Assembly (NCBI GenBank): GCA_947446865.1
Contig: CANFHX010000010.1
Location: forward strand, 30,031-94,030
Length of the DNA stretch: 64,000 bases
Reading direction: 5' to 3'
Source of the DNA: Flavobacteriaceae bacterium
GTDB lineage: Bacteria; Bacteroidota; Bacteroidia; Flavobacteriales; Flavobacteriaceae
Under the pieces are notes generated by a model. That model was given only the letters and a program-made list of their open reading frames with translations. It made no database searches and was not told the DNA's origin. Below are positions 1 to 64,000 of the stretch, piece by piece (position 1 is the first letter of the stretch; each line of letters opens with the position of its first letter). Both the position numbers and the translations under genes were made by a program.

Positions 1-111
1 GACTTTTTTGGAACTTCGGTTGGACTAATTGCCTCCTTTTTACTACTGTGTTTATGGGTTATTGTTCCCTTTACGATTTCGATGCGAAAATTCAGGACTA
101 AAGATTTATAA
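1..111 (+). CDS. C-terminal fragment of a membrane protein, probably NosY-type ABC permease
   Basis: The window opens inside this gene. Only the last 36 residues are visible, read from base 1 to a TAA at 109-111. They form one very hydrophobic helix followed by a short basic tail ending RKFRTKDL, which is the usual end of an ABC-2 type permease. The next genes (truncated haemoglobin, CopD-like protein, RIC) are typical companions of nitrous oxide reductase accessory genes, so a NosY-like permease is my best guess. This is inference from a short tail and its neighbourhood; any polytopic protein with a basic C-terminus would fit. The stop lies 3 bases before the haemoglobin ATG, so the two are surely co-transcribed. 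Confidence 0.5.
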   Translation, partial: DFFGTSVGLIASFLLLCLWVIVPFTISMRKFRTKDL

Positions 112-114
112 AAT

Positions 115-486
115 ATGAAAACAGACATCCGAAATAGAAAAGATATCGAAAAATTAGTAAATACTTTTTATGATATAGTCAAAACTGATACTATAATTGG
201 TTATTTGTTTAACGATGTTGCGCAGGTAAATTGGCAATTGCATTTACCAAAAATGTATGCTTTTTGGGAAAATATTCTTTTCTGTACTGCTAATTATAAT
301 GGCAGCCCAATGGCTGTTCACAAAGAATTACATCAAAAAAGCACCATGACCCAAGAGCATTTTAAGCATTGGAATGTGCTTTTCAATAAAACTGTTGACC
401 ACCTTTTTGAAGGCCCAAAAGCTGAAGAAATAAAAAATAGGGCGATGAATATTTCGGCAGTAATGATGCATAAAACCCTAATTTAA
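115..486 (+). CDS. Group III truncated haemoglobin
   Basis: A 123-residue haem protein of the truncated haemoglobin group III (Ctb-like) family, cytoplasmic, expected to bind O2 or NO and protect against nitrosative stress. Visible signs are the B-helix Tyr in the NTFYDIV stretch near residue 19, the block HLPKMYAFWENILF (43-56), the proximal-histidine segment VHKELHQK (68-75) and the HFKHW segment with a Trp at 86, all in the order and length usual for the group. It starts 3 bases after the preceding permease stop and is followed by a CopD-like membrane gene, so it belongs to a nitrogen-oxide operon whose promoter lies upstream of the window. Family is firm; the exact ligand chemistry is inferred. 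Confidence 0.9.
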   Translation: MKTDIRNRKDIEKLVNTFYDIVKTDTIIGYLFNDVAQVNWQLHLPKMYAFWENILFCTANYNGSPMAVHKELHQKSTMTQEHFKHWNVLFNKTVDHLFEGPKAEEIKNRAMNISAVMMHKTLI

Positions 487-525
487 TGCCATTTATTGTT
501 TGTAATAGGTATATTTACAGAAGTT

Positions 526-969
526 ATGATACATCCTATTCTACTAATTTTACATCTTTTGGCCGCTAGTATATGGGTTGGTGGGCATTTACTATTATCC
601 ATTCGGTTTTTGCCAGAAGCACTCCAAAAGAAAGATTTATCCATAATTCTCAATTTCAAAGATAAATTTGAAGTGGTTGGACTCCCTTCAATTTTAATTC
701 TACTAATTTCAGGAATAATGATGGCTTATAATTATGGGGTTCCGTTTTCAAGATGGTTTTCCTTTTCGGATGGCATTGAAAAAATAATTTCCATAAAATT
801 AATTTTAATTTTCACCACTATAATTCTAGCAGCATACTCACAATTATATATTTTCCCAAAAGCAAATTCTGAAAGAATGTTTCCACTTGCTTTTCAAATA
901 ATTTTGGTAACCCTAATTGGCGTTGGCATGCTAGTGCTTGGAAGTTTAATTCAATTGGGAGGGGCTTAA
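526..969 (+). CDS. CopD-like four-helix membrane protein
   Basis: About 147 residues, almost entirely membrane helices. Near the N-terminus HLLAASIWVGGHL has the conserved His, Trp and Gly-His pattern of the CopD/copper-resistance D-like family, which includes b-type cytochrome-like proteins. Four predicted helices lie near residues 5-25, 47-68, 87-108 and 119-142. The ORF track begins at a TTG at 496, but the ATG at 526 gives a normal short N-terminus directly before the first helix, so I use it. It lies 39 bases after the haemoglobin stop, and the region after it holds an operator and a new promoter for ric. A haem or copper role in nitrogen-oxide respiration is inferred from neighbours. 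Confidence 0.6.
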   Translation: MIHPILLILHLLAASIWVGGHLLLSIRFLPEALQKKDLSIILNFKDKFEVVGLPSILILLISGIMMAYNYGVPFSRWFSFSDGIEKIISIKLILIFTTIILAAYSQLYIFPKANSERMFPLAFQIILVTLIGVGMLVLGSLIQLGGA

Positions 970-983
970 AAGAAGCATTTTTT

Positions 984-1028
984 TATGACTTCGCTCATGT
1001 TTTATAAATACAATAAATGGTAATTTTG
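984..1028 (+). promoter_or_regulatory. Crp/Fnr-type operator and promoter of ric-nrdD-nrdG
   Basis: TATGA-CTTCGC-TCATG at 984-999 is a TGA-N6-TCA dyad. TAATTTTG at 1021-1028 is a perfect TAnnTTTG box. The dyad centre (991.5) lies 36.5 bp from the final G of the box, which places the dyad near -41.5 of the likely start site, a class II activator position. The same geometry recurs at norC, the fasciclin gene and the 9.2-kb divergent promoter. Confidence 0.75.
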
Positions 1029-1054
1029 GATTTATAATTATTAAACAAAAAGAC

Positions 1055-1783
1055 ATGAACACCATAGAAAAAGCAACCATTGGAGCATATGTTGCCCAAG
1101 ATTTCAGAACTGCTGCACTATTTTCAAAGTATAAAATTGATTTTTGCTGCAAGGGAAATAGAACCCTTGATGAAGTATGCCAAGCAAAAGGTTTGAACCT
1201 AAATGAAATTGAAAATGAATTAAATACTGTTTTAGAGTCGAACAACTCTTCCGAAATGGATTTCATTTCCTTCTCTCCTAGTTTATTAATCGATTATATT
1301 CTAGAAACCCACCACGAATATGTTTTAACAAAAACACCCGTTCTTTTGCAATACTTAGACAAACTTTGCAAAGTACATGGTTCAAATCATCCGGAGCTAA
1401 TTGAAATAAATGCTATTTTTAAAATCAGTGCTGTCGAACTTTCCAATCATATGCTAAAAGAAGAAGAAGTTTTGTTTCCGTTTATCAAAACAATGACCGC
1501 TGCTTTAAAAAACAAGGAAACTATTGAACAAGCCCACTTCGGGACTGTGGACAATCCAATTGCAATGCTTAAAAAGGATCATGAAATGGAAGGTGAATTA
1601 TTTGCTAAAATTGTACAATTAACCAATAATTACACACCCCCTAGTGATGCTTGCGGAACCTACAAAGTGACGTTTGCCATGTTGCAAGAATTTGAACAAG
1701 ACCTTCACAAACACATCCATCTTGAAAACAATATTCTTTTTCCGAAAGCTCTACAATTAGAAGAACGATTTACAATAGTATAA
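1055..1783 (+). CDS. ric: Iron-sulfur cluster repair di-iron protein (RIC/ScdA/YtfE)
   Basis: A 242-residue cytoplasmic di-iron protein that restores Fe-S clusters damaged by NO or oxidants. The N-terminal ScdA domain (about 1-60) carries the IDFCCKG motif with the paired cysteines at 31-32. The rest is a haemerythrin-like bundle with His and Glu ligands in ETHHEYV, HMLKEEEVLFP, KKDHEMEGE and HKHIHLENNILFPKA. Length matches the family. It has its own promoter with a Crp/Fnr-type dyad and is followed after 33 bases by nrdD, so repair protein and oxygen-sensitive reductase appear to be induced together. Identification is firm. Confidence 0.93.
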   Translation: MNTIEKATIGAYVAQDFRTAALFSKYKIDFCCKGNRTLDEVCQAKGLNLNEIENELNTVLESNNSSEMDFISFSPSLLIDYILETHHEYVLTKTPVLLQYLDKLCKVHGSNHPELIEINAIFKISAVELSNHMLKEEEVLFPFIKTMTAALKNKETIEQAHFGTVDNPIAMLKKDHEMEGELFAKIVQLTNNYTPPSDACGTYKVTFAMLQEFEQDLHKHIHLENNILFPKALQLEERFTIV

Positions 1784-1816
1784 TTCATTAATAGAACCCT
1801 TTTAAAACCTCATCTT

Positions 1817-3934
1817 ATGGAGAAATTTGTCATAAAAAGAAATGGAGATTACAAACCATTTGAAAGCTATAAAATAAAGGATGCTATTGAAAAGAGTTTT
1901 GAAAGTGTTTCTATTCCTTTTGACGAAAGTATTTATGAAATGGTTCGAACGGCAATTGCAAATAAAGATACCTGGGCAGTTGAGGAAATTCAAGATATTA
2001 TCGAAAAATCTCTTTTCGAAAAAGAATATTTCAACGTTATGCGTTCGTTTATGTTGTTTCGTCATACCCGAAAATTACAACGGGAACATGTTGACGGATT
2101 GAACGACGACACAACTTATGTAGACAGCACCCAAACTATTGAAGAATACATTTCTCAAACCGATTGGCGAATTAATGCCAATGCCAATACCTCCTATTCT
2201 AATGCTGGTTTGGTGAATAATGTTGCCGGGAAAATCATCGCAAATTATTGGTTGGATAAAGTCTATTCTAAAAAAGAAGGGTATGCACATAGAAATGGAG
2301 ATCTCCATATTCACGATTTAGATTGTTTAACTGGTTATTGTGCTGGTTGGAGTCTTAGGGTTTTATTAAACGATGGATTTAATGGTGTGCGCGGACGAGT
2401 GGAAAGCAAAGCGCCTTCTCATTTTAGAGAAGCCCTCGGACAAATGTCTAATTTTTTAGGGATTCTCCAAAGCGAATGGGCAGGCGCACAAGCATTTAGT
2501 TCGTTTGACACCTATCTCGCTCCTTATGTTTTTAAAGACAATCTTTCGTTTGACGAAGTGCTAAAAGCAGTTCGTAGTTTTGTATACAACCTTAATGTTC
2601 CGGCTCGTTGGGGACAATCACCATTCACCAATATTACTTTGGATTGGATAGTTCCTGAAGATTTGAAAACTCAAATCCCAACTAAAAATGACCATCATTT
2701 TTTTGAAGGAAACTTCAATCATGATGTTTTGATAAAAGCCCAGGAGCGCGGAGCCGATAAACCTACCGACTTACGTTACGAACATTTTCAAGCCGAAATG
2801 AACTTGATAAATAAGGCCTATTACACCGTAATGACCGAAGGGGATGCTAATGGACAACCCTTTACCTTCCCTATTCCTACGGTAAATATTACCGAAGATT
2901 TTGATTGGGATGGAGAAAACACCGAATTACTATTTGAAAACACAGCCAAAATTGGGTCTTCTTATTTTCAAAATTTTATCGGAAGCCAATATATTTTAGA
3001 TGAAAATGGTATTGCAATTGAAAACCCAAATGCATACAAACCCAATGCGGTTCGAAGTATGTGTTGCCGTTTGCAACTGGATTTAAGAGAATTATTAAAA
3101 CGCGGTAACGGACTTTTTGGAAGTGCCGAAATGACGGGAAGTATTGGCGTGGTTACCATCAATATGGCTCGTTTAGGCTATTTGTATGCTGGAAATAAAG
3201 AAGCCCTTTTTAATGAGTTGGATAATTTAATGGAAATCTCTAAATCAACTTTAGAGAAAAAAAGAGTCTTTATTCAACAGATGTACGACCGAGGATTATA
3301 TCCTTACACCAAGCGCTATTTAACCCATTTTAGAAATCATTTTTCTACCATTGGTGTTAACGGAATGAACGAAATGGTACGGAATTTTACAAATGACAAA
3401 GACGACATTACTTCTACTTTTGGAAATGATTTTTGCTTGGAAATTTTAGATTACATCCGAAATAGAATGAAAGAATTTCAAGAAGCAACTGGAAATTTAT
3501 ATAATCTAGAAGCAACTCCTGCCGAAGGAACCACTTATCGATTTGCCAAAGAAGACAAAAAACGATATGCTGATATTCTTCAAGCGGGAACCGAAGAAAA
3601 CAATTACTATACTAACAGCTCCCAAATTCCGGTAGATTTTACGCAAGACCCAATAGAAGCATTGTTAATGCAAGACGAATTGCAATGTAAATATACTGGT
3701 GGAACGGTGCTACATTTATACATGAACGAAAGAATAAGCTCTCCCGAAGCCTGCAAGAATTTTGTAAAAACAGTTTTAACTAAATTTAAATTACCCTACA
3801 TCACCGTTACCCCAGTATTTAGCGTTTGTCCGGTTCATGGTTATTTGAATGGCGAACACGAATATTGTCCGAAATGCGATGAAGAAATTATAGAAAATCA
3901 AAAAAACACATTATATGAAAACGAACCACAATGA
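1817..3934 (+). CDS. nrdD: Anaerobic ribonucleoside-triphosphate reductase, large part without the glycyl-radical domain
   Basis: 705 residues. NrdD reduces ribonucleoside triphosphates to deoxy forms without oxygen. An ATP-cone regulatory domain occupies roughly 3-95, followed by the ten-stranded barrel. RSMCCR (C416/C417) holds the active-site cysteine, and CPVH near 671 with CPKC further on forms the zinc site. The protein stops about 15 residues after the zinc site, before the RVxGY glycyl-radical segment that must follow in this family. That segment is encoded in the +1 frame in the overlapping ORF 3915-4079. Either NrdD is made as two chains, or ribosomes shift frame, or the run of seven A at 3900-3906 contains a sequencing error. 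It sits between ric and nrdG in an anaerobically regulated operon. Confidence 0.92.
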   Translation: MEKFVIKRNGDYKPFESYKIKDAIEKSFESVSIPFDESIYEMVRTAIANKDTWAVEEIQDIIEKSLFEKEYFNVMRSFMLFRHTRKLQREHVDGLNDDTTYVDSTQTIEEYISQTDWRINANANTSYSNAGLVNNVAGKIIANYWLDKVYSKKEGYAHRNGDLHIHDLDCLTGYCAGWSLRVLLNDGFNGVRGRVESKAPSHFREALGQMSNFLGILQSEWAGAQAFSSFDTYLAPYVFKDNLSFDEVLKAVRSFVYNLNVPARWGQSPFTNITLDWIVPEDLKTQIPTKNDHHFFEGNFNHDVLIKAQERGADKPTDLRYEHFQAEMNLINKAYYTVMTEGDANGQPFTFPIPTVNITEDFDWDGENTELLFENTAKIGSSYFQNFIGSQYILDENGIAIENPNAYKPNAVRSMCCRLQLDLRELLKRGNGLFGSAEMTGSIGVVTINMARLGYLYAGNKEALFNELDNLMEISKSTLEKKRVFIQQMYDRGLYPYTKRYLTHFRNHFSTIGVNGMNEMVRNFTNDKDDITSTFGNDFCLEILDYIRNRMKEFQEATGNLYNLEATPAEGTTYRFAKEDKKRYADILQAGTEENNYYTNSSQIPVDFTQDPIEALLMQDELQCKYTGGTVLHLYMNERISSPEACKNFVKTVLTKFKLPYITVTPVFSVCPVHGYLNGEHEYCPKCDEEIIENQKNTLYENEPQ

Positions 3935-4079
3935 GATTTTAGAACAAAACCAACTTTTAAGAACAAAATGCTTAGTTTATACCAGAGTAATGGGCTACCA
4001 TCGCCCTGTTGAAAGTTTTAATATTGGTAAAAAAGGCGAACACAAACAAAGAATGTATTTTAAAGAATGTAAGTGCTAA
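3915..4079 (+). CDS. Separate glycyl-radical domain of anaerobic ribonucleotide reductase (NrdD C-terminus)
   Basis: A 54-residue ORF too short for the ORF track. It contains RTKCLVYTRVMGYHRPVES, the glycyl-radical loop that normally ends NrdD, with the radical glycine at residue 27 in RVMGY. The ATG at 3915 overlaps the end of nrdD by 20 bases in the +1 frame, and the TAA overlaps the GTG start of nrdG by 7 bases, so translation is tightly coupled. The +1 frame is open from 3894, so a frameshift fusion would also work. A free glycyl-radical peptide would resemble the stand-alone GrcA/YfiD spare part of pyruvate formate-lyase. Which of split gene, programmed shift or base error is true cannot be told from this sequence. 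Confidence 0.75.
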   Translation: MKTNHNEILEQNQLLRTKCLVYTRVMGYHRPVESFNIGKKGEHKQRMYFKECKC

Positions 4080-4753
4080 GCAAACCTATTTACAATATTA
4101 CACCTTTTACGCTTTTAGATTATCCAGATAAATCTGCCTGTATTATTTGGTATTCTGGCTGTAATATGCGGTGTTTGTATTGCTATAATCCCGAAATTGT
4201 TTTAGGAAAAGGATCCACTTCTTTTCCTGAAGCAATTTCTTTTTTACAAAAAAGACAAGGTTTGCTAGATGCTGTTGTTTTTAGTGGTGGCGAATGTTTA
4301 TTACACAAAAACATCGTCGCACAGATAAAAGAGATAAAGGAAATGGGGTTTTTGGTAAAAATTGACACGAATGGCTCGAATACTGCTATTTTAAAGCAAT
4401 TATTACAAGATAGTCTAATTGATTACGTTGCCTTAGATTATAAAGCAACTGCAAGCAAATTTCAGACAGTTACTAAAACGGATTTGTTTTCAAAATTTGA
4501 GAATTCCTTTGCGATGCTCCAAGAAAGTGAAATTCCGTTTGAAATACGCACTACGTTCCATTCAGATTTAATTTTAGAAGCCGATTGGATTGAAATGATT
4601 GAATACCTTACCCAGAAAAATTATACCGGAAAATACTACATTCAATCCTTTAAAAATAATGTTGAAACACTAGGAAAATTACATTCCTCTGCAAAAATGA
4701 AAGAACAAGAATGTTTTTCTTCCTTAAATTTCCAAGTCTTTTTTAGAAATTAA
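4073..4753 (+). CDS. nrdG: Anaerobic ribonucleotide reductase activating protein (radical SAM)
   Basis: 226 residues. It is a radical SAM enzyme that generates the glycyl radical on NrdD. The 4Fe-4S motif CNMRCLYC (C30, C34, C37) follows the typical N-terminal TPFTLLDYPDK stretch, and SGGECLL is the SAM-binding glycine motif. The larger size and LDYP start match the NrdG2-like branch. The start is GTG, overlapping the stop of the glycyl-radical ORF by 7 bases. The 3' end overlaps the convergent norB gene by 30 bases, so the last ten codons are also antisense to norB. Function is firm from motif and operon. Confidence 0.92.
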   Translation: MLSKPIYNITPFTLLDYPDKSACIIWYSGCNMRCLYCYNPEIVLGKGSTSFPEAISFLQKRQGLLDAVVFSGGECLLHKNIVAQIKEIKEMGFLVKIDTNGSNTAILKQLLQDSLIDYVALDYKATASKFQTVTKTDLFSKFENSFAMLQESEIPFEIRTTFHSDLILEADWIEMIEYLTQKNYTGKYYIQSFKNNVETLGKLHSSAKMKEQECFSSLNFQVFFRN

Positions 4754-6046
4754 TTGCATATTTTTTAGAAACTCCAATACCACTAGATACAATCCCACCA
4801 AGATTCCTGTTCCGAAAAAAGTAAACAAAAGGTACATCCAATGCATAGAATCTTGAAATTGTCCAAACGGAATAGCTTTAGTAAAGAACGTCCAATAGCT
4901 TTTTTGAACTCCTAAAATTAGTAGAACTATCCAAAAAAGAAGAAACGAATAGTTGAAGATTTTGATGCCAATTTCAATTCTACTTTGCGATAATTTAGTA
5001 AACGGATTTTCTATTTCTAAGATATAAGCTATCGATGACAATAGAATCAAAGTATTAATACCGATAGTGGTTCCCATGGAATGGGCTACGGTAATGTGCG
5101 TTCCATGTGTGAATAAATTGATGGATGGAATGGACATTAACAATGCTAACAACAAATTTAAAAATACCCAAAAATCAGCTAGAATCATTAATCGATAGGC
5201 TATTGAAAATTCAATTTTGGTTTCTTCCGAAAGGGATTTTTTCCAATCGTAAATTATAGAAAATAAGATTACCCATTCGGTCATGCTAATTGCATAGGCA
5301 AAATAACGAATCCAGGGTGCGGTTGGAATTATGTAAATATGGTGCGCCCAACCGAACATTAAATTGGTCAATCCCAAAAGATAAAAGAAAAATGCTTTGG
5401 GCGACTTGGCATAGCTTTCGTCTTTGCTAATTTTTGCCATTACGTATAATGCGGTACCATAAACAAGCATATTCCACGAACCAACATACGAGCCACCAGC
5501 CTTCCATTGCAGAGCGATATTCTGAATATAATTGCTTTTAAAATAGGGCAACATCCAAAGATGTGCTTCGGTGAAATGGTAAATCATAAATACAATTCCG
5601 GTGGCCCACATCCAAAAATAAACTGGCCAATTCTTGAAGTTAGGAAGTGTGGTTTTGAAATAATTAATCCCAAAAACAATCCAACCTAAAGCAATTGGAA
5701 AATAAAAATAACTCGGGAATTCTAAATATTCTTTGCCTTCAAAATTTTTATTTAAAAAGGAAAAAATAATACCAATTCCGGTACTAGTAAACAGCCAGAA
5801 ATGCCATTTTACAAGTGATTTATTTCCGTTTTGAAGGTAGTAATAAATACCGCCAATAGCCGCTAGAAGTATCCAAGAAACTACAAAAAGCGTGTGCAAC
5901 GGACGCAAGACATAGAATGGTAATACTTCTTTAATAAAGGTGGGAACTACATATTGAAAACCTGCTAGTAATCCGCAAAGAAGTCCTAATAGCAATGCAA
6001 TTAATCCTATTGTGATAAAATAGAAAGGGTACTTATTAGTTTTCAT
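4724..6046 (-). CDS. norB: Nitric oxide reductase large subunit (cNOR, NorB)
   Basis: 440 residues with about 12 membrane helices. It belongs to the haem-copper oxidase superfamily and reduces NO to N2O at the inner membrane with electrons from NorC. Recognisable blocks are RPLHTLF with a haem-ligand His near 51, GSWNMLVYGTALY, GWAHHIYIIP with the two histidines of the binuclear site (about 236), and HGTHITVAHSMGTTIGIN with further ligands. The HGTHITVAHxMG block is diagnostic of NorB rather than cytochrome oxidase. It follows norC with an 11-base overlap, so the subunits are translationally coupled. Its 3' end overlaps nrdG on the other strand by 30 bases. Confidence 0.93.
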   Translation of the reverse strand: MKTNKYPFYFITIGLIALLLGLLCGLLAGFQYVVPTFIKEVLPFYVLRPLHTLFVVSWILLAAIGGIYYYLQNGNKSLVKWHFWLFTSTGIGIIFSFLNKNFEGKEYLEFPSYFYFPIALGWIVFGINYFKTTLPNFKNWPVYFWMWATGIVFMIYHFTEAHLWMLPYFKSNYIQNIALQWKAGGSYVGSWNMLVYGTALYVMAKISKDESYAKSPKAFFFYLLGLTNLMFGWAHHIYIIPTAPWIRYFAYAISMTEWVILFSIIYDWKKSLSEETKIEFSIAYRLMILADFWVFLNLLLALLMSIPSINLFTHGTHITVAHSMGTTIGINTLILLSSIAYILEIENPFTKLSQSRIEIGIKIFNYSFLLFWIVLLILGVQKSYWTFFTKAIPFGQFQDSMHWMYLLFTFFGTGILVGLYLVVLEFLKNMQLISKKDLEI

Positions 6047-6473
6047 ATTTTTGATTTTTGTATTTTAGAATAACCCAACCATTCGATTCTATTTTGGCAT
6101 TGGCATTTGGATAGATTCCTGTTTGATCCACCTCCTTTAAAAATTGCACCAAAGCATCTTTTTCGGTTTCCGATAAATTAAACTTTGGCATTACTTTAAT
6201 TCCACTACTCATCAAAGCTTTTATATAGATTTCTCCTTTTCCTTTGGCAGAATACACGTTGGTTAAATCGGGACCTAAATAACCGCCAAGTCCATAAATT
6301 TGGTGGCACGAGTTGCAATTATTTTTAAGCCAAAGGGTTTCGCCGAGTTGTGCTTTTTTAGATAAATGAACCGTTCCGAAATCGGATTTGGAAGTATAAA
6401 TAATATAGTTATAAAAAGAGAATGAGATTATCAAAACACTCAAAATCAGAAGATATTTATGAAATGGTACCAT
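6036..6473 (-). CDS. norC: Nitric oxide reductase cytochrome c subunit (NorC)
   Basis: 145 residues: one N-terminal membrane anchor (about 7-26) and a periplasmic class I cytochrome c domain. CNSCH at 53-57 binds haem c, and a Met in the following MPKFNL segment is the likely sixth ligand. GGYLGPDLTNVY and the closing NGW segment are the usual NorC signatures. It passes electrons to NorB, whose gene overlaps by 11 bases. The promoter upstream carries a Crp/Fnr-type dyad at the same spacing as the ric promoter. The fasciclin gene upstream is separated from it by a strong terminator, so norCB is its own unit. Confidence 0.93.
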   Translation of the reverse strand: MVPFHKYLLILSVLIISFSFYNYIIYTSKSDFGTVHLSKKAQLGETLWLKNNCNSCHQIYGLGGYLGPDLTNVYSAKGKGEIYIKALMSSGIKVMPKFNLSETEKDALVQFLKEVDQTGIYPNANAKIESNGWVILKYKNQKYEN

Positions 6474-6496
6474 GCTTGGAAATAAAAAATAATTTA

Positions 6497-6541
6497 CAAA
6501 TAGAAGAAAAGCAATTGACTATAAACATGATAATAATCACA
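6497..6541 (-). promoter_or_regulatory. Crp/Fnr-type operator and promoter of norCB
   Basis: CATGA-TAATAA-TCACA at 6526-6541 is a TGA-N6-TCA dyad with imperfect outer bases. On the minus strand TCTATTTG (6504-6497) is a TAnnTTTG box with one mismatch. Dyad centre to last G is 36.5 bp, identical to the ric promoter. The norC ATG follows 24 bases after the box. Confidence 0.65.
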
Positions 6542-6542
6542 A

Positions 6543-6573
6543 AAAAGCGTGAATTACGACAATTCACGCTTTT
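6543..6573 (-). terminator. Intrinsic terminator of the fasciclin gene
   Basis: AAAAGCGTGAATT and AATTCACGCTTTT are perfect 13-base arms around a 5-base loop. The structure is symmetrical but lies downstream of the minus-strand fasciclin gene and just before the norC control region, so it insulates the two units. Confidence 0.85.
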
Positions 6574-6646
6574 CGACTTTAGTCAAAAGAAAAACAATAT
6601 TTTACCTGAACATTAACGAACCGGTAATTGAATTAATAATCCGCTT

Positions 6647-7204
6647 TTATTTTGGTAAAAGAACATCTCCAATAACATGAATAATTCCGTTGGAAGTTGG
6701 TATTGAGGCTAAAATTTCAGAACCATTAACAAAGGTTTTCTCTCCTTTTTTAGTGATTTTTACTTTACCTCCATAAACCATATCAAAATCTTGACCATCT
6801 TGCATGTATTCTATTTTAAGCGTTCCAACATAAGTGTGATACCCAAGAATGTTTGATAATTTATCTTTGTTTTCAGGTTTCAACAAATCATCTACAGTCC
6901 CTGCAGGCAATTTTGCGAAAGCAGCATTAGTTGGGGCGAATACTGTAAAAGGTCCGGCATTACTTAAAGCATCCACTAATCCTGCAGCTTTCACGGCAGT
7001 AACTAAAGTAGTGTGGTCTTTACTTCCTACAGCGGTTTGAACAATGTTAGGAGCTGAGTTTTCATCTTTAACTCCAGATTGACCTGTGGTTCCTGCTGAA
7101 GTGGTGTCTGTTGTAGACGATGTTGTTGTAGCTTCATCGGTTTTTTTGCAACCTACTAAAGCAACAAAACTAACTAATAGTAATAATTTAATTGTTTTTT
7201 TCAT
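6647..7204 (-). CDS. Fasciclin (FAS1) domain lipoprotein
   Basis: 185 residues. The N-terminus has a lipoprotein signal ending in a VGC lipobox (Cys at 19), then a Ser/Thr-rich linker to about 50. One FAS1 domain follows (about 52-184): the conserved GPFTVFAPTNAAF first box, GYHTYVGTL, and the closing NGIIHVIGDVLLP box. Such proteins are anchored in the outer or inner membrane facing the periplasm or surface and usually mediate adhesion; the molecular role in denitrifiers is unknown to me. Its promoter shares the operator and spacing found at norCB and ric, so it is likely induced with NO metabolism. Family firm, role open. Confidence 0.88.
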   Translation of the reverse strand: MKKTIKLLLLVSFVALVGCKKTDEATTTSSTTDTTSAGTTGQSGVKDENSAPNIVQTAVGSKDHTTLVTAVKAAGLVDALSNAGPFTVFAPTNAAFAKLPAGTVDDLLKPENKDKLSNILGYHTYVGTLKIEYMQDGQDFDMVYGGKVKITKKGEKTFVNGSEILASIPTSNGIIHVIGDVLLPK

Positions 7205-7229
7205 AATGTTAATTCTTTGTTTATATGGG

Positions 7230-7278
7230 CAAAGTACCTAATTATGAAATAGTTATTTTATGAGTATAATCATAAAAT
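7230..7278 (-). promoter_or_regulatory. Crp/Fnr-type operator and promoter of the fasciclin gene
   Basis: ATTTTATGA-GTATAA-TCATAAAAT at 7255-7278 is a perfect 9-base dyad with TGA-N6-TCA at its core. On the minus strand GTACTTTG (7237-7230) is a weak TAnnTTTG-like box. Centre to last G is 36.5 bp, as at norC and ric. It lies 4 bases upstream of the stop side of the next gene (7283), so it could also act as a weak terminator for that gene, but the spacing favours an operator. Confidence 0.65.
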
Positions 7279-7282
7279 AGAA

Positions 7283-8512
7283 TTATTTTTTTTCTGCTTT
7301 TAAAGAAAAAAATACTGTAATTCCAATTCCAGAAACCAACACGATTGCAGCACCAAAAAGCAGCACATTAACAAATGGAATTACAGTATAACTAAAGGAG
7401 GAAATGCCTTGAACGGCAAGGATAATTTCATTAATCAAAACTCCTATAGAGAAAGTAATCACTCCAATTTTAATGTTTTTTTGAAGCAAAATAAGAGCTT
7501 TTGCAAAAATATAAAACAATAAAAACAAGGAGAAAATAGCTAATAAAACCAAATGCAAATAAGCAATAACTATCGGACGGAAACCAAAAGCCAACTGGCT
7601 AATTGCTGGAATGGTGGAAACGAGTTGCAACAGAAATTTTAAGCTTAAAGCAAAGGCAACAAAAAGCAAGAGATACCGCAAAAAAGGTTGAAATTGATGC
7701 AGAAAATCGCGTTTGGATTTTACTATAATAAAAAGAAATCGAAACCAAGTATATACTTGAACAAAAGCTGCAAGAACGGTAAAACAATAAATCCAAAGAG
7801 GTAAATCCCACCAAAGTGTAGAAAGAAAATAAGCGGGTATACAGGAAATGAAAAATAGTTTGAAAACATTTTTATAAAAAGGGTTTTCGTTTGTTTTTAA
7901 ATTTAAAAAAGAAAACAATAAACCCATGCATGCAAAGAAAAACCAACCGTTGTATTGAAAATGCAAATAATAAAAGATGGAAGCCAAATATTCGTCTTGG
8001 TGGATGTTTTTGGTGACCATCATATAAGCCAAAACAAAAGTGCCAAACGAAGAAATTACATTGAAAAACAATGCTGCTTTAAACCAGTTTTTAGACAAAT
8101 ATTCTTTTGGAATTGCCTTTAAGTCTTGATAATAAAAATAGGCAAAGATACAAGCAACAACTATTGAAGCTGTCGAGAAAATAATGGATAATAATCCATA
8201 TCCTTGAATAATGAAGAACACCAACATGCCATAAGCACAAATAAGATTGGCGATTAAAATTAAGTTATATTTCTTTAAAAATCTAGCATCCAAATTCTTT
8301 ATTCTAAATTCTAAAAATCCAATCATCAATACCATAATGGTATGGCTTATCCAACCCGTAAAAGCAAAATGGGAATGGGAATGTTGCAAATGCTTTTGAT
8401 CAAAAAATGGAAATTCAAATCCAATTTTGTACCGCATTAAAAGTCCTATAAGGGCTACAATAAGAAGATTTATCAAAGAGAATTTCAACCAAAACCTGCT
8501 GTTAAAATGCAT
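7283..8512 (-). CDS. Polytopic membrane protein with haem-copper-oxidase-like histidines
   Basis: 409 residues and about 12 hydrophobic helices. I do not recognise a named family with certainty. Conserved-looking histidine blocks are HSHSHFAFTGW (about 43-53), LHFQYNGWFFF (about 190) and AYLHLVLL (about 320), which recall the haem-ligand helices of NorB/oxidase subunit I or NnrS-like proteins. The second and third blocks sit in membrane helices. The ATG overlaps the stop of the Crp/Fnr regulator gene (TAATG), so the two are one operon. A role in NO or O2 handling is inferred from neighbours. It could be a haem-containing sensor or reductase relative. There is no catalytic evidence beyond histidines. 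Confidence 0.5.
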   Translation of the reverse strand: MHFNSRFWLKFSLINLLIVALIGLLMRYKIGFEFPFFDQKHLQHSHSHFAFTGWISHTIMVLMIGFLEFRIKNLDARFLKKYNLILIANLICAYGMLVFFIIQGYGLLSIIFSTASIVVACIFAYFYYQDLKAIPKEYLSKNWFKAALFFNVISSFGTFVLAYMMVTKNIHQDEYLASIFYYLHFQYNGWFFFACMGLLFSFLNLKTNENPFYKNVFKLFFISCIPAYFLSTLWWDLPLWIYCFTVLAAFVQVYTWFRFLFIIVKSKRDFLHQFQPFLRYLLLFVAFALSLKFLLQLVSTIPAISQLAFGFRPIVIAYLHLVLLAIFSLFLLFYIFAKALILLQKNIKIGVITFSIGVLINEIILAVQGISSFSYTVIPFVNVLLFGAAIVLVSGIGITVFFSLKAEKK

Positions 8513-9105
8513 TAGAAATATATTTTGTGATTAATGATGTCTATTTTTTTACTTAATTTCATTTTGGCAAAAGCCCTAATAACGGTTTCCACACGCAAGC
8601 CCGTAAAATTTGCAATTTCTTGACGGGTGAAAGGAACCATTTCTTTTATTTTACAATCCTCCCCTTTTTTATGCGCATATAAAAAAGCGGTGATTCTAAA
8701 TTCGGGTTTTTGATTGATAATATCTTTAGATGTTTTGGCTTTAGAATGAATTCGTAGCGCCATTAAACTTAAAAATTTCTTTTGAATAGCTGGATATTCT
8801 TCTAATATTTTCAAAAACTTATCTTTAGTTAATTTAATAATTTTACTATCTTGAAAGGCAACTGCCGTTGCAGGATACGATTGATTAATTATTAATGGTG
8901 GTTCTCCAAAACTTTGCCCATTTGAAAAATAACCTTGGGTAAATTCCTTACCATCATCATTCGAATTATACATTCGAACACTTCCTTCAATAATTTGGAA
9001 ATAATAACTGGCGGATTCCTCTTCATCAAAAATTACTTGATTTTTTTTATATTCTTTGGCAATTGCACCCCAAGAAAAGAGTAAATCTAAATCTATTTGC
9101 GTCAT
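8512..9105 (-). CDS. Crp/Fnr family transcriptional regulator
   Basis: 197 residues from the ATG at 9105. The ORF track start at 9303 would place the promoter and operator inside the gene and adds a non-conserved 66-residue extension, so I reject it. A cNMP-binding-type beta barrel fills about 1-115 (FGEPPLI, YPATAVAF), then the dimer helix and a winged HTH with TRQEIANFTGLRVETVIRAF near 160-179. The recognition helix R-x-E-x-x-x-R suits a TGA-N6-TCA half-site, which is exactly what occurs in its own promoter and at norC, ric and the fasciclin gene. There are no N-terminal cysteines, so it is not an Fe-S FNR; an NO- or haem-sensing DNR/NNR-like role fits better. Confidence 0.85.
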   Translation of the reverse strand: MTQIDLDLLFSWGAIAKEYKKNQVIFDEEESASYYFQIIEGSVRMYNSNDDGKEFTQGYFSNGQSFGEPPLIINQSYPATAVAFQDSKIIKLTKDKFLKILEEYPAIQKKFLSLMALRIHSKAKTSKDIINQKPEFRITAFLYAHKKGEDCKIKEMVPFTRQEIANFTGLRVETVIRAFAKMKLSKKIDIINHKIYF

Positions 9106-9164
9106 TGATTTTAAGTGTTTTAAGCTGTAAAGCCTTTGTTTAAAGCGATTCCAACTTATGGTTA

Positions 9165-9239
9165 CAAAGTTAATTTTTATAAAGTTAGTGAAATTATGAC
9201 TCGAGTCATACAAAACAGTAATTTGATGATTTATCTTTG
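9165..9239. promoter_or_regulatory. Shared operator between divergent promoters of the regulator and the 9296 gene
   Basis: TATGACTC-GAGTCATA at 9195-9210 is a perfect 16-bp palindrome containing TGA-N6-TCA. To the right TATCTTTG (9232-9239) is a perfect TAnnTTTG box, 36.5 bp from the centre. To the left, on the minus strand, TAACTTTG (9172-9165) is also perfect, 37.5 bp away. One dyad thus serves both promoters and implies autoregulation of the Crp/Fnr gene. Confidence 0.75.
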
Positions 9240-9295
9240 CAGAAGAAAAAATAAGCAAACGCAAGTTTATTTTCAAAAAGAAGTCTAATACTATA

Positions 9296-9670
9296 ATGAA
9301 CAAATTACTACTACTAGTTGCACTAGCTTTGTTTCTAAAACCTATAATACCGGTTATAGACTACGTGGTTAATTATCATTATATCAGTACCGTGCTTTGT
9401 GAAAATAAAGACAAGCCAAAATTAAAATGTAATGGTAAATGTCAATTAATGAAAGGTTTGGCCAAAGCATCAAATGACGAAAAGCCTATTAATTCAGATA
9501 AAAAAAGCAACTTAAAGCAAGAAATTGAAGTGCTGTTTTTTCAAAACATAAAATCCTTACTCCCAAGACAAATTTATTTTCACAATACAATTTCTAATGG
9601 AGATAACTATACCAACTTTTACTTTCACTCGGTAAGTTGCTCCGTATTTCGTCCGCCAATTTCAGCTTAA
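9296..9670 (+). CDS. Small membrane-anchored protein with a CNGKC motif, unknown function
   Basis: 124 residues. A signal anchor or uncleaved helix spans about 1-24, then VVNYHYISTVLCENKDKPKLKCNGKCQLMKGL. The single Cys at about 39 followed by CxxxC (KCNGKCQ) looks like a metal or haem-handling or redox motif, but I know no function for it. The C-terminal half is polar and ends CSVFRPPISA. It is the first gene after the operator-controlled promoter at 9.2 kb and probably forms an operon with the outer-membrane barrel gene 98 bases downstream. Together they may handle a metal or haem needed under low oxygen; that is inference. Confidence 0.6.
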   Translation: MNKLLLLVALALFLKPIIPVIDYVVNYHYISTVLCENKDKPKLKCNGKCQLMKGLAKASNDEKPINSDKKSNLKQEIEVLFFQNIKSLLPRQIYFHNTISNGDNYTNFYFHSVSCSVFRPPISA

Positions 9671-9768
9671 ATTTTATCGGTTTAAAAAAGATGCAAATTT
9701 CATTAGTAGAATTACTTATGAGGGTTTTTATTGCATCATTATTTCAATTAAAATTTAAGAAAAAACAA

Positions 9769-10689
9769 ATGAAAAAATTACTTTTATCAATAGTTCTATT
9801 ACTTACAACAATAGCAACAAACAGCCAATGTGCTTGTTGTGCAGGTGCGGGAATTGGAGCAACCAATGGCGATTACAATAACGGAATTCTTACACTTCCT
9901 AAAAAAATGTTTGTAATTGAAACCTATTCTGATTATCGAACTATAAAAAAAGGAGATGCTCCAGAAGAAGATGAAAAACTTCTTACCAGCATGCTCATAA
10001 ATACCATTGGGGTTCGCTATGGAATTACAAAAAAACTGACTATTTCTGCCTTATTGCCTTATGTAAGTCTACGTACTAACTATGGATCAGATAGTGGATT
10101 AGGTGATTTAATAGTATTGGGCACCTACTCTATTTACCAAAAAAATAATTTAAATTTTGCCATTCAAGGAGGAATAAAGTTACCAACCGGCATTCAAAAA
10201 GACTCTAATTTTGATGATTCTACTATTATTATTGGATCAGGTTCTTATGATCCAATGGTAGGCTTATTAGCTTCCAAAAAATGGGATAAATTAACATTAA
10301 ACGGAAATGTACTTTATAAAAAATCAAATCCTGGTTTTGAAAATAATTACTATGGTAGTTTATCTACTCAAAGCCTATCCTTATCCTATAAAATTAAAGG
10401 TGAAGCTGCCATTTGCTCATTGGATGAAAACGATAAAAAACCCAAAACAAATTTTGGCCTAACAGCTAATTTAGGTTATACAGGGGAATGGTTAGACAAG
10501 CTAAAAGAAATGGATATAGTAGACGAAAATTCAGGGCATTATTTAGGTTTGGCAAACTTAGGAGCAACATTTTCTTATAAAAAATGGGCCGTTCCTGTTA
10601 CCTTTTCACAGCCTATTATTAGTAAAATGAATGGTACTCAAAACGATTTCGGTTTTCGATTTAGAATAGGAATTATTAGAGCATTTTAA
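9769..10689 (+). CDS. Outer-membrane beta-barrel protein with an N-terminal CxCC motif
   Basis: 306 residues from the ATG at 9769, which begins a clean signal peptide (MKKLLLSIVLLL, cleavage near SQC). The ORF track start at 9637 overlaps the preceding gene and lacks a signal, so I reject it. The mature N-terminus reads CACCAGAGIGATNGD, an unusual cysteine cluster. The rest is alternating aromatic and polar strands (GVRYGITKKLTISALLPY, GGIKLPTG, FRFRIGIIRAF) typical of a transporter-like barrel of the phenol-degradation-associated MetA-like group. The cluster may bind a metal at the periplasmic side. Function not known; it is likely co-transcribed with 9296-9670 and ends at a strong terminator. 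Confidence 0.6.
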   Translation: MKKLLLSIVLLLTTIATNSQCACCAGAGIGATNGDYNNGILTLPKKMFVIETYSDYRTIKKGDAPEEDEKLLTSMLINTIGVRYGITKKLTISALLPYVSLRTNYGSDSGLGDLIVLGTYSIYQKNNLNFAIQGGIKLPTGIQKDSNFDDSTIIIGSGSYDPMVGLLASKKWDKLTLNGNVLYKKSNPGFENNYYGSLSTQSLSLSYKIKGEAAICSLDENDKKPKTNFGLTANLGYTGEWLDKLKEMDIVDENSGHYLGLANLGATFSYKKWAVPVTFSQPIISKMNGTQNDFGFRFRIGIIRAF

Positions 10690-10700
10690 AAAATTTAAAA

Positions 10701-10735
10701 AAAAAGAGGTCGTAAATTTACGACCTCTTTTTTTT
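10701..10735. terminator. Bidirectional intrinsic terminator
   Basis: GAGGTCGTAAA/TTTACGACCTC is a perfect dyad flanked by A5 on the left and T8 on the right. It separates the convergent barrel gene (plus) and the 10749 gene (minus) and can serve both. Confidence 0.9.
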
Positions 10736-10748
10736 ATTAAATCAACAA

Positions 10749-11099
10749 TTAGTATTGTGTTAATTTCAATAATAATTCTTTATTTGCTTTTAATTGGCTC
10801 ATTTGATTAGAATTTAATCCTCCTAATATTTTTTTACCATACATTTCGAAAATTACTTTTTTCTCATCTTCAGATTTAGCGGAACTTAAAGCTTCCAAAC
10901 GCATATTTAATAGTGTATTCATGTCTTTTTTCAAACTTTCTTCCATAGTAACCGTTTTAGTCAAATTGACTAAGTCTTTAGAAGTGCTTTCAGGTGTTAT
11001 TGCTTCCGTTTTTACACTTTTAACTTTAGCAGCTTCTTGTGCACTTGCATTGAAACTAAATGCTAAAAACAAGGATGCTATTACAATAATTTTTTTCAT
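10749..11099 (-). CDS. Small secreted protein of unknown function
   Basis: 116 residues. A clear Sec signal peptide (MKKIIVIASLFLAFSFNASAQ) is followed by a charged, probably helical mature part of about 95 residues rich in Lys, Glu, Leu and Met, with no cysteines. No family is recognised. The mature part (about 50-110) reads as two or three amphipathic helices, so a periplasmic helical protein is likely. It is a single gene between the bidirectional terminator and lysS, with its own 74-base upstream spacer. No unusual base composition. Confidence 0.6.
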   Translation of the reverse strand: MKKIIVIASLFLAFSFNASAQEAAKVKSVKTEAITPESTSKDLVNLTKTVTMEESLKKDMNTLLNMRLEALSSAKSEDEKKVIFEMYGKKILGGLNSNQMSQLKANKELLLKLTQY

Positions 11100-11173
11100 A
11101 ATATTTTTTTAGGTTGATTATTTAAGATGCTAATTTAATGTTTTTTTTTACAAATCGCATAAAATTCAAAAAT

Positions 11174-12868
11174 TTATGCTTTTAACTCCACTGTTTTATT
11201 TTCGCCATCTACCAAAACTTTAATTAAAGCATGTTTAGAAAGCCCTTTCATAGCAGCATCCCATTTTTTACCACTTAATGCTGCACGCTCTTTTAATTGT
11301 GCTAAAGGTTGGTTGTTTTCTGCTTTTAAGAGACTTACTACTGCTTTTTCGTCCTCGGTTAATTCTACTTGTTTTTTCTCTGGTCGCATTTGCGGAAAGA
11401 AAAGGACTTCTTGAATAGAGGCATTATTAGTCAAAAACATTATCAATCGATCCATTCCAATTCCTAAACCAGAAGTTGGCGGCATTCCATATTCTAAGGC
11501 TCTTAAGAAATCGTTATCAATAAATTGCGTTGCTTCGTCATCACCACGTTCGGCTAATTTTAATTGCGATTCAAAACGCTCTCTTTGGTCTATTGGGTCG
11601 TTCAATTCCGAATAGGCATTGGCAACTTCTTTACCACATACCATCAATTCAAAACGCTCCGTCAATTCTGGATTGTCGCGGTGTTCTTTACATAAAGGCG
11701 ACATTTCTTTTGGATAATCGGTAATAAAAGTTGGCTGAATAAAATTTCCTTCGCATTTGGCGCCAAAAATTTCATCAATTAATTTTCCTTTACCCATAGT
11801 AGCATCTACTTCAATTCCCATAGATCTTGCAGCATCAAACAATTCCGCTTCACTTTTTCCAGAAATATCAAAACCCGTAAAGTTTTTAATGGCATCCGTC
11901 ATGGTTACTCTAGCATAAGGTGCTTTGAAACTCACTTTATGTTCACCAAATGTTGCGTCGGTAGTTCCATTAACTTCCATGGCGCAATAATCTAACAAAT
12001 TTTCAGTAAATTCCATCATCCAATTGTAGTCTTTGTAGGCTACATAAATTTCCATAGCGGTAAATTCTGGATTGTGGGTTCGGTCCATTCCTTCGTTTCT
12101 AAAGTTTTTAGAAAACTCAAAAACACCATCAAAACCACCTACAATTAATCGTTTTAGATACAATTCATTGGCAATTCTCATGTACAACGGAATATCCAAA
12201 CTATTGTGATGGGTAATAAATGGTCGTGCTGCTGCCCCACCCGCAATAGATTGCAATACAGGAGTTTCCACCTCCATATAACCCGCTGCGTTGAAATAAT
12301 TTCGCATGGCCGTGAAAAGTTTCGTTCTTTTGATAAAAACTTCTTTCACTTGCGGATTCACAACTAAATCTACATATCGCATTCGGTAACGCAATTCGGC
12401 ATCGTTAAATGCGTCGTGCACATTTCCTTCTTCGTCTGTTTTTGGTAATGGCAATGGTCGTAAGGTTTTACTTAAAAAAGTAAATCCATCCACACGAACA
12501 CATTGCGCACCTACTTTGGTAGTGAATAATTCCCCTTCAATACCTATAAAATCTCCTAAATCGGTTAGTTTTTTAAACACTTGGTTGTAGGTAGTTTTAT
12601 CTTCCTCTGGACACATTACGTCCCGATTAAGATACAACTGCATTCTGCCTTCACTATCTTGCAATTCGGCAAAGCACGCCTTTCCTTGATCGCGAACACT
12701 CATCAATCTTCCAGCAAGAATAACCTTCTTACCTTCTTCAAAGTTCTCCTTAACTTGCTTGGAAGTATGGTTTACCGGAAATAAATTGGCAGGATAAGGG
12801 TTGATTCCTAGAGCACGTAAAGCATCTAGTTTATCTCTTCTAATGATTTCTTGTTCTGAAAGTTGCAT
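11174..12868 (-). CDS. lysS: Lysyl-tRNA synthetase, class II
   Basis: 564 residues. It charges tRNA-Lys in the cytoplasm. The N-terminal OB-fold anticodon-binding domain (about 50-145, GRLMSVRDQGKACF) is followed by the class II core: VETPVLQSIAGGAAARPF, motif 2 FRNEGMDRTHNPEF and motif 3 GLGIGMDRLIMF. After motif 3 there is an extra tail of about 60 residues (LTEDEKAVVSLLKAE...) beyond the normal end near 500; it is acidic and helical and is seen in Bacteroidota enzymes to my knowledge. The gene stands alone, with a TAnnTTTG promoter 20 bases upstream of the ATG. Confidence 0.97.
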   Translation of the reverse strand: MQLSEQEIIRRDKLDALRALGINPYPANLFPVNHTSKQVKENFEEGKKVILAGRLMSVRDQGKACFAELQDSEGRMQLYLNRDVMCPEEDKTTYNQVFKKLTDLGDFIGIEGELFTTKVGAQCVRVDGFTFLSKTLRPLPLPKTDEEGNVHDAFNDAELRYRMRYVDLVVNPQVKEVFIKRTKLFTAMRNYFNAAGYMEVETPVLQSIAGGAAARPFITHHNSLDIPLYMRIANELYLKRLIVGGFDGVFEFSKNFRNEGMDRTHNPEFTAMEIYVAYKDYNWMMEFTENLLDYCAMEVNGTTDATFGEHKVSFKAPYARVTMTDAIKNFTGFDISGKSEAELFDAARSMGIEVDATMGKGKLIDEIFGAKCEGNFIQPTFITDYPKEMSPLCKEHRDNPELTERFELMVCGKEVANAYSELNDPIDQRERFESQLKLAERGDDEATQFIDNDFLRALEYGMPPTSGLGIGMDRLIMFLTNNASIQEVLFFPQMRPEKKQVELTEDEKAVVSLLKAENNQPLAQLKERAALSGKKWDAAMKGLSKHALIKVLVDGENKTVELKA

Positions 12869-12887
12869 ATAATAGTTTTTAAGCCTG

Positions 12888-12895
12888 CAAAGATA
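12888..12895 (-). promoter_or_regulatory. Promoter -7 box of lysS
   Basis: Minus-strand TATCTTTG, a perfect match to the Bacteroidota TAnnTTTG box, ends 19 bases before the lysS ATG, giving a very short leader. Confidence 0.6.
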
Positions 12896-12975
12896 ATAAA
12901 AGATTGGCGATTGCGTAATTTAGAATTCACATTTTTGTAGGAAACAATTGTGGGTAAGGTTTAAAATTTTATTAC

Positions 12976-13006
12976 AAAAAAAATGCCCCACTTACGTGAG
13001 GCATTT
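12976..13006 (-). terminator. Intrinsic terminator of hppA
   Basis: On the minus strand AAATGCCTCAC, a short loop and GTGGGGCATTT pair with one mismatch, followed by a run of eight or more T. It lies 22 bases after the hppA stop. Confidence 0.85.
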
Positions 13007-13028
13007 CCTTATAAAAAGTTTTGGAAAA

Positions 13029-15596
13029 CTATTCCATTGCTTCCACTTTTGCTTTTACATCTTTTAAAGATCCTTCAAAAACTTGCGTAGTTGCTTTTCC
13101 TTTTTCAGTAGTAATTACAGTAGCTTTTGCTTTCCCATTATCATTGGTAATAGTTACATTTACATTTTTGTCGTCTTTCTTAGCACAACAAGATTTAGAT
13201 TCTCCTTCTTCACATTCTTTAGGAGCGACGAATTTTCCATCAGCACCATAATGGGACAAACACATTTCTTTTTGCTCTGGAGAACATTTAAGACTATCGC
13301 ACATTGCTGCACATTCGTCTTTAGTCATTGTAGCACATTTGCTCATGTCGCATTTGCCCATATCTTCAGAACATTTAGAAGACATTTCAATAACACATTT
13401 CATTTCTTTTCCTTCTGGAGCAGTACCGTTTCCTAATATTGGAGCGATTACTAAACCTATCAAACAAGTTAATTTGATCAAGATGTTCATAGATGGACCT
13501 GAAGTATCTTTAAATGGATCTCCAACAGTATCACCAGTTACGGCAGCCTTGTGAGCATCCGAACCTTTAAAAGTCATTTCGCCATTAATTTCTACACCTG
13601 CTTCGAAAGATTTTTTAGCATTATCCCAAGCACCACCAGCGTTGTTTTGGAACACAGCCCAAAGCACACCTGAAACAGTAACTCCGGCCATATATCCACC
13701 TAACATTTCAGCGATTAACATATTATTATCTCCGTAAACTAATTTACCTAAAAGTACTATTGCTATAGGAAAACCAATTGTCATTACTCCTGGCAACATC
13801 ATTTCACGTAAAGCCGCTTTAGTAGAAATATCTACACATTTAGCATATTCTGGTTTCCCAGTTCCTTCCATAATTCCTGGAATTTCTTTAAACTGACGAC
13901 GTACTTCATACACCATATCCATTGCAGCCTTACCTACAGAGTTCATTGCTAAAGCAGAGAAAACTACAGGAATCATACCACCCACAAATAACATTGCCAA
14001 AACTGGCGCTTTAAAGATATTGATACCATCAATTCCTGTAAAAGTTACATAGGCAGCAAATAATGCTAATGAAGTTAATGCAGCAGAAGCGATTGCAAAA
14101 CCTTTACCTGTTGCAGCAGTTGTGTTACCAACTGAATCCAAAATATCGGTACGAGTACGAACTTCTTTAGGTAATTCACTCATTTCAGCAATTCCACCAG
14201 CGTTATCTGAAATTGGTCCGAAAGCATCAATAGCTAATTGCATTGCAGTTGTAGCCATCATTGCAGAAGCAGCCAAAGCAACACCATAGAAACCAGCAAA
14301 AGCATACGATGCCCAAATAGCACCTGCAAATAATAAAACAGTTGGGAAAGTTGAAATCATACCAGTTGCTAAACCAGCGATTACGTTAGTCCCTGCACCT
14401 GTAGAAGATTTTTGTACAATTGCCAAAACTGGTTTTGTACCTAAACCTGTATAATATTCGGTAACCGATGAAATAGTTGCTCCAACTACTAATCCTACGA
14501 TAGTAGCATAGAAAACTCTCATAGAAGAAATATCTTTTAATCCTTCACCGAAGAAATTCATTTTCATTGTTTCTGGCAACATTAATTTAACTAAAACAAA
14601 ACAAGCAATTGCTGTTAATGCAATAGAAATCCAGTTTCCAATATTTAATGCTTTTTGCACTTGTGCTTCTTTAGCATTGTCATCTGAAATTTTCACAACC
14701 ATTGTTCCTATAATAGAAAACAAGATTCCGAAACCTGCAATTGCCATTGGTAATAAAATTGGTCCAATACCGCCAAATTTATCAACAATCATTCCTCCCA
14801 TATCTTTAATCACATAGTTTCCAAGAACCATTGCAGCAAGAACAGTAGCAACATAAGAACCAAATAAATCGGCACCCATACCTGCAACATCCCCTACGTT
14901 ATCTCCAACGTTATCTGCAATTGTAGCAGGATTACGTGGATCATCCTCTGGAATTCCAGCTTCTACTTTACCTACTAAATCAGCACCTACATCGGCAGCT
15001 TTAGTATAAATACCTCCACCAACACGAGCAAATAATGCAATAGATTCAGCCCCAAGAGAGAATCCAGCAAGAGTTTCTAATACTTTAGTCATGTCTTCTG
15101 TTGAAGTCCAAACCCCACCCATAAAGAAATGGAAGAAGAAAATAAAGAAACCTGTAAGACCTAAAACGGCCAAACCAGCAACTCCAAGACCCATTACAGT
15201 TCCACCACCAAAAGAAACTTTTAATGCTTGTGGCAAACTAGTACGAGCCGCTTGTGTAGTACGTACGTTTGTTTTCGTAGCGATTTTCATCCCCATATTT
15301 CCAGCTAAAGCTGAAAAGAAAGCTCCAAAAACAAAAGCTATTACTATCAATATGTGTGTTGTAGGAACCAAAAAAGAAATTCCTGCTAGAACAATACTTG
15401 CTAAAACTACAAATATTGCCAATAATCGGTATTCTGCTTTAAGAAAAGCCAAGGCACCTTCGTAGATATAATCTGAAATTTCTTTCATCTTACCGTCGCC
15501 GGCATCTTGTTTTAAAACCCAAGATCTTTTGATAGCCATAAAAGCTAATCCAATTAACGCCATTACAATTGGCACATAAATCATTAATGATTCCAT
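13029..15596 (-). CDS. hppA: Membrane-bound ion-pumping pyrophosphatase with a cysteine-rich C-terminal extension
   Basis: 855 residues with about 16 membrane helices. It couples pyrophosphate hydrolysis to H+ or Na+ export across the inner membrane. The substrate loop DVGADLVGKVEAGIPEDDPRNP and the acidic DNVGDNVGDVAGMGADLFGS block are intact. GNTTAATGKGF carries Ala where K+-independent enzymes have Lys, so this is the K+-dependent type; H+ versus Na+ pumping is not settled. After the usual end near 745 there is an extra tail of about 110 residues with 11 cysteines (KCDMSKC, CDSLKC, SCCAKK) and then a charged beta-like segment. The tail resembles a metal-binding module and is not needed for the family's catalysis. 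Confidence 0.95.
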   Translation of the reverse strand: MESLMIYVPIVMALIGLAFMAIKRSWVLKQDAGDGKMKEISDYIYEGALAFLKAEYRLLAIFVVLASIVLAGISFLVPTTHILIVIAFVFGAFFSALAGNMGMKIATKTNVRTTQAARTSLPQALKVSFGGGTVMGLGVAGLAVLGLTGFFIFFFHFFMGGVWTSTEDMTKVLETLAGFSLGAESIALFARVGGGIYTKAADVGADLVGKVEAGIPEDDPRNPATIADNVGDNVGDVAGMGADLFGSYVATVLAAMVLGNYVIKDMGGMIVDKFGGIGPILLPMAIAGFGILFSIIGTMVVKISDDNAKEAQVQKALNIGNWISIALTAIACFVLVKLMLPETMKMNFFGEGLKDISSMRVFYATIVGLVVGATISSVTEYYTGLGTKPVLAIVQKSSTGAGTNVIAGLATGMISTFPTVLLFAGAIWASYAFAGFYGVALAASAMMATTAMQLAIDAFGPISDNAGGIAEMSELPKEVRTRTDILDSVGNTTAATGKGFAIASAALTSLALFAAYVTFTGIDGINIFKAPVLAMLFVGGMIPVVFSALAMNSVGKAAMDMVYEVRRQFKEIPGIMEGTGKPEYAKCVDISTKAALREMMLPGVMTIGFPIAIVLLGKLVYGDNNMLIAEMLGGYMAGVTVSGVLWAVFQNNAGGAWDNAKKSFEAGVEINGEMTFKGSDAHKAAVTGDTVGDPFKDTSGPSMNILIKLTCLIGLVIAPILGNGTAPEGKEMKCVIEMSSKCSEDMGKCDMSKCATMTKDECAAMCDSLKCSPEQKEMCLSHYGADGKFVAPKECEEGESKSCCAKKDDKNVNVTITNDNGKAKATVITTEKGKATTQVFEGSLKDVKAKVEAME

Positions 15597-15631
15597 AAAT
15601 TTAAAATGTTTGTTATAAATTTTATCGGGTG

Positions 15632-15639
15632 CAAAAATA
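15632..15639 (-). promoter_or_regulatory. Promoter -7 box of hppA
   Basis: Minus-strand TATTTTTG matches TAnnTTTG exactly and ends 35 bases before the hppA ATG. Confidence 0.55.
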
Positions 15640-15784
15640 ACAAAAATTTAAGAACTTATGCAACTTGCATTGTTTTATAAAAAAAAATAATGCTAAATTT
15701 ATATAGTTTTTTTGAGAAAACTTCAAAAACTAGTGTTTAAACCATTAGTAGACAAGGCAAATTCGTTGTTTTTTTTTATGTAGT

Positions 15785-18271
15785 TTAAAAATAAAATCCA
15801 AATTGACCTTTAATAGTAAAATTGTTTGTTCCTGGAATATCTCTGTAATTTCCTCTAAAACTAGCATCTATTCTGAATACTTTGAAAATGTTGCCAATAC
15901 CAACGCTGTATTCCCAATAGGGAGTTGTTGGCGCTTTGTAGATTAATCCAGAAGCATTTAGTAGTTTGTTTTCTTCAGATATATCGCCATAAACGGTTCT
16001 TGCTCCAATAATTTCTCTCCAATTTAGTTTTTTCATAATTGGGATTCTTGAGAACAATCGGCCTTGAAAATTGTGCTCCCACTGCAAAGTGGCATATCTA
16101 TCGGATACAAATTCATAGAAATTTAAGTTGCTAAAGGTATTTCCGATAACAAAATAAGTTTGATTTCCAGGAATTACACTCATCAACCCTAACGGAACTT
16201 GCCCAAAAGTTTTACCTAATTCCATGGTAAGATTAGTTCTTCCTAGCGGCCCAATTAATATTGGTTGCTTGTAATATAATTGTAGCCTGCTATAATCAAA
16301 ATCACTATGCATCAACCCTTTAAATCCTTGGCTGTAATTGACGAAAATCCTACTAAATGGGTTATCTACAATGGATCGTTCTACTCCGTAACCGGAACTT
16401 TTTTTGTTCGGAGTATACTCTACTTGAAGATTTACTTCCGATTGTTTTACCAAACTTTTAGTAGTGGTGTACGTATCATCCGCATAGTAATCTAAACTAA
16501 ATGTTGGCGATGCCGATTCTAAAGTTCTATAAGAAAATCCTGTTTCGAAAATTAAATTTTTGACTGGTTCAATTTCTATAGATGCATTAGTTAAATTAAT
16601 ATTGGTAAGTTTACCATTATTACCCGAACTAAAGACACTAGAAGACGCATAACTTCTACCTAAAACATCGCTAGTCGTGGTTAAACTCGCACCTATTTGT
16701 TCAATATCTCTTCGGTTTCCACCTGAAATAATAATTCTGTTTTTGGTGTCAATCATCCATTTACCAGAGATACCATATTTGAATTTATTGTCTTGAAATC
16801 CATAAGCAGTATATCCTTGCAAACGCCATTTATCGTTGTGACCAAAGTAGGTTCTACCCCCTACTCTTAAACGCCATCCTTCCACTACATTATACCCGAA
16901 GGTGGAAAAAATTGGGCCAAAATCAAAATTATTATAATTAATATATCCGCTACCTAATACGGTTACGAAATTATACATTTGCTTGAACTTCTTAATAGTT
17001 TTAAGTGTGTCCAACATTTTATAAACTCCAACCTCATCTTTGTTTAATTTTTCAAAACGATGTTTTTCCCAATAGTCATTGTCTTTTGTAAATACTGCAT
17101 TGTCAACAAAGTTAACTTCTTCTTTATAAAATTTCTCGGGCTTGGTTTCATTAAATTTATGATTTCTAAACAAAGTGGTTCGTTTTCCATAAACGCCTTT
17201 TGCTTCTTCTTTTTTGCTAAAAGCAAAATCCGACATCATATAATCTCGCGTCAACAAGAAAACAGAGTCATTTTGTACGTCAAATTCTTGTTCAATATAA
17301 ATATCTTTTACCCAGTTAATATTGGCACTTTTAGAAACTGCCATATTAATAGTTTTGATTGCAAAAGTGGAATCATTGACCCAAAAATCACCTTTAAAAG
17401 TCAATTCATTTTTCCTTCTTGGATAAAAATCAATATTATAGCACCATTTTTTATCCACAAAAGCACTGTCGCGAAGCACATAATTATAGACATCAATTCC
17501 AGTTGTAGAAAGTGGACTCGTAAAGCTTTTATCAAAAAAGGTTAAGTGATTATTGTAAATATTGTAGTCATTATACAAATCTTTCATGAACGTATTGACG
17601 CCTTCCCCATTACTCAATCCAGAATTTTTATTGGCTTTAAGAATAGATTTTTCTTTATTAATTTTATTATCACCATACACATCGTATAACGATTCGTTAA
17701 TAAAAATAGGCAAATAGGTTTTTCCTGTTACCTTAGAAGTATCCATTTTATTGAAAACAAATTCCATGCCTTTAAAGACTTTGCTTTTCATAAAAGCGCT
17801 ATCAATAGTATTTAAATCAAATTCTATTTTTTCGTATTTTTCATATTGGTATTGGTTAAAAATCCGCAAGCCATTTTTTCTTTTACGCTCCCAAATTTTT
17901 CTAAGAATTGCTAATGCTGGATTGTTTTTTTTAGATGTCTTTCCTTTGAAGATAACCACTTCCTGCAATTCTATTTCGCCGTCCAATACAATTTTCATAT
18001 TGTAGTTTACGGCTTTCGTTAGAGAAACATCTTTAGTAGTGTAACCAGCAAACGCAATTGCAATTGCGGTATAGGTTTTAGTAGATTCCAAATAAAATTT
18101 TCCATATTCATCACTTACCGTTCCTTCATTGGATCCTTTAAAAACAATATTGGCATACGAAATCGGTTGGTTTTTTTTATCAACAACCACTCCACCGACT
18201 TTAGTTTGTGCAGAAATGATAGTCGTAAAACAGAAAATAAATATAATAGGAAATACTAAATTTTTCAACAT
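15785..18271 (-). CDS. DUF5686 outer-membrane protein with N-terminal carboxypeptidase-regulatory-like domain
   Basis: 828 residues. The signal peptide (about 1-21, ending SAQ) is followed by a CarboxypepD_reg-like beta-sandwich (about 22-100: VGGVVVDKKNQPISYANIVFKG, STKTYTAIAIAFAGY), and the remainder is the long DUF5686 region that ends in outer-membrane strands (IKGQFGFYF, terminal Phe). These proteins are common in Bacteroidota; their function is not established. The arrangement resembles a TonB-dependent receptor without a plug. The gene is single, preceded by the pdhB terminator region and followed by a 188-base spacer. Family recognised with good confidence; role unknown. Confidence 0.8.
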   Translation of the reverse strand: MLKNLVFPIIFIFCFTTIISAQTKVGGVVVDKKNQPISYANIVFKGSNEGTVSDEYGKFYLESTKTYTAIAIAFAGYTTKDVSLTKAVNYNMKIVLDGEIELQEVVIFKGKTSKKNNPALAILRKIWERKRKNGLRIFNQYQYEKYEKIEFDLNTIDSAFMKSKVFKGMEFVFNKMDTSKVTGKTYLPIFINESLYDVYGDNKINKEKSILKANKNSGLSNGEGVNTFMKDLYNDYNIYNNHLTFFDKSFTSPLSTTGIDVYNYVLRDSAFVDKKWCYNIDFYPRRKNELTFKGDFWVNDSTFAIKTINMAVSKSANINWVKDIYIEQEFDVQNDSVFLLTRDYMMSDFAFSKKEEAKGVYGKRTTLFRNHKFNETKPEKFYKEEVNFVDNAVFTKDNDYWEKHRFEKLNKDEVGVYKMLDTLKTIKKFKQMYNFVTVLGSGYINYNNFDFGPIFSTFGYNVVEGWRLRVGGRTYFGHNDKWRLQGYTAYGFQDNKFKYGISGKWMIDTKNRIIISGGNRRDIEQIGASLTTTSDVLGRSYASSSVFSSGNNGKLTNINLTNASIEIEPVKNLIFETGFSYRTLESASPTFSLDYYADDTYTTTKSLVKQSEVNLQVEYTPNKKSSGYGVERSIVDNPFSRIFVNYSQGFKGLMHSDFDYSRLQLYYKQPILIGPLGRTNLTMELGKTFGQVPLGLMSVIPGNQTYFVIGNTFSNLNFYEFVSDRYATLQWEHNFQGRLFSRIPIMKKLNWREIIGARTVYGDISEENKLLNASGLIYKAPTTPYWEYSVGIGNIFKVFRIDASFRGNYRDIPGTNNFTIKGQFGFYF

Positions 18272-18291
18272 GCGTAATCAAAATTAAATTT

Positions 18292-18330
18292 AAAAAAAAA
18301 AGCTTCATCTGGATTTCTCCGATGAAGCTT
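18292..18330 (-). terminator. Intrinsic terminator of pdhB
   Basis: AAGCTTCATC and GATGAAGCTT form a 10-base stem with an 11-base loop; on the minus strand a run of nine or more T follows. It lies 20 bases after the pdhB stop. Confidence 0.85.
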
Positions 18331-18349
18331 CAAATATAATAGATAATTA

Positions 18350-19327
18350 TTATTTGTACATAACTTTTTTGACAGCTTTAACAACATCGGATGCATTTGG
18401 CAACCATTCCTTCAATAAAGTTGGAGAATAAGGCGCTGGTGTATCGGCAGTGGTGATTCTTTGCACAGGAGCATCTAGAAAATCAAATGCTTTATCTTGA
18501 ACCATATAAGCAATTTCCGAAGCTACACTTGCAAAAGGCCAAGCTTCTTCAAGAACTACCAAACGGTTTGTTTTTTTAACCGAATTGATAATTGCATCAT
18601 AATCTAACGGACGAACCGTTCTTAAATCGATAATTTCACAAGAAATACCTTCTTTAGCCAATTCATCGGCAGCAATATGTGCCTCTTTAATAATTTTACC
18701 AAAAGAAACAATAGTTACATCAGTACCTGCTCTTTTAATATCGGCAACTCCAAGCGGAATAATATAATCTCCTTCTGGAACTTCTCCTTTATCCCCATAC
18801 ATTTGCTCGCTTTCCATGAAAATAACTGGATCGTTATCGCGAATAGCCGCTTTCAACAAACCTTTAGCATCATAAACTGTTGAAGGAACAACTACTTTAA
18901 GACCTGGTGTATTAGCAAACCAGTTTTCGAATGCTTGCGAGTGGGTAGCTCCTAATTGTCCTGCAGAAGCAGTTGGTCCACGAAAAACCATTGGCATTGG
19001 AAATTGTCCAGCCGACATTTGACGCATTTTAGCAGCATTGTTAATTATTTGGTCAATACCTACTAACGAGAAATTGAATGTCATGTATTCTACAATAGGA
19101 CGACAACCATTCATTGCAGAACCTACTGCAATTCCGGCAAAACCTAATTCCGCAATTGGAGTATCAATAACACGTTTTGGTCCGAATTCGTCCAGCATAC
19201 CTTTTGATGCTTTGTAAGCGCCATTGTATTCGGCAACTTCCTCACCCATTAAATATACTGATTCATCGCGACGCATTTCTTCACTCATTGCCTCACAAAT
19301 TGCTTCTCTAAATTGTATCGTTCTCAT
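18350..19327 (-). CDS. pdhB: Pyruvate dehydrogenase E1 component, beta subunit
   Basis: 325 residues from the ATG at 19327. The ORF track start at 19363 would put the TAnnTTTG promoter box inside the gene. It is the beta half of the thiamine-diphosphate-dependent E1 enzyme that decarboxylates pyruvate for acetyl-CoA supply. Visible features are GEEVAEYNGAYKASKG, the cofactor-side glutamate in IAELGFAG, VEYMTFNFS, and the C-terminal transketolase domain starting near 195 (VTIVSFGKII, DLRTVRPLD, VVLEEAWPFASVAS). No alpha subunit or E2 is nearby, so it is an isolated gene as often seen in flavobacteria. A 2-oxoisovalerate E1 beta is a possible alternative but the pyruvate type fits better. Confidence 0.92.
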   Translation of the reverse strand: MRTIQFREAICEAMSEEMRRDESVYLMGEEVAEYNGAYKASKGMLDEFGPKRVIDTPIAELGFAGIAVGSAMNGCRPIVEYMTFNFSLVGIDQIINNAAKMRQMSAGQFPMPMVFRGPTASAGQLGATHSQAFENWFANTPGLKVVVPSTVYDAKGLLKAAIRDNDPVIFMESEQMYGDKGEVPEGDYIIPLGVADIKRAGTDVTIVSFGKIIKEAHIAADELAKEGISCEIIDLRTVRPLDYDAIINSVKKTNRLVVLEEAWPFASVASEIAYMVQDKAFDFLDAPVQRITTADTPAPYSPTLLKEWLPNASDVVKAVKKVMYK

Positions 19328-19360
19328 ATATAAATTTTTCTTTAAATCAAATTTGGATAG

Positions 19361-19368
19361 CAAAAGTA
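19361..19368 (-). promoter_or_regulatory. Promoter -7 box of pdhB
   Basis: Minus-strand TACTTTTG is a perfect TAnnTTTG box ending 33 bases before the ATG at 19327. It decides the start codon, since the upstream alternative at 19363 lies within it. Confidence 0.6.
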
Positions 19369-19586
19369 AAAATTAAAAATGATAAAAGTATTTTTTGAAT
19401 CAGATTTTATATTTTGTTTTTAACGAAATCGATGTAATTAGATATAAATGTAATTTGATTTGATTTGATTTCTCATTCATAATTACCAAATAAAATTTAA
19501 TCAAGATTTTAGAAATCGCCTTCTGATTAAATTATTTTTTTATTTTTGAATATAAAATGATTAACTTTGAATTAAATATTTAAACA

Positions 19587-19802
19587 ATGGTAACTGTAAA
19601 AATAAAAGAAAACAGCAAACAATCAAAGGCAATTATAGAAATGCTTAAAACCTTTGACTTTGTTGAATTTCAAGAAGATAAAAAAAGTAGTTCATTGAAA
19701 ACAAAAAATGAAATTTCTATTTTATCTAAAAAAATAAACAAAGCTGGCACAAAAAAAGCATTCGCTAAATTAGGAATTGACTATGATAGTTATAGCCGAT
19801 AG
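19587..19802 (+). CDS. Probable antitoxin of a PIN-domain toxin-antitoxin pair
   Basis: 71 residues, lysine-rich and without a signal peptide. The start MVTVKIKENSKQSKAII is beta-like, the middle is a charged linker, and the end INKAGTKKAFAKLGIDYDSYS looks like a toxin-wrapping tail. No named family is recognised. It overlaps the PIN gene downstream by about 20 bases, the classic order and coupling of type II antitoxin and toxin. No autoregulatory dyad is obvious in the upstream 259-base AT-rich spacer. Antitoxin function is inferred from partner and size. Confidence 0.6.
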   Translation: MVTVKIKENSKQSKAIIEMLKTFDFVEFQEDKKSSSLKTKNEISILSKKINKAGTKKAFAKLGIDYDSYSR

Positions 19803-20220
19803 TAATTTAGTCATTAGTAGTTTGTATGCTCCAAAGAGCATTATTGCATCCATTTTTAAGTCCGAAAAAAACATTCAATTAATTGCACCTGATTTTATTT
19901 TAGATGAAATCAACAACCACTTTACTGAAATAGTTGATAAAACTAGAAAATCTAAAAGTGAACTACAATTTGAACTCAAACAAATTGTTGGGCGTATCAA
20001 ATTTATTCCTGCAGAAGAAATCCCTATGATCCATATAAAAAAAGCTATTGCTATTGTTTGGGATATTGATATAGATGATACTTTATTTGTTGCACTTCAT
20101 TTGTTTAAAAAGCATAAAATTTGGACCGGCGATAAAGTTTTAATAAATGGCTTAAAGTCTAAAGGATATGATATTTGCGTTACCACTACTGAACTTAAAA
20201 CAAAGATGTATAAAAAATAA
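19783..20220 (+). CDS. PIN-domain toxin (putative ribonuclease)
   Basis: 145 residues from the ATG at 19783 (the track uses a TTG two codons earlier). MIVIADSNLVISSLY holds the first acidic PIN residue, DFILDEINNHF the second, DIDIDDTLFVALHLF the central Asp pair and WTGDKVLINGLKSKGYD the last acidic residue, giving a full metal-binding set. Such proteins cleave RNA and act as toxins when their antitoxin is lost. Overlap with the 71-residue partner by about 20 bases supports a type II module. Base composition is like its surroundings. An intact catalytic set suggests it is functional, unlike the broken PIN gene near 34 kb. Confidence 0.8.
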   Translation: MIVIADSNLVISSLYAPKSIIASIFKSEKNIQLIAPDFILDEINNHFTEIVDKTRKSKSELQFELKQIVGRIKFIPAEEIPMIHIKKAIAIVWDIDIDDTLFVALHLFKKHKIWTGDKVLINGLKSKGYDICVTTTELKTKMYKK

Positions 20221-20390
20221 AGTGCTTTCTTTTTCCAAATGTTTTTATTATTGTAAAAAGCCTACCTACCTATCCTCAGCGAAATCGATGTAATACAGAA
20301 CTTTTTTTAAATATAATATGCACGCATATAAAAATTAGAAATATATTTTATACTTTTACGGTCAGAAAAAACTTTTTAAAAAAATATAGA

Positions 20391-21137
20391 ATGAAAATAT
20401 TAGTTTGCATCAGCCACGTGCCCGATACTACTTCCAAAATCAACTTTGTTAATGGCGATTCCGAGTTTGATACCAATGGAGTTCAGTATGTAATTAATCC
20501 AAATGACGAATTTGGTTTAACAAGAGCAATTTGGTTTCAAGAACAACAAGGCGCAACCGTTACCGTGGTAAATGTTGGCGGTGCCGATACCGAGCCTACT
20601 TTAAGAAAAGCCTTAGCCATTGGTGCTAATGAAGCAATCCGAGTAAACGCAGTTCCAACCGATGGTTTTTTTGTTGCCAAACAACTAGCCGAAGTTATTA
20701 AAACAGGCGCTTACGATTTAGTAATTTGTGGTAAAGAATCCTTAGATTACAATGGCGGAATGGTTCCCGGAATGTTAGCCGGATTATTGAACTACAACTT
20801 TGTAAATTCGTGTACTGAAATTACCGTTGACGGAACTTCTGCCAAAGCAGCAAGAGAAATTGATGGTGGAAAAGAAATTATTTCTGCTAGTTTGCCATTA
20901 ATCATTGGTGGGCAAAAAGGTTTAGTAGAAGAAAAGGATCTTCGTATTCCTAACATGCGTGGGATTATGACAGCACGAACCAAAGTACTAACAGTTTTAG
21001 AACCCGTTGCTGCCAACAACCAAACTAAAATTGTAAAATTTGAAAAACCCGCTGCTAAATCAGCAGTGAAACTAGTTGCTGCAGACAATCTAGACGAATT
21101 AATCAACTTATTACATAACGAAGCGAAGGTTATTTAA
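20391..21137 (+). CDS. etfB: Electron transfer flavoprotein subunit beta
   Basis: 248 residues. The beta subunit of ETF (FixA type) binds AMP and, with EtfA, carries electrons from acyl-CoA dehydrogenases to the quinone pool. MKILVCISHVPDT is the usual start, and TVVNVGG, AIRVN, AYDLVICGKESLDYNGGMVPGMLAGLL and the adenine-site stretch are present. Length is normal. It is followed after a 167-base spacer of heptamer repeats by etfA on the same strand, so the pair is likely one transcript despite the repeat insertion. Identification is firm. Confidence 0.95.
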   Translation: MKILVCISHVPDTTSKINFVNGDSEFDTNGVQYVINPNDEFGLTRAIWFQEQQGATVTVVNVGGADTEPTLRKALAIGANEAIRVNAVPTDGFFVAKQLAEVIKTGAYDLVICGKESLDYNGGMVPGMLAGLLNYNFVNSCTEITVDGTSAKAAREIDGGKEIISASLPLIIGGQKGLVEEKDLRIPNMRGIMTARTKVLTVLEPVAANNQTKIVKFEKPAAKSAVKLVAADNLDELINLLHNEAKVI

Positions 21138-21140
21138 TCA

Positions 21141-21297
21141 GTGTTCAGTGCTAAGTGTTCAGTGTTCAGTTGTAAAACTTTAAACCTGAAACTTTAAACC
21201 TGAAACCTGAAACTTTAAACTTTAAACTTTAAACAAAAAAACCAGTATTCAGTGTTCAGTTTTAATACTTTAAACCTGAAACTTTAAACTTTAAACA
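21141..21297 (+). repeat. Composite 7-bp-period array between etfB and etfA
   Basis: Two composite blocks. Block 1 is GTGTTCA, GTGCTAA, GTGTTCA, GTGTTCA, GTTGTAA (21141-21175), then eight units alternating ACTTTAA and ACCTGAA (21177-21232). Block 2 (21244-21297) repeats the plan: AGTATTC, AGTGTTC, AGTTTTA, then ACTTTAA/ACCTGAA units. Every unit is exactly 7 bases except the junctions. It fills nearly the whole intergenic spacer and ends 7 bases before the etfA ATG. Confidence 0.9.
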
Positions 21298-21304
21298 AAA
21301 AAAT

Positions 21305-22273
21305 ATGTCATTATTAATATACGCAGAATCCGCAGACGGAAAATTCAAAAAAGTTGCTTTTGAATTGGCTTCTTATGCTAAAAAAGTTGCCGAATCTCTT
21401 GGCACCACTGTTACAGCAGTAACCGTGAACATTGCAAACGTTTCCGAATTATCCAATTACGGAGTAGATAAAGTTTTGAAAGTGTCTAACGATAAATTAG
21501 CCAATTTCAATGCCAAAGCCTACGCCGACATCCTAAAACAAGCCGCACAAAAAGAAGGTTCGAAAGTTATCGTACTTTCGTCTACCACAGACAGTTTATA
21601 CCTTGCACCTCTTGTGGCTGTAGGCCTAGACGCTGGTTATGCACCCAACGTTGTAGGACTACCTATCACAACTGCGCCATTTCAAGTAAAAAGAACTGCT
21701 TTTTCTAACAAAGCATTCAATATTACCGAAATTGCAACTGATGTTAAAGTACTTTCCATAGGGAAAAACTCTTTCGGATTGGTAGAAAATGCTTCTTCAG
21801 CAACCGAAGAAGATTTTGCTCCAACTTTAAACGATGCCGATTTTTCTGTAAAAGTAGAATCCGTTGAAAAATCTTCTGGGAAAGTTACTATTGCCGATGC
21901 CGACACCGTAGTTTCTGGTGGACGCGGATTGAAAGGCCCAGAAAATTGGGGAATGCTAGAAGAATTAGCCTCCGTTCTTGGTGCTGCAACCGCATGTTCC
22001 AAACCCGTTTCCGATTTAGGATGGCGTCCTCACAGTGAGCACGTTGGCCAAACCGGAAAACCCGTTGCAACCAATCTATACATTGCCGTTGGAATCTCGG
22101 GAGCCATCCAGCACATCGCAGGAATCAACTCTTCTAAAGTTAAATTAGTCATCAATACCGATCCCGAAGCGCCTTTCTTTAAGGTTGCCGACTACGGAAT
22201 TGTAGGTGATGCTTTCGATATTGTGCCTCGTTTGACACAAAAACTAAAAGAATTCAAAGCACAGAATTCTTAA
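21305..22273 (+). CDS. etfA: Electron transfer flavoprotein subunit alpha
   Basis: 322 residues. The alpha subunit (FixB type) carries the FAD of ETF. The N-terminal half has [24 protein letters not shown], and the C-terminal FAD domain has [15 protein letters not shown], the [19 protein letters not shown] block and [21 protein letters not shown], then [22 protein letters not shown]. Length is normal. It lies downstream of etfB with the heptamer array between, and a good terminator follows. The repeat array ends 7 bases from the start codon, so it forms the translation start region of this gene. Confidence 0.95.
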
Positions 22274-22297
22274 TAACAAAATAAATCACACTTCAAT

Positions 22298-22332
22298 AAG
22301 CCGTCAAAATTATTTTTAGACGGCTTTTTTTT
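22298..22332 (+). terminator. Intrinsic terminator of etfA
   Basis: AAGCCGTC pairs with GACGGCTT across a 13-base loop, followed by a run of eight T. It lies 25 bases after the etfA stop. Confidence 0.85.
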
Positions 22333-22385
22333 GTATATTAGAGTTATTAAAAGCGAAACTTTTTGTTTATTTGCAATGGCCATTC

Positions 22386-22480
22386 CCGCTTTACGCAGTA
22401 TCTTTATTGTTTTAAAGAAAAACAATAAAGGATACCTGCTGCAATCGGGGCTAAGCGGTAAACTGTGTTGTGTGCAGTTT
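22386..22480. repeat. REP-like intergenic hairpin element
   Basis: CCGCTT and AAGCGG enclose a long inner stem, GTATCTTTATTGTTTT against AAAACAATAAAGGATAC, with CTGC pairing nearby. A second hairpin, AAACTG and CAGTTT, follows. The minus strand reads CCCCGATTGCAGCAGGTATCC, which resembles a hairpin I remember as common between flavobacterial genes; this is recollection, not a search. The ORFs 22331-22525 and 22270-22506 in this region are shadows. With the terminator and the ATCTAAA array it fills the 352-base spacer between etfA and the nuclease gene. Confidence 0.55.
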
Positions 22481-22584
22481 CGTTTTTCAGAAGAACTATT
22501 TTGCAAACAGATAATAACAAATTAACGATTAAAGAAGAATTATTTTTGACCCGAGGCTTTGCTCAAATCGACAAAGCATTTTAG

Positions 22585-22626
22585 AATCAAAAATCTAATA
22601 TCTAAATCAGCAATCTAAAATCTAAA
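22585..22626 (+). repeat. 7-bp-period array (ATCTAAA) abutting the nuclease start codon
   Basis: Units read AATCAAA, AATCTAA, TATCTAA, ATCAGCA, ATCTAAA, ATCTAAA. The last A of the array is the A of the ATG at 22626, so the repeat forms the initiation region. Confidence 0.75.
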
Positions 22627-23249
22627 TGAGTTTAGTAAAACTAACAATTAAAGGAATATCCTACAGTCAAACCCAAAATGGTGCCTATGCACTAATTTTG
22701 AACGAAGTAGATGGCGACCGAAAATTACCCATAGTAATTGGTGCTTTTGAAGCGCAATCTATTGCTATTGCTTTAGAAAAAGAAATAAAACCACCGCGTC
22801 CGTTAACCCACGATTTATTCAAAAGTTTTGCCGACCGATTTGATATTGTTATTAAACAAGTCATTATCCACAAACTGGTTGATGGTGTTTTCTATTCGAG
22901 TATCATTTGCGAAAGAGACAAAATTGAAGAAATTATTGATGCCCGTACCTCCGATGCTATCGCATTAGCACTCCGATTTCATGCACCAATATTCACCTAC
23001 AAAAACATACTAGACAAAGCAGGAATTTATTTAAATGCAAACCCAATCGAATTGGAAGGACACAATCCAGAGGATGATGGAGTTCTATCGCCTCCTGAAA
23101 CCTTCGGAATGGAAAGTGAAGAGAAAAAATCAGGCTATGCTAAGTTTAGTCTTATTGAATTACACGAACTTTTAGAAACTGCCGTTCAAGACGAAGATTA
23201 CGAAAAAGCAGTCCGAATTAGAGATGAAATATCCAAGAGGGAATCGTAG
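22626..23249 (+). CDS. Bifunctional nuclease family protein (DUF151 plus UVR motif)
   Basis: 207 residues. The N-terminal DUF151/BFN domain (about 1-135) shows LPIVIGAFEAQSIAIALE, PRPLTHDLF and DARTSDAIALALRF. A UVR-type helix pair ends the protein (LHELLETAVQDEDYEKAVRIRDEIS, about 178-205). Related proteins are described as nucleases in plants and bacteria; the substrate here is unknown. The UVR motif usually contacts UvrA-like or ClpC-like partners. Its start codon is fused to a heptamer array and another heptamer array follows its stop, before thyA. It probably shares a transcript with thyA. Confidence 0.88.
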   Translation: MSLVKLTIKGISYSQTQNGAYALILNEVDGDRKLPIVIGAFEAQSIAIALEKEIKPPRPLTHDLFKSFADRFDIVIKQVIIHKLVDGVFYSSIICERDKIEEIIDARTSDAIALALRFHAPIFTYKNILDKAGIYLNANPIELEGHNPEDDGVLSPPETFGMESEEKKSGYAKFSLIELHELLETAVQDEDYEKAVRIRDEISKRES

Positions 23250-23253
23250 TAGA

Positions 23254-23363
23254 GTGATCAGTGTTCAGTGATCAGTGTTCCGTTTTTTTTTAGTAAACAG
23301 TGTTCCGTTTTTTTAGTTTGCAGTAAAAACCTACAACCCACAACCTACAACCCACAACCTAAA
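23254..23363 (+). repeat. Two 7-bp-period arrays upstream of thyA
   Basis: First array: GTGATCA, GTGTTCA, GTGATCA, GTGTTCC (23254-23281), then T-rich sequence with another CAGTGTTCCG. Second array: ACCTACA, ACCCACA, ACCTACA, ACCCACA, ACCTAAA (23329-23363), ending 10 bases before the thyA ATG. The word GTGTTCA is shared with the etf spacer 2 kb away. Confidence 0.9.
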
Positions 23364-23373
23364 CAAGACCAAA

Positions 23374-24198
23374 ATGAAACAATACCACGACTTAGTAAAA
23401 CACGTTTTAGAAAACGGAACTCAAAAAGGCGACCGAACAGGAACCGGAACCAAAAGTGTATTTGGATACCAAATGCGTTTTGATTTAAGCGAAGGTTTCC
23501 CAATGGTGACCACCAAAAAGTTGCATCTAAAATCGATAATTTACGAATTGCTTTGGTTTTTAAAAGGGGATATCAACATTACCTATTTAAAAGAAAATGG
23601 CGTAAACATTTGGAACGATTGGGCTAATGAAAATGGCGATTTAGGACCTGTTTACGGGCACCAATGGCGCAATTGGAATAGCGAAGAAATAGATCAAATC
23701 ACCGAGTTGATTGACACCCTAAAAACCAATCCCAACAGCCGACGCATGTTAGTTTCTGCTTGGAATCCATCGGTTTTACCAGACACCACTAAATCCTTTG
23801 CCGAGAATATTGCCAATGGCAAAGTTGCCTTACCTCCTTGTCATGCCTTTTTCCAGTTTTATGTTTCCGAAGGGAAATTATCTTGCCAATTGTACCAACG
23901 AAGTGCCGATATTTTCTTGGGAGTGCCTTTTAACATTGCTTCCTATGCCCTACTTACCATGATGATTGCACAAGTTTGCAATCTAGAAGCAGGAGAATTC
24001 ATTCACACCTTTGGCGATGCACACATTTACAACAACCATTTTGAACAACTAGAATTGCAACTTTCTCGCGATTTAAAAACCCTTCCTAAAATGGTTTTAA
24101 ATCCAAATATCAAAAACATTTTAGATTTTACTTTTGAAGATTTCACTTTAGAAGGTTACGACCCACATCCTCATATTAAAGGTGCAGTTGCCGTTTAA
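23374..24198 (+). CDS. thyA: Thymidylate synthase
   Basis: 274 residues. It methylates dUMP to dTMP using methylene-tetrahydrofolate. [18 protein letters not shown] opens the enzyme, [12 protein letters not shown] holds the catalytic cysteine (near 150), [24 protein letters not shown] is the dUMP site and [13 protein letters not shown] the substrate-binding segment. The length is slightly above the E. coli enzyme because of a short insert after the first third. folA (dihydrofolate reductase), which recycles its folate product, lies 1.7 kb downstream on the same strand, a common pairing. Firm identification. Confidence 0.97.
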
Positions 24199-24210
24199 TT
24201 ATCTTATTTT

Positions 24211-25152
24211 ATGAAGCAACTTCTACTTTTCGCATTACTTTTTTCAAAACTACTTTTTGCTCAAGAAAGTAACGACAAAATAATTTACTTAGATTCGGTT
24301 TGGAAAGAAACCACAAAAGACAATTACAACTATTACCGTGTAATTAAAGAATATAATCTGGCAAAAGAAGAATATGATTTTGAAGATTATTACAAATCTG
24401 GCAAAATTCAGATGAAAGGAAAATCAGAAACTAAGGATTATTTAAAAGAAACAGGAACGTTTACTTATTATTTTGAAAACGGAACAACCAAAAAAACTGT
24501 TTCTTACGAGAAAGGAAAAGCAACCGGAAAGTACTCTGAATGGTATGAAAATGGTCAAAAATATATAGAAGGCGAATTTATTCTTGATGAAAAAAAACCA
24601 ACCTCAGAACCTACCATTCAAAATTATTGGGATAAAAACAACAATCAAAAAGTAATTGATGGCAATGGTGACTTTGAAGAAAATATAACCCAAGGCACTG
24701 CTTCTGGTAAAATAAAAAACGGGTTTAAAGACGGCATTTGGATTGGGCAAAATAAAATATCCGCCACTTCCTACACAGAAACTTATGAAAATGGAAAGTT
24801 AAAAGACGGCATAAGTAAAGATAAATTAAATATGGAATACCCGTATACCGAAGTCTTTTCGCAACCAAAACCAAGAAAAGGTTTAGACCATTTTTACAAA
24901 TACATTGCGAAAAATTTTAACATCCCAAAGAATGCAAGCAATATTAACGGAAGAATATTGTTGGGATTTGTTATTAATAAAGACGGCTCTATTGCCGATT
25001 TAAAAATAATAAAAAGCATCAATACCGAATTTGACGAAGAAGCCAAACGATTAATAAGTGCCTACCCCGATTGGAGTCCTGGTGAATTTAGAGGAATAAA
25101 AGTTCGAACCTCTTATGTTATTCCATTAAAATTTGAAATTCCTTCGGAATAA
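24211..25152 (+). CDS. Periplasmic protein with MORN repeats and a TonB C-terminal domain
   Basis: 313 residues. The signal peptide (MKQLLLFALLFSKLLFAQ) is followed by two MORN-like repeats (YYFENGTTKKTVSYEKGKATGKY and WYENGQKYIEGEF, about 85-130) and later a TonB C-terminal fold (GRILLGFVINKDGSIADLKIIKS, about 245-311). There is no membrane anchor helix beyond the signal, so it is not a normal energy-transducing TonB; many such stand-alone TonB-C proteins exist in Bacteroidota with unknown role. It starts 12 bases after thyA and is followed by a terminator-like hairpin, so it is the last gene of that unit. Confidence 0.75.
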   Translation: MKQLLLFALLFSKLLFAQESNDKIIYLDSVWKETTKDNYNYYRVIKEYNLAKEEYDFEDYYKSGKIQMKGKSETKDYLKETGTFTYYFENGTTKKTVSYEKGKATGKYSEWYENGQKYIEGEFILDEKKPTSEPTIQNYWDKNNNQKVIDGNGDFEENITQGTASGKIKNGFKDGIWIGQNKISATSYTETYENGKLKDGISKDKLNMEYPYTEVFSQPKPRKGLDHFYKYIAKNFNIPKNASNINGRILLGFVINKDGSIADLKIIKSINTEFDEEAKRLISAYPDWSPGEFRGIKVRTSYVIPLKFEIPSE

Positions 25153-25190
25153 AAAATCCGCTTGACAAACGAATTGCCCAACGGATTTTT
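25152..25190 (+). terminator. Probable terminator after the TonB/MORN gene
   Basis: AAAAATCCG and CGGATTTTT form a 9-base stem around a 21-base loop, starting at the stop codon. The loop is large and the T run short, so strength is uncertain. Confidence 0.55.
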
Positions 25191-25534
25191 AACAAACAAA
25201 CTAAAAACCTAAACTTTTAAAACACTATTTTCAACATTTGCTACTTTAGTAGCAACACCAAAAGACACTATGTTGATTATTTTTTTAACAGCCTTAACTA
25301 TTTCATTTATAGATTACTGAAGCAAAGAAAAGCAATTAAACATTAGGTTTTACAAGGGCTATACAGTTTTACCAAATTATTAAAATGGCACCCTTAAAAA
25401 AATTGTATTGCCAAATAATGGGATTTATTTTATCAAATGAAAATAAGAAAACGTTTTCTTAATGGATTTTACACAAAACTTAATTTGGAATTTAATCCGT
25501 AAATTCGTATCTTTAAATTCAAATTTTTCTAATT
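25191..25534. other. AT-rich gap before the 2TM gene
   Basis: No gene is supported. There is a small dyad, TTGCTAC-TTTA-GTAGCAA (about 25239-25256), and short ORFs of 16 and 25 codons with nothing to recommend them. TATCTTTA near 25508 is a one-mismatch TAnnTTTG box that may drive the 2TM-folA unit. Confidence 0.4.
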
Positions 25535-25870
25535 ATGGATTACAACCAACACGAAATCTACGAATATGCACGAAAAAGAATAAGACAAAAAAAAGGTCTT
25601 TACTTTCATTTTGTCTTATTTCTTTTAGGTAGCATCTTTTTATTTATTGCTAATAAATGGATAGGCATAAGCGAACCAAATAATTGGTATATTTGGGCCA
25701 TTACTTCTTGGCTGTTTGTATTTATTTTGCATTTTATTAAAGTTTTCATTACGGATAGTTTCATGAATAAAAATTGGGAACGCGAACAAATCAATAGATT
25801 AATGACAACCCAAGAGAAAAAAATTGAACAACTTAAAAACGAAGTGGAAAACCAAAAAACAATAGAATGA
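25535..25870 (+). CDS. 2TM domain membrane protein
   Basis: 111 residues of the 2TM family. An N-terminal amphipathic stretch (YEYARKRIRQKKGLYFHF) leads into two membrane helices (about 24-43 and 54-75) separated by the short NNWYIW turn, then a charged coiled-coil tail (TTQEKKIEQLKNEVENQ). This domain often sits in histidine kinases or next to LytTR regulators, but here it is alone. It overlaps folA by 4 bases (ATGA), so the two are coupled. No specific function known. Confidence 0.8.
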   Translation: MDYNQHEIYEYARKRIRQKKGLYFHFVLFLLGSIFLFIANKWIGISEPNNWYIWAITSWLFVFILHFIKVFITDSFMNKNWEREQINRLMTTQEKKIEQLKNEVENQKTIE

Positions 25871-26349
25871 TTACTCTTATTGCTGCAGCAGCCGAAAACA
25901 ATGCCCTTGGAAAAGACAACCAATTACTTTGGCATCTTCCCGAAGATTTTAAACGATTCAAACAAATTACTTCTGGACATTATATCATCATGGGCAGAAA
26001 AACTTTTGAAAGTTTTCCAAAACCATTACCTAACCGAACTCACGTTATTATTACGCGTCAAAAGGACTACCTAACCGAAGGTTGTATCATAGTGCATTCT
26101 TTGGAAGAAGCAATTGCAATTTCTCCTAAAAACGAAGAAGTATTTGTTATTGGTGGCGCCGAAATTTACACCCAATCTATTGTATCCGCAGATAAAATTG
26201 AACTTACACGTGTACACAATAGCCTAGAAGCAGATGCTTATTTTCCTGCTATCGATTTAACCCAGTGGAAATTAGTTTTTGAAGAGCAACACTACAAAGA
26301 TGAAAAGCACGATTACGACTATACTTTTGAGACGTATTTGAAAAAATAA
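25867..26349 (+). CDS. folA: Dihydrofolate reductase
   Basis: 160 residues. It reduces dihydrofolate to tetrahydrofolate with NADPH, closing the cycle started by thyA. MITLIAAAAENNALGKDNQLLWHLPEDFKRFK is the classic N-terminus with the catalytic acidic residue in LPEDF. GHYIIMGRKTFESF and VFVIGGAEIY are the cofactor-binding segments. Length is normal. The start codon overlaps the 2TM gene stop by 4 bases. Firm identification. Confidence 0.97.
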   Translation: MITLIAAAAENNALGKDNQLLWHLPEDFKRFKQITSGHYIIMGRKTFESFPKPLPNRTHVIITRQKDYLTEGCIIVHSLEEAIAISPKNEEVFVIGGAEIYTQSIVSADKIELTRVHNSLEADAYFPAIDLTQWKLVFEEQHYKDEKHDYDYTFETYLKK

Positions 26350-26426
26350 AAAAATCTGGAATCCTATATTCTATAACGTATTTTAATTTAGGTTTTGTTT
26401 ATTGGGATTTCAATTTTTATTATTTG

Positions 26427-26434
26427 TACTTTTG
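26427..26434 (+). promoter_or_regulatory. Promoter -7 box of ubiE/menG
   Basis: TACTTTTG is a perfect TAnnTTTG box ending 23 bases before the ATG at 26458. Confidence 0.6.
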
Positions 26435-26457
26435 CGCGATAAAAATTACTAGCAAAA

Positions 26458-27189
26458 ATGTCTAAAAACGTCACTCCATATAAAGATTCTACTTTAGGAA
26501 AAAAAGAACAAGTAACCCAAATGTTTGATGCTATTTCCGGAAATTACGATGGTTTAAACCGTGTGATCTCTTTTGGAATTGATATAAAATGGCGTAAAAA
26601 AGTACTGCAATTAGTTACTGCGAAAAATCCAGAAAACATTTTAGACATTGCTACAGGAACTGGTGATTTGGCAATTTTAATGGCAAAAACCAATGCGAAA
26701 AACATTATAGGTTTGGATATTTCGGCAGGAATGTTAGAAGTTGGAATAAAAAAAATTGCCGAAAAAAAATTAGATCACATTATTGATATGGTGATTGGCG
26801 ATAGCGAAAATATGCCATTTCCTGACAATCATTTTGATGCCATCACGGTTTCTTTTGGGATTCGTAATTTTGAAACGTTAGACAAAGGCCTTGCTGAAAT
26901 ACTTCGAGTACTGAAACCAAACGGAATTTTTGTGATTTTAGAAACATCGGTTCCTGAGAAAACACCATTTAAACAAGGGTATCGTTTTTATACTAAAAAT
27001 ATTTTACCTATCATTGGTAAACTTTTCTCGAAAGACAATGTTGCGTATGGTTATTTATCCGAATCGGCGTCTGTTTTTCCTTATGGAGAAAAGTTAAACA
27101 ATATTTTACGAAAAATTGGGTTTATAGATGTAGTAGCAATGCCACAAACTTTTGGAGTGGCAACTATCTATTCGGCAACCAAAAAGTAA
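26458..27189 (+). CDS. menG: Demethylmenaquinone methyltransferase
   Basis: 243 residues, a SAM-dependent methyltransferase of the UbiE/MenG family that finishes menaquinone. Motif I is ILDIATGTGDLAILMA (about 60-75), followed by GLDISAGML, DSENMPFPDNHFDAITVSFGIRNFE and the C-terminal PIIGKLFSKDNVAYGYLSESASVFP block typical of UbiE. Flavobacteria use menaquinone, so MenG is the likelier activity. The porT gene follows 36 bases later on the same strand, a conserved flavobacterial neighbour to my knowledge. Firm. Confidence 0.95.
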   Translation: MSKNVTPYKDSTLGKKEQVTQMFDAISGNYDGLNRVISFGIDIKWRKKVLQLVTAKNPENILDIATGTGDLAILMAKTNAKNIIGLDISAGMLEVGIKKIAEKKLDHIIDMVIGDSENMPFPDNHFDAITVSFGIRNFETLDKGLAEILRVLKPNGIFVILETSVPEKTPFKQGYRFYTKNILPIIGKLFSKDNVAYGYLSESASVFPYGEKLNNILRKIGFIDVVAMPQTFGVATIYSATKK

Positions 27190-27225
27190 TACCCACTAAT
27201 CTTCACGATTAGAAATGCAGCATTT

Positions 27226-27930
27226 ATGAAGAAACTATTTTATTTTTTCCTACTCCTATTAAGTTTGTCTAGTCCGGCACAGACCACAGGTATTTTCTCC
27301 AAAAATCCGATTATTAATTTAGAAAACTTTGATAAACAACGCGTTTATTTTGGTTATTTCCTTGGATTTAACACCTACGATTTTAAAATTGATTATTTAA
27401 ATACTCCCAATAAAGACATTGAGGTAACTAGCACTACCGGTTTTAATGTAGGGGTTGTAGCAGATCTTCGTTTGCAAGAATATATCAACTTACGTTTTGA
27501 ACCAGGATTGTATTATGCCCAACGAAACTTAACTTATAGCGGCTTTACTAGACAAATAGATGCTAATAGAGAAATTCGTTCCACTTTTATTGATTTCCCA
27601 TTATTGTTAAAATTTTCTTCTAAACGAGTTGGAAACGTAAGACCGTATTTAGTAGGAGGTGTTTCGGCAACCTTGAATTTAGCGAGTAATTCTAAATCTG
27701 TTGATGATAATTACCAACAAAAATTCCGTTTAAAACCATGGACACAAAATTACGAAATTGGTTTTGGAGTTGATTTATATTTAGAATATTTCAAATTTTC
27801 TCCATCCATAAGAGGTGTTTTTGGATTAAATGACGAATTAATTCGGGACAACAATCCAGACAGTCCTTGGACAAGTAACATTGCAGCAATGAAATCTAGA
27901 GGGGTTTTTGTAAACTTTACCTTCCACTAA
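27226..27930 (+). CDS. porT: PorT family outer-membrane protein of type IX secretion
   Basis: 234 residues. Signal peptide (about 1-19, ending PAQ) then an eight-strand-like outer-membrane barrel of the PorT/SprT family: RVYFGYFLGFNTYDFKIDY, VVADLRLQEYINLRFEPGLYY, STFIDFPLLLKFSSKR and PYLVGGVSATLNLA. PorT is required for type IX secretion and gliding in related species; the exact step is unsettled. It lies directly after menG, the usual context of this gene. The secreted amylase at the end of the window is a plausible client of the same system. The 3' end overlaps the convergent methylase gene by 4 bases. Confidence 0.85.
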   Translation: MKKLFYFFLLLLSLSSPAQTTGIFSKNPIINLENFDKQRVYFGYFLGFNTYDFKIDYLNTPNKDIEVTSTTGFNVGVVADLRLQEYINLRFEPGLYYAQRNLTYSGFTRQIDANREIRSTFIDFPLLLKFSSKRVGNVRPYLVGGVSATLNLASNSKSVDDNYQQKFRLKPWTQNYEIGFGVDLYLEYFKFSPSIRGVFGLNDELIRDNNPDSPWTSNIAAMKSRGVFVNFTFH

Positions 27931-28658
27931 GAAGTAGCCCTTTTAAACTCGCTCAAAAATATTGCTGTTGCTGTAGCCACATTCAAACTTTCGGTTTGTT
28001 GTAAAGTTCCAAAACGAGGTATTGCCAATCTATTGGAAACTAGTTTTTCTATAGTTTCAGATATACCATTCGCTTCATTTCCTAAAACTAAAATCCCTTC
28101 CTGCGGAAGATTTTCTTTATACACATTTTTACCATCCATAAAAGTTCCAAAAACAGGAATGGATCCATTTTGAAGTTGCTTTTCTAAATCGATATACGAA
28201 ACCGCAACTCGAGCAATGGAGCCCATAGTAGCCTGCACCACTTTTGGATTATAGACATCTACTGTTTGCTCGTTACACCAAAGTTGCTCCACGCCAAACC
28301 AATCGCACAATCGAATAATAGTGCCAAGATTTCCAGGATCTCGAATACTATCTAGAGCAACAACCAATCCTTTAACAACTGGTGGTTTGGCATCAGGAAT
28401 TTTGAATAATGCCAAGCAATTATTTGGAGTTGCCAAGCAGGAGATTTTCTTTAATTCTGCCTCGGTAATTAGTGTTTTCTGAGAACTATTTACAGCATCC
28501 AAAATAGGCTCGGTAACAAATAAATGTTCCAAAACAAAGTTAGAATCGAGCAGTTCTTGAATAACTTTTACTCCTTCAGCAAGAAATAATTTATGTTGCT
28601 GACGAAATTTTTTTTGTTGTAAACTAGTAATTAGTTTAATTTGGTTTTTACTAACCAT
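27927..28658 (-). CDS. TrmH/SpoU family RNA methyltransferase
   Basis: 243 residues from the ATG at 28658. The track start at 28823 would read through the divergent tamL promoter and adds an unrelated extension. An N-terminal substrate-binding domain (about 1-90, FRQQHKLFLAEGVKVIQELL) precedes the SPOUT knot: LDSIRDPGNLGTIIRLCDWFG, ILVLGNEANGIS and the closing IPRFGTLQQTESLNVATATAIFLSEF. It methylates a ribose 2'-OH in rRNA or tRNA; the target nucleotide cannot be told from sequence alone. Divergent from tamL, convergent with porT. Confidence 0.92.
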   Translation of the reverse strand: MVSKNQIKLITSLQQKKFRQQHKLFLAEGVKVIQELLDSNFVLEHLFVTEPILDAVNSSQKTLITEAELKKISCLATPNNCLALFKIPDAKPPVVKGLVVALDSIRDPGNLGTIIRLCDWFGVEQLWCNEQTVDVYNPKVVQATMGSIARVAVSYIDLEKQLQNGSIPVFGTFMDGKNVYKENLPQEGILVLGNEANGISETIEKLVSNRLAIPRFGTLQQTESLNVATATAIFLSEFKRATS

Positions 28659-28667
28659 AAAAAAATG

Positions 28668-28675
28668 TACTTTTG
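28668..28675 (+). promoter_or_regulatory. Promoter -7 box of tamL
   Basis: TACTTTTG, a perfect TAnnTTTG box, ends 8 bases before the first possible TTG start and 17 bases before the second. It shows that tamL must start downstream and has an extremely short leader. Confidence 0.6.
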
Positions 28676-28692
28676 AATTAAATTTGCATCTC

Positions 28693-31251
28693 TTGAAAAA
28701 ACACCTTACAAAAATATCATTAATTATTTTAACAGCACTTATTATTGTTGCGTGTAATACAACAAGACGTGTTCCTGATGGGAAACAGCTATTAATGAAA
28801 AATGAAATTTCTATTGATAGCAAAGCAACTAAAGAAGAAGATGTATTTTTTCAATTGTATCAAAAACCCAATAGCGCTATACTTGGCTACCGTTTACGAT
28901 TGAATTTATTCAATTTAGCAAAACGAAATGCAGATACTTCCTATGCAAAATGGCTAAAAAGAAAACCCAACCGTGAAGCGAATCTAGCAAAATTACTTTC
29001 CCAAAAACAAGTAGACCGTCTCGGAAAATCATTTATAGTTTCGGGTTGGAGTGATTTTTTAATGAAAACCGGAGAAGCTCCTGTTCTTTTTGACTCCATT
29101 AGCACCCAAAAATCGCTAAAAAGATTAGAATCTTATTATTACAACAAAGGGTATTTTGACGTAAAAGCACGATTTACCAGAGACACTTTGACAGTTAAAA
29201 AAACCAATGTTAAATATAACATTGCACTTAATAAAGCCTATCTTATAGATAGCATCCGAACTTCCATTGCAACTCCAGCGTTAGATTCTTTATTTAAAAT
29301 TAAAATTGCGAATTCTTTTATCAAAAACAATAATCAATATACTACAGCTAATCTAGACGAAGAACGCAATCGAATCACTACCGAATTCCGTAATAATGGC
29401 GCCTATCTTTTTCAGCAAAATTATATTTCCTATTCGCTAGACACAATTAATACCAAGAAAAAAGTAAATGTAAAATTGATTGTAAAAGATTATTCTTACA
29501 GAGAAAACGATTCTACTAAATCGGCTCCTTTCAATTTGTATAAGATTAGTAAAGTTTCCATTTTTACTGATCGTGCAGCCAATAAAGCAGAAGCACCTAT
29601 AAAAGATAGTTTACAGTATAAAGATTTTATTTTGTATAGTGAAAACAAATTAAAATACCGCCCGAAAGCAATAACAGATGCTGTTTTTATTACTAAAGGA
29701 AGTCTTTTTTCGGATAACAACACTGTTCTAACTACCAAATATTTAAGTAATCTTAAGGTTTTTAATTATCCCACAATTGAATACAAAATTGACCCTAAAG
29801 ACAACAAATCCTTATTGGCAAATATTTATTTAAAACCTCGTGATAAATTCAGTTTTGGATATTCTGCCGATTTTATACATTCTAACATTCAAGATTTCGG
29901 GATTTCGGGAAATACCTCACTTGGAATTCGAAATGTCTTTAATGGCGCTGAGACTTTTCAAATTGGATTTAGAGGAAACGTTGGGGCTTCTAAAGATTTA
30001 GCCAATCCTAACAACAACTTCTTTAACATTTCAGAAATTGGGGTAGATGCCAAATTAAGTTTTCCAAGAATCTTTTTCCTGTTTAATACAGACAAAATCA
30101 TACCTAAAAGCATGATTCCTTCCTCCATATTTAGCGTTGGTTTTGCTAAACAACGAAATATTGGATTGGATAAACAAAATTTCACGAGCTCTTTTTCTTA
30201 CAATTGGACACCAAAGAAAAACACGACTTTTCGATTGGATATTTTCAACATTCAATACGTTAAAAATGTAAATGTGGGAAACTATTTTAATATTTACCAA
30301 TCGTCTTATAACGCTCTTGATGCTATTGCAAATAACTACAGCGGCTCGGTTAGTCCTAATTACTTTTCTGGCGACACCCATCAATTAGTAATTGAAAGCG
30401 GCACCACTGGTTTTACAAATGATGCCCTTGCAAATCCGACTTCCCTTCCTATCACCGAAAATGACTTAAAAACCATTCGAAGCATTGAAGAACGAAGAAA
30501 AAGATTAACCGAAAATAATTTAATTTTTGCAACAAGCATCAGTTTTTCTAAAACTACCAAAAAAGATTTATATGATAATTCTTTTCATGCTTACAAAACA
30601 AAGTTTGAATCAGCAGGCAATTTTCTGTCTATCCTAGCTAGAGCTTCTAAACAATTAGACAATCAAGGCGGTGCAAACACCTTATTTCAAGTGGAATATT
30701 CGCAATATTTAAAAGGAGAATTTGAGTATGTAAAACATTGGCCTCTTTCTGGAAAAAGAGTCTTTGCTATTCGAAGTTTTGCTGGTTTAGCGGTTCCTTA
30801 TGGGAATTCTAAAAGTATTCCGTTCTCCCGAAGTTACTTTTCTGGAGGATCCAATGACATTAGAGCATGGCAACCTTATAGTTTAGGACCTGGCCGAAGT
30901 GGCGGACTGAATGACTTTAACGAGGCTAACCTAAAAATAACCTTGAGTGCTGAACTACGGTTTAACATTCTAGGAAAATTTAACGGAGCCCTTTTTGCAG
31001 ATGCTGGAAATATTTGGAATGTTTTAGACAACGTAACCGATGAAGCGTATACCTTTAACGGATTTCAATCTATAAAAACCTTTGCAATAGGCACTGGAAC
31101 AGGTATTCGATACGACCAAGGGCTATTTGTAGTTCGATTTGATATCGGATTTAAAACCTATAATCCTGCTAAATTAGAAAATGAAAAATGGATGAAAGAG
31201 ATAAATTTATCCAAATCGGTATTAAATATTGGTATAAATTATCCGTTCTAA
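28693..31251 (+). CDS. tamL: TamL/BamA-family outer-membrane lipoprotein
   Basis: About 852 residues. No ATG fits; translation starts at a TTG, either 28684 or 28693. I choose 28693 because it gives MKKHLTKISLIILTALIIVAC, a standard lipoprotein signal with the lipidated Cys near 21. POTRA-like repeats follow (about 30-380), then a 16-strand Omp85 barrel ending in NIGINYPF with the RSYFSGGSNDIRAWQPYSLGPG loop (VRGF/Y-like region). TamL is the Bacteroidota lipoprotein relative of TamA that works with TamB in outer-membrane assembly. The divergent methylase shares its promoter spacer. Family firm. Confidence 0.88.
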   Translation: MKKHLTKISLIILTALIIVACNTTRRVPDGKQLLMKNEISIDSKATKEEDVFFQLYQKPNSAILGYRLRLNLFNLAKRNADTSYAKWLKRKPNREANLAKLLSQKQVDRLGKSFIVSGWSDFLMKTGEAPVLFDSISTQKSLKRLESYYYNKGYFDVKARFTRDTLTVKKTNVKYNIALNKAYLIDSIRTSIATPALDSLFKIKIANSFIKNNNQYTTANLDEERNRITTEFRNNGAYLFQQNYISYSLDTINTKKKVNVKLIVKDYSYRENDSTKSAPFNLYKISKVSIFTDRAANKAEAPIKDSLQYKDFILYSENKLKYRPKAITDAVFITKGSLFSDNNTVLTTKYLSNLKVFNYPTIEYKIDPKDNKSLLANIYLKPRDKFSFGYSADFIHSNIQDFGISGNTSLGIRNVFNGAETFQIGFRGNVGASKDLANPNNNFFNISEIGVDAKLSFPRIFFLFNTDKIIPKSMIPSSIFSVGFAKQRNIGLDKQNFTSSFSYNWTPKKNTTFRLDIFNIQYVKNVNVGNYFNIYQSSYNALDAIANNYSGSVSPNYFSGDTHQLVIESGTTGFTNDALANPTSLPITENDLKTIRSIEERRKRLTENNLIFATSISFSKTTKKDLYDNSFHAYKTKFESAGNFLSILARASKQLDNQGGANTLFQVEYSQYLKGEFEYVKHWPLSGKRVFAIRSFAGLAVPYGNSKSIPFSRSYFSGGSNDIRAWQPYSLGPGRSGGLNDFNEANLKITLSAELRFNILGKFNGALFADAGNIWNVLDNVTDEAYTFNGFQSIKTFAIGTGTGIRYDQGLFVVRFDIGFKTYNPAKLENEKWMKEINLSKSVLNIGINYPF

Positions 31252-31264
31252 TTTTAGAAATTAT

Positions 31265-31272
31265 TACTTTTG
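31265..31272 (+). promoter_or_regulatory. Promoter -7 box of fbaA
   Basis: TACTTTTG, a perfect TAnnTTTG box, lies 28 bases before the fbaA ATG and just after the tamL stop, so fbaA has its own promoter. Confidence 0.6.
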
Positions 31273-31300
31273 TAAACTTAATTAAAAATCATAATACAAG

Positions 31301-32368
31301 ATGTCACATAACATTAAACCTGGAGTTGCTACTGGAGATGAAGTTCAAGCTATTTTTGCTTATGCAAAAGAAAAAGGATTTGCAATTCCTGCAGTAAACG
31401 TTACTGGTTCAAGTACTATTAATGGAGTTTTAGAAACTGCTGCAAAATTAAAAGCCCCTGTAATTATTCAATTTTCTAACGGTGGTGCTCAATTTAATGC
31501 TGGAAAAGGACTTTCTAATGCTGGCGAAAAATCGGCTATTGCTGGTGGAATAGCTGGTGCAAAACATATTCACACTTTGGCAGAAGCGTATGGTGCTACC
31601 GTAATTCTACATACCGACCATTGTGCAAAAAAACTTTTACCTTGGATTGATGGCTTGCTAGATGCTTCTGAAAAACATTTTGCAGAAACTGGAAAACCAT
31701 TGTTCTCTTCTCATATGATTGATTTATCCGAAGAGCCAATTGAAGAAAACATTGCAATTTGCAAAACCTATTTGGCTCGTATGAGTAAAATGGGAATGAC
31801 ATTAGAAATCGAACTAGGAATTACTGGTGGTGAAGAAGACGGAGTGGACAATTCAGATGTAGATAGTTCTAAATTATACACACAACCATCGGAAGTTTCT
31901 TATGCTTATGAAGAACTTTTAAAAGTAAGCCCAAGATTTACAATCGCAGCATCTTTTGGAAACGTTCATGGAGTTTACAAACCAGGAAACGTAAAATTAA
32001 CTCCAAAAATCTTGCAAAATTCTCAAGATTATGTTCAAAAGAAATTCAACACGGGTCCAAATCCAGTTGATTTTGTTTTCCATGGTGGTTCTGGATCAAC
32101 TTTAGTAGAGATCAGAGAAGCTATTTCTTATGGAGTAGTTAAAATGAATATTGATACCGATTTACAATTTGCTTTCACCGAAGGAATTCGCGATTATATG
32201 GTAAACCATATTGAATATTTAAGAACTCAAATTGGAAATCCAGATGGAGCCGATGTTCCTAATAAAAAATATTACGATCCAAGAAAATGGGTACGTGAAG
32301 GAGAAGTTACTTTTAACAATAGATTAGAAGAAGCTTTTGCTGATTTAAATAATGTGAATACTCTATAA
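31301..32368 (+). CDS. fbaA: Fructose-bisphosphate aldolase, class II
   Basis: 355 residues, a zinc-dependent aldolase of glycolysis and gluconeogenesis. FAIPAVNVTGSSTINGVLE opens the barrel. HTDHCAKKLLPWIDGLL contains the zinc histidine and the catalytic Asp; FGNVHGVYKPGNV and FVFHGGSGST hold further zinc and phosphate ligands. VKMNIDTDLQFAFTEGIRDY ends the core. The size and these blocks place it in class IIA, as in E. coli FbaA. accD follows after a spacer filled with heptamer arrays. Firm. Confidence 0.97.
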   Translation: MSHNIKPGVATGDEVQAIFAYAKEKGFAIPAVNVTGSSTINGVLETAAKLKAPVIIQFSNGGAQFNAGKGLSNAGEKSAIAGGIAGAKHIHTLAEAYGATVILHTDHCAKKLLPWIDGLLDASEKHFAETGKPLFSSHMIDLSEEPIEENIAICKTYLARMSKMGMTLEIELGITGGEEDGVDNSDVDSSKLYTQPSEVSYAYEELLKVSPRFTIAASFGNVHGVYKPGNVKLTPKILQNSQDYVQKKFNTGPNPVDFVFHGGSGSTLVEIREAISYGVVKMNIDTDLQFAFTEGIRDYMVNHIEYLRTQIGNPDGADVPNKKYYDPRKWVREGEVTFNNRLEEAFADLNNVNTL

Positions 32369-32410
32369 GTACGATATACGAAGTACGATATACGATATAC
32401 GAAGTACGGA
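32369..32410 (+). repeat. 7-bp-period array (GTACGAT/ATACGAA) after fbaA
   Basis: Six units: GTACGAT, ATACGAA, GTACGAT, ATACGAT, ATACGAA, GTACGGA. The first unit begins on the base after the fbaA stop codon. The word GAAGTACGA also occurs, inverted, in the array at 34224-34258. Confidence 0.9.
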
Positions 32411-32461
32411 GATTGAAATAATAAAATTTAATATAGTTAGATTAATAAGTTAAGAAGTCCA

Positions 32462-32496
32462 ACTTCTAACTTCCAACTTCTAACTTCCAACTTACT
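32462..32496 (+). repeat. 7-bp-period array (ACTTCTA/ACTTCCA) before accD
   Basis: Five units: ACTTCTA, ACTTCCA, ACTTCTA, ACTTCCA, ACTTACT, ending 3 bases before the accD ATG. AAGTTAAGAAGT just upstream can fold back on it, so a hairpin can form at the start codon. Confidence 0.9.
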
Positions 32497-32499
32497 ATT

Positions 32500-33354
32500 A
32501 TGGCTTGGTTTAAAAGAACAGAAAAAGGAATTACTACTGCAACCGAAGATAAGAAAGATGTACCTAAAGGACTTTGGTACAAATCTCCTACAGGAAAAAT
32601 TATTGATGCGGATGAGTTGGAGCGCAACCTTTGGGTAAGTCCTGAAGATGGCTTTCATGTTAGAATAGGCAGTAAAGAATATTTTGAAATCTTGTTCGAC
32701 AACAACGAATTCAAAGAATTGGATGCTAAAATGACGTCTAAAGATCCACTTGGATTTGTAGATACTAAAAAGTATTCCGAACGATTGAAAGACGTTATGG
32801 ACAAAACCAAGTTGAAAGACGCGGTTCGAACTGGTGTTGGAAAATCTAAAGGAAACGACTTAGTGGTATGCTGTATGGACTTTGCCTTTATTGGTGGCTC
32901 TATGGGTGCGGTAGTGGGAGAAAAAATTGCTCGTGGTATTGATTATTCTATAAAAAATAATCTTCCGTTTGTAATGATATCCAAATCGGGTGGTGCACGT
33001 ATGATGGAAGCAGCGTATTCGCTAATGCAATTAGCAAAAACTTCTGTAAAATTAGCGCAATTGGCCGAAGCCAAAATTCCGTATATCTCTTTATGTACCG
33101 ATCCAACAACTGGTGGAACAACTGCTTCTTACGCAATGTTGGGTGATATTAATATTGCAGAGCCTGGAGCCTTAATTGCTTTTGCAGGACCTCGCGTTGT
33201 TCGTGATACTACCGGTAAAGATTTACCAGAAGGATTCCAAACTTCGGAGTTTTTATTAGAACACGGATTTTTAGATTTTATTGCTCAAAGAAAAGAGTTG
33301 AAAGACAAAATCAATTTATACATTGACTTGATTTTGAATCAAAATATTAGATAG
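32500..33354 (+). CDS. accD: Acetyl-CoA carboxylase carboxyltransferase subunit beta, zinc ribbon degenerate
   Basis: 284 residues. AccD with AccA transfers CO2 from carboxybiotin to acetyl-CoA, the first step of fatty acid synthesis. [11 protein letters not shown] and the C-terminal crotonase-type domain ([58 protein letters not shown]) are standard. The N-terminal zinc ribbon, normally two CxxC pairs, here reads KSPTGK and VSPEDGFHV: all four cysteines are replaced. I recall similar sequences in other flavobacteria, so this is probably a lineage trait, not decay. Followed by the hairpin repeat at 33368, which likely terminates it. Confidence 0.95.
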
Positions 33355-33367
33355 GTTTTTTAACCAC

Positions 33368-33412
33368 AAAAGACACAAAAAAACACAAAGTAATTGCTTT
33401 GTGTTTTTTTAT
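33368..33412. repeat. 45-bp direct repeat, copy 1, also a terminator hairpin for accD
   Basis: Identical over 45 bases to the copy at 34166-34210. It contains 14-base arms AAAAAAACACAAAG and CTTTGTGTTTTTTT around TAATTG, ending in a T run, so it works as a terminator in both directions. The two copies flank the broken PIN toxin cassette. Confidence 0.9.
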
Positions 33413-33467
33413 ATCTTCATTTAAACGAATCACTGCTTTTCTTTAATCCATATATACAAGATAGTTC

Positions 33468-33638
33468 CTATTTTCCAATAGGTTTAAGTTTACTTTCTGC
33501 GATTTGATTTTTCAAATATTTTTCCAATTCTTCAAAACTCATATTTTGTGTTTCAGAACTAACTTTGTCTCTAATTTCACGCATCATTTTTACTGCGTCA
33601 AATTTTTTCTCTGTTTTTTTAGTCGTTTCCATTTTCAT
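33468..33638 (-). CDS. Small partner ORF of the broken PIN toxin, possible antitoxin
   Basis: 56 residues, too short for the ORF track. METTKKTEKKFDAVKMMREIRDKVS is basic and helical, and the end MSFEELEKYLKNQIAESKLKP resembles the tail of small antitoxins. It overlaps the end of the PIN pseudogene by 20 bases in another frame, so the order here is toxin first, partner second. I do not recognise the family. If it is an antitoxin it has been left without an active toxin. Start could also be the Met two codons later. Confidence 0.55.
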   Translation of the reverse strand: MKMETTKKTEKKFDAVKMMREIRDKVSSETQNMSFEELEKYLKNQIAESKLKPIGK

Positions 33639-34089
33639 AATTTATTAAATCTTTTGGACTTCTAATTTCTATCATTTGATAACCCAATCTTAAATTCACT
33701 GAATTATAACCTTTTATTCTGTCTAAGTTCACAATATGTTTAAAATTCCAACTCGCTAAAACATCCACTTTATTAATTGTTGCCATTGCAATGTGTCGAC
33801 AATCTTCTAATGAAGTTTTTCCAACAACTTTTTCTTCAATATAGGTGTTTGCAAGATTAACCGCTTCTTTGGTTAATTCTATTCTCTCAAATTTGTCGGC
33901 AGAATAATTATGAAGCAGGTCTTTTACATTTTTTGGTGCGTTTATTAATTCTACATCAAGTAAATCTGAAACTACAAATAGAATTTCGTTGTTTTCTAAC
34001 CTTTTAAAAAAACTTCTTGTTGCTTCTTTAAATTCTTCATCAAAATAACCTCCAACTACTTACGAATCAATGTATATTCTTTGTTTCAT
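33619..34089 (-). pseudogene. PIN-domain toxin gene broken by a nonsense codon
   Basis: An otherwise open 156-codon frame begins ATG at 34089 and reads MKQRIYIDS, stop, VVGGYFDEEFKEATRSFF. Intact relatives have IDTSVVGGYFD here, so the Ser codon after the catalytic Asp has become TAA (34060-34062). Downstream the frame is intact for another 146 codons with the PIN pattern: VVSDLLDVEL, TSLEDCRHIAMATINKVDVLASWNFKHIVN. No Met restart near the break would restore the first catalytic Asp. Either a recent loss of function or a single-base error. The cassette with its partner ORF is bracketed by the 45-bp repeats. Confidence 0.8.
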
Positions 34090-34165
34090 GAAATCAAAAT
34101 TACAAATAAAGTTTTAATTATTAATAGAAATTATGGAGCAGGTGGAGCAGAGATTTTCCAAGCAT

Positions 34166-34210
34166 AAAAGACACAAAAAAACACAAAGTAATTGCTTTGT
34201 GTTTTTTTAT
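34166..34210. repeat. 45-bp direct repeat, copy 2
   Basis: Perfect copy of 33368-33412 in the same orientation, 798 bases apart. Here it lies downstream of the minus-strand ABC permease and can terminate it, since the hairpin is nearly symmetrical. Confidence 0.9.
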
Positions 34211-34223
34211 GTGTTTTTTTAAA

Positions 34224-34258
34224 CTTCATACCTCGTACTTCCAACATCGTGCCTCAAA
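34224..34258. repeat. Degenerate 7-bp-period array abutting the ABC permease stop
   Basis: Units CTTCATA, CCTCGTA, CTTCCAA, CATCGTG, CCTCAAA with an invariant C-x-T-C frame. The last base touches the stop codon of the minus-strand gene at 34259. Shares GTACTTCCAA-type words with the fbaA-accD arrays. Confidence 0.7.
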
Positions 34259-35509
34259 TCACATTCCGCTTCTAATGGCTTCCACAGGATCTAATTTGGA
34301 GGCAGAAATTGCAGGCAAGATTCCAGCAATTAAACCAATTACTATTGCTAATCCAGAGCCAAGCATAATATTGCTAAAACTTAATACAAACTCAAAGTCG
34401 AGTAATTTAGTCAATCCCATAGCAATTAACCAGACTAAAAGAATTCCGATTAAACCACCAATTAAACACAAGATTACGGCTTCAAACAAGAATTGGAATA
34501 AGATGAATCTATTTTTGGCACCGAGAGATTTCTGAATTCCGATTAAGTTGGTGCGTTCTTTTACCGAAACAAACATAATATTGGCCACACCAAACCCTCC
34601 TACAAGAAGAGAAAATCCAGCAATAATCCAACCACCAATGTTCATGTTGGCAATAATTCCGTCTAATAAATCGGTGAAACCCGAAAGAACATTGATAAAG
34701 AAATTGTCAATATCTCCAGTTTTTAGTCCGCGTAGATTGCGTAATTTCTGAGAAACTTCGGCTTTAAAAGCATCCATATCAATTCCTTTTTCTGGTTTGA
34801 TAAGAATTACCGGCGTCATCGAATCGTTATTATCTCCATACATACGTCGTAAGAAATTAACTGGTATAAAAACCGAGGTATCGTTGCTATCCCCAAACAT
34901 TCCGGCGCCTTGTTTTTTTAATACTCCAATAACGGTAAATCGTTGTCCGTACAAACGCACTTGTTTTCCAATAGGATCTACATTTTCAAAAAGACTGTTT
35001 GCTAACTCATCGCCAATTACTAAAACAGCAGCACCCGAATTGGATTCGGATTCGTTGTAGAACCTACCTTCGGCAAATTCCAAACCTTGAATATCAATAA
35101 ATTCATGCGAAACCGGAACTACATTTACACTACTAACCGATTTGGTATCGTATTTTAAAATCTCCGTTTTCACAAAAAGTTGGTAAGCCATTTCTTGTGC
35201 TTCGGGTAAAGCGCTTTTTAAATATTCGTATTCGGTATATTTTACTTGAGGGAATTGGTCTCTTTTCCATCTTGGAATGGTAGAGGGTCCAAAAGAACCT
35301 TTGAACAAATAAATGGTATTTTTATCTAAACTGCTTAAATCTTTTTTGATTTTTCTATCTAAGGAATCTACTGCAGCAAGTACTGCAATTATAGAAAATA
35401 TGCCAATTGTTACTCCAAGCAGCGAAAGCAAAGTACGCAACTTATTGTTTCGCAAGGCATTCATGGCAAAACCGAAACTTTCTTTTAGTAAACGAAGGTA
35501 AACTAGCAT
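34259..35509 (-). CDS. ABC transporter permease, MacB/FtsX type
   Basis: 416 residues. An N-terminal helix (about 18-42, LRTLLSLLGVTIGIFSIIAVLAAVD) is followed by a large periplasmic MacB_PCD domain (about 50-270), then three C-terminal FtsX helices (about 290-400, GGFGVANIMFVSVKERTNLIGIQKSLGAKN is the typical cytoplasmic signature). Such permeases act as mechanotransmission parts of efflux or lipoprotein systems with a separate ATPase; none is adjacent here, so the partner is elsewhere. Its substrate cannot be told. Its 3' end abuts a heptamer array and the hairpin repeat. Confidence 0.9.
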   Translation of the reverse strand: MLVYLRLLKESFGFAMNALRNNKLRTLLSLLGVTIGIFSIIAVLAAVDSLDRKIKKDLSSLDKNTIYLFKGSFGPSTIPRWKRDQFPQVKYTEYEYLKSALPEAQEMAYQLFVKTEILKYDTKSVSSVNVVPVSHEFIDIQGLEFAEGRFYNESESNSGAAVLVIGDELANSLFENVDPIGKQVRLYGQRFTVIGVLKKQGAGMFGDSNDTSVFIPVNFLRRMYGDNNDSMTPVILIKPEKGIDMDAFKAEVSQKLRNLRGLKTGDIDNFFINVLSGFTDLLDGIIANMNIGGWIIAGFSLLVGGFGVANIMFVSVKERTNLIGIQKSLGAKNRFILFQFLFEAVILCLIGGLIGILLVWLIAMGLTKLLDFEFVLSFSNIMLGSGLAIVIGLIAGILPAISASKLDPVEAIRSGM

Positions 35510-35675
35510 ATTGGATTTTTTTCTAGGTCAAATTTAAGATATTAGTAATTAGAATGGTGGTTTTGTTACAAAAAATAGTGTGAAAAATATAATGGGCAGA
35601 AATAAATAATCAATAATGAGAACTCAAGAAAAAATTCAAAATATTATTTTGTAACTTTATGCAAATTAATTAGGC

Positions 35676-36992
35676 ATGAAAATTAAATTTGGTATTGTAT
35701 TTATTTTTATTTTTTGTCTTTTCTCTCAAGCGCAGGAGGGATTTAAGATGGAAACCAATAAAAAAAGGATTGCTATTCCGTTTAAATTAATTGACAATTT
35801 AATTTTTATTCCTCTAAAGGTAAATGGTGTAGACCTTACTTTTCTTCTAGATAGCGGAAGCGAAGAAACGGTTTTATTTAGCCTAGAAGACCAACAGTTA
35901 AGCCTTGCCAATGCAGAGAAAATAAGTATTAAAGGGTACGATTCTTCAGTATATGTTGAAGCGTTAAAATCTACAAATAATATTCTTTCTACCTCTGATT
36001 ATTCTGATGTTAATCATGACATATACATCCTATTAGACCAAAGTTTTAATCTTTCATCGCAAGTGGGAATTCCAGTAAATGGTATTATTGGATATCCTTT
36101 TTTTAAGAATTATTTAGTAGAAATTAATTATGAAAAAGAGAAGATTTATGTGTATCCAAACCCATCTAAAATCTATAAAAAACTGTCAAAAAAATACAGC
36201 AGTTATTCTTTAGTTTTGGATCGGAACAAACCTTTTATTTCGGCAAAAATAGGTATTGAAAAAAAACAAATTGAAGCTAAATTATTAGTTGACTCTGGAA
36301 GTAGTGATGCTTTATGGCTGTATAGCAACGCTAAAACTTCTATTACTATTCCTGCCAATAATCTTGATGATTATCTTGGACATGGTTTTAGTGGAGATAT
36401 TTATGGCAAACGATCGCGTATTGATTTTTTGGAATTAAATGAATTTAAACTCTTGCAACCAATTGCCGCCTTTCCCGATTCGCCAATGATAAAAGTTGAG
36501 CAAGAAGTTCGGGAACGAGAAGGTACTTTGGGTGCAGAAATATTGAAACGTTTTTCTGTATTTTGGGATTACCCCAATAGTAAAATTTACTTGAAACGAA
36601 ATAGCAACTATACTCTTCCCTTTCATTACAACATGAGCGGCATTGATATACAACATGATGGATTACAATGGATAAAAGAAGAAGAGTTAATCAATAAAAA
36701 CGCAACTCTAACGCTAGATGTAGCGCAAGATAAATTAGTGAATTTTAAATATAAATTTTCTTTAAAACCAGTTTTCAAAATTACGAGTGTTAGAAAAAAT
36801 TCACCTGCTGCTGCTTGCGGCTTACTAAAAGACGATGTATTACTTTCAATAAACAAGAATAAAGTATATACTTATTCGTTGCAAGAGTTAAACGAATTGT
36901 TGAAATCGGAAGAGGGGAAATGGATCACTTTAGAAATTGAGAGAAATAACAAAACTTATGTTTTTAAATTCCAATTACAAACAATGCTTTAA
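35676..36992 (+). CDS. Retropepsin-like aspartic protease with a PDZ domain, exported
   Basis: 438 residues. Signal peptide (about 1-19, ending AQA-Q), then two aspartic-protease-like halves with FLLDSGSEETV (about 55-65) and AKLLVDSGSSDALW (about 205-218), each with the DSG motif of the retropepsin/clan AA fold. A PDZ domain closes the protein (about 360-430, ITSVRKNSPAAACGLLKDDVLLSIN). A single chain carrying two DSG sites could form a pseudo-dimeric active site. Exported to periplasm or beyond; substrate unknown. It is a single plus-strand gene divergent from the ABC permease. Confidence 0.82.
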   Translation: MKIKFGIVFIFIFCLFSQAQEGFKMETNKKRIAIPFKLIDNLIFIPLKVNGVDLTFLLDSGSEETVLFSLEDQQLSLANAEKISIKGYDSSVYVEALKSTNNILSTSDYSDVNHDIYILLDQSFNLSSQVGIPVNGIIGYPFFKNYLVEINYEKEKIYVYPNPSKIYKKLSKKYSSYSLVLDRNKPFISAKIGIEKKQIEAKLLVDSGSSDALWLYSNAKTSITIPANNLDDYLGHGFSGDIYGKRSRIDFLELNEFKLLQPIAAFPDSPMIKVEQEVREREGTLGAEILKRFSVFWDYPNSKIYLKRNSNYTLPFHYNMSGIDIQHDGLQWIKEEELINKNATLTLDVAQDKLVNFKYKFSLKPVFKITSVRKNSPAAACGLLKDDVLLSINKNKVYTYSLQELNELLKSEEGKWITLEIERNNKTYVFKFQLQTML

Positions 36993-37027
36993 AGTCAAAA
37001 AAACTTACTCTTTTTTATTAAAAATAT

Positions 37028-37801
37028 TTAGGGTGTTTCTTGAACCAGCGTTGAACATAATTTAAGCATTTCAAATTGTTTTTTTTGATGGCCGTTTTGA
37101 GATTCAATATTTATATAAGAAATATCATGTTTTTGACAATATATAGACAATGAACCATCATCCTCTGCATTTTTACTTTGAAGTACAACATTGTAATTTG
37201 ATTTTTTAAAAAATTCGAAATCAGAAAATGATGTAACTAAATAAAAATCATCTGGATCACTTTTAGAACTTATAAATATATTTTTGGCATTTATAGACTT
37301 TTCGTAAGTTGAAATTGAATAATTCCCATCCGTATTATTGTGAATTGAAATTGTTCTGCGATTTTGATTTTTAGGAATTATCAATAATAACAAAGAATCG
37401 GAGAAAGATTGAATCTTATCTACAAGTTCATTTGGATAGGTTTTATTGTATTTTTCCAAAGTATATCTTATCCCTCTTTTAGAAAAAATACGATTTGGGT
37501 CAAAAAAATAGTGTTTTTTGTTAAAATCATATCTTAATAATCTATTTTTATTTTGAATTATTTGAATTAAAAAAAAAGGACTATTAACGGGTAATGAATT
37601 ATATGCGTCCTTAGATGTTGATTCATTTTCATGCAAGGAAATTATACCTATATAATTTTGTTTGCTTTTTTTTGTAATACTTATTAAACAAGTTGAATCT
37701 CCTAATTTCAATGAAGTATTACTCATTAAAATCATATTACATATAAGTCCAAATAAAACTAAGAAATGAATAGTTTTTTTTAAAATTAATAGATTTAACA
37801 T
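37028..37801 (-). CDS. Exported protein of unknown function
   Basis: 257 residues. An N-terminal hydrophobic stretch (about 8-28) is a signal or anchor. The middle contains ISIHNNTDGNYSISTYE and the end has DGSLSIYCQKHDISYINIESQNGHQKKQ; the spacing of HNNTDG and the later Asn/Glu/His-rich block looks conserved and enzymatic, and I have seen similar unnamed proteins in Bacteroidota. No named family can be assigned. It follows the lipoprotein gene 37806 by 4 bases on the same strand, so they form a pair. Confidence 0.6.
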   Translation of the reverse strand: MLNLLILKKTIHFLVLFGLICNMILMSNTSLKLGDSTCLISITKKSKQNYIGIISLHENESTSKDAYNSLPVNSPFFLIQIIQNKNRLLRYDFNKKHYFFDPNRIFSKRGIRYTLEKYNKTYPNELVDKIQSFSDSLLLLIIPKNQNRRTISIHNNTDGNYSISTYEKSINAKNIFISSKSDPDDFYLVTSFSDFEFFKKSNYNVVLQSKNAEDDGSLSIYCQKHDISYINIESQNGHQKKQFEMLKLCSTLVQETP

Positions 37802-37805
37802 AAGT

Positions 37806-38588
37806 CTATCTTGGTCGTCTGATTATAACAGATTCTTCTTCACCACTACTATTACTAATATTTCCAGACCAAACTATTGAATTTTCATCAAGAGATTTAA
37901 ACAACTTGCCCTCACGGCTATTTTCTCCAGAAACATTGTCGGAAATTACTAATAATCCATCTTTATAATTATTACCAGTCCATGAATTCAAATTTTGAGG
38001 ATTATCTAAAAAATAATAAATCGCTGAAATTGTTTTGTTTTTTTTCCAAACTATTTTCATTCTAATGTTTGATGAATTTATTTCTCCGAAATACTCCTGA
38101 CCATCATAGGAATCAAACAATTTTATAACCTTATTTTGATTAGTTGAATCTATTTTGCTATACTGATTAGACTCTTTGTTAATATTAGATTCTCCTGCAC
38201 TAATATGTGAAACGTTATCACCTTCTTCTTTTATCTTAACTAGGTTTGCCGCTGAAATATCAAAAGATTGACAATTCCATCCATTCTCAGTTTTCATAAA
38301 AGCAAGTGTTCCCTTAATGATTTTATAACGTTCGCCCACCCTATAGTTATTTGAATAATTAGCAATAAATTTGATTTCCGCATTAAAATAACCCTCATAA
38401 TACTTTACTCCATCTTTCTCACTAAAAAGTCCATCTTGTTGGTCAAATTTTATGACTATAGCTTTATTTGACAATTCGTTAGTTAGACCTTCTTTCATTT
38501 TTAAATCCGATGGCTTATCGTTTAAATTACAAGAAAAAAAGATGTTTATCGAAATAAACAAGATAAAATATTTATAAATAGCATTCAT
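37806..38588 (-). CDS. Putative lipoprotein of unknown function
   Basis: 260 residues from the ATG at 38588; the track starts two codons earlier at a TTG. A lipoprotein signal ends at FFSC (Cys near 20). The mature part is hydrophilic with two beta-rich regions (about 40-110 and 150-255: GEINSSNIRMKIVW, NNYKDGLLVISDN, EESVIIRRPR). No family recognised. It is followed after 4 bases by another unknown exported protein, and preceded by a 206-base AT-rich spacer before the divergent purH promoter. Confidence 0.6.
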   Translation of the reverse strand: MNAIYKYFILFISINIFFSCNLNDKPSDLKMKEGLTNELSNKAIVIKFDQQDGLFSEKDGVKYYEGYFNAEIKFIANYSNNYRVGERYKIIKGTLAFMKTENGWNCQSFDISAANLVKIKEEGDNVSHISAGESNINKESNQYSKIDSTNQNKVIKLFDSYDGQEYFGEINSSNIRMKIVWKKNKTISAIYYFLDNPQNLNSWTGNNYKDGLLVISDNVSGENSREGKLFKSLDENSIVWSGNISNSSGEEESVIIRRPR

Positions 38589-38771
38589 GTTCAATTATTT
38601 TTTAAATCAATTATTTTTTCGCTAAAATAATGAATTATCTTACAAAAAAATTAATTACCGATAAAAAACAATAAAGAAGACTAATATTAGTAATTAAATA
38701 CTTTAAATTAATTAAAATAAAAAGTTGAAAAATAATTTAAAATTGCGATTGCTTAGTACCTCGCAATAAAC

Positions 38772-38779
38772 TACTTTTG
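38772..38779 (+). promoter_or_regulatory. Promoter -7 box of purH
   Basis: TACTTTTG, a perfect TAnnTTTG box, ends 21 bases before the purH ATG. Confidence 0.6.
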
Positions 38780-38800
38780 CGTGCTTAACAACACAACACA

Positions 38801-40327
38801 ATGAGCACTACAAAAACGATTCAATCTGCTCTTATTTCGGTATTTGACAAAACCGGTTTAGAGCCAATTGTGAGACAACTTCACAAACAAAATGCAACTA
38901 TTTATTCTACCGGAGGAACCGAAGATTTTATAAAAAACTTAGGGATTCCTGTGGTTCCCGTAGAAGATGTTACCTCCTACCCTTCTATTTTGGGCGGTCG
39001 TGTAAAAACATTACACCCAAAAGTTTTTGGTGGTATTTTAAACCGTCAAGACCACCCTACGGATGTAGAACAAATGAAGGAATTTGCTATTCCGCAAATT
39101 GATTTAGTGATTGTAGATTTGTATCCGTTTGAAAAAACAGTGGCTTCGGGAGCAAGTGAAGCCGATGCGATTGAGAAAATTGACATTGGTGGCATTTCGT
39201 TAATTCGTGCTGCGGCTAAGAATTTTAAAGACACCGTAATTGTGCCATCGGTAGAAGAATATGAATTGTTTTTAGGAATGATTACCGAAGGAAACGGCGC
39301 AACCACTTTTGAACAACGAAAATATTTGGCAACAAGAGCGTTTCATGTTTCGTCTAATTATGATACGGCAATTTTTAATTATTTCAATACGGAAGATACC
39401 TATTACAAAGAAAGCATGTCGCACGGGCAGGTTCTTCGTTATGGAGAAAATCCACACCAAAAAGGATTTTTCTTTGGTGATTTTGATGCGATGTTTACCA
39501 AATTACACGGAAAAGAATTATCGTATAACAATTTATTAGATGTGGATGCTGCTGTGAATTTAACGGCAGAATTTAAAGATAGCGAGCCTACTTTTGCTAT
39601 TTTGAAACACAATAATGCGTGCGGATTGGCAACTAGAAAAACCATGAAAGAGGCATATGTTGCGGCTTTGGCTTGCGACCCAACTTCGGCTTTTGGCGGG
39701 GTGTTAATGGCCAACGGAAAAATTGATGCTGCTACTGCAACCGAAATTAATTCGCTTTTTTGTGAAGTTGTAATTGCACCTAGTTATGATGCCGAAGCGT
39801 TAAATATTCTACAAGAAAAAAAGAACCGAATCATTTTGACTATAAATGATGTACCTTTACCTCAACGTCAAGTGAGAACTTGCTTAAATGGAGTTTTGGT
39901 TCAAGATAAAAATAACATTACAGATACTGAAAAGGATCTAAAAACGGTTACGCTTACTGCACCAACTAGTCAAGAAGTAGCCGATTTATTGTTTGCATCT
40001 AAAATTTGTAAAAACACCAAATCAAATACTATTGTTTTCGCAAAAAACAATACCTTGATTGCTTCTGGAACTGGGCAAACTTCTAGAGTAGATGCTTTGA
40101 AGCAAGCAATTGAAAAAGCAGAAACTTTCGGATTTGATTTACACGGAGCAGTTATGGCAAGCGATGCTTTCTTTCCTTTTCCGGATTGTGTAGAGATTGC
40201 GCATAACGCAGGAATTACCGCTGTTATTCAGCCAGGTGGCTCTATTAAAGATGAATTGAGTATTAATTATTGCAATGAAAATAAAGTTGCAATGGTATTT
40301 ACAGGAACACGTCATTTTAAACATTAA
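38801..40327 (+). CDS. purH: Bifunctional AICAR transformylase/IMP cyclohydrolase
   Basis: 508 residues; the last two steps of purine synthesis to IMP. The N-terminal MGS-like cyclohydrolase domain (about 5-190) has ALISVFDKTGLEPIV, YSTGGTEDFIK and HPKVFGGILNRQDHP. The C-terminal transformylase domain has LRYGENPHQKGFF, ILKHNNACGLA and PTSAFGGVLMANG, and near the end DAFFPFPDCVEIAHNAGITAVIQPGGSIKD, with HFKH at the C-terminus as usual. It has its own TAnnTTTG promoter and a terminator before mreB. Firm. Confidence 0.97.
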   Translation: MSTTKTIQSALISVFDKTGLEPIVRQLHKQNATIYSTGGTEDFIKNLGIPVVPVEDVTSYPSILGGRVKTLHPKVFGGILNRQDHPTDVEQMKEFAIPQIDLVIVDLYPFEKTVASGASEADAIEKIDIGGISLIRAAAKNFKDTVIVPSVEEYELFLGMITEGNGATTFEQRKYLATRAFHVSSNYDTAIFNYFNTEDTYYKESMSHGQVLRYGENPHQKGFFFGDFDAMFTKLHGKELSYNNLLDVDAAVNLTAEFKDSEPTFAILKHNNACGLATRKTMKEAYVAALACDPTSAFGGVLMANGKIDAATATEINSLFCEVVIAPSYDAEALNILQEKKNRIILTINDVPLPQRQVRTCLNGVLVQDKNNITDTEKDLKTVTLTAPTSQEVADLLFASKICKNTKSNTIVFAKNNTLIASGTGQTSRVDALKQAIEKAETFGFDLHGAVMASDAFFPFPDCVEIAHNAGITAVIQPGGSIKDELSINYCNENKVAMVFTGTRHFKH

Positions 40328-40395
40328 AAAAATAAAATTATTAGGAAATTAAGAAAATTAAGCGTTAGTTTACTTTATAAAATTAATTTCTAGAT

Positions 40396-40430
40396 AACTT
40401 GAAAAATTATTCAAGTTTTGTTTTTGTTTT
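40396..40430 (+). terminator. Intrinsic terminator of purH
   Basis: AACTTGAA and TTCAAGTT pair around a 6-base loop, followed by a T-rich run (TTTTGTTTTTG). It lies 69 bases after the purH stop. Confidence 0.7.
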
Positions 40431-40467
40431 TTGAAATAAAAAACACAAGAAGCATCATTAATTTTAT

Positions 40468-40475
40468 TATTTTTG
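40468..40475 (+). promoter_or_regulatory. Promoter -7 box of the mre-rod operon
   Basis: TATTTTTG matches TAnnTTTG and ends 44 bases before the mreB ATG. Confidence 0.55.
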
Positions 40476-40519
40476 TAGGCTGATAAAAAATATAACGAAC
40501 TAAACACCATTTATATAAT

Positions 40520-41548
40520 ATGGGATTTTTTGATTTCATGACTGAGGATATAGCAATTGACCTTGGTACCGCAAACACACTAATCATTCACAACGACAAA
40601 GTTGTAATTGATAGCCCCTCTATTGTTGCAAGAGATAGAGTCTCTGGGAAAATCATCGCCGTTGGAAAAGAAGCCAACATGATGCAAGGTAAAACCCATG
40701 AAAACATTAAAACCATACGACCATTGAAGGATGGTGTTATTGCTGATTTCGACGCTTCGGAAAAGATGATTAGCATGTTTATCAAAAGTATTCCAGCTTT
40801 AAAGAAACGAATGTTTACTCCCGCATTGCGCATGGTAGTATGTATTCCTTCTGGAATTACAGAAGTAGAAATGCGTGCAGTAAAAGAATCTTGTGAGCGT
40901 GTAAACGGAAAAGAAGTATACTTAATTCATGAGCCAATGGCTGCTGCTATTGGTATTGGAATTGACATTATGCAACCAAAAGGAAACATGATTGTAGATA
41001 TTGGTGGTGGTACTACCGAAATTGCAGTTATCGCTCTTGGCGGAATTGTATGTGATAAATCGGTTAAAATTGCCGGGGATGTTTTCACCAACGATATTAT
41101 CTATTATATGCGTACCCAACATAATTTATTTGTTGGAGAAACTACTGCAGAAAAAATTAAAATTCAAGTTGGTGCTGCTACCGATACTTTAGATTCTCCT
41201 CCGGATGATATGTCGGTTCAAGGAAGAGATTTACTTACCGGTAAGCCTAAACAAGTAGAAGTTTCTTTTAGAGAAATTGCAAAAGCTTTAGACAAATCGA
41301 TTCAACGTATTGAAGATGCGGTGATGGAAACTTTATCGCAAACTCCTCCTGAATTAGCCGCTGATATTTACAATACTGGTATTTATTTAGCTGGTGGTGG
41401 TTCTATGCTACGCGGATTAGACAAACGTATTTCTTTGAAAACAGACCTTCCGGTTTATATTGCGGAAGATCCGTTGAAAGCGGTAGTAAGAGGAACTGGG
41501 ATGGCATTAAAAAACATACCAAAATTCAGAAGTATCCTTATAAAATAA
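40520..41548 (+). CDS. mreB: Rod-shape protein MreB
   Basis: 342 residues, bacterial actin. It polymerises under the membrane and guides the rod-elongation wall machinery. AIDLGTANTLIIHNDKVV is the first phosphate loop, IGIDIMQPKGNMIVDIGGGTTEIAVIALGG the second, and IYLAGGGSMLRGLDKR the adenosine motif. The N-terminal FFDFMTEDIA is the membrane-contact end. First gene of mreBCD-mrdA-rodA. The 82-base spacer to mreC is a heptamer-type repeat that can fold back on itself. Firm. Confidence 0.97.
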   Translation: MGFFDFMTEDIAIDLGTANTLIIHNDKVVIDSPSIVARDRVSGKIIAVGKEANMMQGKTHENIKTIRPLKDGVIADFDASEKMISMFIKSIPALKKRMFTPALRMVVCIPSGITEVEMRAVKESCERVNGKEVYLIHEPMAAAIGIGIDIMQPKGNMIVDIGGGTTEIAVIALGGIVCDKSVKIAGDVFTNDIIYYMRTQHNLFVGETTAEKIKIQVGAATDTLDSPPDDMSVQGRDLLTGKPKQVEVSFREIAKALDKSIQRIEDAVMETLSQTPPELAADIYNTGIYLAGGGSMLRGLDKRISLKTDLPVYIAEDPLKAVVRGTGMALKNIPKFRSILIK

Positions 41549-41628
41549 ATTCCAAATTTAAAAAATCCAAATTCCAAAACTAGAACGATACAGTTTATTT
41601 GGGATTTGAGATTTTAAATTTTTAAAAA
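41548..41628 (+). repeat. 7-bp-period arrays between mreB and mreC
   Basis: Left array: AATTCCA, AATTTAA, AAAATCC, AAATTCC, AAAACTA (41548-41582). Right array: GGGATTT, GAGATTT, TAAATTT, TTAAAAA (41601-41628), ending 2 bases before the mreC ATG. The right array is roughly the inverted complement of the left, so the spacer can form an imperfect hairpin. ATTCCAA-type words recur after rpoD. Confidence 0.75.
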
Positions 41629-41630
41629 CT

Positions 41631-42458
41631 ATGCAGCAAATATTTAATTTTGTATTTAAAAACAGCTATCGTATGCTGTTTTTGCTGCTTATGATAATAT
41701 CGCTATTACTTACAATTCAATCCCATTCGTACCATCGAAGTAAAATTATAAGCTCTGCTAATTTTTTCACGGGTGGTGCTTATAAAATGACAAGTAACAT
41801 AGAAGGTTATTTCAATTTAAAAATACAAAACGAAGAACTTGCTAAAGAAAACGCACGCCTTAAAGGATTGCTTTTCAACATCAAAGACAGCACTAAAGTC
41901 CCTAATTTAGATTCGATAAAAGGAGTTAAGAAAATTGATATTGTTATTGCTAAGGTTATAAAAAACTCCTACAGCTCACAAGTTAATTTCCTAACTTTAG
42001 ACTCGGGTTCTAATCAAGGTGTTCAACCAGAAATGGGAGTGATTAATAGTTTAGGAATAGTTGGTGTAATTGAAAATGTTTCGCCTAAATACAGCACTGT
42101 TTTAAGCATATTAAACACGGAATCTCCTATAAATGCTAAAATTAAAAAATCCAATCACATTGGTTCTTTAATTTGGAATGGCAAGAATACCGGTTACGTT
42201 CAATTAGTAGATGTACCAAGATTAGCTTCTGTTAAAAAAGGAGATACTATTGTAACAGGTGCGCAATCCACAATATTTCCAGAAAACATTAATATTGGAT
42301 CTATAGAAAAGATTTATATAGATAACCAAACTAATTTTTATACTATAGATGTTAAATTATTTAACGATATGACCAGTTTAGGTCACGTATATATTATTAA
42401 AAATAAAGACCGCAATGAAATTATTAACTTAGAGAAAAAGTCACTAAAGAATGAATAG
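41631..42458 (+). CDS. mreC: Rod-shape protein MreC
   Basis: 275 residues. A single N-terminal membrane helix (about 12-30) and a short coiled coil (LKIQNEELAKENARLKGLLF, about 65-85) precede the periplasmic beta-barrel region (TLDSGSNQGVQPEMGVINSLGIVGVIENV, SLIWNGKNTGYVQLVDVPRLASVKKGDTIVTG). MreC links MreB to the penicillin-binding protein and RodA. Overlaps mreD by 8 bases. Firm from fold and operon position. Confidence 0.95.
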   Translation: MQQIFNFVFKNSYRMLFLLLMIISLLLTIQSHSYHRSKIISSANFFTGGAYKMTSNIEGYFNLKIQNEELAKENARLKGLLFNIKDSTKVPNLDSIKGVKKIDIVIAKVIKNSYSSQVNFLTLDSGSNQGVQPEMGVINSLGIVGVIENVSPKYSTVLSILNTESPINAKIKKSNHIGSLIWNGKNTGYVQLVDVPRLASVKKGDTIVTGAQSTIFPENINIGSIEKIYIDNQTNFYTIDVKLFNDMTSLGHVYIIKNKDRNEIINLEKKSLKNE

Positions 42459-42957
42459 CGCTTTGTTATACAATATCGCCCGTTTCATTTTGTTGCTTAT
42501 GGCACAAGTTCTAATATTCAATAATTTTAATTTTTTGGGTTACATCAATCCATATCCGTATATTTTATTTATTCTTTTATTTCCTGTAAACGGAAACAAA
42601 TATGGATTATTGGCTGCAAGCTTTTTACTTGGTATTACTATGGATTTATTTTGCAATTCGGGAGGTGTTCATACTGCAGCATGTGTATTACTTGCCTATC
42701 TAAGACCTTCCTTGTTTCGATTTTCCTTTGGATTAAGTTATGAGTACCAAACAGTAAGAATAAACGATGTGCTAACCCCTGAGCGATTTTCGTTTATCTT
42801 TTTAGGTGTAGTAATTCACCACATAACTCTATTTATATTAGAAATTTTTACGTTTGACTATTTTTGGAACATTATTCTAAGAACACTAGTTAGCACAATA
42901 TTTACAACAATCATCTGCATCTTAATAATTTACTTAATCAAGCCAAGTAAACGATGA
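42451..42957 (+). CDS. mreD: Rod-shape protein MreD
   Basis: 168 residues, five or six membrane helices and no soluble domain, as usual for MreD. Positions about 7-25, 33-55, 60-85, 100-120 and 135-160 are hydrophobic. FNFLGYINPYPYILFILLFP is typical. It overlaps mreC and mrdA by 8 and 4 bases. Individual sequence similarity in this family is weak, so operon position carries most of the identification. Confidence 0.9.
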   Translation: MNSALLYNIARFILLLMAQVLIFNNFNFLGYINPYPYILFILLFPVNGNKYGLLAASFLLGITMDLFCNSGGVHTAACVLLAYLRPSLFRFSFGLSYEYQTVRINDVLTPERFSFIFLGVVIHHITLFILEIFTFDYFWNIILRTLVSTIFTTIICILIIYLIKPSKR

Positions 42958-44927
42958 GAAAAGCCTTACTTCCATTATTAGTAATTATCACAGCTGGTTT
43001 GTTGATGGTACGCCTTTTCTATTTGCAAGTTATTGATGATTCTTTCAAATTAAAATCGGAAAATAACGCAATTAAAATCAAATACGATTATCCTGAAAGA
43101 GGATATGTTTATGATAGATATGGCAAACTATTGATTGCCAATCAGCCCTCCTATGACATAATGGTAATCCCTAAGGAAGTAAAAGAATTAGACACTACCG
43201 AATTATGCTCATTGTTAGATATCACCAAAGAGTTTCTTATTACAAAAATGAAGAAAGCCAGGGTATATAGCCCAATGCTACCATCTGTTTTTTTACCACA
43301 ATTAAACAAATTAGAGTATGCTGCCTTCCAAGAAAAAATTAGAAGATTTAGCGGATTTTATATTCAAAAGCGTTCTTTAAGAGACTATCAGGTTAATTTC
43401 GGAGCTAATGTGTTTGGCTTTATCACTCAAGTAAATGAGAATATAATAAAGAAAAATCCATATTATGTAGGTGGTGATTTAATTGGAAAACAAGGTATAG
43501 AGGAAAGCTACGAAACGTACCTAAGAGGACAAAAAGGAGTAAAATATCTTCTTAAAGATAAATTCAACAGAGAAATTGGTTCTTACAAGGAAGGCAAATA
43601 CGATACCATTGCTAAACAAGGGGATGACATTACCCTAACTATTGATGGGGAACTCCAAAAATACGGAGAAGAATTAATGGTAAATAAATGGGGCGGAATT
43701 GTTGCTATCGAACCAAAAACTGGAGAAATACTGGCTTTGGTTAGCGCGCCAAATTTTGATCCTGCCCTATTAGTCGGCCGACAACGATCTAAAAATTACA
43801 CTTTATTACATAACGATTCTATTGCAAAACCATTGTATGATAGAGGGTTACTGGCAGAATACCCACCAGGTTCTCCATTTAAAATTCTAACTGCTTTGGT
43901 GGCACTTCAAGAAGGCGTTATTGATGAAAATACAACTTTTTATTGCAACCACGGATTTAGCTTTGCTAGAGGCAGATTCATGCGATGTCACTGTAGTGGT
44001 GGTGCAAGACAATTATACACTGGTATTTACCAATCGTGTAATACCTATTTTTCAAATGTCTACATGAAAACCATAAATAAATACAATAGTCCTTCTTATG
44101 CCGTAGATGTTTGGAGTAATCATTTAAAAAGTTTTGGATTAGGTGCTTTCATGGGCTGCGATTTACCTATTGGCAAACGAGGTAAAATTCCAACTTCTAA
44201 AACCTACAAGAAATTATACCCTGGATGGCATTGGGATAGTAAAACAATTGTTTCTAATGCTATTGGACAAGGGGAAGTTTTAATGACTCCAATTCAATTA
44301 GCTAATCTGATGGCTACTGTTGCTAATAGAGGTTATTACTATACCCCTCACATTGCAAAAAAAATTAAAGGAGAAATATTAGATAAAAAATTTAGAACCA
44401 AGCACGTAACTACCATTAACAGGAAATATTTTGAGCCGGTAATAAATGGTATGAATGCCGTTTATGGAGCAGGAGGAACTGCTTCTGGACTTGGGGTAAC
44501 GGGTATAGAAATATGTGGTAAAACAGGAACTGCAGAAAATTATTTAAAAGTAAATGGAAAACGTGTAAAACTTCAGGATCACTCTATTTTTGTAGCATTT
44601 GCACCTAGAGATAATCCAAAAATTGCCATTGCAGTATTTGTAGAAAATGGGTATTGGGGAAAACGTTGGGCTGGACCAATTACTACTTTAATGATTGAAA
44701 AATATTTGAGAAGAAAAATCACAAAAGTGGATTTTGAAAAACGAATGTTAGAAGGAAGCTTAAAAGACCAATACAGCAAATTGTACCCTAGAAAACATCA
44801 AGACAGTATTGCAATTCTTAACAATAAAGTTAAAGATAGCATTTCTCAATCTAAACGCGAAAGCGATTCGATATTAGGAAAGCCAAGAAAAGAAATTAAA
44901 AAAGATTCTATTAAGAAAAAAGTATAA
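42954..44927 (+). CDS. mrdA: Penicillin-binding protein 2 (rod-elongation transpeptidase)
   Basis: 657 residues. It crosslinks peptidoglycan during elongation. One N-terminal helix (about 5-22), a dimerisation domain (YPERGYVYDRYGKLLIANQPSYDI), and the transpeptidase with SxxK as SPFK in YPPGSPFKILTAL, SxN as SCN in YQSCNTYF and KTG in GKTGTAEN. The tail after about 590 is Lys/Ser-rich and probably disordered. An HCSGGARQLYTG segment with Cys (about 345) is an unusual insertion near the active site. It shares one base with the following rodA start. Firm. Confidence 0.96.
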   Translation: MRKALLPLLVIITAGLLMVRLFYLQVIDDSFKLKSENNAIKIKYDYPERGYVYDRYGKLLIANQPSYDIMVIPKEVKELDTTELCSLLDITKEFLITKMKKARVYSPMLPSVFLPQLNKLEYAAFQEKIRRFSGFYIQKRSLRDYQVNFGANVFGFITQVNENIIKKNPYYVGGDLIGKQGIEESYETYLRGQKGVKYLLKDKFNREIGSYKEGKYDTIAKQGDDITLTIDGELQKYGEELMVNKWGGIVAIEPKTGEILALVSAPNFDPALLVGRQRSKNYTLLHNDSIAKPLYDRGLLAEYPPGSPFKILTALVALQEGVIDENTTFYCNHGFSFARGRFMRCHCSGGARQLYTGIYQSCNTYFSNVYMKTINKYNSPSYAVDVWSNHLKSFGLGAFMGCDLPIGKRGKIPTSKTYKKLYPGWHWDSKTIVSNAIGQGEVLMTPIQLANLMATVANRGYYYTPHIAKKIKGEILDKKFRTKHVTTINRKYFEPVINGMNAVYGAGGTASGLGVTGIEICGKTGTAENYLKVNGKRVKLQDHSIFVAFAPRDNPKIAIAVFVENGYWGKRWAGPITTLMIEKYLRRKITKVDFEKRMLEGSLKDQYSKLYPRKHQDSIAILNNKVKDSISQSKRESDSILGKPRKEIKKDSIKKKV

Positions 44928-46189
44928 TGAGAAATCAGAGTATCACGAACCATATTGATTGGATAAGCGTAGTCCTCTTTATTACATTGGTAATAATGGG
45001 CTGGCTAAACATATACTCCTCATCGCTATCTTCGGTAACTGGAGATGGTTCTATCTTCGATTTATCTCAATTTTACGGAAAGCAAATGCTGTACATTGCA
45101 TTAACCTTCCCATTAATATTAATTATACTATTTGTAGAAGGAAAATTTTACGAAAAATACGCCTCGGTAATTTATACTATTTCTGTATTATCAATTGCTG
45201 GTTTATTTATTTTCGGGAAATCCGTTAAAGGACAAGCCAATTGGTATTCGTTTGGTTCTTTCGGAATTCAACCGTCTGAATTTGCAAAAGCAGCCACAGC
45301 ATTAGCTTTAGCAAAATATTTATCGGATGTTCAAGTAAATCTAAAAAATGTAAAAGACCAAATAATAGCCTTAGCAATTGTGTTTTTCCCAGTAATATTA
45401 ATTGCAATTCATGACCCCGGTAGTGCTTTAATTTACATGATTTTCTTTGTGGTTCTATATAGAGAAGGTTTACCAGGTTGGTACTTGTTTTCTGGGTTTT
45501 CAGCAATTCTGTTATTCATTTTAATGCTAATTACCAACAATCCTTATATTGTAATTGGAATTGCATCTGTAGCATTAGTCATCAATTATTTTAGAAGTCG
45601 ATTAATTGATCGAAATATAATCGCGAGTAGCATAATATTAGTTCTAATTGCCATATTTTCCTTTTCAGTAAGTTTTGTCTTTAATAATGTTTTTAAACAA
45701 CACCATAGAGATCGTTTCAATATTCTTCTTGGAAAACAAGTAGACATGAAGGGAATTGGATACAACATCCACCAATCGGAAATTGCTATTGGTTCTGGAG
45801 GTTGGATTGGAAAAGGCTTTCTGGAAGGCACACAAACCAAAGGAGGTTTTGTTCCCGAACAACATACCGATTACATCTTTACTACTGTTGGTGAAGAATG
45901 GGGATTTCTAGGGTCCTTAATTGTTATTGGAATGTTTGTGGGATTAGTACTACGAATTATCTATTTAGCCGAAAGACAAAAAACTAAATTCAGCAGAGTT
46001 TATGGTTATTGTGTAGCCGGCATCTTGTTCATCCACTTCTTTGTGAACATTGCTATGGTACTGGGAGTATTTCCTACTGTAGGGATACCCTTACCCTTCT
46101 TTTCTTATGGAGGCTCTGGTCTTTGGGGTTTCACTATTTTGCTATTCATTTTCTTAAAAATGGACGCTAATAAAGTTAATGAGTGGTAG
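44927..46189 (+). CDS. rodA: Rod-shape peptidoglycan glycosyltransferase RodA (SEDS)
   Basis: 420 residues with about ten membrane helices. A SEDS-family enzyme that polymerises lipid II into glycan strands, paired with PBP2. Signature segments are IYSSSLSSV, FGIQPSEFAKAATALALA, HDPGSALIYMIFFV and the C-terminal TVGIPLPFFSYGGSGLWGFTI. There is an insert around residues 195-240 (NPYIVIGIASVALVINYFRSR) of two extra helices relative to E. coli. Last gene of the operon; a 131-base spacer precedes rpoD. Firm. Confidence 0.96.
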   Translation: MRNQSITNHIDWISVVLFITLVIMGWLNIYSSSLSSVTGDGSIFDLSQFYGKQMLYIALTFPLILIILFVEGKFYEKYASVIYTISVLSIAGLFIFGKSVKGQANWYSFGSFGIQPSEFAKAATALALAKYLSDVQVNLKNVKDQIIALAIVFFPVILIAIHDPGSALIYMIFFVVLYREGLPGWYLFSGFSAILLFILMLITNNPYIVIGIASVALVINYFRSRLIDRNIIASSIILVLIAIFSFSVSFVFNNVFKQHHRDRFNILLGKQVDMKGIGYNIHQSEIAIGSGGWIGKGFLEGTQTKGGFVPEQHTDYIFTTVGEEWGFLGSLIVIGMFVGLVLRIIYLAERQKTKFSRVYGYCVAGILFIHFFVNIAMVLGVFPTVGIPLPFFSYGGSGLWGFTILLFIFLKMDANKVNEW

Positions 46190-46320
46190 CTATTAAAGGA
46201 TAAAACTTGTCCTTACTTATATATATTATAGCAATTTCAAATTAAATTAATAAAAAATGTAACTTTTTTACAACTCGTTACGTATAACAAGCTGAACACT
46301 TTAATTTAAAGTAAAAAAAC

Positions 46321-47184
46321 ATGAGACAGCTAAAAATCACCAAGCAGGTAACCAACCGTGAAACTGCTTCCTTAGATAAATACCTACAAGAAATTGGAAA
46401 GGTTGATTTGATTACTGCCGACGAAGAGGTAGAATTGGCTCAAAAAATTAAAGCCGGAGATCAAAAAGCATTAGAAAAACTAACCAAAGCCAATTTGCGT
46501 TTTGTAGTTTCTGTTGCTAAACAATACCAAAATCAAGGACTTACACTTCCCGATTTAATTAACGAAGGAAACTTAGGTTTAATCAAAGCAGCCCAACGTT
46601 TTGATGAAACTCGTGGATTTAAATTTATATCGTATGCCGTTTGGTGGATTCGTCAATCGATTCTTCAAGCGCTAGCCGAACAATCTCGTATTGTTCGTTT
46701 ACCATTAAACAAAATTGGTTCTATCAATAAAATCAACAAAATGTACGCATTATTAGAGCAATCTAACGAAAGACCGCCATCTGCTGAAGAAATTGCAAAA
46801 GAACTAGACATGACGGTTAATGATGTAAAAGAGTCTATGAAAAACTCTGGTCGTCATTTATCCATGGATGCACCTCTTGTAGAAGGAGAAGATTCTAACC
46901 TATATGACGTTTTACGTTCAGGCGAATCTCCAAATCCTGATCGTGAATTAATTCACGAATCGTTGCGTACTGAAATTGAGCGTTCACTAGAAACCCTAAC
47001 TCCAAGAGAAGCCGACGTAGTTCGTTTGTACTTTGGTTTAGGCGATCAACACCCAATGACCCTAGAAGAAATTGGAGAAACTTTCGACCTAACTCGCGAA
47101 CGTGTTCGTCAAATTAAAGAAAAAGCAATCCGAAGATTAAAACATACTTCAAGAAGTAAAATCTTGAAAACTTATTTAGGATAA
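46321..47184 (+). CDS. rpoD: Primary sigma factor RpoD/SigA
   Basis: 287 residues, the short Bacteroidota housekeeping sigma without region 1.1. Region 1.2 starts near 10 ([18 protein letters not shown]), region 2 has [37 protein letters not shown], region 3 [13 protein letters not shown], region 4 [26 protein letters not shown]. It should recognise the TTG-N17-19-TAnnTTTG promoters seen throughout this window. Its 3' flank is a heptamer array forming a perfect 16-bp-arm hairpin, then a second terminator. Firm. Confidence 0.97.
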
Positions 47185-47242
47185 ATTCCAATACATAAAT
47201 TCCAAATTCCAACCATTGGAATTTGGAATTTTTTCTTTGGAA
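47185..47242. repeat. Palindromic 7-bp-period array after rpoD, a likely terminator
   Basis: Units ATTCCAA, TACATAA, ATTCCAA, ATTCCAA, then the inverted ATTGGAA, TTTGGAA, TTTTTTC, TTTGGAA. AAATTCCAAATTCCAA (47197-47212) and its exact complement (47216-47231) flank a 3-base loop, followed by a T run. The array begins on the base after the rpoD stop. Confidence 0.9.
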
Positions 47243-47296
47243 TTTAATAAAAGCAACAACAGTTTCAAAGCTGTTCGTTTTTTGATTGATGATTGA

Positions 47297-47329
47297 AACT
47301 CCGGCTGATTACCGGAGTTTTATTTTTTT
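47297..47329 (+). terminator. Second intrinsic terminator before rpe
   Basis: AACTCCGG and CCGGAGTT around a 7-base loop, followed by TTATTTTTTTA. It lies immediately upstream of the rpe promoter box. Confidence 0.85.
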
Positions 47330-47334
47330 ATAAT

Positions 47335-47342
47335 TACCTTTG
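47335..47342 (+). promoter_or_regulatory. Promoter -7 box of rpe
   Basis: TACCTTTG, a perfect TAnnTTTG box, ends 16 bases before the ATG at 47359 and rules out the track start at 47293. Confidence 0.6.
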
Positions 47343-47358
47343 CAAAAACAACAACACA

Positions 47359-48024
47359 ATGATTAAAAACACCCTTATTGCACCATCTGTTCTCGCAGCC
47401 GATTTTGCTAATTTACAACGCGACATCGAGATGATTAATTCTAGTGAAGCCGATTGGTTTCATATTGACATCATGGATGGCGTTTTTGTTCCGAATATCT
47501 CTTTTGGAATGCCTGTTTTAGAAGCTATTTCTAAACACGCAAAAAAAACAATAGACGTTCACTTAATGATAATCGATCCTGACAGATATATTAAAACCTT
47601 TGCCGATTTGGGATCAAACATTTTGACCGTTCATTACGAAGCCTGCACACATTTACACCGAACCTTACAAGCCATCAAAGCCGAAGGAATGAAAGCTGGA
47701 GTAGCTTTAAACCCACATACAAACGTAAGTTTATTGGAAGATGTAATTAAAGACATCGACATGGTTTGCATCATGAGTGTAAACCCAGGTTTTGGAGGTC
47801 AATCATTTATAGAAAACACCTACAAGAAAATCAAAGACTTAAAAGAAATGATTGTTCGCAATAACGCTTCCACAATTATTGAAATTGATGGTGGAGTTAC
47901 CAATAAAAATGCAGTAGCATTAGTACAAGCTGGCGCCGATGTATTGGTAGCAGGAAATTATGTTTTTAAAGCCCAAGATCCAATTGCCACTATAAGCGAT
48001 TTAAAGAAAATCACTTCCCTATAA
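47359..48024 (+). CDS. rpe: Ribulose-phosphate 3-epimerase
   Basis: 221 residues from the ATG at 47359. The upstream start in the track lies inside a terminator and before the promoter box. The enzyme interconverts ribulose 5-phosphate and xylulose 5-phosphate in the pentose phosphate pathway. IAPSVLAADFANL, WFHIDIMDGVFVPNISFG with the metal His and Asp, VDVHLMI, MSVNPGFGGQSF and IEIDGGVTNKN are the family blocks. Terminator follows immediately. Firm. Confidence 0.96.
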   Translation: MIKNTLIAPSVLAADFANLQRDIEMINSSEADWFHIDIMDGVFVPNISFGMPVLEAISKHAKKTIDVHLMIIDPDRYIKTFADLGSNILTVHYEACTHLHRTLQAIKAEGMKAGVALNPHTNVSLLEDVIKDIDMVCIMSVNPGFGGQSFIENTYKKIKDLKEMIVRNNASTIIEIDGGVTNKNAVALVQAGADVLVAGNYVFKAQDPIATISDLKKITSL

Positions 48025-48054
48025 AAAAATGCTCCTGATGGAGCATTTTTTTTT
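48024..48054. terminator. Bidirectional terminator between rpe and the CBS gene
   Basis: AAAAAATGCTCC and GGAGCATTTTTT, 12-base arms and a TGAT loop, with T and A runs on each side; it serves both convergent genes. Confidence 0.9.
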
Positions 48055-48472
48055 AGTATTGTTCTAATAAATATTTTATTAAATCGGTAGTAGTTACAAT
48101 TCCTACAAGTAAATCGCCTTCTACTATAGGCAAAGCATGGAATTCACTTTTTGATAAAATTTGAGCCACTTCCCTAATGCTGGTATCTGGAGAAACTTTT
48201 ACTAGATTTTTAGCCATAACTTGTTCTATCGAAAACATATTATAAACCATAACATCTATTTCTTGTTCTTCTTCATCAATAGCATCGGCAAAAGAAATAC
48301 GAAGCAAATCGGTATAACTCAACATCCCAACAATAAGACTTCCATTTACTACCGGAATATGCCTAATGTGGTGTTTTTTAAACAAACTTTCTGCTTTAGT
48401 TAAATCATCACTCAGATGTAACTTAACTACATTTTTGGTCATTATGGTTGACACGGGGACTATCTGTTTCAT
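48053..48472 (-). CDS. CBS-domain pair protein
   Basis: 139 residues, two CBS motifs and nothing else (VSTIMTKNVVKLHLSDDLTKAESLFKKHHIRHIPVV, and MAKNLVKVSPDTSIREVAQILSKSEFHALPIVEG). CBS pairs bind adenosyl ligands and sense energy state; partner proteins are usually separate. Between the two motifs is an acidic insert DAIDEEEQEID. No enzyme domain, so a regulator. It is a single gene between the rpe terminator and the divergent dus promoter. Family firm, target unknown. Confidence 0.88.
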   Translation of the reverse strand: MKQIVPVSTIMTKNVVKLHLSDDLTKAESLFKKHHIRHIPVVNGSLIVGMLSYTDLLRISFADAIDEEEQEIDVMVYNMFSIEQVMAKNLVKVSPDTSIREVAQILSKSEFHALPIVEGDLLVGIVTTTDLIKYLLEQY

Positions 48473-48598
48473 ATCTTTTAATTTTTGTATTAAAATTACA
48501 AGTAATAGAGCGAAAAAAACATGATATTAATCAGCAAACTGAAAAGTATTTATTTAAAAATAAGTCCCTCAATAACCCATAACTCCGTAAAAGAGTAT

Positions 48599-48606
48599 TA
48601 TTTTTG
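48599..48606 (+). promoter_or_regulatory. Promoter -7 box of the dus gene
   Basis: TATTTTTG, matching TAnnTTTG, ends 16 bases before the ATG at 48623 and excludes the track start at 48521. Confidence 0.6.
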
Positions 48607-48622
48607 TACAAGAACAAATTTC

Positions 48623-49567
48623 ATGAGTTATACCCTACTATCTTCACCTTTACAAGGATTTACCGACTTCAGATTTAGAAACGCCTTAAACAAGTATTTT
48701 GGCGGAATTGACACCTACTATTCTCCCTATATCCGCTTGAATGGAAAGCTGACAGTTAAACCCTCTTATGAACGCGATTTGCTTCCGGAAAATAATTCTA
48801 GTTTAGAGGTAATTCCTCAAATAATAACCAATGATGCGGAGGAATTTTTATTTGTAGCAAAGTACGTTCAAGAACTTGGCTACAAGGAATTGAATTGGAA
48901 TTTAGGTTGCCCCTATCCAATGGTTACCAAATGCGGAATGGGCTCTGGATTAATAAGTGATTCGGAAAAAATTAATGCTATTCTAAATAAAGTACATTCC
49001 GAATCGGATATTATTGTATCTATGAAGATGCGTTTGGGATATGATACTACCGATGAAATTCTTAATGTTTTACCAATATTAGATACCTATCCAATAAAAA
49101 ATATTGCAATTCATGCACGTATTGGAAAACAACTTTACAAGGGAGGTGTTCATTTAGACGCCTTTCAACAATGCATTGACAACACCAAGCACAAGTTGTA
49201 TTACAATGGCGACATTACTACGGTATCTAAATTTAGAGAAATGCAAGAACGATTTCCTACCATAGACCATTGGATGATTGGTAGAGGATTAATTTCAGAT
49301 CCATTTTTACCAAGTATGATTAAAAACGATACTTTAGAATATCCAAAAAACAAAATGGAATTGTTTAGCGAATTTCATGAAACGCTTTATCAAGGATATA
49401 GTGAATCCTTATCAGGAGCCACGCATATCTTATTAAAAATGCACCATTTGTGGGAATATTTTTCAACTACTTTTTCCAACCCTCATAAAGTTGCCAAAAA
49501 CATCAAAAAAGCAAAGAGCATCCGAAATTATGAAGAAACCGTAAAAGAGATTTTTAAAAAGGGATGA
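48623..49567 (+). CDS. tRNA-dihydrouridine synthase
   Basis: 314 residues from the ATG at 48623. A flavoenzyme that reduces uridines in tRNA. LLSSPLQGFTDFRFR is the FMN-binding start, ELNWNLGCPYPMVTKCGMGSGL holds the catalytic cysteine (in KCGMGSG), MKMRLGYD and IAIHARIGKQLYKG the phosphate and uridine site, YYNGDI and WMIGRGLISDPFL the end of the barrel. The C-terminal helical domain binds tRNA. DusC or a Bacteroidota-specific type; the position modified is not certain. A strong terminator follows. Confidence 0.93.
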   Translation: MSYTLLSSPLQGFTDFRFRNALNKYFGGIDTYYSPYIRLNGKLTVKPSYERDLLPENNSSLEVIPQIITNDAEEFLFVAKYVQELGYKELNWNLGCPYPMVTKCGMGSGLISDSEKINAILNKVHSESDIIVSMKMRLGYDTTDEILNVLPILDTYPIKNIAIHARIGKQLYKGGVHLDAFQQCIDNTKHKLYYNGDITTVSKFREMQERFPTIDHWMIGRGLISDPFLPSMIKNDTLEYPKNKMELFSEFHETLYQGYSESLSGATHILLKMHHLWEYFSTTFSNPHKVAKNIKKAKSIRNYEETVKEIFKKG

Positions 49568-49592
49568 TCTAGAAATCAAATAATTATGTAAA

Positions 49593-49648
49593 AAAAAGAC
49601 CCAAACCTATCTTTTCTATAAGATTTGGTTTTGGGTCTATTTTTTTGC
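49593..49648. terminator. Terminator between dus and the 49675 gene
   Basis: AGACCCAAACC pairs with GGTTTTGGGTCT (one bulge), flanked by A7 and T7, so it can act on both convergent genes. Confidence 0.8.
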
Positions 49649-49674
49649 AATTAGTAAGCAAATTAAATTTAGTT

Positions 49675-50199
49675 TTATTTTTTCATCACAAAATTTAATA
49701 GCCATAAATTCTTAATGAATTTACCTATATTAACTAAAACTCCTAATGCCCATGTAACAAGGTTGTTGATTACAAAAAACAAAGTTTCTTTTACTGCTCT
49801 AACTAATATAACGGAAGTGTATAAACCTAATAATAGTTTAACGTAATTATCCATGAAATTATTAAATTCCATTACATGCATAAAGGTATAAGAAAAATAA
49901 ATAAACCCTATTGGCCACATTAATACAGTTACCGCATCAAAAATAAAATTAATCATGTATTCAAAATAAAACAAATAAATAGGATAATTTGAATTGTTTT
50001 CGTTGTATGCTAATGATTTAGTATCCCATAAACTACTAACTCTTGTCGCAGCTTTTCCCCATATTTTAAATGGTAAAATAAATGGAATGTAAATAAATAA
50101 ATAATACAGTGCTCCTAAAATTGCTTTAAGTGCATGTTCTTTAAAGTCAAATTCTCCAGTTTTTAATTCTACAGCAAATTGCTTTTCTTGATTTTCCAT
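49675..50199 (-). CDS. Membrane protein of unknown function
   Basis: 174 residues. Hydrophobic segments lie near 28-46, 80-105, 120-140 and 140-165; the first 25 residues are polar (GEFDFKEHALKAIL). Aromatic-rich (FYFEYMINFIFDAVTVLMWPIGFIYFSY). No family recognised and no catalytic motif seen. It is isolated: a terminator follows, and 450 bases of AT-rich sequence without genes precede it. Confidence 0.5.
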   Translation of the reverse strand: MENQEKQFAVELKTGEFDFKEHALKAILGALYYLFIYIPFILPFKIWGKAATRVSSLWDTKSLAYNENNSNYPIYLFYFEYMINFIFDAVTVLMWPIGFIYFSYTFMHVMEFNNFMDNYVKLLLGLYTSVILVRAVKETLFFVINNLVTWALGVLVNIGKFIKNLWLLNFVMKK

Positions 50200-50649
50200 A
50201 ATTAATTAAAAAATTTAGTTTTCTTACTCGTATGGCTTTTCAGTACCGCCTCGTTTATTAGAGTGGTATCTGAACTCCACTTTATCATAATTATTAACTT
50301 AAATTATTATTAATTACATAACAAAACTATTAAATAAAAACGATATTAATAATTTTTATCTTAAATCAAAAAAAAGGAAACTTAAAAAATTGTTAATAAC
50401 TTAAATTTTTAAATGAAAAAATCAAGTATCCAATGGGATAGAGGTAAATTATTTAAAAATGGATTTTTATATTTCTTTTGATAACATTATTTTATTTATT
50501 AATACATAAAGCCTTGTATAAAAGATATTTAAACTATTTATTGGTGTTTTACAAGCTAATTTAGTTTTCAGGAAATAGGTTTCCTAATTATTAATGTTTT
50601 CTGTATGCCAACTAAGAATTATAAATTTTAAAAGTTAAGCCTTCGGTTT
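50200..50649. other. AT-rich gene-free gap
   Basis: No supported ORF (longest is a 22-codon ATG frame near 50413). AGTACCGCC and GGTATCTGAACTCC form a weak inverted pattern near 50245-50280, probably the leader of the minus-strand gene. Otherwise very AT-rich. I see no RNA gene. Confidence 0.4.
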
Positions 50650-50661
50650 ATGTCTATTTTA

Positions 50662-50669
50662 TATATTTG
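50662..50669 (+). promoter_or_regulatory. Promoter -7 box of the HMG-CoA reductase gene
   Basis: TATATTTG, a perfect TAnnTTTG box, ends 16 bases before the ATG at 50686; it falls inside the track ORF start and so decides the real start. Confidence 0.6.
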
Positions 50670-50685
50670 CATTCAAGATAAAAGT

Positions 50686-52005
50686 ATGATGAACAACGCA
50701 GTATCGGGATTTTCCAAATTATCCAAAGAAGAAAAAATTAATTGGATTGCTACAACCTATTTTACAAATCCAGAAAATGCTATAACTACAATAAAACAAT
50801 ACTGGAATACAGATAATAAATTACAGCAACTTCATGATGAGTTTATAGAAAACACTATTACCAATTTCTACCTTCCTATGGGTATTGCACCCAATTTTTT
50901 GGTAAACGGAAAATACTATTCAATTCCGATGGTAATTGAGGAAAGCTCGGTAGTGGCTGCTGCGGCTAAATCGGCTAAATATTGGAGTACTCGTGGGGGA
51001 TTTAAAACTTCCGTATTGAGTTCAGAAAAAATCGGGCAAGTACATTTTATCTATACTGGGGATGTCTCCAAATTAGAAGCTTTTTTTATTCAAATAAAAA
51101 CCAAATTCTATACCGCAACCGAAAGCATTACCAAAAATATGCAAAAAAGAGGTGGTGGGATTTTAGATATAGAACTGCGAAATAAAACCAAAGAATTAGA
51201 AAATTACTTTCAACTACATGTTACTTTTGAAACAAAGGACAGCATGGGTGCTAATTTTATCAATTCCTGTTTGGAACAATTAGCTAAAACATTAAAAGAA
51301 GAAGCCCAAGAAATGGAATCGTTTACTGATGAAGAAAAAAATCTTCAGGTGGTAATGAGTATTCTTTCTAATTATGTTCCAAATTGTATTGTTCGTGCCG
51401 AAGTTTCTTGTAAAATAGAAGATTTAGCAGAAAAAAAAATAGAGTACCCACAAGAATTTGCCGAGAAATTTGTGCAAGCAGTTTCCATTGCCGAAATTGA
51501 ACCTTTTAGAGCAGTTACCCATAATAAAGGAATAATGAATGGCGTAGATTCTGTGGTGTTAGCAACTGGAAATGATTTTCGTGCAGTGGAAGCTGGTGTT
51601 CATGCCTATGCTTCTAGAAGCGGGAAATATTCTAGTCTTTCGCATGCCAAAATAGAAAATGGTATATTCACTTTTTGGATGGAAATTCCTTTGGCATTAG
51701 GGACTGTAGGCGGCCTAACTTCATTACATCCTTTAGTAAAAATGGCTTTAGAAATATTAGGAAAACCATCCGCTCATGAATTAATGCAACTAGTAGCCGT
51801 AACAGGACTAGCGCAAAACTTTGCTGCTTTACGATCGTTAACTACCACCGGCATTCAAGAAGGCCATATGAAAATGCACTTAAATAATATTCTTAACCAA
51901 TTTCAAGCAACAAGCGAAGAACGAAAAAAGGTTAAAAAGCATTTTGAAAATAATGCAATATCACACGCTTCGGTTGTTGCGTTTATTGAAAATTTAAGAA
52001 CGTAA
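50686..52005 (+). CDS. mvaA: Hydroxymethylglutaryl-CoA reductase, class II
   Basis: 439 residues from the ATG at 50686 (the track start at 50650 is upstream of the promoter box). It reduces HMG-CoA to mevalonate for isoprenoids. Segments seen are FSKLSKEEKINWI at the start, VEIE-like EESSVVAAAAKSAKYW, GGGILDIELR, NKGIMNGVDSVVLATGNDFRAVEAG and GTVGGLTSLHP. The C-terminal helical tail has HASVV with the catalytic His. Class II enzymes serve biosynthesis in Bacteroidota. The mevalonate-kinase-like gene follows 68 bases later. Firm. Confidence 0.93.
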   Translation: MMNNAVSGFSKLSKEEKINWIATTYFTNPENAITTIKQYWNTDNKLQQLHDEFIENTITNFYLPMGIAPNFLVNGKYYSIPMVIEESSVVAAAAKSAKYWSTRGGFKTSVLSSEKIGQVHFIYTGDVSKLEAFFIQIKTKFYTATESITKNMQKRGGGILDIELRNKTKELENYFQLHVTFETKDSMGANFINSCLEQLAKTLKEEAQEMESFTDEEKNLQVVMSILSNYVPNCIVRAEVSCKIEDLAEKKIEYPQEFAEKFVQAVSIAEIEPFRAVTHNKGIMNGVDSVVLATGNDFRAVEAGVHAYASRSGKYSSLSHAKIENGIFTFWMEIPLALGTVGGLTSLHPLVKMALEILGKPSAHELMQLVAVTGLAQNFAALRSLTTTGIQEGHMKMHLNNILNQFQATSEERKKVKKHFENNAISHASVVAFIENLRT

Positions 52006-52073
52006 AATTTAAATTATCAAAACCTATCCTAATTAAATAACCTTTGTGACTTAGCTACTTTGTGTCAATAACT

Positions 52074-52988
52074 ATGAAAAAAACATTTTACAGCAACGGC
52101 AAATTATTAATAACAGGAGAATATGTAGTATTGGATGGTGCTCGCGCATTGGCGCTACCAACAAAATTTGGACAAAATCTTATTATTGAAGAATCTGAAA
52201 ATGATTTAATTCATTGGAAAAGTCACGATCAAGACGGAAGCATTTGGTTTGAAGAAACTATTTCCTTTTCTTCAATTATTGAAAAAGAAAAACTCTCTGA
52301 AATACACCATATCAAAAACACCATAATAGAAATTCTTCATGAAGCTTACAAATTAAACTCTGATTTTCTAACCAGATCAAAAGGATACAGAATTACAACC
52401 GAATTGACCTTTCCTAAATTCTGGGGTTTAGGAACCTCTTCTACCCTAATAAACAATATTGCTCAATGGCTAGAAATTGATGCTTATGAGCTGCTTAAAA
52501 AGAGTTTTGGAGGCAGTGGTTACGACTTGGCTTGTGCTCAAAACAATTCCGCTATAATTTACCAACTCATTGAAGACAAACCAGTAATAGAAACAATTGT
52601 ATTTCATCCGGATTTTTCCTCAAAAATTTATTTTGTATATTTAAATAGAAAGCAAAGTAGTAAAGAGGCAATCACTTCGTATCTGGACAAACAAGGTTCT
52701 ATTGAAAAAACTATAACCAAAATTAATAGCATTACCAAAACTATTGCTAATTCTACAGAAGCCAATGAATTTGCTTTAGCATTGCAAAAACATGAAATTG
52801 AAATGAGTAAGGTTCTTGAACTACCAACTGTACAAGAGGCTTTATTTAATGACTTTCAAGGAGTAGTAAAAAGTCTAGGGGCTTGGGGTGGTGATTTTGT
52901 ATTGGCTATATCTAAAGAAAACCCAACCGAATATTTTAAAGAACGAGGTTATGGCATCGTTATTCCGTATAGCGAAATGATATTATAA
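52074..52988 (+). CDS. GYDIA-family GHMP kinase
   Basis: 304 residues from the ATG at 52074; the track begins at a GTG four codons upstream. GHMP kinase fold: KLLITGEYVVLDGARALALPT at the start, the phosphate loop FWGLGTSSTLINNIAQW (about 122-138), and SGGSGYDLACAQ with the GYD-A signature. In flavobacteria this family stands next to HMG-CoA reductase and is believed to supply a mevalonate or phosphomevalonate kinase step; which one is not settled here. Ends with a bidirectional terminator. The leader ACCTTTGTGACTTAGCTACTTTGTGTC echoes the hairpin-repeat vocabulary. Confidence 0.88.
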   Translation: MKKTFYSNGKLLITGEYVVLDGARALALPTKFGQNLIIEESENDLIHWKSHDQDGSIWFEETISFSSIIEKEKLSEIHHIKNTIIEILHEAYKLNSDFLTRSKGYRITTELTFPKFWGLGTSSTLINNIAQWLEIDAYELLKKSFGGSGYDLACAQNNSAIIYQLIEDKPVIETIVFHPDFSSKIYFVYLNRKQSSKEAITSYLDKQGSIEKTITKINSITKTIANSTEANEFALALQKHEIEMSKVLELPTVQEALFNDFQGVVKSLGAWGGDFVLAISKENPTEYFKERGYGIVIPYSEMIL

Positions 52989-53011
52989 TATTCTTGACTT
53001 TTTTTTAAGCA

Positions 53012-53046
53012 AAAAATCCCGTTCTCAATAGAACGGGATTTTTTTA
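53012..53046. terminator. Bidirectional terminator between the GHMP kinase and ppiD
   Basis: AAAAATCCCGTTCT and AGAACGGGATTTTT, 14-base arms with a CAAT loop, serve both convergent genes. Confidence 0.92.
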
Positions 53047-53068
53047 TATTCAGATTAACCTTAATCGA

Positions 53069-55168
53069 CTAATAAAATTCTAATCTATTGTCTTCAATCT
53101 TAGCATCGTTTTTCAAAGCTGGGAAAACTCTTCCTGCCGCTTGTGCATTAGCTGCTTTCAATTTAGCAACATAATCATCGTATTTAGGCGCTTTAGTTAC
53201 CGCTTTAGCTTTAACTACATAAACTCCTGAATTTCCTTCTACTGGAGCAGATACTTTATTAGCAGGAGTTCCAAATGCAGCTCCAACAACTTTAGGTTCT
53301 GCACCAACATTTGCTAAAACAGAATTTTCAACAGATGCAGCAGGTGCATTTTGAACTGTAGTAGCATTTGCAGCAGCAATAGCTTCTAATGAAGCACCTT
53401 TCATTTTAGCAATGATTTTTTCTGCTTTCTTTTTATTTTTAAGAAGTCCTTCTACAGATGGTTTAGCATCTTCTACAGACATTAGTCCTTTTTCATTGAT
53501 TTTTTTCAAACGAGCAATTACATTACCTACGTTTACAACTTCAAATCTTTTTACATCACCAACGTTAGTGTCGCTAGTGTAAGCCCATTTGATAATTTGT
53601 CTTTGATTTCCTGCCGCACCAAATGCTTCGTCCATTGCTTTTGCTTTTACAGCTGGATTTACAGTTAATTTAGCAGCTTTTGCAACAGCAGCAAAATCTT
53701 TATTGCTGTTTGAATCCATTTCAAATTTAGTTGCTTTAGTATAGATGTCGTTATTTGTAACTTCAGATGGTTCAATTTTTTGAGCAACAGTAGCTAAGCG
53801 AATAGCATCTTGTTTATCCGTTACATTAATAATGTGGTATCCGAATTCAGTTTCAACCATACCAATTTTTCCTACTGGATTATTGAAAACAAAATCTTTA
53901 AATCCTTTTGCAAAATTGGTTTCTCTTGAAATATATCCCATATCTCCTCCATTTTGTTGTACTGAAGGATCCTCAGAATTTGTGAAAGCTAGCATTTGAA
54001 ACATTGCTGGATTGGCCAATGCTTGAGCTAACAAAGCGTCTGCTTTTACCTTAGCTTGTTCTTTTGTTCTTTTTTCTTTTGGAGCAGCTCTTTCAGCACC
54101 TACCCAGCTAATTAATATGTGGCTAGATTTTACTTTGTCTCCTGCTTTTTTACCCATAGCTTTAGATAAACAGTAGTAGCTTCCGTTAATATAAGGTCCG
54201 TAAATTTCGCCTAATGGTAAAGCAAAAAGATTATCTGCATGCTCTGCAGGTAAATCTTGTTTAGCTACATAAGTAGAATCGTAAGGTTTATCAGAATTTT
54301 CAGCAATAAATTCAGAAACATTTGTAGCCGATTTAAAACTCGGCAAAGTATCGTTTATCCCTGTTTCTTTATTATAAACTACACTTCCTGTTAATAAACC
54401 GTTTATTTTAGCTTTCATTTCAGCCTCATCTTTTACAGAAGGTTTATTTTCAATTAAAACGTATTCAATTTCACGAGTTTCCTCAGATTTGAATTTTTTC
54501 TCGTTTTTCTTCATGTAATCTAATATGTCAGCGTCAGAAACTTTAACATCGCTATCTTTCACAGTAGAATATAAAACCGAAACATAATCAAAATTAATTT
54601 TGTCTGCCTCTAATTTATACTTGAATTTTCCGTCGGCATTTGTTGCATATAAACCAGCTTTGATCATAGTGCTATATACTTGGTATTTTGCATTAATTTC
54701 AGCATCGGTTTGACGGTCTTGAAAAGCTTTAGCTTGTTCCGGATTTGTTTTGAAAAATTCTTTAAATTTTGCAATATCAAATTTACCTAATTGGTTTAAA
54801 AACGCAGGGTTTTGACCAATATTAGGATCTTTTTTGAAAATTTCAATTATATTATTTTCACTTGTGCGGATTCCAGCTTTTTCAAATTGCTCAGAAATTA
54901 AAGCAATTGCAACTTCTTGATCCCACATTTGATTAGCAGCTTGAATTTGAGTTACGGATTGACCGTTTTGCCCATTTTTTTCTGCATTTGCAACTTTTAT
55001 TCTAAATTGATCAAAAGATATGTCTTTTCCGTTGATACTTCCTACGTCTTTAGATTGACTTTTGAACCCTTTGGTGAACAAATCTTGAACTACAAAAGCT
55101 AATAGAGCAAAGCCAATAGCAAGTAAAAGTAATCCGGAACGTTTTCTAATTGTTTGTAAAACTGCCAT
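53069..55168 (-). CDS. PpiD-type periplasmic peptidyl-prolyl isomerase/chaperone
   Basis: 699 residues. An N-terminal membrane anchor (about 11-30, GLLLLAIGFALLAFVVQDLF) is followed by a SurA-like chaperone domain (about 40-240) and a parvulin-type isomerase domain (about 345-460: SHILISWVGA, NGGDMGYISRE, GKIGMVETEFGYHIINV). A further C-terminal parvulin-like half follows (about 470-690). It helps outer-membrane proteins fold at the periplasmic face. It is the last gene of the minus-strand run that starts at coaX, 104 bases after the CNNM/CorC gene. Firm by architecture. Confidence 0.93.
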   Translation of the reverse strand: MAVLQTIRKRSGLLLLAIGFALLAFVVQDLFTKGFKSQSKDVGSINGKDISFDQFRIKVANAEKNGQNGQSVTQIQAANQMWDQEVAIALISEQFEKAGIRTSENNIIEIFKKDPNIGQNPAFLNQLGKFDIAKFKEFFKTNPEQAKAFQDRQTDAEINAKYQVYSTMIKAGLYATNADGKFKYKLEADKINFDYVSVLYSTVKDSDVKVSDADILDYMKKNEKKFKSEETREIEYVLIENKPSVKDEAEMKAKINGLLTGSVVYNKETGINDTLPSFKSATNVSEFIAENSDKPYDSTYVAKQDLPAEHADNLFALPLGEIYGPYINGSYYCLSKAMGKKAGDKVKSSHILISWVGAERAAPKEKRTKEQAKVKADALLAQALANPAMFQMLAFTNSEDPSVQQNGGDMGYISRETNFAKGFKDFVFNNPVGKIGMVETEFGYHIINVTDKQDAIRLATVAQKIEPSEVTNNDIYTKATKFEMDSNSNKDFAAVAKAAKLTVNPAVKAKAMDEAFGAAGNQRQIIKWAYTSDTNVGDVKRFEVVNVGNVIARLKKINEKGLMSVEDAKPSVEGLLKNKKKAEKIIAKMKGASLEAIAAANATTVQNAPAASVENSVLANVGAEPKVVGAAFGTPANKVSAPVEGNSGVYVVKAKAVTKAPKYDDYVAKLKAANAQAAGRVFPALKNDAKIEDNRLEFY

Positions 55169-55271
55169 TTTTATATATGTTAATTTTTTATTTCAGTTTG
55201 CGAAAATACAATTATCTATGAAATAATAATAATAGTAAGGCTATAATTTACAATAAAAAGTTATTTTTTTT

Positions 55272-56537
55272 TTATTCTTTACTAAAAACAGTCATTTTAA
55301 CTACTTCTATTTTAGTATTTGTAGCTTCTTCTATTACAAAACAGAAGTGATTTACTCTTATTTCTACTCCTTTTTGAGGTATTTCTTTAGTTGTATTTAC
55401 AATAAATCCACCTAAAGTTTCATAGGAATCATTTTCAGGTATTTCGAGTTTGTATTCTTGATTGAGATATTCTACATCTAATCGGGCAGAAAAAATATAG
55501 GTGTTTTCGCTTAATTGTTTCTCAACCAGCTTTTCATCGCCATCATGTTCGTCTTCAATTTCCCCAAAAAGCTCTTCAATTATGTCTTCAATAGTTATAA
55601 TACCTGAAGTTCCACCATATTCATCTAGCACCACAGCAATACTTTTTCTTTTTTTAGTGAGTACATTTAATGCATCTTTAATAAATATCGTTTCTGGAAT
55701 AAATTCTACGGGAATCATAATCGATTTAATACTTTTTGGTTTTTTGAACAATTCAAATGAATGGACATAACCAATAATATCATCTAAGGAATTTTGGAAA
55801 ACTACAATTTTGGAATAGCCTGTTTTGATAAACAATTCTTTCAATTCAGTTATAGAATCATAAATATCAACAGCGACAACTTCGGTTCTTGGCGTCATGA
55901 TTTCTCGAGCTTTTACTCCCGAAAATTCAAGTGCATTTTGAAAAATCTGAATTTCAGAATCCATTTTTTCGTGATCTTCAACAGAACTCATTTGTTCATT
56001 AATATAATTTCCCAATTCCACTTTGCTGAAATAGGAAGGCACGTAATCGCCTTCGGTATGGAAAAACTTCTTCAAGATATAATCGGAAATCCAAATGATA
56101 AAAGTGGATATATAGTTGAAAATAACATAAAAAACATAGCTTGGAACTGCAAAAAATTTCATCAAATTATTAGCATATACCTGAAAAAATACTTTTGGCA
56201 AAAACTCTGAAGTTACTAAAACAATTAAGGTTGAAATTACGGTTTGTAAGAGTAAACTTGGGAATTCTAATAAATGAAAGGGTAATTTCTGAATCCAATT
56301 CATTACTAAATCGCCCATAAAAAACCCATAAACTACCATAGAAATATTATTTCCAACTAACATGGTTGCAATAAATTTGGAGGGCTTTTCGGTAAGTTTA
56401 GTAAGAATATTGGAAAGGAAATTATCTTGTTTTTTTTCTATCTCAAGAAAAATTTTATTAGAAGATACAAAAGCAATCTCCATTCCAGAAAAGAATGCAC
56501 AAAGAAGTAAACATAAAACGATTACTACTACTTCCAT
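55272..56537 (-). CDS. CNNM/CorC family protein (hemolysin-related, CBS domains)
   Basis: 421 residues. Three or four N-terminal helices of the DUF21/CNNM domain (about 1-150, FFSGMEIAFVSSNKIFLE), then a CBS pair (about 205-320, MTPRTEVVAVDIYDSITELKELF and IMIPVEFIPETIFIKDALNVLTKKRKSIAVVLDEYGGTSGIITIEDIIEELFGEIEDE) and a CorC_HlyC transporter-associated domain at the end. Members move or sense magnesium; some flavobacterial members (GldE) affect gliding, but this copy is not in a gld context. It overlaps the 68-residue gene by one base. Family firm. Confidence 0.9.
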   Translation of the reverse strand: MEVVVIVLCLLLCAFFSGMEIAFVSSNKIFLEIEKKQDNFLSNILTKLTEKPSKFIATMLVGNNISMVVYGFFMGDLVMNWIQKLPFHLLEFPSLLLQTVISTLIVLVTSEFLPKVFFQVYANNLMKFFAVPSYVFYVIFNYISTFIIWISDYILKKFFHTEGDYVPSYFSKVELGNYINEQMSSVEDHEKMDSEIQIFQNALEFSGVKAREIMTPRTEVVAVDIYDSITELKELFIKTGYSKIVVFQNSLDDIIGYVHSFELFKKPKSIKSIMIPVEFIPETIFIKDALNVLTKKRKSIAVVLDEYGGTSGIITIEDIIEELFGEIEDEHDGDEKLVEKQLSENTYIFSARLDVEYLNQEYKLEIPENDSYETLGGFIVNTTKEIPQKGVEIRVNHFCFVIEEATNTKIEVVKMTVFSKE

Positions 56538-56743
56538 TACGGTTGCTTAGAGTTGTTTTGCTTATCTCTATCTTCAAATTTTTTTGAGAATTTAGTTCTA
56601 AAAAAATAAGTGAAGAATGCTAAGCCTGCAAGAATAACACTTAACCATGGTTTGGTTTCGTCGTTCCATTTAGAAACGGCGTCGTACACCATTACAAATC
56701 CAATAATCAAGTAAATATATTTTGTTATTTTAAGGTAATTCAT
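56537..56743 (-). CDS. Small two-helix membrane protein, unknown
   Basis: 68 residues: two membrane helices (about 9-24 and 33-50) with a short polar turn containing Trp, then a charged tail (KKFEDRDKQNNSKQP). No family recognised. It sits in the conserved string between lptC (4-base gap) and the CNNM/CorC gene (1-base overlap), so it is expressed and probably real. A role beside lipopolysaccharide export or membrane ion transport is speculation. Confidence 0.7.
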   Translation of the reverse strand: MNYLKITKYIYLIIGFVMVYDAVSKWNDETKPWLSVILAGLAFFTYFFRTKFSKKFEDRDKQNNSKQP

Positions 56744-56747
56744 ACTA

Positions 56748-57299
56748 CTATTGTTTTTCTACTTCTCCGGAAACTCCTTGAGAATTTATTATTTTAAAAT
56801 CTTTACTAAAATCTACTCCTTCGCCATAAGAAACGCCTTTAGGATCCGAAAACTTATAGGACTTCTCAGTATAAAACCATTCGTTTTTTTGATCAAAATA
56901 TAATTGTTCAGTTTCAAAAACCTGTCCTGTTTCATTAGTAATTTTTACTTCACCTCGCAAATCAATAAGGTCGGTATTTTTAAAGGAAACAGCATATTTA
57001 GAATTCACAAAAGTCTTTTTACCGCTCTCATCATACAAAGTTACATGAATTCCCTTAGGAAATTCGGTAAACGGAAACTCAACCGTTGCATAATCCAACA
57101 TTTTCGGACTAATTAAAATGGATTTAATTCTACCCGAATCGGTGTATTTAATATTGATAGAATCCGCTTCGCCACTAGGCATGAATTCTGAAAAACTAGA
57201 TTTTTGTACTTCTTTAAAATTGCTTTCACAAGAAAACAATAAAAAGACCGCTACTGCAGTTGTAAAAACAATCAAACTATTTTTAACAGAGAAATTCAT
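56748..57299 (-). CDS. lptC: LPS export protein LptC
   Basis: 183 residues. The N-terminus is a lipoprotein-like or membrane anchor (FTTAVAVFLLFSC, Cys about 24) followed by an LptC/OstA-type beta-jellyroll (DSINIKYTDSGRIKSILISPKMLDYATVEFPFTEFPKGI, LDLRGEVKITNETGQVFETEQLYFD). LptC receives lipopolysaccharide from the LptBFG transporter. The lipobox is more usual for Bacteroidota members than the single anchor of E. coli. It is 3 bases upstream of the TPR gene stop. Family likely. Confidence 0.85.
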   Translation of the reverse strand: MNFSVKNSLIVFTTAVAVFLLFSCESNFKEVQKSSFSEFMPSGEADSINIKYTDSGRIKSILISPKMLDYATVEFPFTEFPKGIHVTLYDESGKKTFVNSKYAVSFKNTDLIDLRGEVKITNETGQVFETEQLYFDQKNEWFYTEKSYKFSDPKGVSYGEGVDFSKDFKIINSQGVSGEVEKQ

Positions 57300-57302
57300 T
57301 TG

Positions 57303-58553
57303 TTAGAACTGGATAGTTTGCTGAATCCAACAACCAATTTTTACTGACTTCACCTTAGAATCTCCATCTAAAATTGCTTTTTTCAAGTATTCTGCAGACA
57401 TTGCATCGGCAGTTGGTTTTAATCTTGGTTCTACAAGAATTGCTTTTAAAGCAGTATTAGAAGCTAATTTGAAAATTGCTTTTCTCTCGTTTACATTGGT
57501 TCCACATTCGTTTACACTATTAGCATATAAATTTGCCAAGAAAATATAATATCTTCCATTAGAAGGATTATTTTCAAGTGCATTAAGCACCATTTTTTCG
57601 GCTGTAGCCTTATCGGATCCAGATAAAATAGTAGCAATAGAATAATAAGTTGTTGCTTTTTCTAAAGGATCGGTTGCTAATTCAGCTGATTTTTTATAAA
57701 ATTCAATTGCTTTATCTTGACTTCCTGTATTTAAATAATAAGTTGCTAAATAATAGGCAGAAGTTGGAGTTGGAGTTGCATTGTCTAATTTAGTAGCAAC
57801 GCTTCCAAAAACAGGACTATTTTTACATTGAAGCGAAAGCGCTTTAGCTGTAGCTTCCAACCAAGAAGTATCATTAGAATTGGTTTCTAATTTCTTTTGG
57901 GAATACGGAATAATATTTTCTTTGGTCAAAATATTTTGCATCAGCAAATCTAATCCTAAACTAACGCGGTGGTATTCCTCCTTTTTAAAAGGAAATTTTC
58001 TACTGTTAGAAGAAACTAAAGAACTTACTGCGCAGTATTTATCTAAAAGAGTTTCTAAAGAAGTAGCAGATTGGTTCTCTTTATATTTCGAAAAATACAT
58101 TTCGAAATAGGTATACAATGCTTGCGAATTAGAAAAGGTTCCTTTTTCTTTTTCAAAAGCTTGATTCAAATAAGAGTAAAGATCTTCTGATGTGCCAACT
58201 TTATAAGTGTAAAGTGCAATAGCCCTTTTCTCGAAATTCCCGTTTTTGTTATTCGGAAAGTATTTATCATATTGGCTGTACAATTGCAGCAACGCATTTA
58301 CCTTACTTTCCTTGTCTTTAGAATCGGCAATCTCAATTTGGTATTGCAATACTCTATTTCCTAGTATATATATATTTTCACTGTAAGATGGACAGGAAAG
58401 CTTTACTTGGTCCCAAAGGTCTAGTGCTTTTTTGTTTTCATTGTCGGCAAGATATTGGTTCAATTGTTTTTCTTTTTCTCCACAGTTCATCTCTTGTGCT
58501 TTAGCAAAAGAAGTCAAAACAATAACAAACAGAATTAACAATTTTGTTTTCAT
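57303..58553 (-). CDS. Exported tetratricopeptide-repeat protein
   Basis: 416 residues. Signal peptide (about 1-19, ending AKA-Q), then several TPR-like helix pairs; the clearest are TSAYYLATYYLNTGSQDKAIEFYKKSA, YYSIATILSGSDKATAEKMVL and GRYYIFLANLYANSV (about 270-360). Two early cysteines (NCGEKE, SCPSY) could bond. TPRs bind partner proteins; the partner is not known. It lies between an outer-membrane barrel gene and lptC in the run from coaX, so a role in envelope assembly is plausible but inferred. Confidence 0.8.
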   Translation of the reverse strand: MKTKLLILFVIVLTSFAKAQEMNCGEKEKQLNQYLADNENKKALDLWDQVKLSCPSYSENIYILGNRVLQYQIEIADSKDKESKVNALLQLYSQYDKYFPNNKNGNFEKRAIALYTYKVGTSEDLYSYLNQAFEKEKGTFSNSQALYTYFEMYFSKYKENQSATSLETLLDKYCAVSSLVSSNSRKFPFKKEEYHRVSLGLDLLMQNILTKENIIPYSQKKLETNSNDTSWLEATAKALSLQCKNSPVFGSVATKLDNATPTPTSAYYLATYYLNTGSQDKAIEFYKKSAELATDPLEKATTYYSIATILSGSDKATAEKMVLNALENNPSNGRYYIFLANLYANSVNECGTNVNERKAIFKLASNTALKAILVEPRLKPTADAMSAEYLKKAILDGDSKVKSVKIGCWIQQTIQF

Positions 58554-58571
58554 ACCGATATAGATTTTATA

Positions 58572-59846
58572 TTATTCGTATTTTCTTTTTACAAACCATC
58601 TATCATTTAAAGATAAACCAATATTAAAGTTCATATAATGTTCTCTAACTAATCCAGCGCTTTTAGTTCCTCTATTACCTAATTCAAAACCAATATTTAC
58701 ATTAGAGAAAGCTCCTTTTAAAGGCATTCCTAATCCTAAAGTTAGAGCGCCATCTTTAATGTCTGTGTTGTTTATAATTAATCCTGTATTTTCATATCTA
58801 AATCCTCCACGATATACTACTCGGCTAAAATATTTAGAATACGATTTGTAATTTGGAATATAATAACCACCAAAAGTAAATTTAGTAGAATTTTTATAAC
58901 TAACATTTGAAATATCGCTAAATCTATTACCAAAATTACTAGTGTTTTGGAAAATTACCTCAGAACCAACAGACCATTTTTTTACATCTCCTACTCCAAT
59001 TCCGAAAGTAAATTTAGAAGGAAGTTTTAATTTAGTGCTTGGCACAGTAACATCTATAGGATCTCCAACTACTCCTGCAACTACTCCTGAAAGTACTTGC
59101 ACTAAGGATATAGTTCTAGTATTTCCTAAATTTAATTTAGCCTCAGGAGAATAGGTTGCACTAGAGAAAAAATTTAATTTATTGCTGATTTTAGTTTTAT
59201 AAGAAAGACCAGTATTAAAATTAACTCCATTAGCATTAGATCTATTCAACTCTTTAGAAGCATATTGAATTGGTACTCCATTTGCATCATTTCGGATAGA
59301 TATATTTTGGGTGTTAATTTGACCAAAATTATATTGCACATCAACTCCAAAACTTAAATCTTTAGTTAATTGGTAACCAAAACCAAGAAACACTTTATTT
59401 ACTCCACCATCTCCTTTATCGTAGCTATCTGTTCGTATAGAATTAACATCTGTAAAACTGCTTTTAATATTATATCCAACCGAAGAATAAGGAATTAATC
59501 CAAAACCAATTCCCATTTTATTCAACGGAACACCAATAGCTAAGTAATCTAATGCTGTACGTTGTGCTTTTTCATTTTGAGAATTTGTTTTTAAATTATT
59601 AACTGAAAATGTACCTCCAACGGCATACGTAGTCAATTTTAAACTTGAATACATGGCAGGGTTTACAATATTCATGTGGATACTATCTGGAATAACCGAC
59701 ATTCCACCCATAGAACTATTTTCGATAGTTCCTTTAAAACGAACATCTCCGATACCGTAAAAAGAATAAGGCGAAGAAGTACCTTCTTGTGCGAAGGATA
59801 CTAGAGAAAAAAGTAAACAAATACTTACTATAATTTTTTTAATCAT
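58572..59846 (-). CDS. Outer-membrane beta-barrel protein
   Basis: 424 residues. Signal peptide (about 1-19, ending SFAQ), then YSFYGIGDVRFKGTIENSSMGGMS and many alternating strands (GVPLNKMGIGFGLIPYSSVGYNI, NFNIGLSLNDRWFVKRKYE at the end). The NPAMYSSLKLTTYAVGG stretch resembles FadL/OmpP1-like barrels with an N-terminal hatch, so a hydrophobic-substrate channel is possible, but the family is not certain. Its start overlaps the coaX stop by 4 bases, so it is in the same transcript. Confidence 0.7.
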   Translation of the reverse strand: MIKKIIVSICLLFSLVSFAQEGTSSPYSFYGIGDVRFKGTIENSSMGGMSVIPDSIHMNIVNPAMYSSLKLTTYAVGGTFSVNNLKTNSQNEKAQRTALDYLAIGVPLNKMGIGFGLIPYSSVGYNIKSSFTDVNSIRTDSYDKGDGGVNKVFLGFGYQLTKDLSFGVDVQYNFGQINTQNISIRNDANGVPIQYASKELNRSNANGVNFNTGLSYKTKISNKLNFFSSATYSPEAKLNLGNTRTISLVQVLSGVVAGVVGDPIDVTVPSTKLKLPSKFTFGIGVGDVKKWSVGSEVIFQNTSNFGNRFSDISNVSYKNSTKFTFGGYYIPNYKSYSKYFSRVVYRGGFRYENTGLIINNTDIKDGALTLGLGMPLKGAFSNVNIGFELGNRGTKSAGLVREHYMNFNIGLSLNDRWFVKRKYE

Positions 59847-60571
59847 TGTTGATTGTATTGAAATGTTTGATTCAAACTTTCTAAAAGAAAATTTGAATTG
59901 GCAAATATGGTATTTTTTAATCGTTCAGCCAAAAATTCTGCGTCTCCTCCCGTTAAAATTATGATAAAGTTATCATTTTTATTTAAAATAGAGGAAATAA
60001 AGCCGTCTATTTCAAAAGTAATGCCATTTATCACTCCGGAATGAATTGATTGTTCTGTGGAATTCCCTATGCTATTTTTTGGCTGATCTATGGCTAATAA
60101 CGGAAGATTTGCTGTAAAATTGTTTAAAGATGCGTAACGCAAGCGAATACCTGGAGATATAGCACCACCATGATATACATTATTTTCATCAACAAAATCA
60201 TAAGTAATGCAAGTTCCAGCATCAATTACCAATCGATTTTTGTTTGGAAACTGCAATACCGCTCCAGAAGTTAATACCATTCTATCAATTCCAAGAGTAT
60301 TTGGTGTTGTGTATTGATTTTGGAACGGAAATTTACTTTCATGAGAGATAAAACTTACTTCCATACCCTCTTTTAGTCCTAAAAAATCGCTTTTTTGAAG
60401 CTTTCCTACAGATGCAATGGCAATGTTTTTAATTTCTGAGAAAAAAATTAAAGTATTTTCTACCTCCTTTTTCCAATCGGAATAGGGGATTATTTTCTTA
60501 TTAATAAGTGTATTCTGTTCAAATACAGCTAATTTGATTTGGGTATTTCCTACATCAATGGCTAGAAGCAT
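59843..60571 (-). CDS. coaX: Type III pantothenate kinase
   Basis: 242 residues. It phosphorylates pantothenate in coenzyme A synthesis. DVGNTQIKLAVFEQN is the phosphate loop of the ASKHA fold, TLGIDRMVLTSGA and VIDAGTCITYDFVD the ribose and catalytic region with the conserved Asp, GAISPGIRLRYASL the pantothenate-binding block, and LTGGDAEFLAERL the adenosine motif. First gene of a minus-strand run. TAACTTTG upstream is its promoter. Firm. Confidence 0.95.
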   Translation of the reverse strand: MLLAIDVGNTQIKLAVFEQNTLINKKIIPYSDWKKEVENTLIFFSEIKNIAIASVGKLQKSDFLGLKEGMEVSFISHESKFPFQNQYTTPNTLGIDRMVLTSGAVLQFPNKNRLVIDAGTCITYDFVDENNVYHGGAISPGIRLRYASLNNFTANLPLLAIDQPKNSIGNSTEQSIHSGVINGITFEIDGFISSILNKNDNFIIILTGGDAEFLAERLKNTIFANSNFLLESLNQTFQYNQQ

Positions 60572-60590
60572 AATTGGATATTTAGAAATG

Positions 60591-60598
60591 CAAAGTTA
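60591..60598 (-). promoter_or_regulatory. Promoter -7 box of coaX operon
   Basis: Minus-strand TAACTTTG, a perfect TAnnTTTG box, ends 19 bases before the coaX ATG. Confidence 0.6.
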
Positions 60599-60624
60599 CA
60601 AATAGATTTTTTTTAAAAATTGTT

Positions 60625-60654
60625 TTGGATAAATTAAAAATCGTTCTATATTTG
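60625..60654 (+). promoter_or_regulatory. Promoter of tRNA-Phe
   Basis: TTG at 60625-60627, a 19-base spacer and TATATTTG at 60647-60654: a complete Bacteroidota promoter. The tRNA begins 16 bases after the box. Confidence 0.75.
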
Positions 60655-60669
60655 CACCCGCATTAGCAA

Positions 60670-60742
60670 GGTGCCTTAGCTCAGATGGTAGAGCAATGGA
60701 CTGAAAATCCATGTGTCCCTGGTTCGATCCCTGGAGGCACCA
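60670..60742 (+). tRNA. tRNA-Phe(GAA)
   Basis: 73 bases. Acceptor stem GGTGCCT/AGGCACC, discriminator A, anticodon stem ATGGA/TCCAT with loop CTGAAAA giving anticodon GAA, and a normal GGTTCGATCCC T-arm. The CCA end is not encoded. Single tRNA with its own consensus promoter and a strong terminator. Confidence 0.97.
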
Positions 60743-60754
60743 CTTTAAAGCTGT

Positions 60755-60790
60755 AACCCTTGATTATCAACTGATAATCAAGGGTTTTTT
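60755..60790 (+). terminator. Terminator of tRNA-Phe
   Basis: AACCCTTGATTATCA and its exact complement (15-base arms, 2-base loop) followed by a T run, 13 bases after the tRNA. Confidence 0.92.
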
Positions 60791-60829
60791 ATTTCTTCTA
60801 AACAAACCCTTTGTAAGTCAGTATAATTT

Positions 60830-60856
60830 AAAAACCTCCCGAATAGAGAGGTTTTT
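60830..60856. terminator. Terminator of the amylase gene
   Basis: AAAAACCTC and GAGGTTTTT with a 9-base loop, flanked by A and T runs. It lies 30 bases after the amylase stop on the minus strand. Confidence 0.85.
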
Positions 60857-60885
60857 AAAAACTATTCAAAAAATATTCTTTGTAA

Positions 60886-63756
60886 TTATTCTTTGATTAA
60901 TCGCAATGTTTTTTCACGAAGATTAGTATCGGTTATTTTTACAAAATAAATTCCTTGGTTTAATTCATCAATTGAATAAGATTGATTAGAAGCAACTTTA
61001 GAAAAAGTTTTTACCAATTGCCCTGTAATTGAATAAATCTGAACTTTTTCGCTATCAGTATTTAAAACAAAATAATTTGATGTTGGATTTGGAGACAACG
61101 CAATTAAATCGGCAGAATCAAAAGATTCGTTATTTAAAACTGCTTGATTTCCAAAAACTCTAAAACCTCCGGGTTCTATACTAATATTCATATTGGCATT
61201 TGACACACTAAAAGTGGTATTATCCATTAAATTAGACCAAGAACCTGTAAAAGGGAAACCACCTGCTACATTGTAAGTACTGTCGGAAAAATTAGTTAAT
61301 ACAAATACATAACTTAATGCAGATGTTTGGGAAGTGCTTGTGTAAACATCTAATCTTGGATGCCCCGAATTACCAATATTCCATGCATAAGAACCATTTT
61401 CAAAAACATCTTGGCTCTTTTTTAAATCTATCATTTTTGCCCAATTATTATAAATTGCACTTCTATTAGTATCGGTTAACCAACTTCCAGTCCATTGAGG
61501 TTGTGGTTTAGTGTCTAATTTACAATCTGGATTTGAATAAGAGACTGCTCCATTATTACAAGTCCATAAAGAGCTATCCCAACCTAAATCGCCAAAATGC
61601 CAAATCATTTTAGGCCCAGGAACCAACAGATGAACGGCTCCCATAGCAGACAATCTTAATTGCACTTTAGCTAGATTTCCTTGTGTTTGACCTGATTCAT
61701 TAAATGCTTTATAGGCAATTCTTTCTTCATCATGACTTTCGGCATACCCAACAAATCGATTGGTAGCAAAATCGGAAATTCCAGATATATCCGAAAAATT
61801 TCCTTTCATTAATTCCGAATAAGAATCGGTCATTTTACGCCAAAGCATAATACCTTTAGTGTCTCCAGAACGTAAATAATTAGCCCATTCGGTTTCTTCT
61901 GTAGCAGAACCACCATTTCCTAAATGTTCAAAAATAACATAAAAATTAGGGTCTAATTCCCATTGTTTATCTGCATACCATTTCATTTTAGCAACTCTAT
62001 CACTTAAATAAGAATTAGTACAAGCTTCTTGACCGCCTGCAACTGTCGAAGGACAAGCATTGGTAAATCCTTTAGTTAAATCCCATCGGAAACCATCAAT
62101 TTTATAATCCTGAATCCATGTTCTTATTGTTCTGGTTACATAAGTGTTTGTAAGATTATTTGGTTCTCTAAAGTGATTTAAATCACTTCCAACACTATAC
62201 GAGTGCATAGCGCTTTGATTCACATAAGGGTTTTCTGCTGAAGTACCAACTGCATCCGCCCAACCATCTCCATCGGCATCGGTCATCCACATTCTTACAA
62301 GAGGAGAACGACCGAAAACGTGGTTTAATGCTACATCTAAAATCACTGCAATACCATTTTGATGGCATAAATCAATAAATTCTTTTAATTTAGAAGGCGG
62401 TCCATATCTTTTATCTGGAGCCATATGAAATACTGAATTATACCCCCAACTCAAATTGCCTTCAAATTCCATTATTGGCATTAATTGAATAGCATTTACT
62501 TTTAAATTTTTAAAATAATCAATTCTATTAATTAAATTTTGATAACTTCTATCGGCATCAAAATCTCGAACTAAAACTTCATAAATCACTAAATCTTTTT
62601 TCTTTGGTTTAACAAAATTGGTAGTAGCTGTACTCCAATTATAATTATAAAAAGCAGTTGGTCCTGTTTGTAATACAGAAACTTCTCTATCTTGTCCTGG
62701 GGCAATAGTGCTATAGATTGGCATATTTGGATAAACCCCTAAAGTTGCTATTTCGGGATCATCGAATGGAGATAAAACTAGACTAGAAAAAGGATCGGCA
62801 GTTTTTACAATCGTAGGAGAATTAGCAGGTAAACTAGTATTATCGCAAACCCAATATTGGTAAGCATATACAGTACCCGAAGTTAAACCAGTTAATGTCA
62901 ACCAAAATTTTCCTGTAGTAGGATCTTTTTTCATTGCATAACTAGTAGATGGAAGCCAATTATTAAAATTACCAGCAACGTACACAAAATCTTTAAAAGG
63001 AGCGTTTAATACTAAAGTGGCAGTTGTATCATCATTTGGATCATAGTTAATCCCATCTTCCATACCATCTGGTAGAGCAGCATTAATTACTCCTGGATTA
63101 ACAATAATTGTAAATTTTTTCGAGACTGTTGTGGTTCCTAAAGTTGCAGACACGACATATACTTTATTTGTAGTCACATTAGTGTCACCACAAGTAAAAA
63201 ATGATGTTGGCGCTGTAGAACAAGTAGTAATAGGAACTCCGTTAGCAGTAACCGAATAAATAGCATTTCCTCCAGTATTGTTAGCAACAATACTAGTATT
63301 ATATCCAGATGTAACAATAGTATTACTGTTTTCTGATGGTGAAACAAGGTTCATTTGAAAAGCACCTACCGTAAGTGTTAAATCGGCAGTTTGAAGAGAA
63401 CACGTTGCGCTTCTAACAACAATGTTAATTTTAGTAACACTTCCGGTGCTTACGCCATAAAAAGCCAAAACTGAAGGTGTTATGTCAAGTTTATAGATAT
63501 TCCCAGAGACTAACGTAAAGGATGGTTGAGCAGTACTACACCAACTACTAATAACGTTTTGCCATGCCGTACCGTTTAAAGTTACACCAGTATGCGCATA
63601 TAAAGTACCAGTATAAGAAGCCAATGGGGTTCCTGTTTTATCAAACAAAATGGTTCCGGATTGATTTGCTTCTGGAGCAGTTCCTCCTTGCCAAGAAACC
63701 TGAGAATAACCGATTATTGAGAACAAATAAATCGATAAAATTATTATTTTTTTCAT
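60886..63756 (-). CDS. Secreted GH13 alpha-amylase with T9SS C-terminal sorting domain
   Basis: 956 residues. Signal peptide (about 1-18, ending GYS-Q), an N-terminal beta-rich region (about 20-220), a CBM48/early-set starch-type domain (about 240-330, KDFVYVAGNFNNWLP), then the GH13 barrel (about 395-790) with AVILDVALNHVFG, GFRWDLTKGF carrying the nucleophile Asp, FYVIFEH with the acid Glu and AESHDEERIAYK with the transition-state Asp. The last 80 residues are a type A sorting signal (LSPNPTSNYFVLN ... GIYFVKI ... KTLRLIKE), so it is exported by the type IX system to the surface or medium. All catalytic residues are intact. Substrate is starch or a related alpha-glucan. Confidence 0.93.
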   Translation of the reverse strand: MKKIIILSIYLFSIIGYSQVSWQGGTAPEANQSGTILFDKTGTPLASYTGTLYAHTGVTLNGTAWQNVISSWCSTAQPSFTLVSGNIYKLDITPSVLAFYGVSTGSVTKINIVVRSATCSLQTADLTLTVGAFQMNLVSPSENSNTIVTSGYNTSIVANNTGGNAIYSVTANGVPITTCSTAPTSFFTCGDTNVTTNKVYVVSATLGTTTVSKKFTIIVNPGVINAALPDGMEDGINYDPNDDTTATLVLNAPFKDFVYVAGNFNNWLPSTSYAMKKDPTTGKFWLTLTGLTSGTVYAYQYWVCDNTSLPANSPTIVKTADPFSSLVLSPFDDPEIATLGVYPNMPIYSTIAPGQDREVSVLQTGPTAFYNYNWSTATTNFVKPKKKDLVIYEVLVRDFDADRSYQNLINRIDYFKNLKVNAIQLMPIMEFEGNLSWGYNSVFHMAPDKRYGPPSKLKEFIDLCHQNGIAVILDVALNHVFGRSPLVRMWMTDADGDGWADAVGTSAENPYVNQSAMHSYSVGSDLNHFREPNNLTNTYVTRTIRTWIQDYKIDGFRWDLTKGFTNACPSTVAGGQEACTNSYLSDRVAKMKWYADKQWELDPNFYVIFEHLGNGGSATEETEWANYLRSGDTKGIMLWRKMTDSYSELMKGNFSDISGISDFATNRFVGYAESHDEERIAYKAFNESGQTQGNLAKVQLRLSAMGAVHLLVPGPKMIWHFGDLGWDSSLWTCNNGAVSYSNPDCKLDTKPQPQWTGSWLTDTNRSAIYNNWAKMIDLKKSQDVFENGSYAWNIGNSGHPRLDVYTSTSQTSALSYVFVLTNFSDSTYNVAGGFPFTGSWSNLMDNTTFSVSNANMNISIEPGGFRVFGNQAVLNNESFDSADLIALSPNPTSNYFVLNTDSEKVQIYSITGQLVKTFSKVASNQSYSIDELNQGIYFVKITDTNLREKTLRLIKE

Positions 63757-63857
63757 GCCTGCTTATTTTTGAATATTTATGCAATTTAAGGAAAAATACA
63801 CACCTTTTATGTTAAAGAAATTATATAAAAAAATAAGCCCCACTTAAATTTCTAGAC

Positions 63858-63889
63858 TGCCCCCAAAAAGTTAGACACTATTTGGGGGT
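63858..63889 (+). mobile_element. Left end of an IS3-type insertion sequence
   Basis: TGCCCCCAAAAAGTTAGACA at 63858-63877 is a typical IS3-family (IS150-like) terminal repeat, followed by TATTTGGGGG which pairs with the CCCCCAAA of the end itself. The element runs off the window to the right; the right repeat and target duplication cannot be seen. Confidence 0.75.
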
Positions 63890-63895
63890 ATTTTT

Positions 63896-64000
63896 ATGGA
63901 AAGAAAAGTAAAGTATGATTATGCGTTTAAACTTGAATGTGTAAAATTAGTTTTAGAAAAGCATTATTCTTGCAACTATGCTTCAATAGAAAAAGGTGTA
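63896..64000 (+). CDS. IS3-family transposase OrfA, 5' part
   Basis: 35 codons to the window edge. MERKVKYDYAFKLECVKLVLEKHYS is the start of a helix-turn-helix protein of the OrfA type that binds the IS ends. It begins 7 bases after the terminal repeat structure. OrfB with the DDE integrase domain would follow outside the window, normally fused by a frameshift. The amylase stands directly to the left, transcribed away from it. Confidence 0.75.
   Translation, partial: MERKVKYDYAFKLECVKLVLEKHYSCNYASIEKGV

Follow-up and report, generated by a model that had tools for sequence, protein, structure and literature searches.

Heptamer repeats close to start codons are already known in bacteria. MacGregor (2015; PMC4679880) described direct repeats of the heptamer TAACTGA in Beggiatoaceae, cyanobacteria and some Bacteroidetes, which are intergenic, lie mostly just 5' of start codons in one orientation and occasionally occur reversed after a stop codon; the Bacteroidetes spacers mix other heptamers with TAACTGA, and close cyanobacterial strains differ by indels in 7-nt steps. 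Heptamer arrays with inverted pairs are likewise on record, in the form of the G-rich GGGNATC heptamers of Xanthomonas and Nostoc, some of them paired in this way (Rehm, 2015; PMC4692102), a paper which also cites the Calothrix heptanucleotide repeats of filamentous cyanobacteria. The etfB-etfA spacer described here belongs to a heptad-periodic, quasi-palindromic class of intergenic elements that is widespread in Flavobacterium, and at this locus the element is present twice in tandem. Like the TAACTGA repeats, its heptads stand directly 5' of a start codon in a fixed orientation (C-type units on the start side, G-type units on the stop side), but the unit differs, many units are in use, the two arms usually occur together and complement each other, and elements change as wholes from one species to another. 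The TAACTGA dimer TAACTGATAACTGA is absent from the host genome, and exact TAACTGA dimers were found in three of the 40 genomes searched. With the Calothrix and GGGNATC arrays the element shares degenerate intergenic heptamer tandems, variable in length and sequence between close species, and some inverted pairs; yet those arrays are made of one or few G-quadruplex-type units per genome, whereas here the units are AT-rich, fall into many classes, and form paired arms as a rule at the spacers studied. Imperfect inverted repeats with arms made alike are also typical of the quasi-palindrome template-switch hot spots studied by the Lovett group (PMC7202029; PMC8604942), but these are single short inverted repeats rather than heptad arrays, and the mechanism that we borrow from them below is carried over by inference. 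REP, REPIN and BIME sequences and MITEs are, like our elements, short, palindromic, intergenic and found in many spacers; unlike them, the heptad elements have no conserved element sequence and no near-identical copies, no unit with GTAG/CGTC tags was noticed, and their replacement is allelic. The element classes as a bacterial heptameric tandem repeat array (STRR, or long heptamer SSR), with 7-nt units head to tail, a mostly intergenic location and copy number changing in 7-nt steps (in the sister genome L261). It is not a high-copy palindrome of fixed sequence like REP/REPIN, nor was the target-site duplication expected of a MITE, an element with terminal inverted repeats, seen by eye. We found no report in the open-access literature of facing heptad arms in Flavobacterium, of class switching at orthologous spacers or of allele exchange, and the paired arms, the class switching and the exchange of cassettes appear to be new.

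The window (the whole stretch of 64,000 nucleotides analysed) belongs to a Flavobacterium-type genome, hereafter G000, of 3.07 Mb in 76 contigs; as this genome is a draft, assembly may have influenced the lengths of its arrays. Based on simple ORF calls and Pfam, etfB, encoding the beta subunit of electron transfer flavoprotein, occupies 20391-21137 (+ strand, 248 aa; ETF, PF01012, E = 6e-26), and the codirectional etfA, encoding the alpha subunit, occupies 21305-22273 (+ strand, 322 aa; ETF_alpha, PF00766, E = 1e-31), leaving a spacer of 167 bp (21138-21304) from stop to start. The preliminary description had this gap filled by arrays, and indeed it consists almost wholly of period-7 arrays, which Tandem Repeats Finder places at 21138-21170, 21175-21234 and 21261-21296; at lag 7 it matches itself at 0.71, and dinucleotide shuffles do so at 0.30 (z = 10.2). 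The same description was right that a composite array is duplicated in the same order, with an A tract between the copies: a G-rich array, a C-rich array and an A7 tract follow each other in copy 1 (21138-21241, 104 bp) and again in copy 2 (21242-21304, 63 bp), all read on the + strand. Composite 1 opens right behind the etfB stop codon with its G-type arm, a (TCAGTGT)n heptad array (21138-21170; period 7, 4.7 copies), continues with a C-type arm of mixed AAACTTT and AAACCTG heptads (21175-21234; period 7, 8.6 copies, with an additional period of 21), and closes with the A7 tract (21235-21241), the poly-A stretch of the earlier account. Composite 2 consists of a G-type arm (CCAGTATTCAGTGTTCAGTT, 21242-21261), attributed to the direct-repeat family D1, and a C-type arm (ACTTTAAACCTGAAACTTTAAACTTTAAAC, 21267-21296; period 7), whose role as an arm agrees with the matching of spacer halves across species reported below. 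Over 53 nt (21244-21296) copy 2 matches copy 1 at 91%, and in a gapped alignment most of the differences between them are whole heptads, with a few substitutions. The G-type and C-type blocks are not independent repeats but roughly complementary arms of a quasi-palindrome. One further statement has to be amended: the array, said to form the etfA start region, only adjoins it, as it ends at 21296 and is followed by a leader of A7 plus T (21297-21304, + strand) that lies outside the heptads and immediately 5' of the ATG.

An Rfam search returned no match inside 21138-21304 up to E = 5. An intrinsic terminator in the spacer was considered and rejected, there being no site on the operon strand, where the C-type arms run into A runs. 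In the neighborhood, a Flavo-1 RNA (RF01705; 61 bits, E = 5e-12) lies just 3' of etfA at 22378-22456 (- strand), and a PIN-domain protein (PF10130), possibly the RNase toxin of a toxin-antitoxin pair, is encoded just 5' of etfB at 19777-20220 (+ strand).

The element is not peculiar to the etf operon; many gene spacers hold heptad elements. They have a period of 7, are intergenic and use many unit sequences: in a survey of 864 kb of the 3.07 Mb, 71 arrays of period 7 were detected, versus a single one in an order-3 Markov control, while all other lags gave at most eight arrays each, bar the harmonic 21 with 20. Although 88% of the bases were called coding, 57 of the 71 arrays lie outside ORF-based gene calls, and several of the 14 inside such calls sit in doubtful ORFs. 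On the left side of spacers the typical units are AGTGTTC, AGTTGGA, AGATGGA, GGTTGTA, AGATTTT and AGTACGA; those of the right side are AACCTAG, AACTTTA, TTCCAAC and ACCTACA. Two other elements of this kind in the window fill the spacer between a BFN-domain nuclease gene and thyA (23252-23363, + strand; G-type arm 23252-23286, C-type arm 23325-23363) and that between fba and accD (32369-32497, + strand; AGTACGA/TATACGA arm 32370-32412, TTCCAAC/TTCTAAC arm 32457-32497). The close relative G028 carries 18 arrays in 382 kb, and in 200-kb samples of other congeners the excess of period 7 is weak and densities are lower, which indicates that array density depends on the lineage. Particular heptamer units are also amplified lineage by lineage: G000 has 19 copies of the exact dimer AACACTGAACACTG and G021 has 59, many congeners lack it altogether, and a reversed-pattern control gave zero. 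In G021, contigs C59 and C68 have their first bases within long AACACTG arrays, which suggests that heptad repeats interrupt draft assemblies and are undercounted in them.

We compared about 110 Flavobacterium genomes, the larger set comprising 80 (a species-level collection of 79 plus that of the window). The tight linkage of etfB and etfA assumed in the preliminary description is indeed the norm in other families of the order, where the two genes are mostly 2-28 bp apart; the exceptions are spacers of 73-123 bp in three genomes of two families, with a weak period 7 in two. Within the genus, by contrast, the spacer measures at least 60 bp in 68 of the 80 genomes, the element itself spanning about 72-155 bp in most species. 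Most relatives have repeats at this site, built from other heptamers, rather than the unrelated repeat-free sequence that had been named as evidence against the array. Across the 68 long spacers the top lag is 7 in 46 cases, 8 in ten and 14 in six, and the mean z is 4.0 for lag 7, with lag 14 next. The heptamer classes comprise AGTNTTC with AAACTTT, GAATTNT with AATTCAAA, AGATTTT with AATCTAAA, and AGTCGAA with GACTTTA, the rest being mixed. On an EtfB tree, which stands in for the species tree and has many weak branches, these classes are scattered among close relatives (for example, G006 and G008 of class A group with G015 of class C). Six members of the genus (G012, G022, G023, L279, L290 and L298) have short spacers of 16-50 bp without the element, and the etf spacers of some congeners hold unrelated palindromes. 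Among the latter is a GC-rich palindrome (CCTCTCC...GGAGAAGGG type) in L264, L269 and G014; the flanks of L269 and L264 are 89% and 86% identical to those of the window. The fba-accD spacer gives a similar picture in nearly 30 congeners, nearly all species having a heptad quasi-palindrome with units of their own, and the element of G028 is unrelated to that of the window even though its AccD is 99% identical.

Within each element the two arms are alike, while sequences differ between species. The left half of accD spacers pairs with its own right half at -17.4 kcal/mol, versus -9.05 with the right halves of other species, and the corresponding values for etf spacers are -12.5 and -7.65 kcal/mol with swapped partners; neither for accD nor for etf did any of 20,000 permutations give a mean as low as that observed. 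Generic co-directional spacers of G000 show some within-spacer pairing too, if weaker, and the test thus demonstrates matched arms, not selection by itself. Folding is uneven: single-sequence folds are strong for several elements of classes B, C and D and weak for the window's own, whose hairpin is only modestly more stable than shuffles (z = -1.5 as RNA, -0.2 as DNA), and the arms of class A pair imperfectly. One strong conserved hairpin was considered as a common feature and rejected, RNAalifold yielding no consensus for classes A and C and a weak one for class B.

The closest comparison is with L261, whose etfB and etfA are 96.0% and 96.5% identical in DNA to those of the window and which carries the same two composites in 132 bp. 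In this one pair the spacers differ in length by whole heptads: that of L261 is shorter by exactly 35 nt, i.e., five heptads, all inside the C-type arm of composite 1 (21175-21234). In other alignable spacers, indels are mostly of 1-3 nt, with 7 nt as a secondary peak and 1 nt commoner. The double composite in the form seen here is common to the window genome and this 96%-identical sister and was not seen in the other genomes; it probably stems from one duplication in their common ancestor.

Spacers also change as wholes. Among 61 close pairs (flank identity of at least 87%; pairs not independent), 29 have unrelated spacers, less than 60% identical. In such replaced pairs identity averages 82% over the final 25 bp of etfB and 94% over the 75 bp before them, whereas in pairs that keep their spacer the values are 98% and 95%. 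Conversely, spacers are shared between distant species: G015 and G005 are 92% identical in the spacer versus about 80% in the flanks, G007 and G010 share theirs likewise, and L268 and L328 combine a spacer identity of 92% with flanks of 76%, as L268 does similarly with L313 and L339 (the pair L293/L330 was left out, its flank identity being too low to be plausible and probably the product of a faulty alignment). Distant sharing carries the last ~25-50 bp of etfB along; in G007/G017, for instance, the spacer and the last 50 bp of etfB are both 96% identical, and identity beyond that is 82%. These profiles show that spacers are replaced en bloc between close relatives and shared between distant ones, and that the adjacent 25-50 bp at the end of etfB move with them. 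Of 30 long spacers that follow a TAG stop, 28 begin with T, which places the stop codon in phase with an AGT heptad and is consistent with an exchanged tract that includes the stop.

At the other end of the spacer, the last 12 nt 5' of the ATG are 63% A and 1% G over the 68 long spacers, and in 63 of the 68 shuffling the spacer makes the start region less open. Initiation in F. johnsoniae is tuned by mRNA structure and by A at -3 (PMC6847099).

We consider it likely, though well short of certain, that the etf spacer is a fast-evolving, slippage-prone quasi-palindrome with alleles that pass from species to species through short-tract homologous recombination, and that it leaves the A-rich start open. 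Units would be gained and lost through replication slippage, for which a 7-nt polymerase contact, Mrázek's hypothesis as cited in PMC4679880 and PMC4692102, may be relevant. Template-switch copying at the hairpin, a process that makes E. coli quasi-palindromes more perfect (PMC7202029), would keep the arms alike. Homologous recombination over short tracts, with the conserved flanking genes as anchors, could then carry finished spacer alleles from one species to another. The element may be tolerated because it sits between a stop codon and an A-rich initiation site that is left unstructured. If this is right, spacers in the conserved operons of a large genus are renewed at a higher rate than the adjoining genes and along a different route, and their sequence is discarded and exchanged while the 7-nt rhythm and the inverted-repeat layout regenerate. 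Such spacers would then offer natural material on 7 nt as a preferred bacterial unit, on the likeness of hairpin arms and on the minimum tract of interspecies recombination; they would also caution that like spacers between species need not mean conserved regulation.

A rather unlikely alternative is that the spacer is a control element, an inter-cistronic heptad hairpin selected to set EtfA:EtfB output through translation or mRNA processing, for instance by uncoupling translation or by being bound unit by unit by an RNA-binding protein. Hairpin-like pairing is retained while the sequence changes, the position from stop to start goes with an open A-rich start region, and translational control has been proposed for TAACTGA heptamers 5' of start codons (MacGregor, 2015; PMC4679880). 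Yet members of the same genus manage with 16-50 bp and no element, and other families mostly with 2-28 bp; the same kind of element occupies many unrelated spacers, convergent ones included; and class switching leaves no conserved binding sequence. The open A-rich start fits initiation as described for F. johnsoniae, which suggests tolerated filler with mild effects at most, and the effect of the etf spacer on EtfA output is probably mild.

That a mobile palindrome, REP/REPIN- or MITE-like, transposes into spacers and is then degraded by heptad slippage seems improbable to us. Whole elements are present or absent at the same spacer (25 bp in G023, 77 bp in G032), related heptamers recur at many loci, and the genome has three matches to a Y1-transposase domain (Y1_Tnp), candidates at most for the transposase (RAYT) associated with REP/REPIN sequences. 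However, not one near-identical dispersed copy was found in 864 kb, the best other match of the window's element in the whole genome being 88% over about 50 bp. No target duplication was seen by eye between the empty and filled sites of G023 and G032 or in other pairs, the replacement reaches into the end of the upstream gene as recombination does and insertion does not, and the units are too variable for one transposase. The idea that blocks move or duplicate as composites, put forward in the preliminary description, survives in part: the two arms were apparently duplicated jointly in the lineage shared with L261, and at one and the same spacer species exchange whole composites, but transposition within the genome finds no support, and the lack of near-identical dispersed copies makes the movement seem allelic and between species.

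Slippage alone does not explain the polarity of the arrays. Left arrays have G>C in 38:14 and right arrays C>G in 44:12 (Fisher p about 1e-7, genomes pooled), so that 82 arrays obey a G-left/C-right rule and 26 do not. The tendency is present in each gene-orientation class, if weak in the smaller ones, and in G000 alone. The polarity might be a by-product of start-codon selection, yet convergent spacers are polar as well (6:1 left, 3:0 right), in small numbers that are non-significant within most single genomes. We also entertained, at a low probability, a Flavobacterium process beyond ordinary slippage that writes facing polar heptad arrays into spacers, with cassettes circulating by very-short-tract recombination. 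Such writing might proceed, for example, by end-addition of units at breaks or by hairpin-primed copying, with the G-type strand running inward from both genes.

Drift in place, in which an ancient heptad spacer is inherited vertically and mutates without exchange between species, is improbable. In its favor, some elements of G000 are matched in G028 at 97-98% identity, on par with their flanks, and certain lineage-specific heptamers, AACACTG among them, are amplified in some species only. The identity profiles already speak against it: close relatives with flanks 91-96% identical have unalignable spacers, and species with flanks of 75-82% share spacers at 89-96%.

Two other kinds of element were encountered along the way. 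Facing-arm elements with a period of 8 instead of 7 occur in the thyA spacers of G005, G006, G015, G010 and G030 and in the etf spacer of G033, an example being GTTTAATC GTTGATTT GTTTATTC ... GATTAAAC GAATAACC GAATAAAC. A second dispersed intergenic element has a conserved outer frame (GGCATTTTAGTAA ... TTCCTGC ... GCAATC / GGATTTCCACT ... AGGGCTA) around an inner hairpin that is wholly different in each copy. Its copies in G000 include C5:83942-84672, C6:5057-5594, C4:48289-48407, C6:57998-58461 and C11:32529-32810, and sequence resembling it is also found in the etf spacers of L307, L314 and L321.
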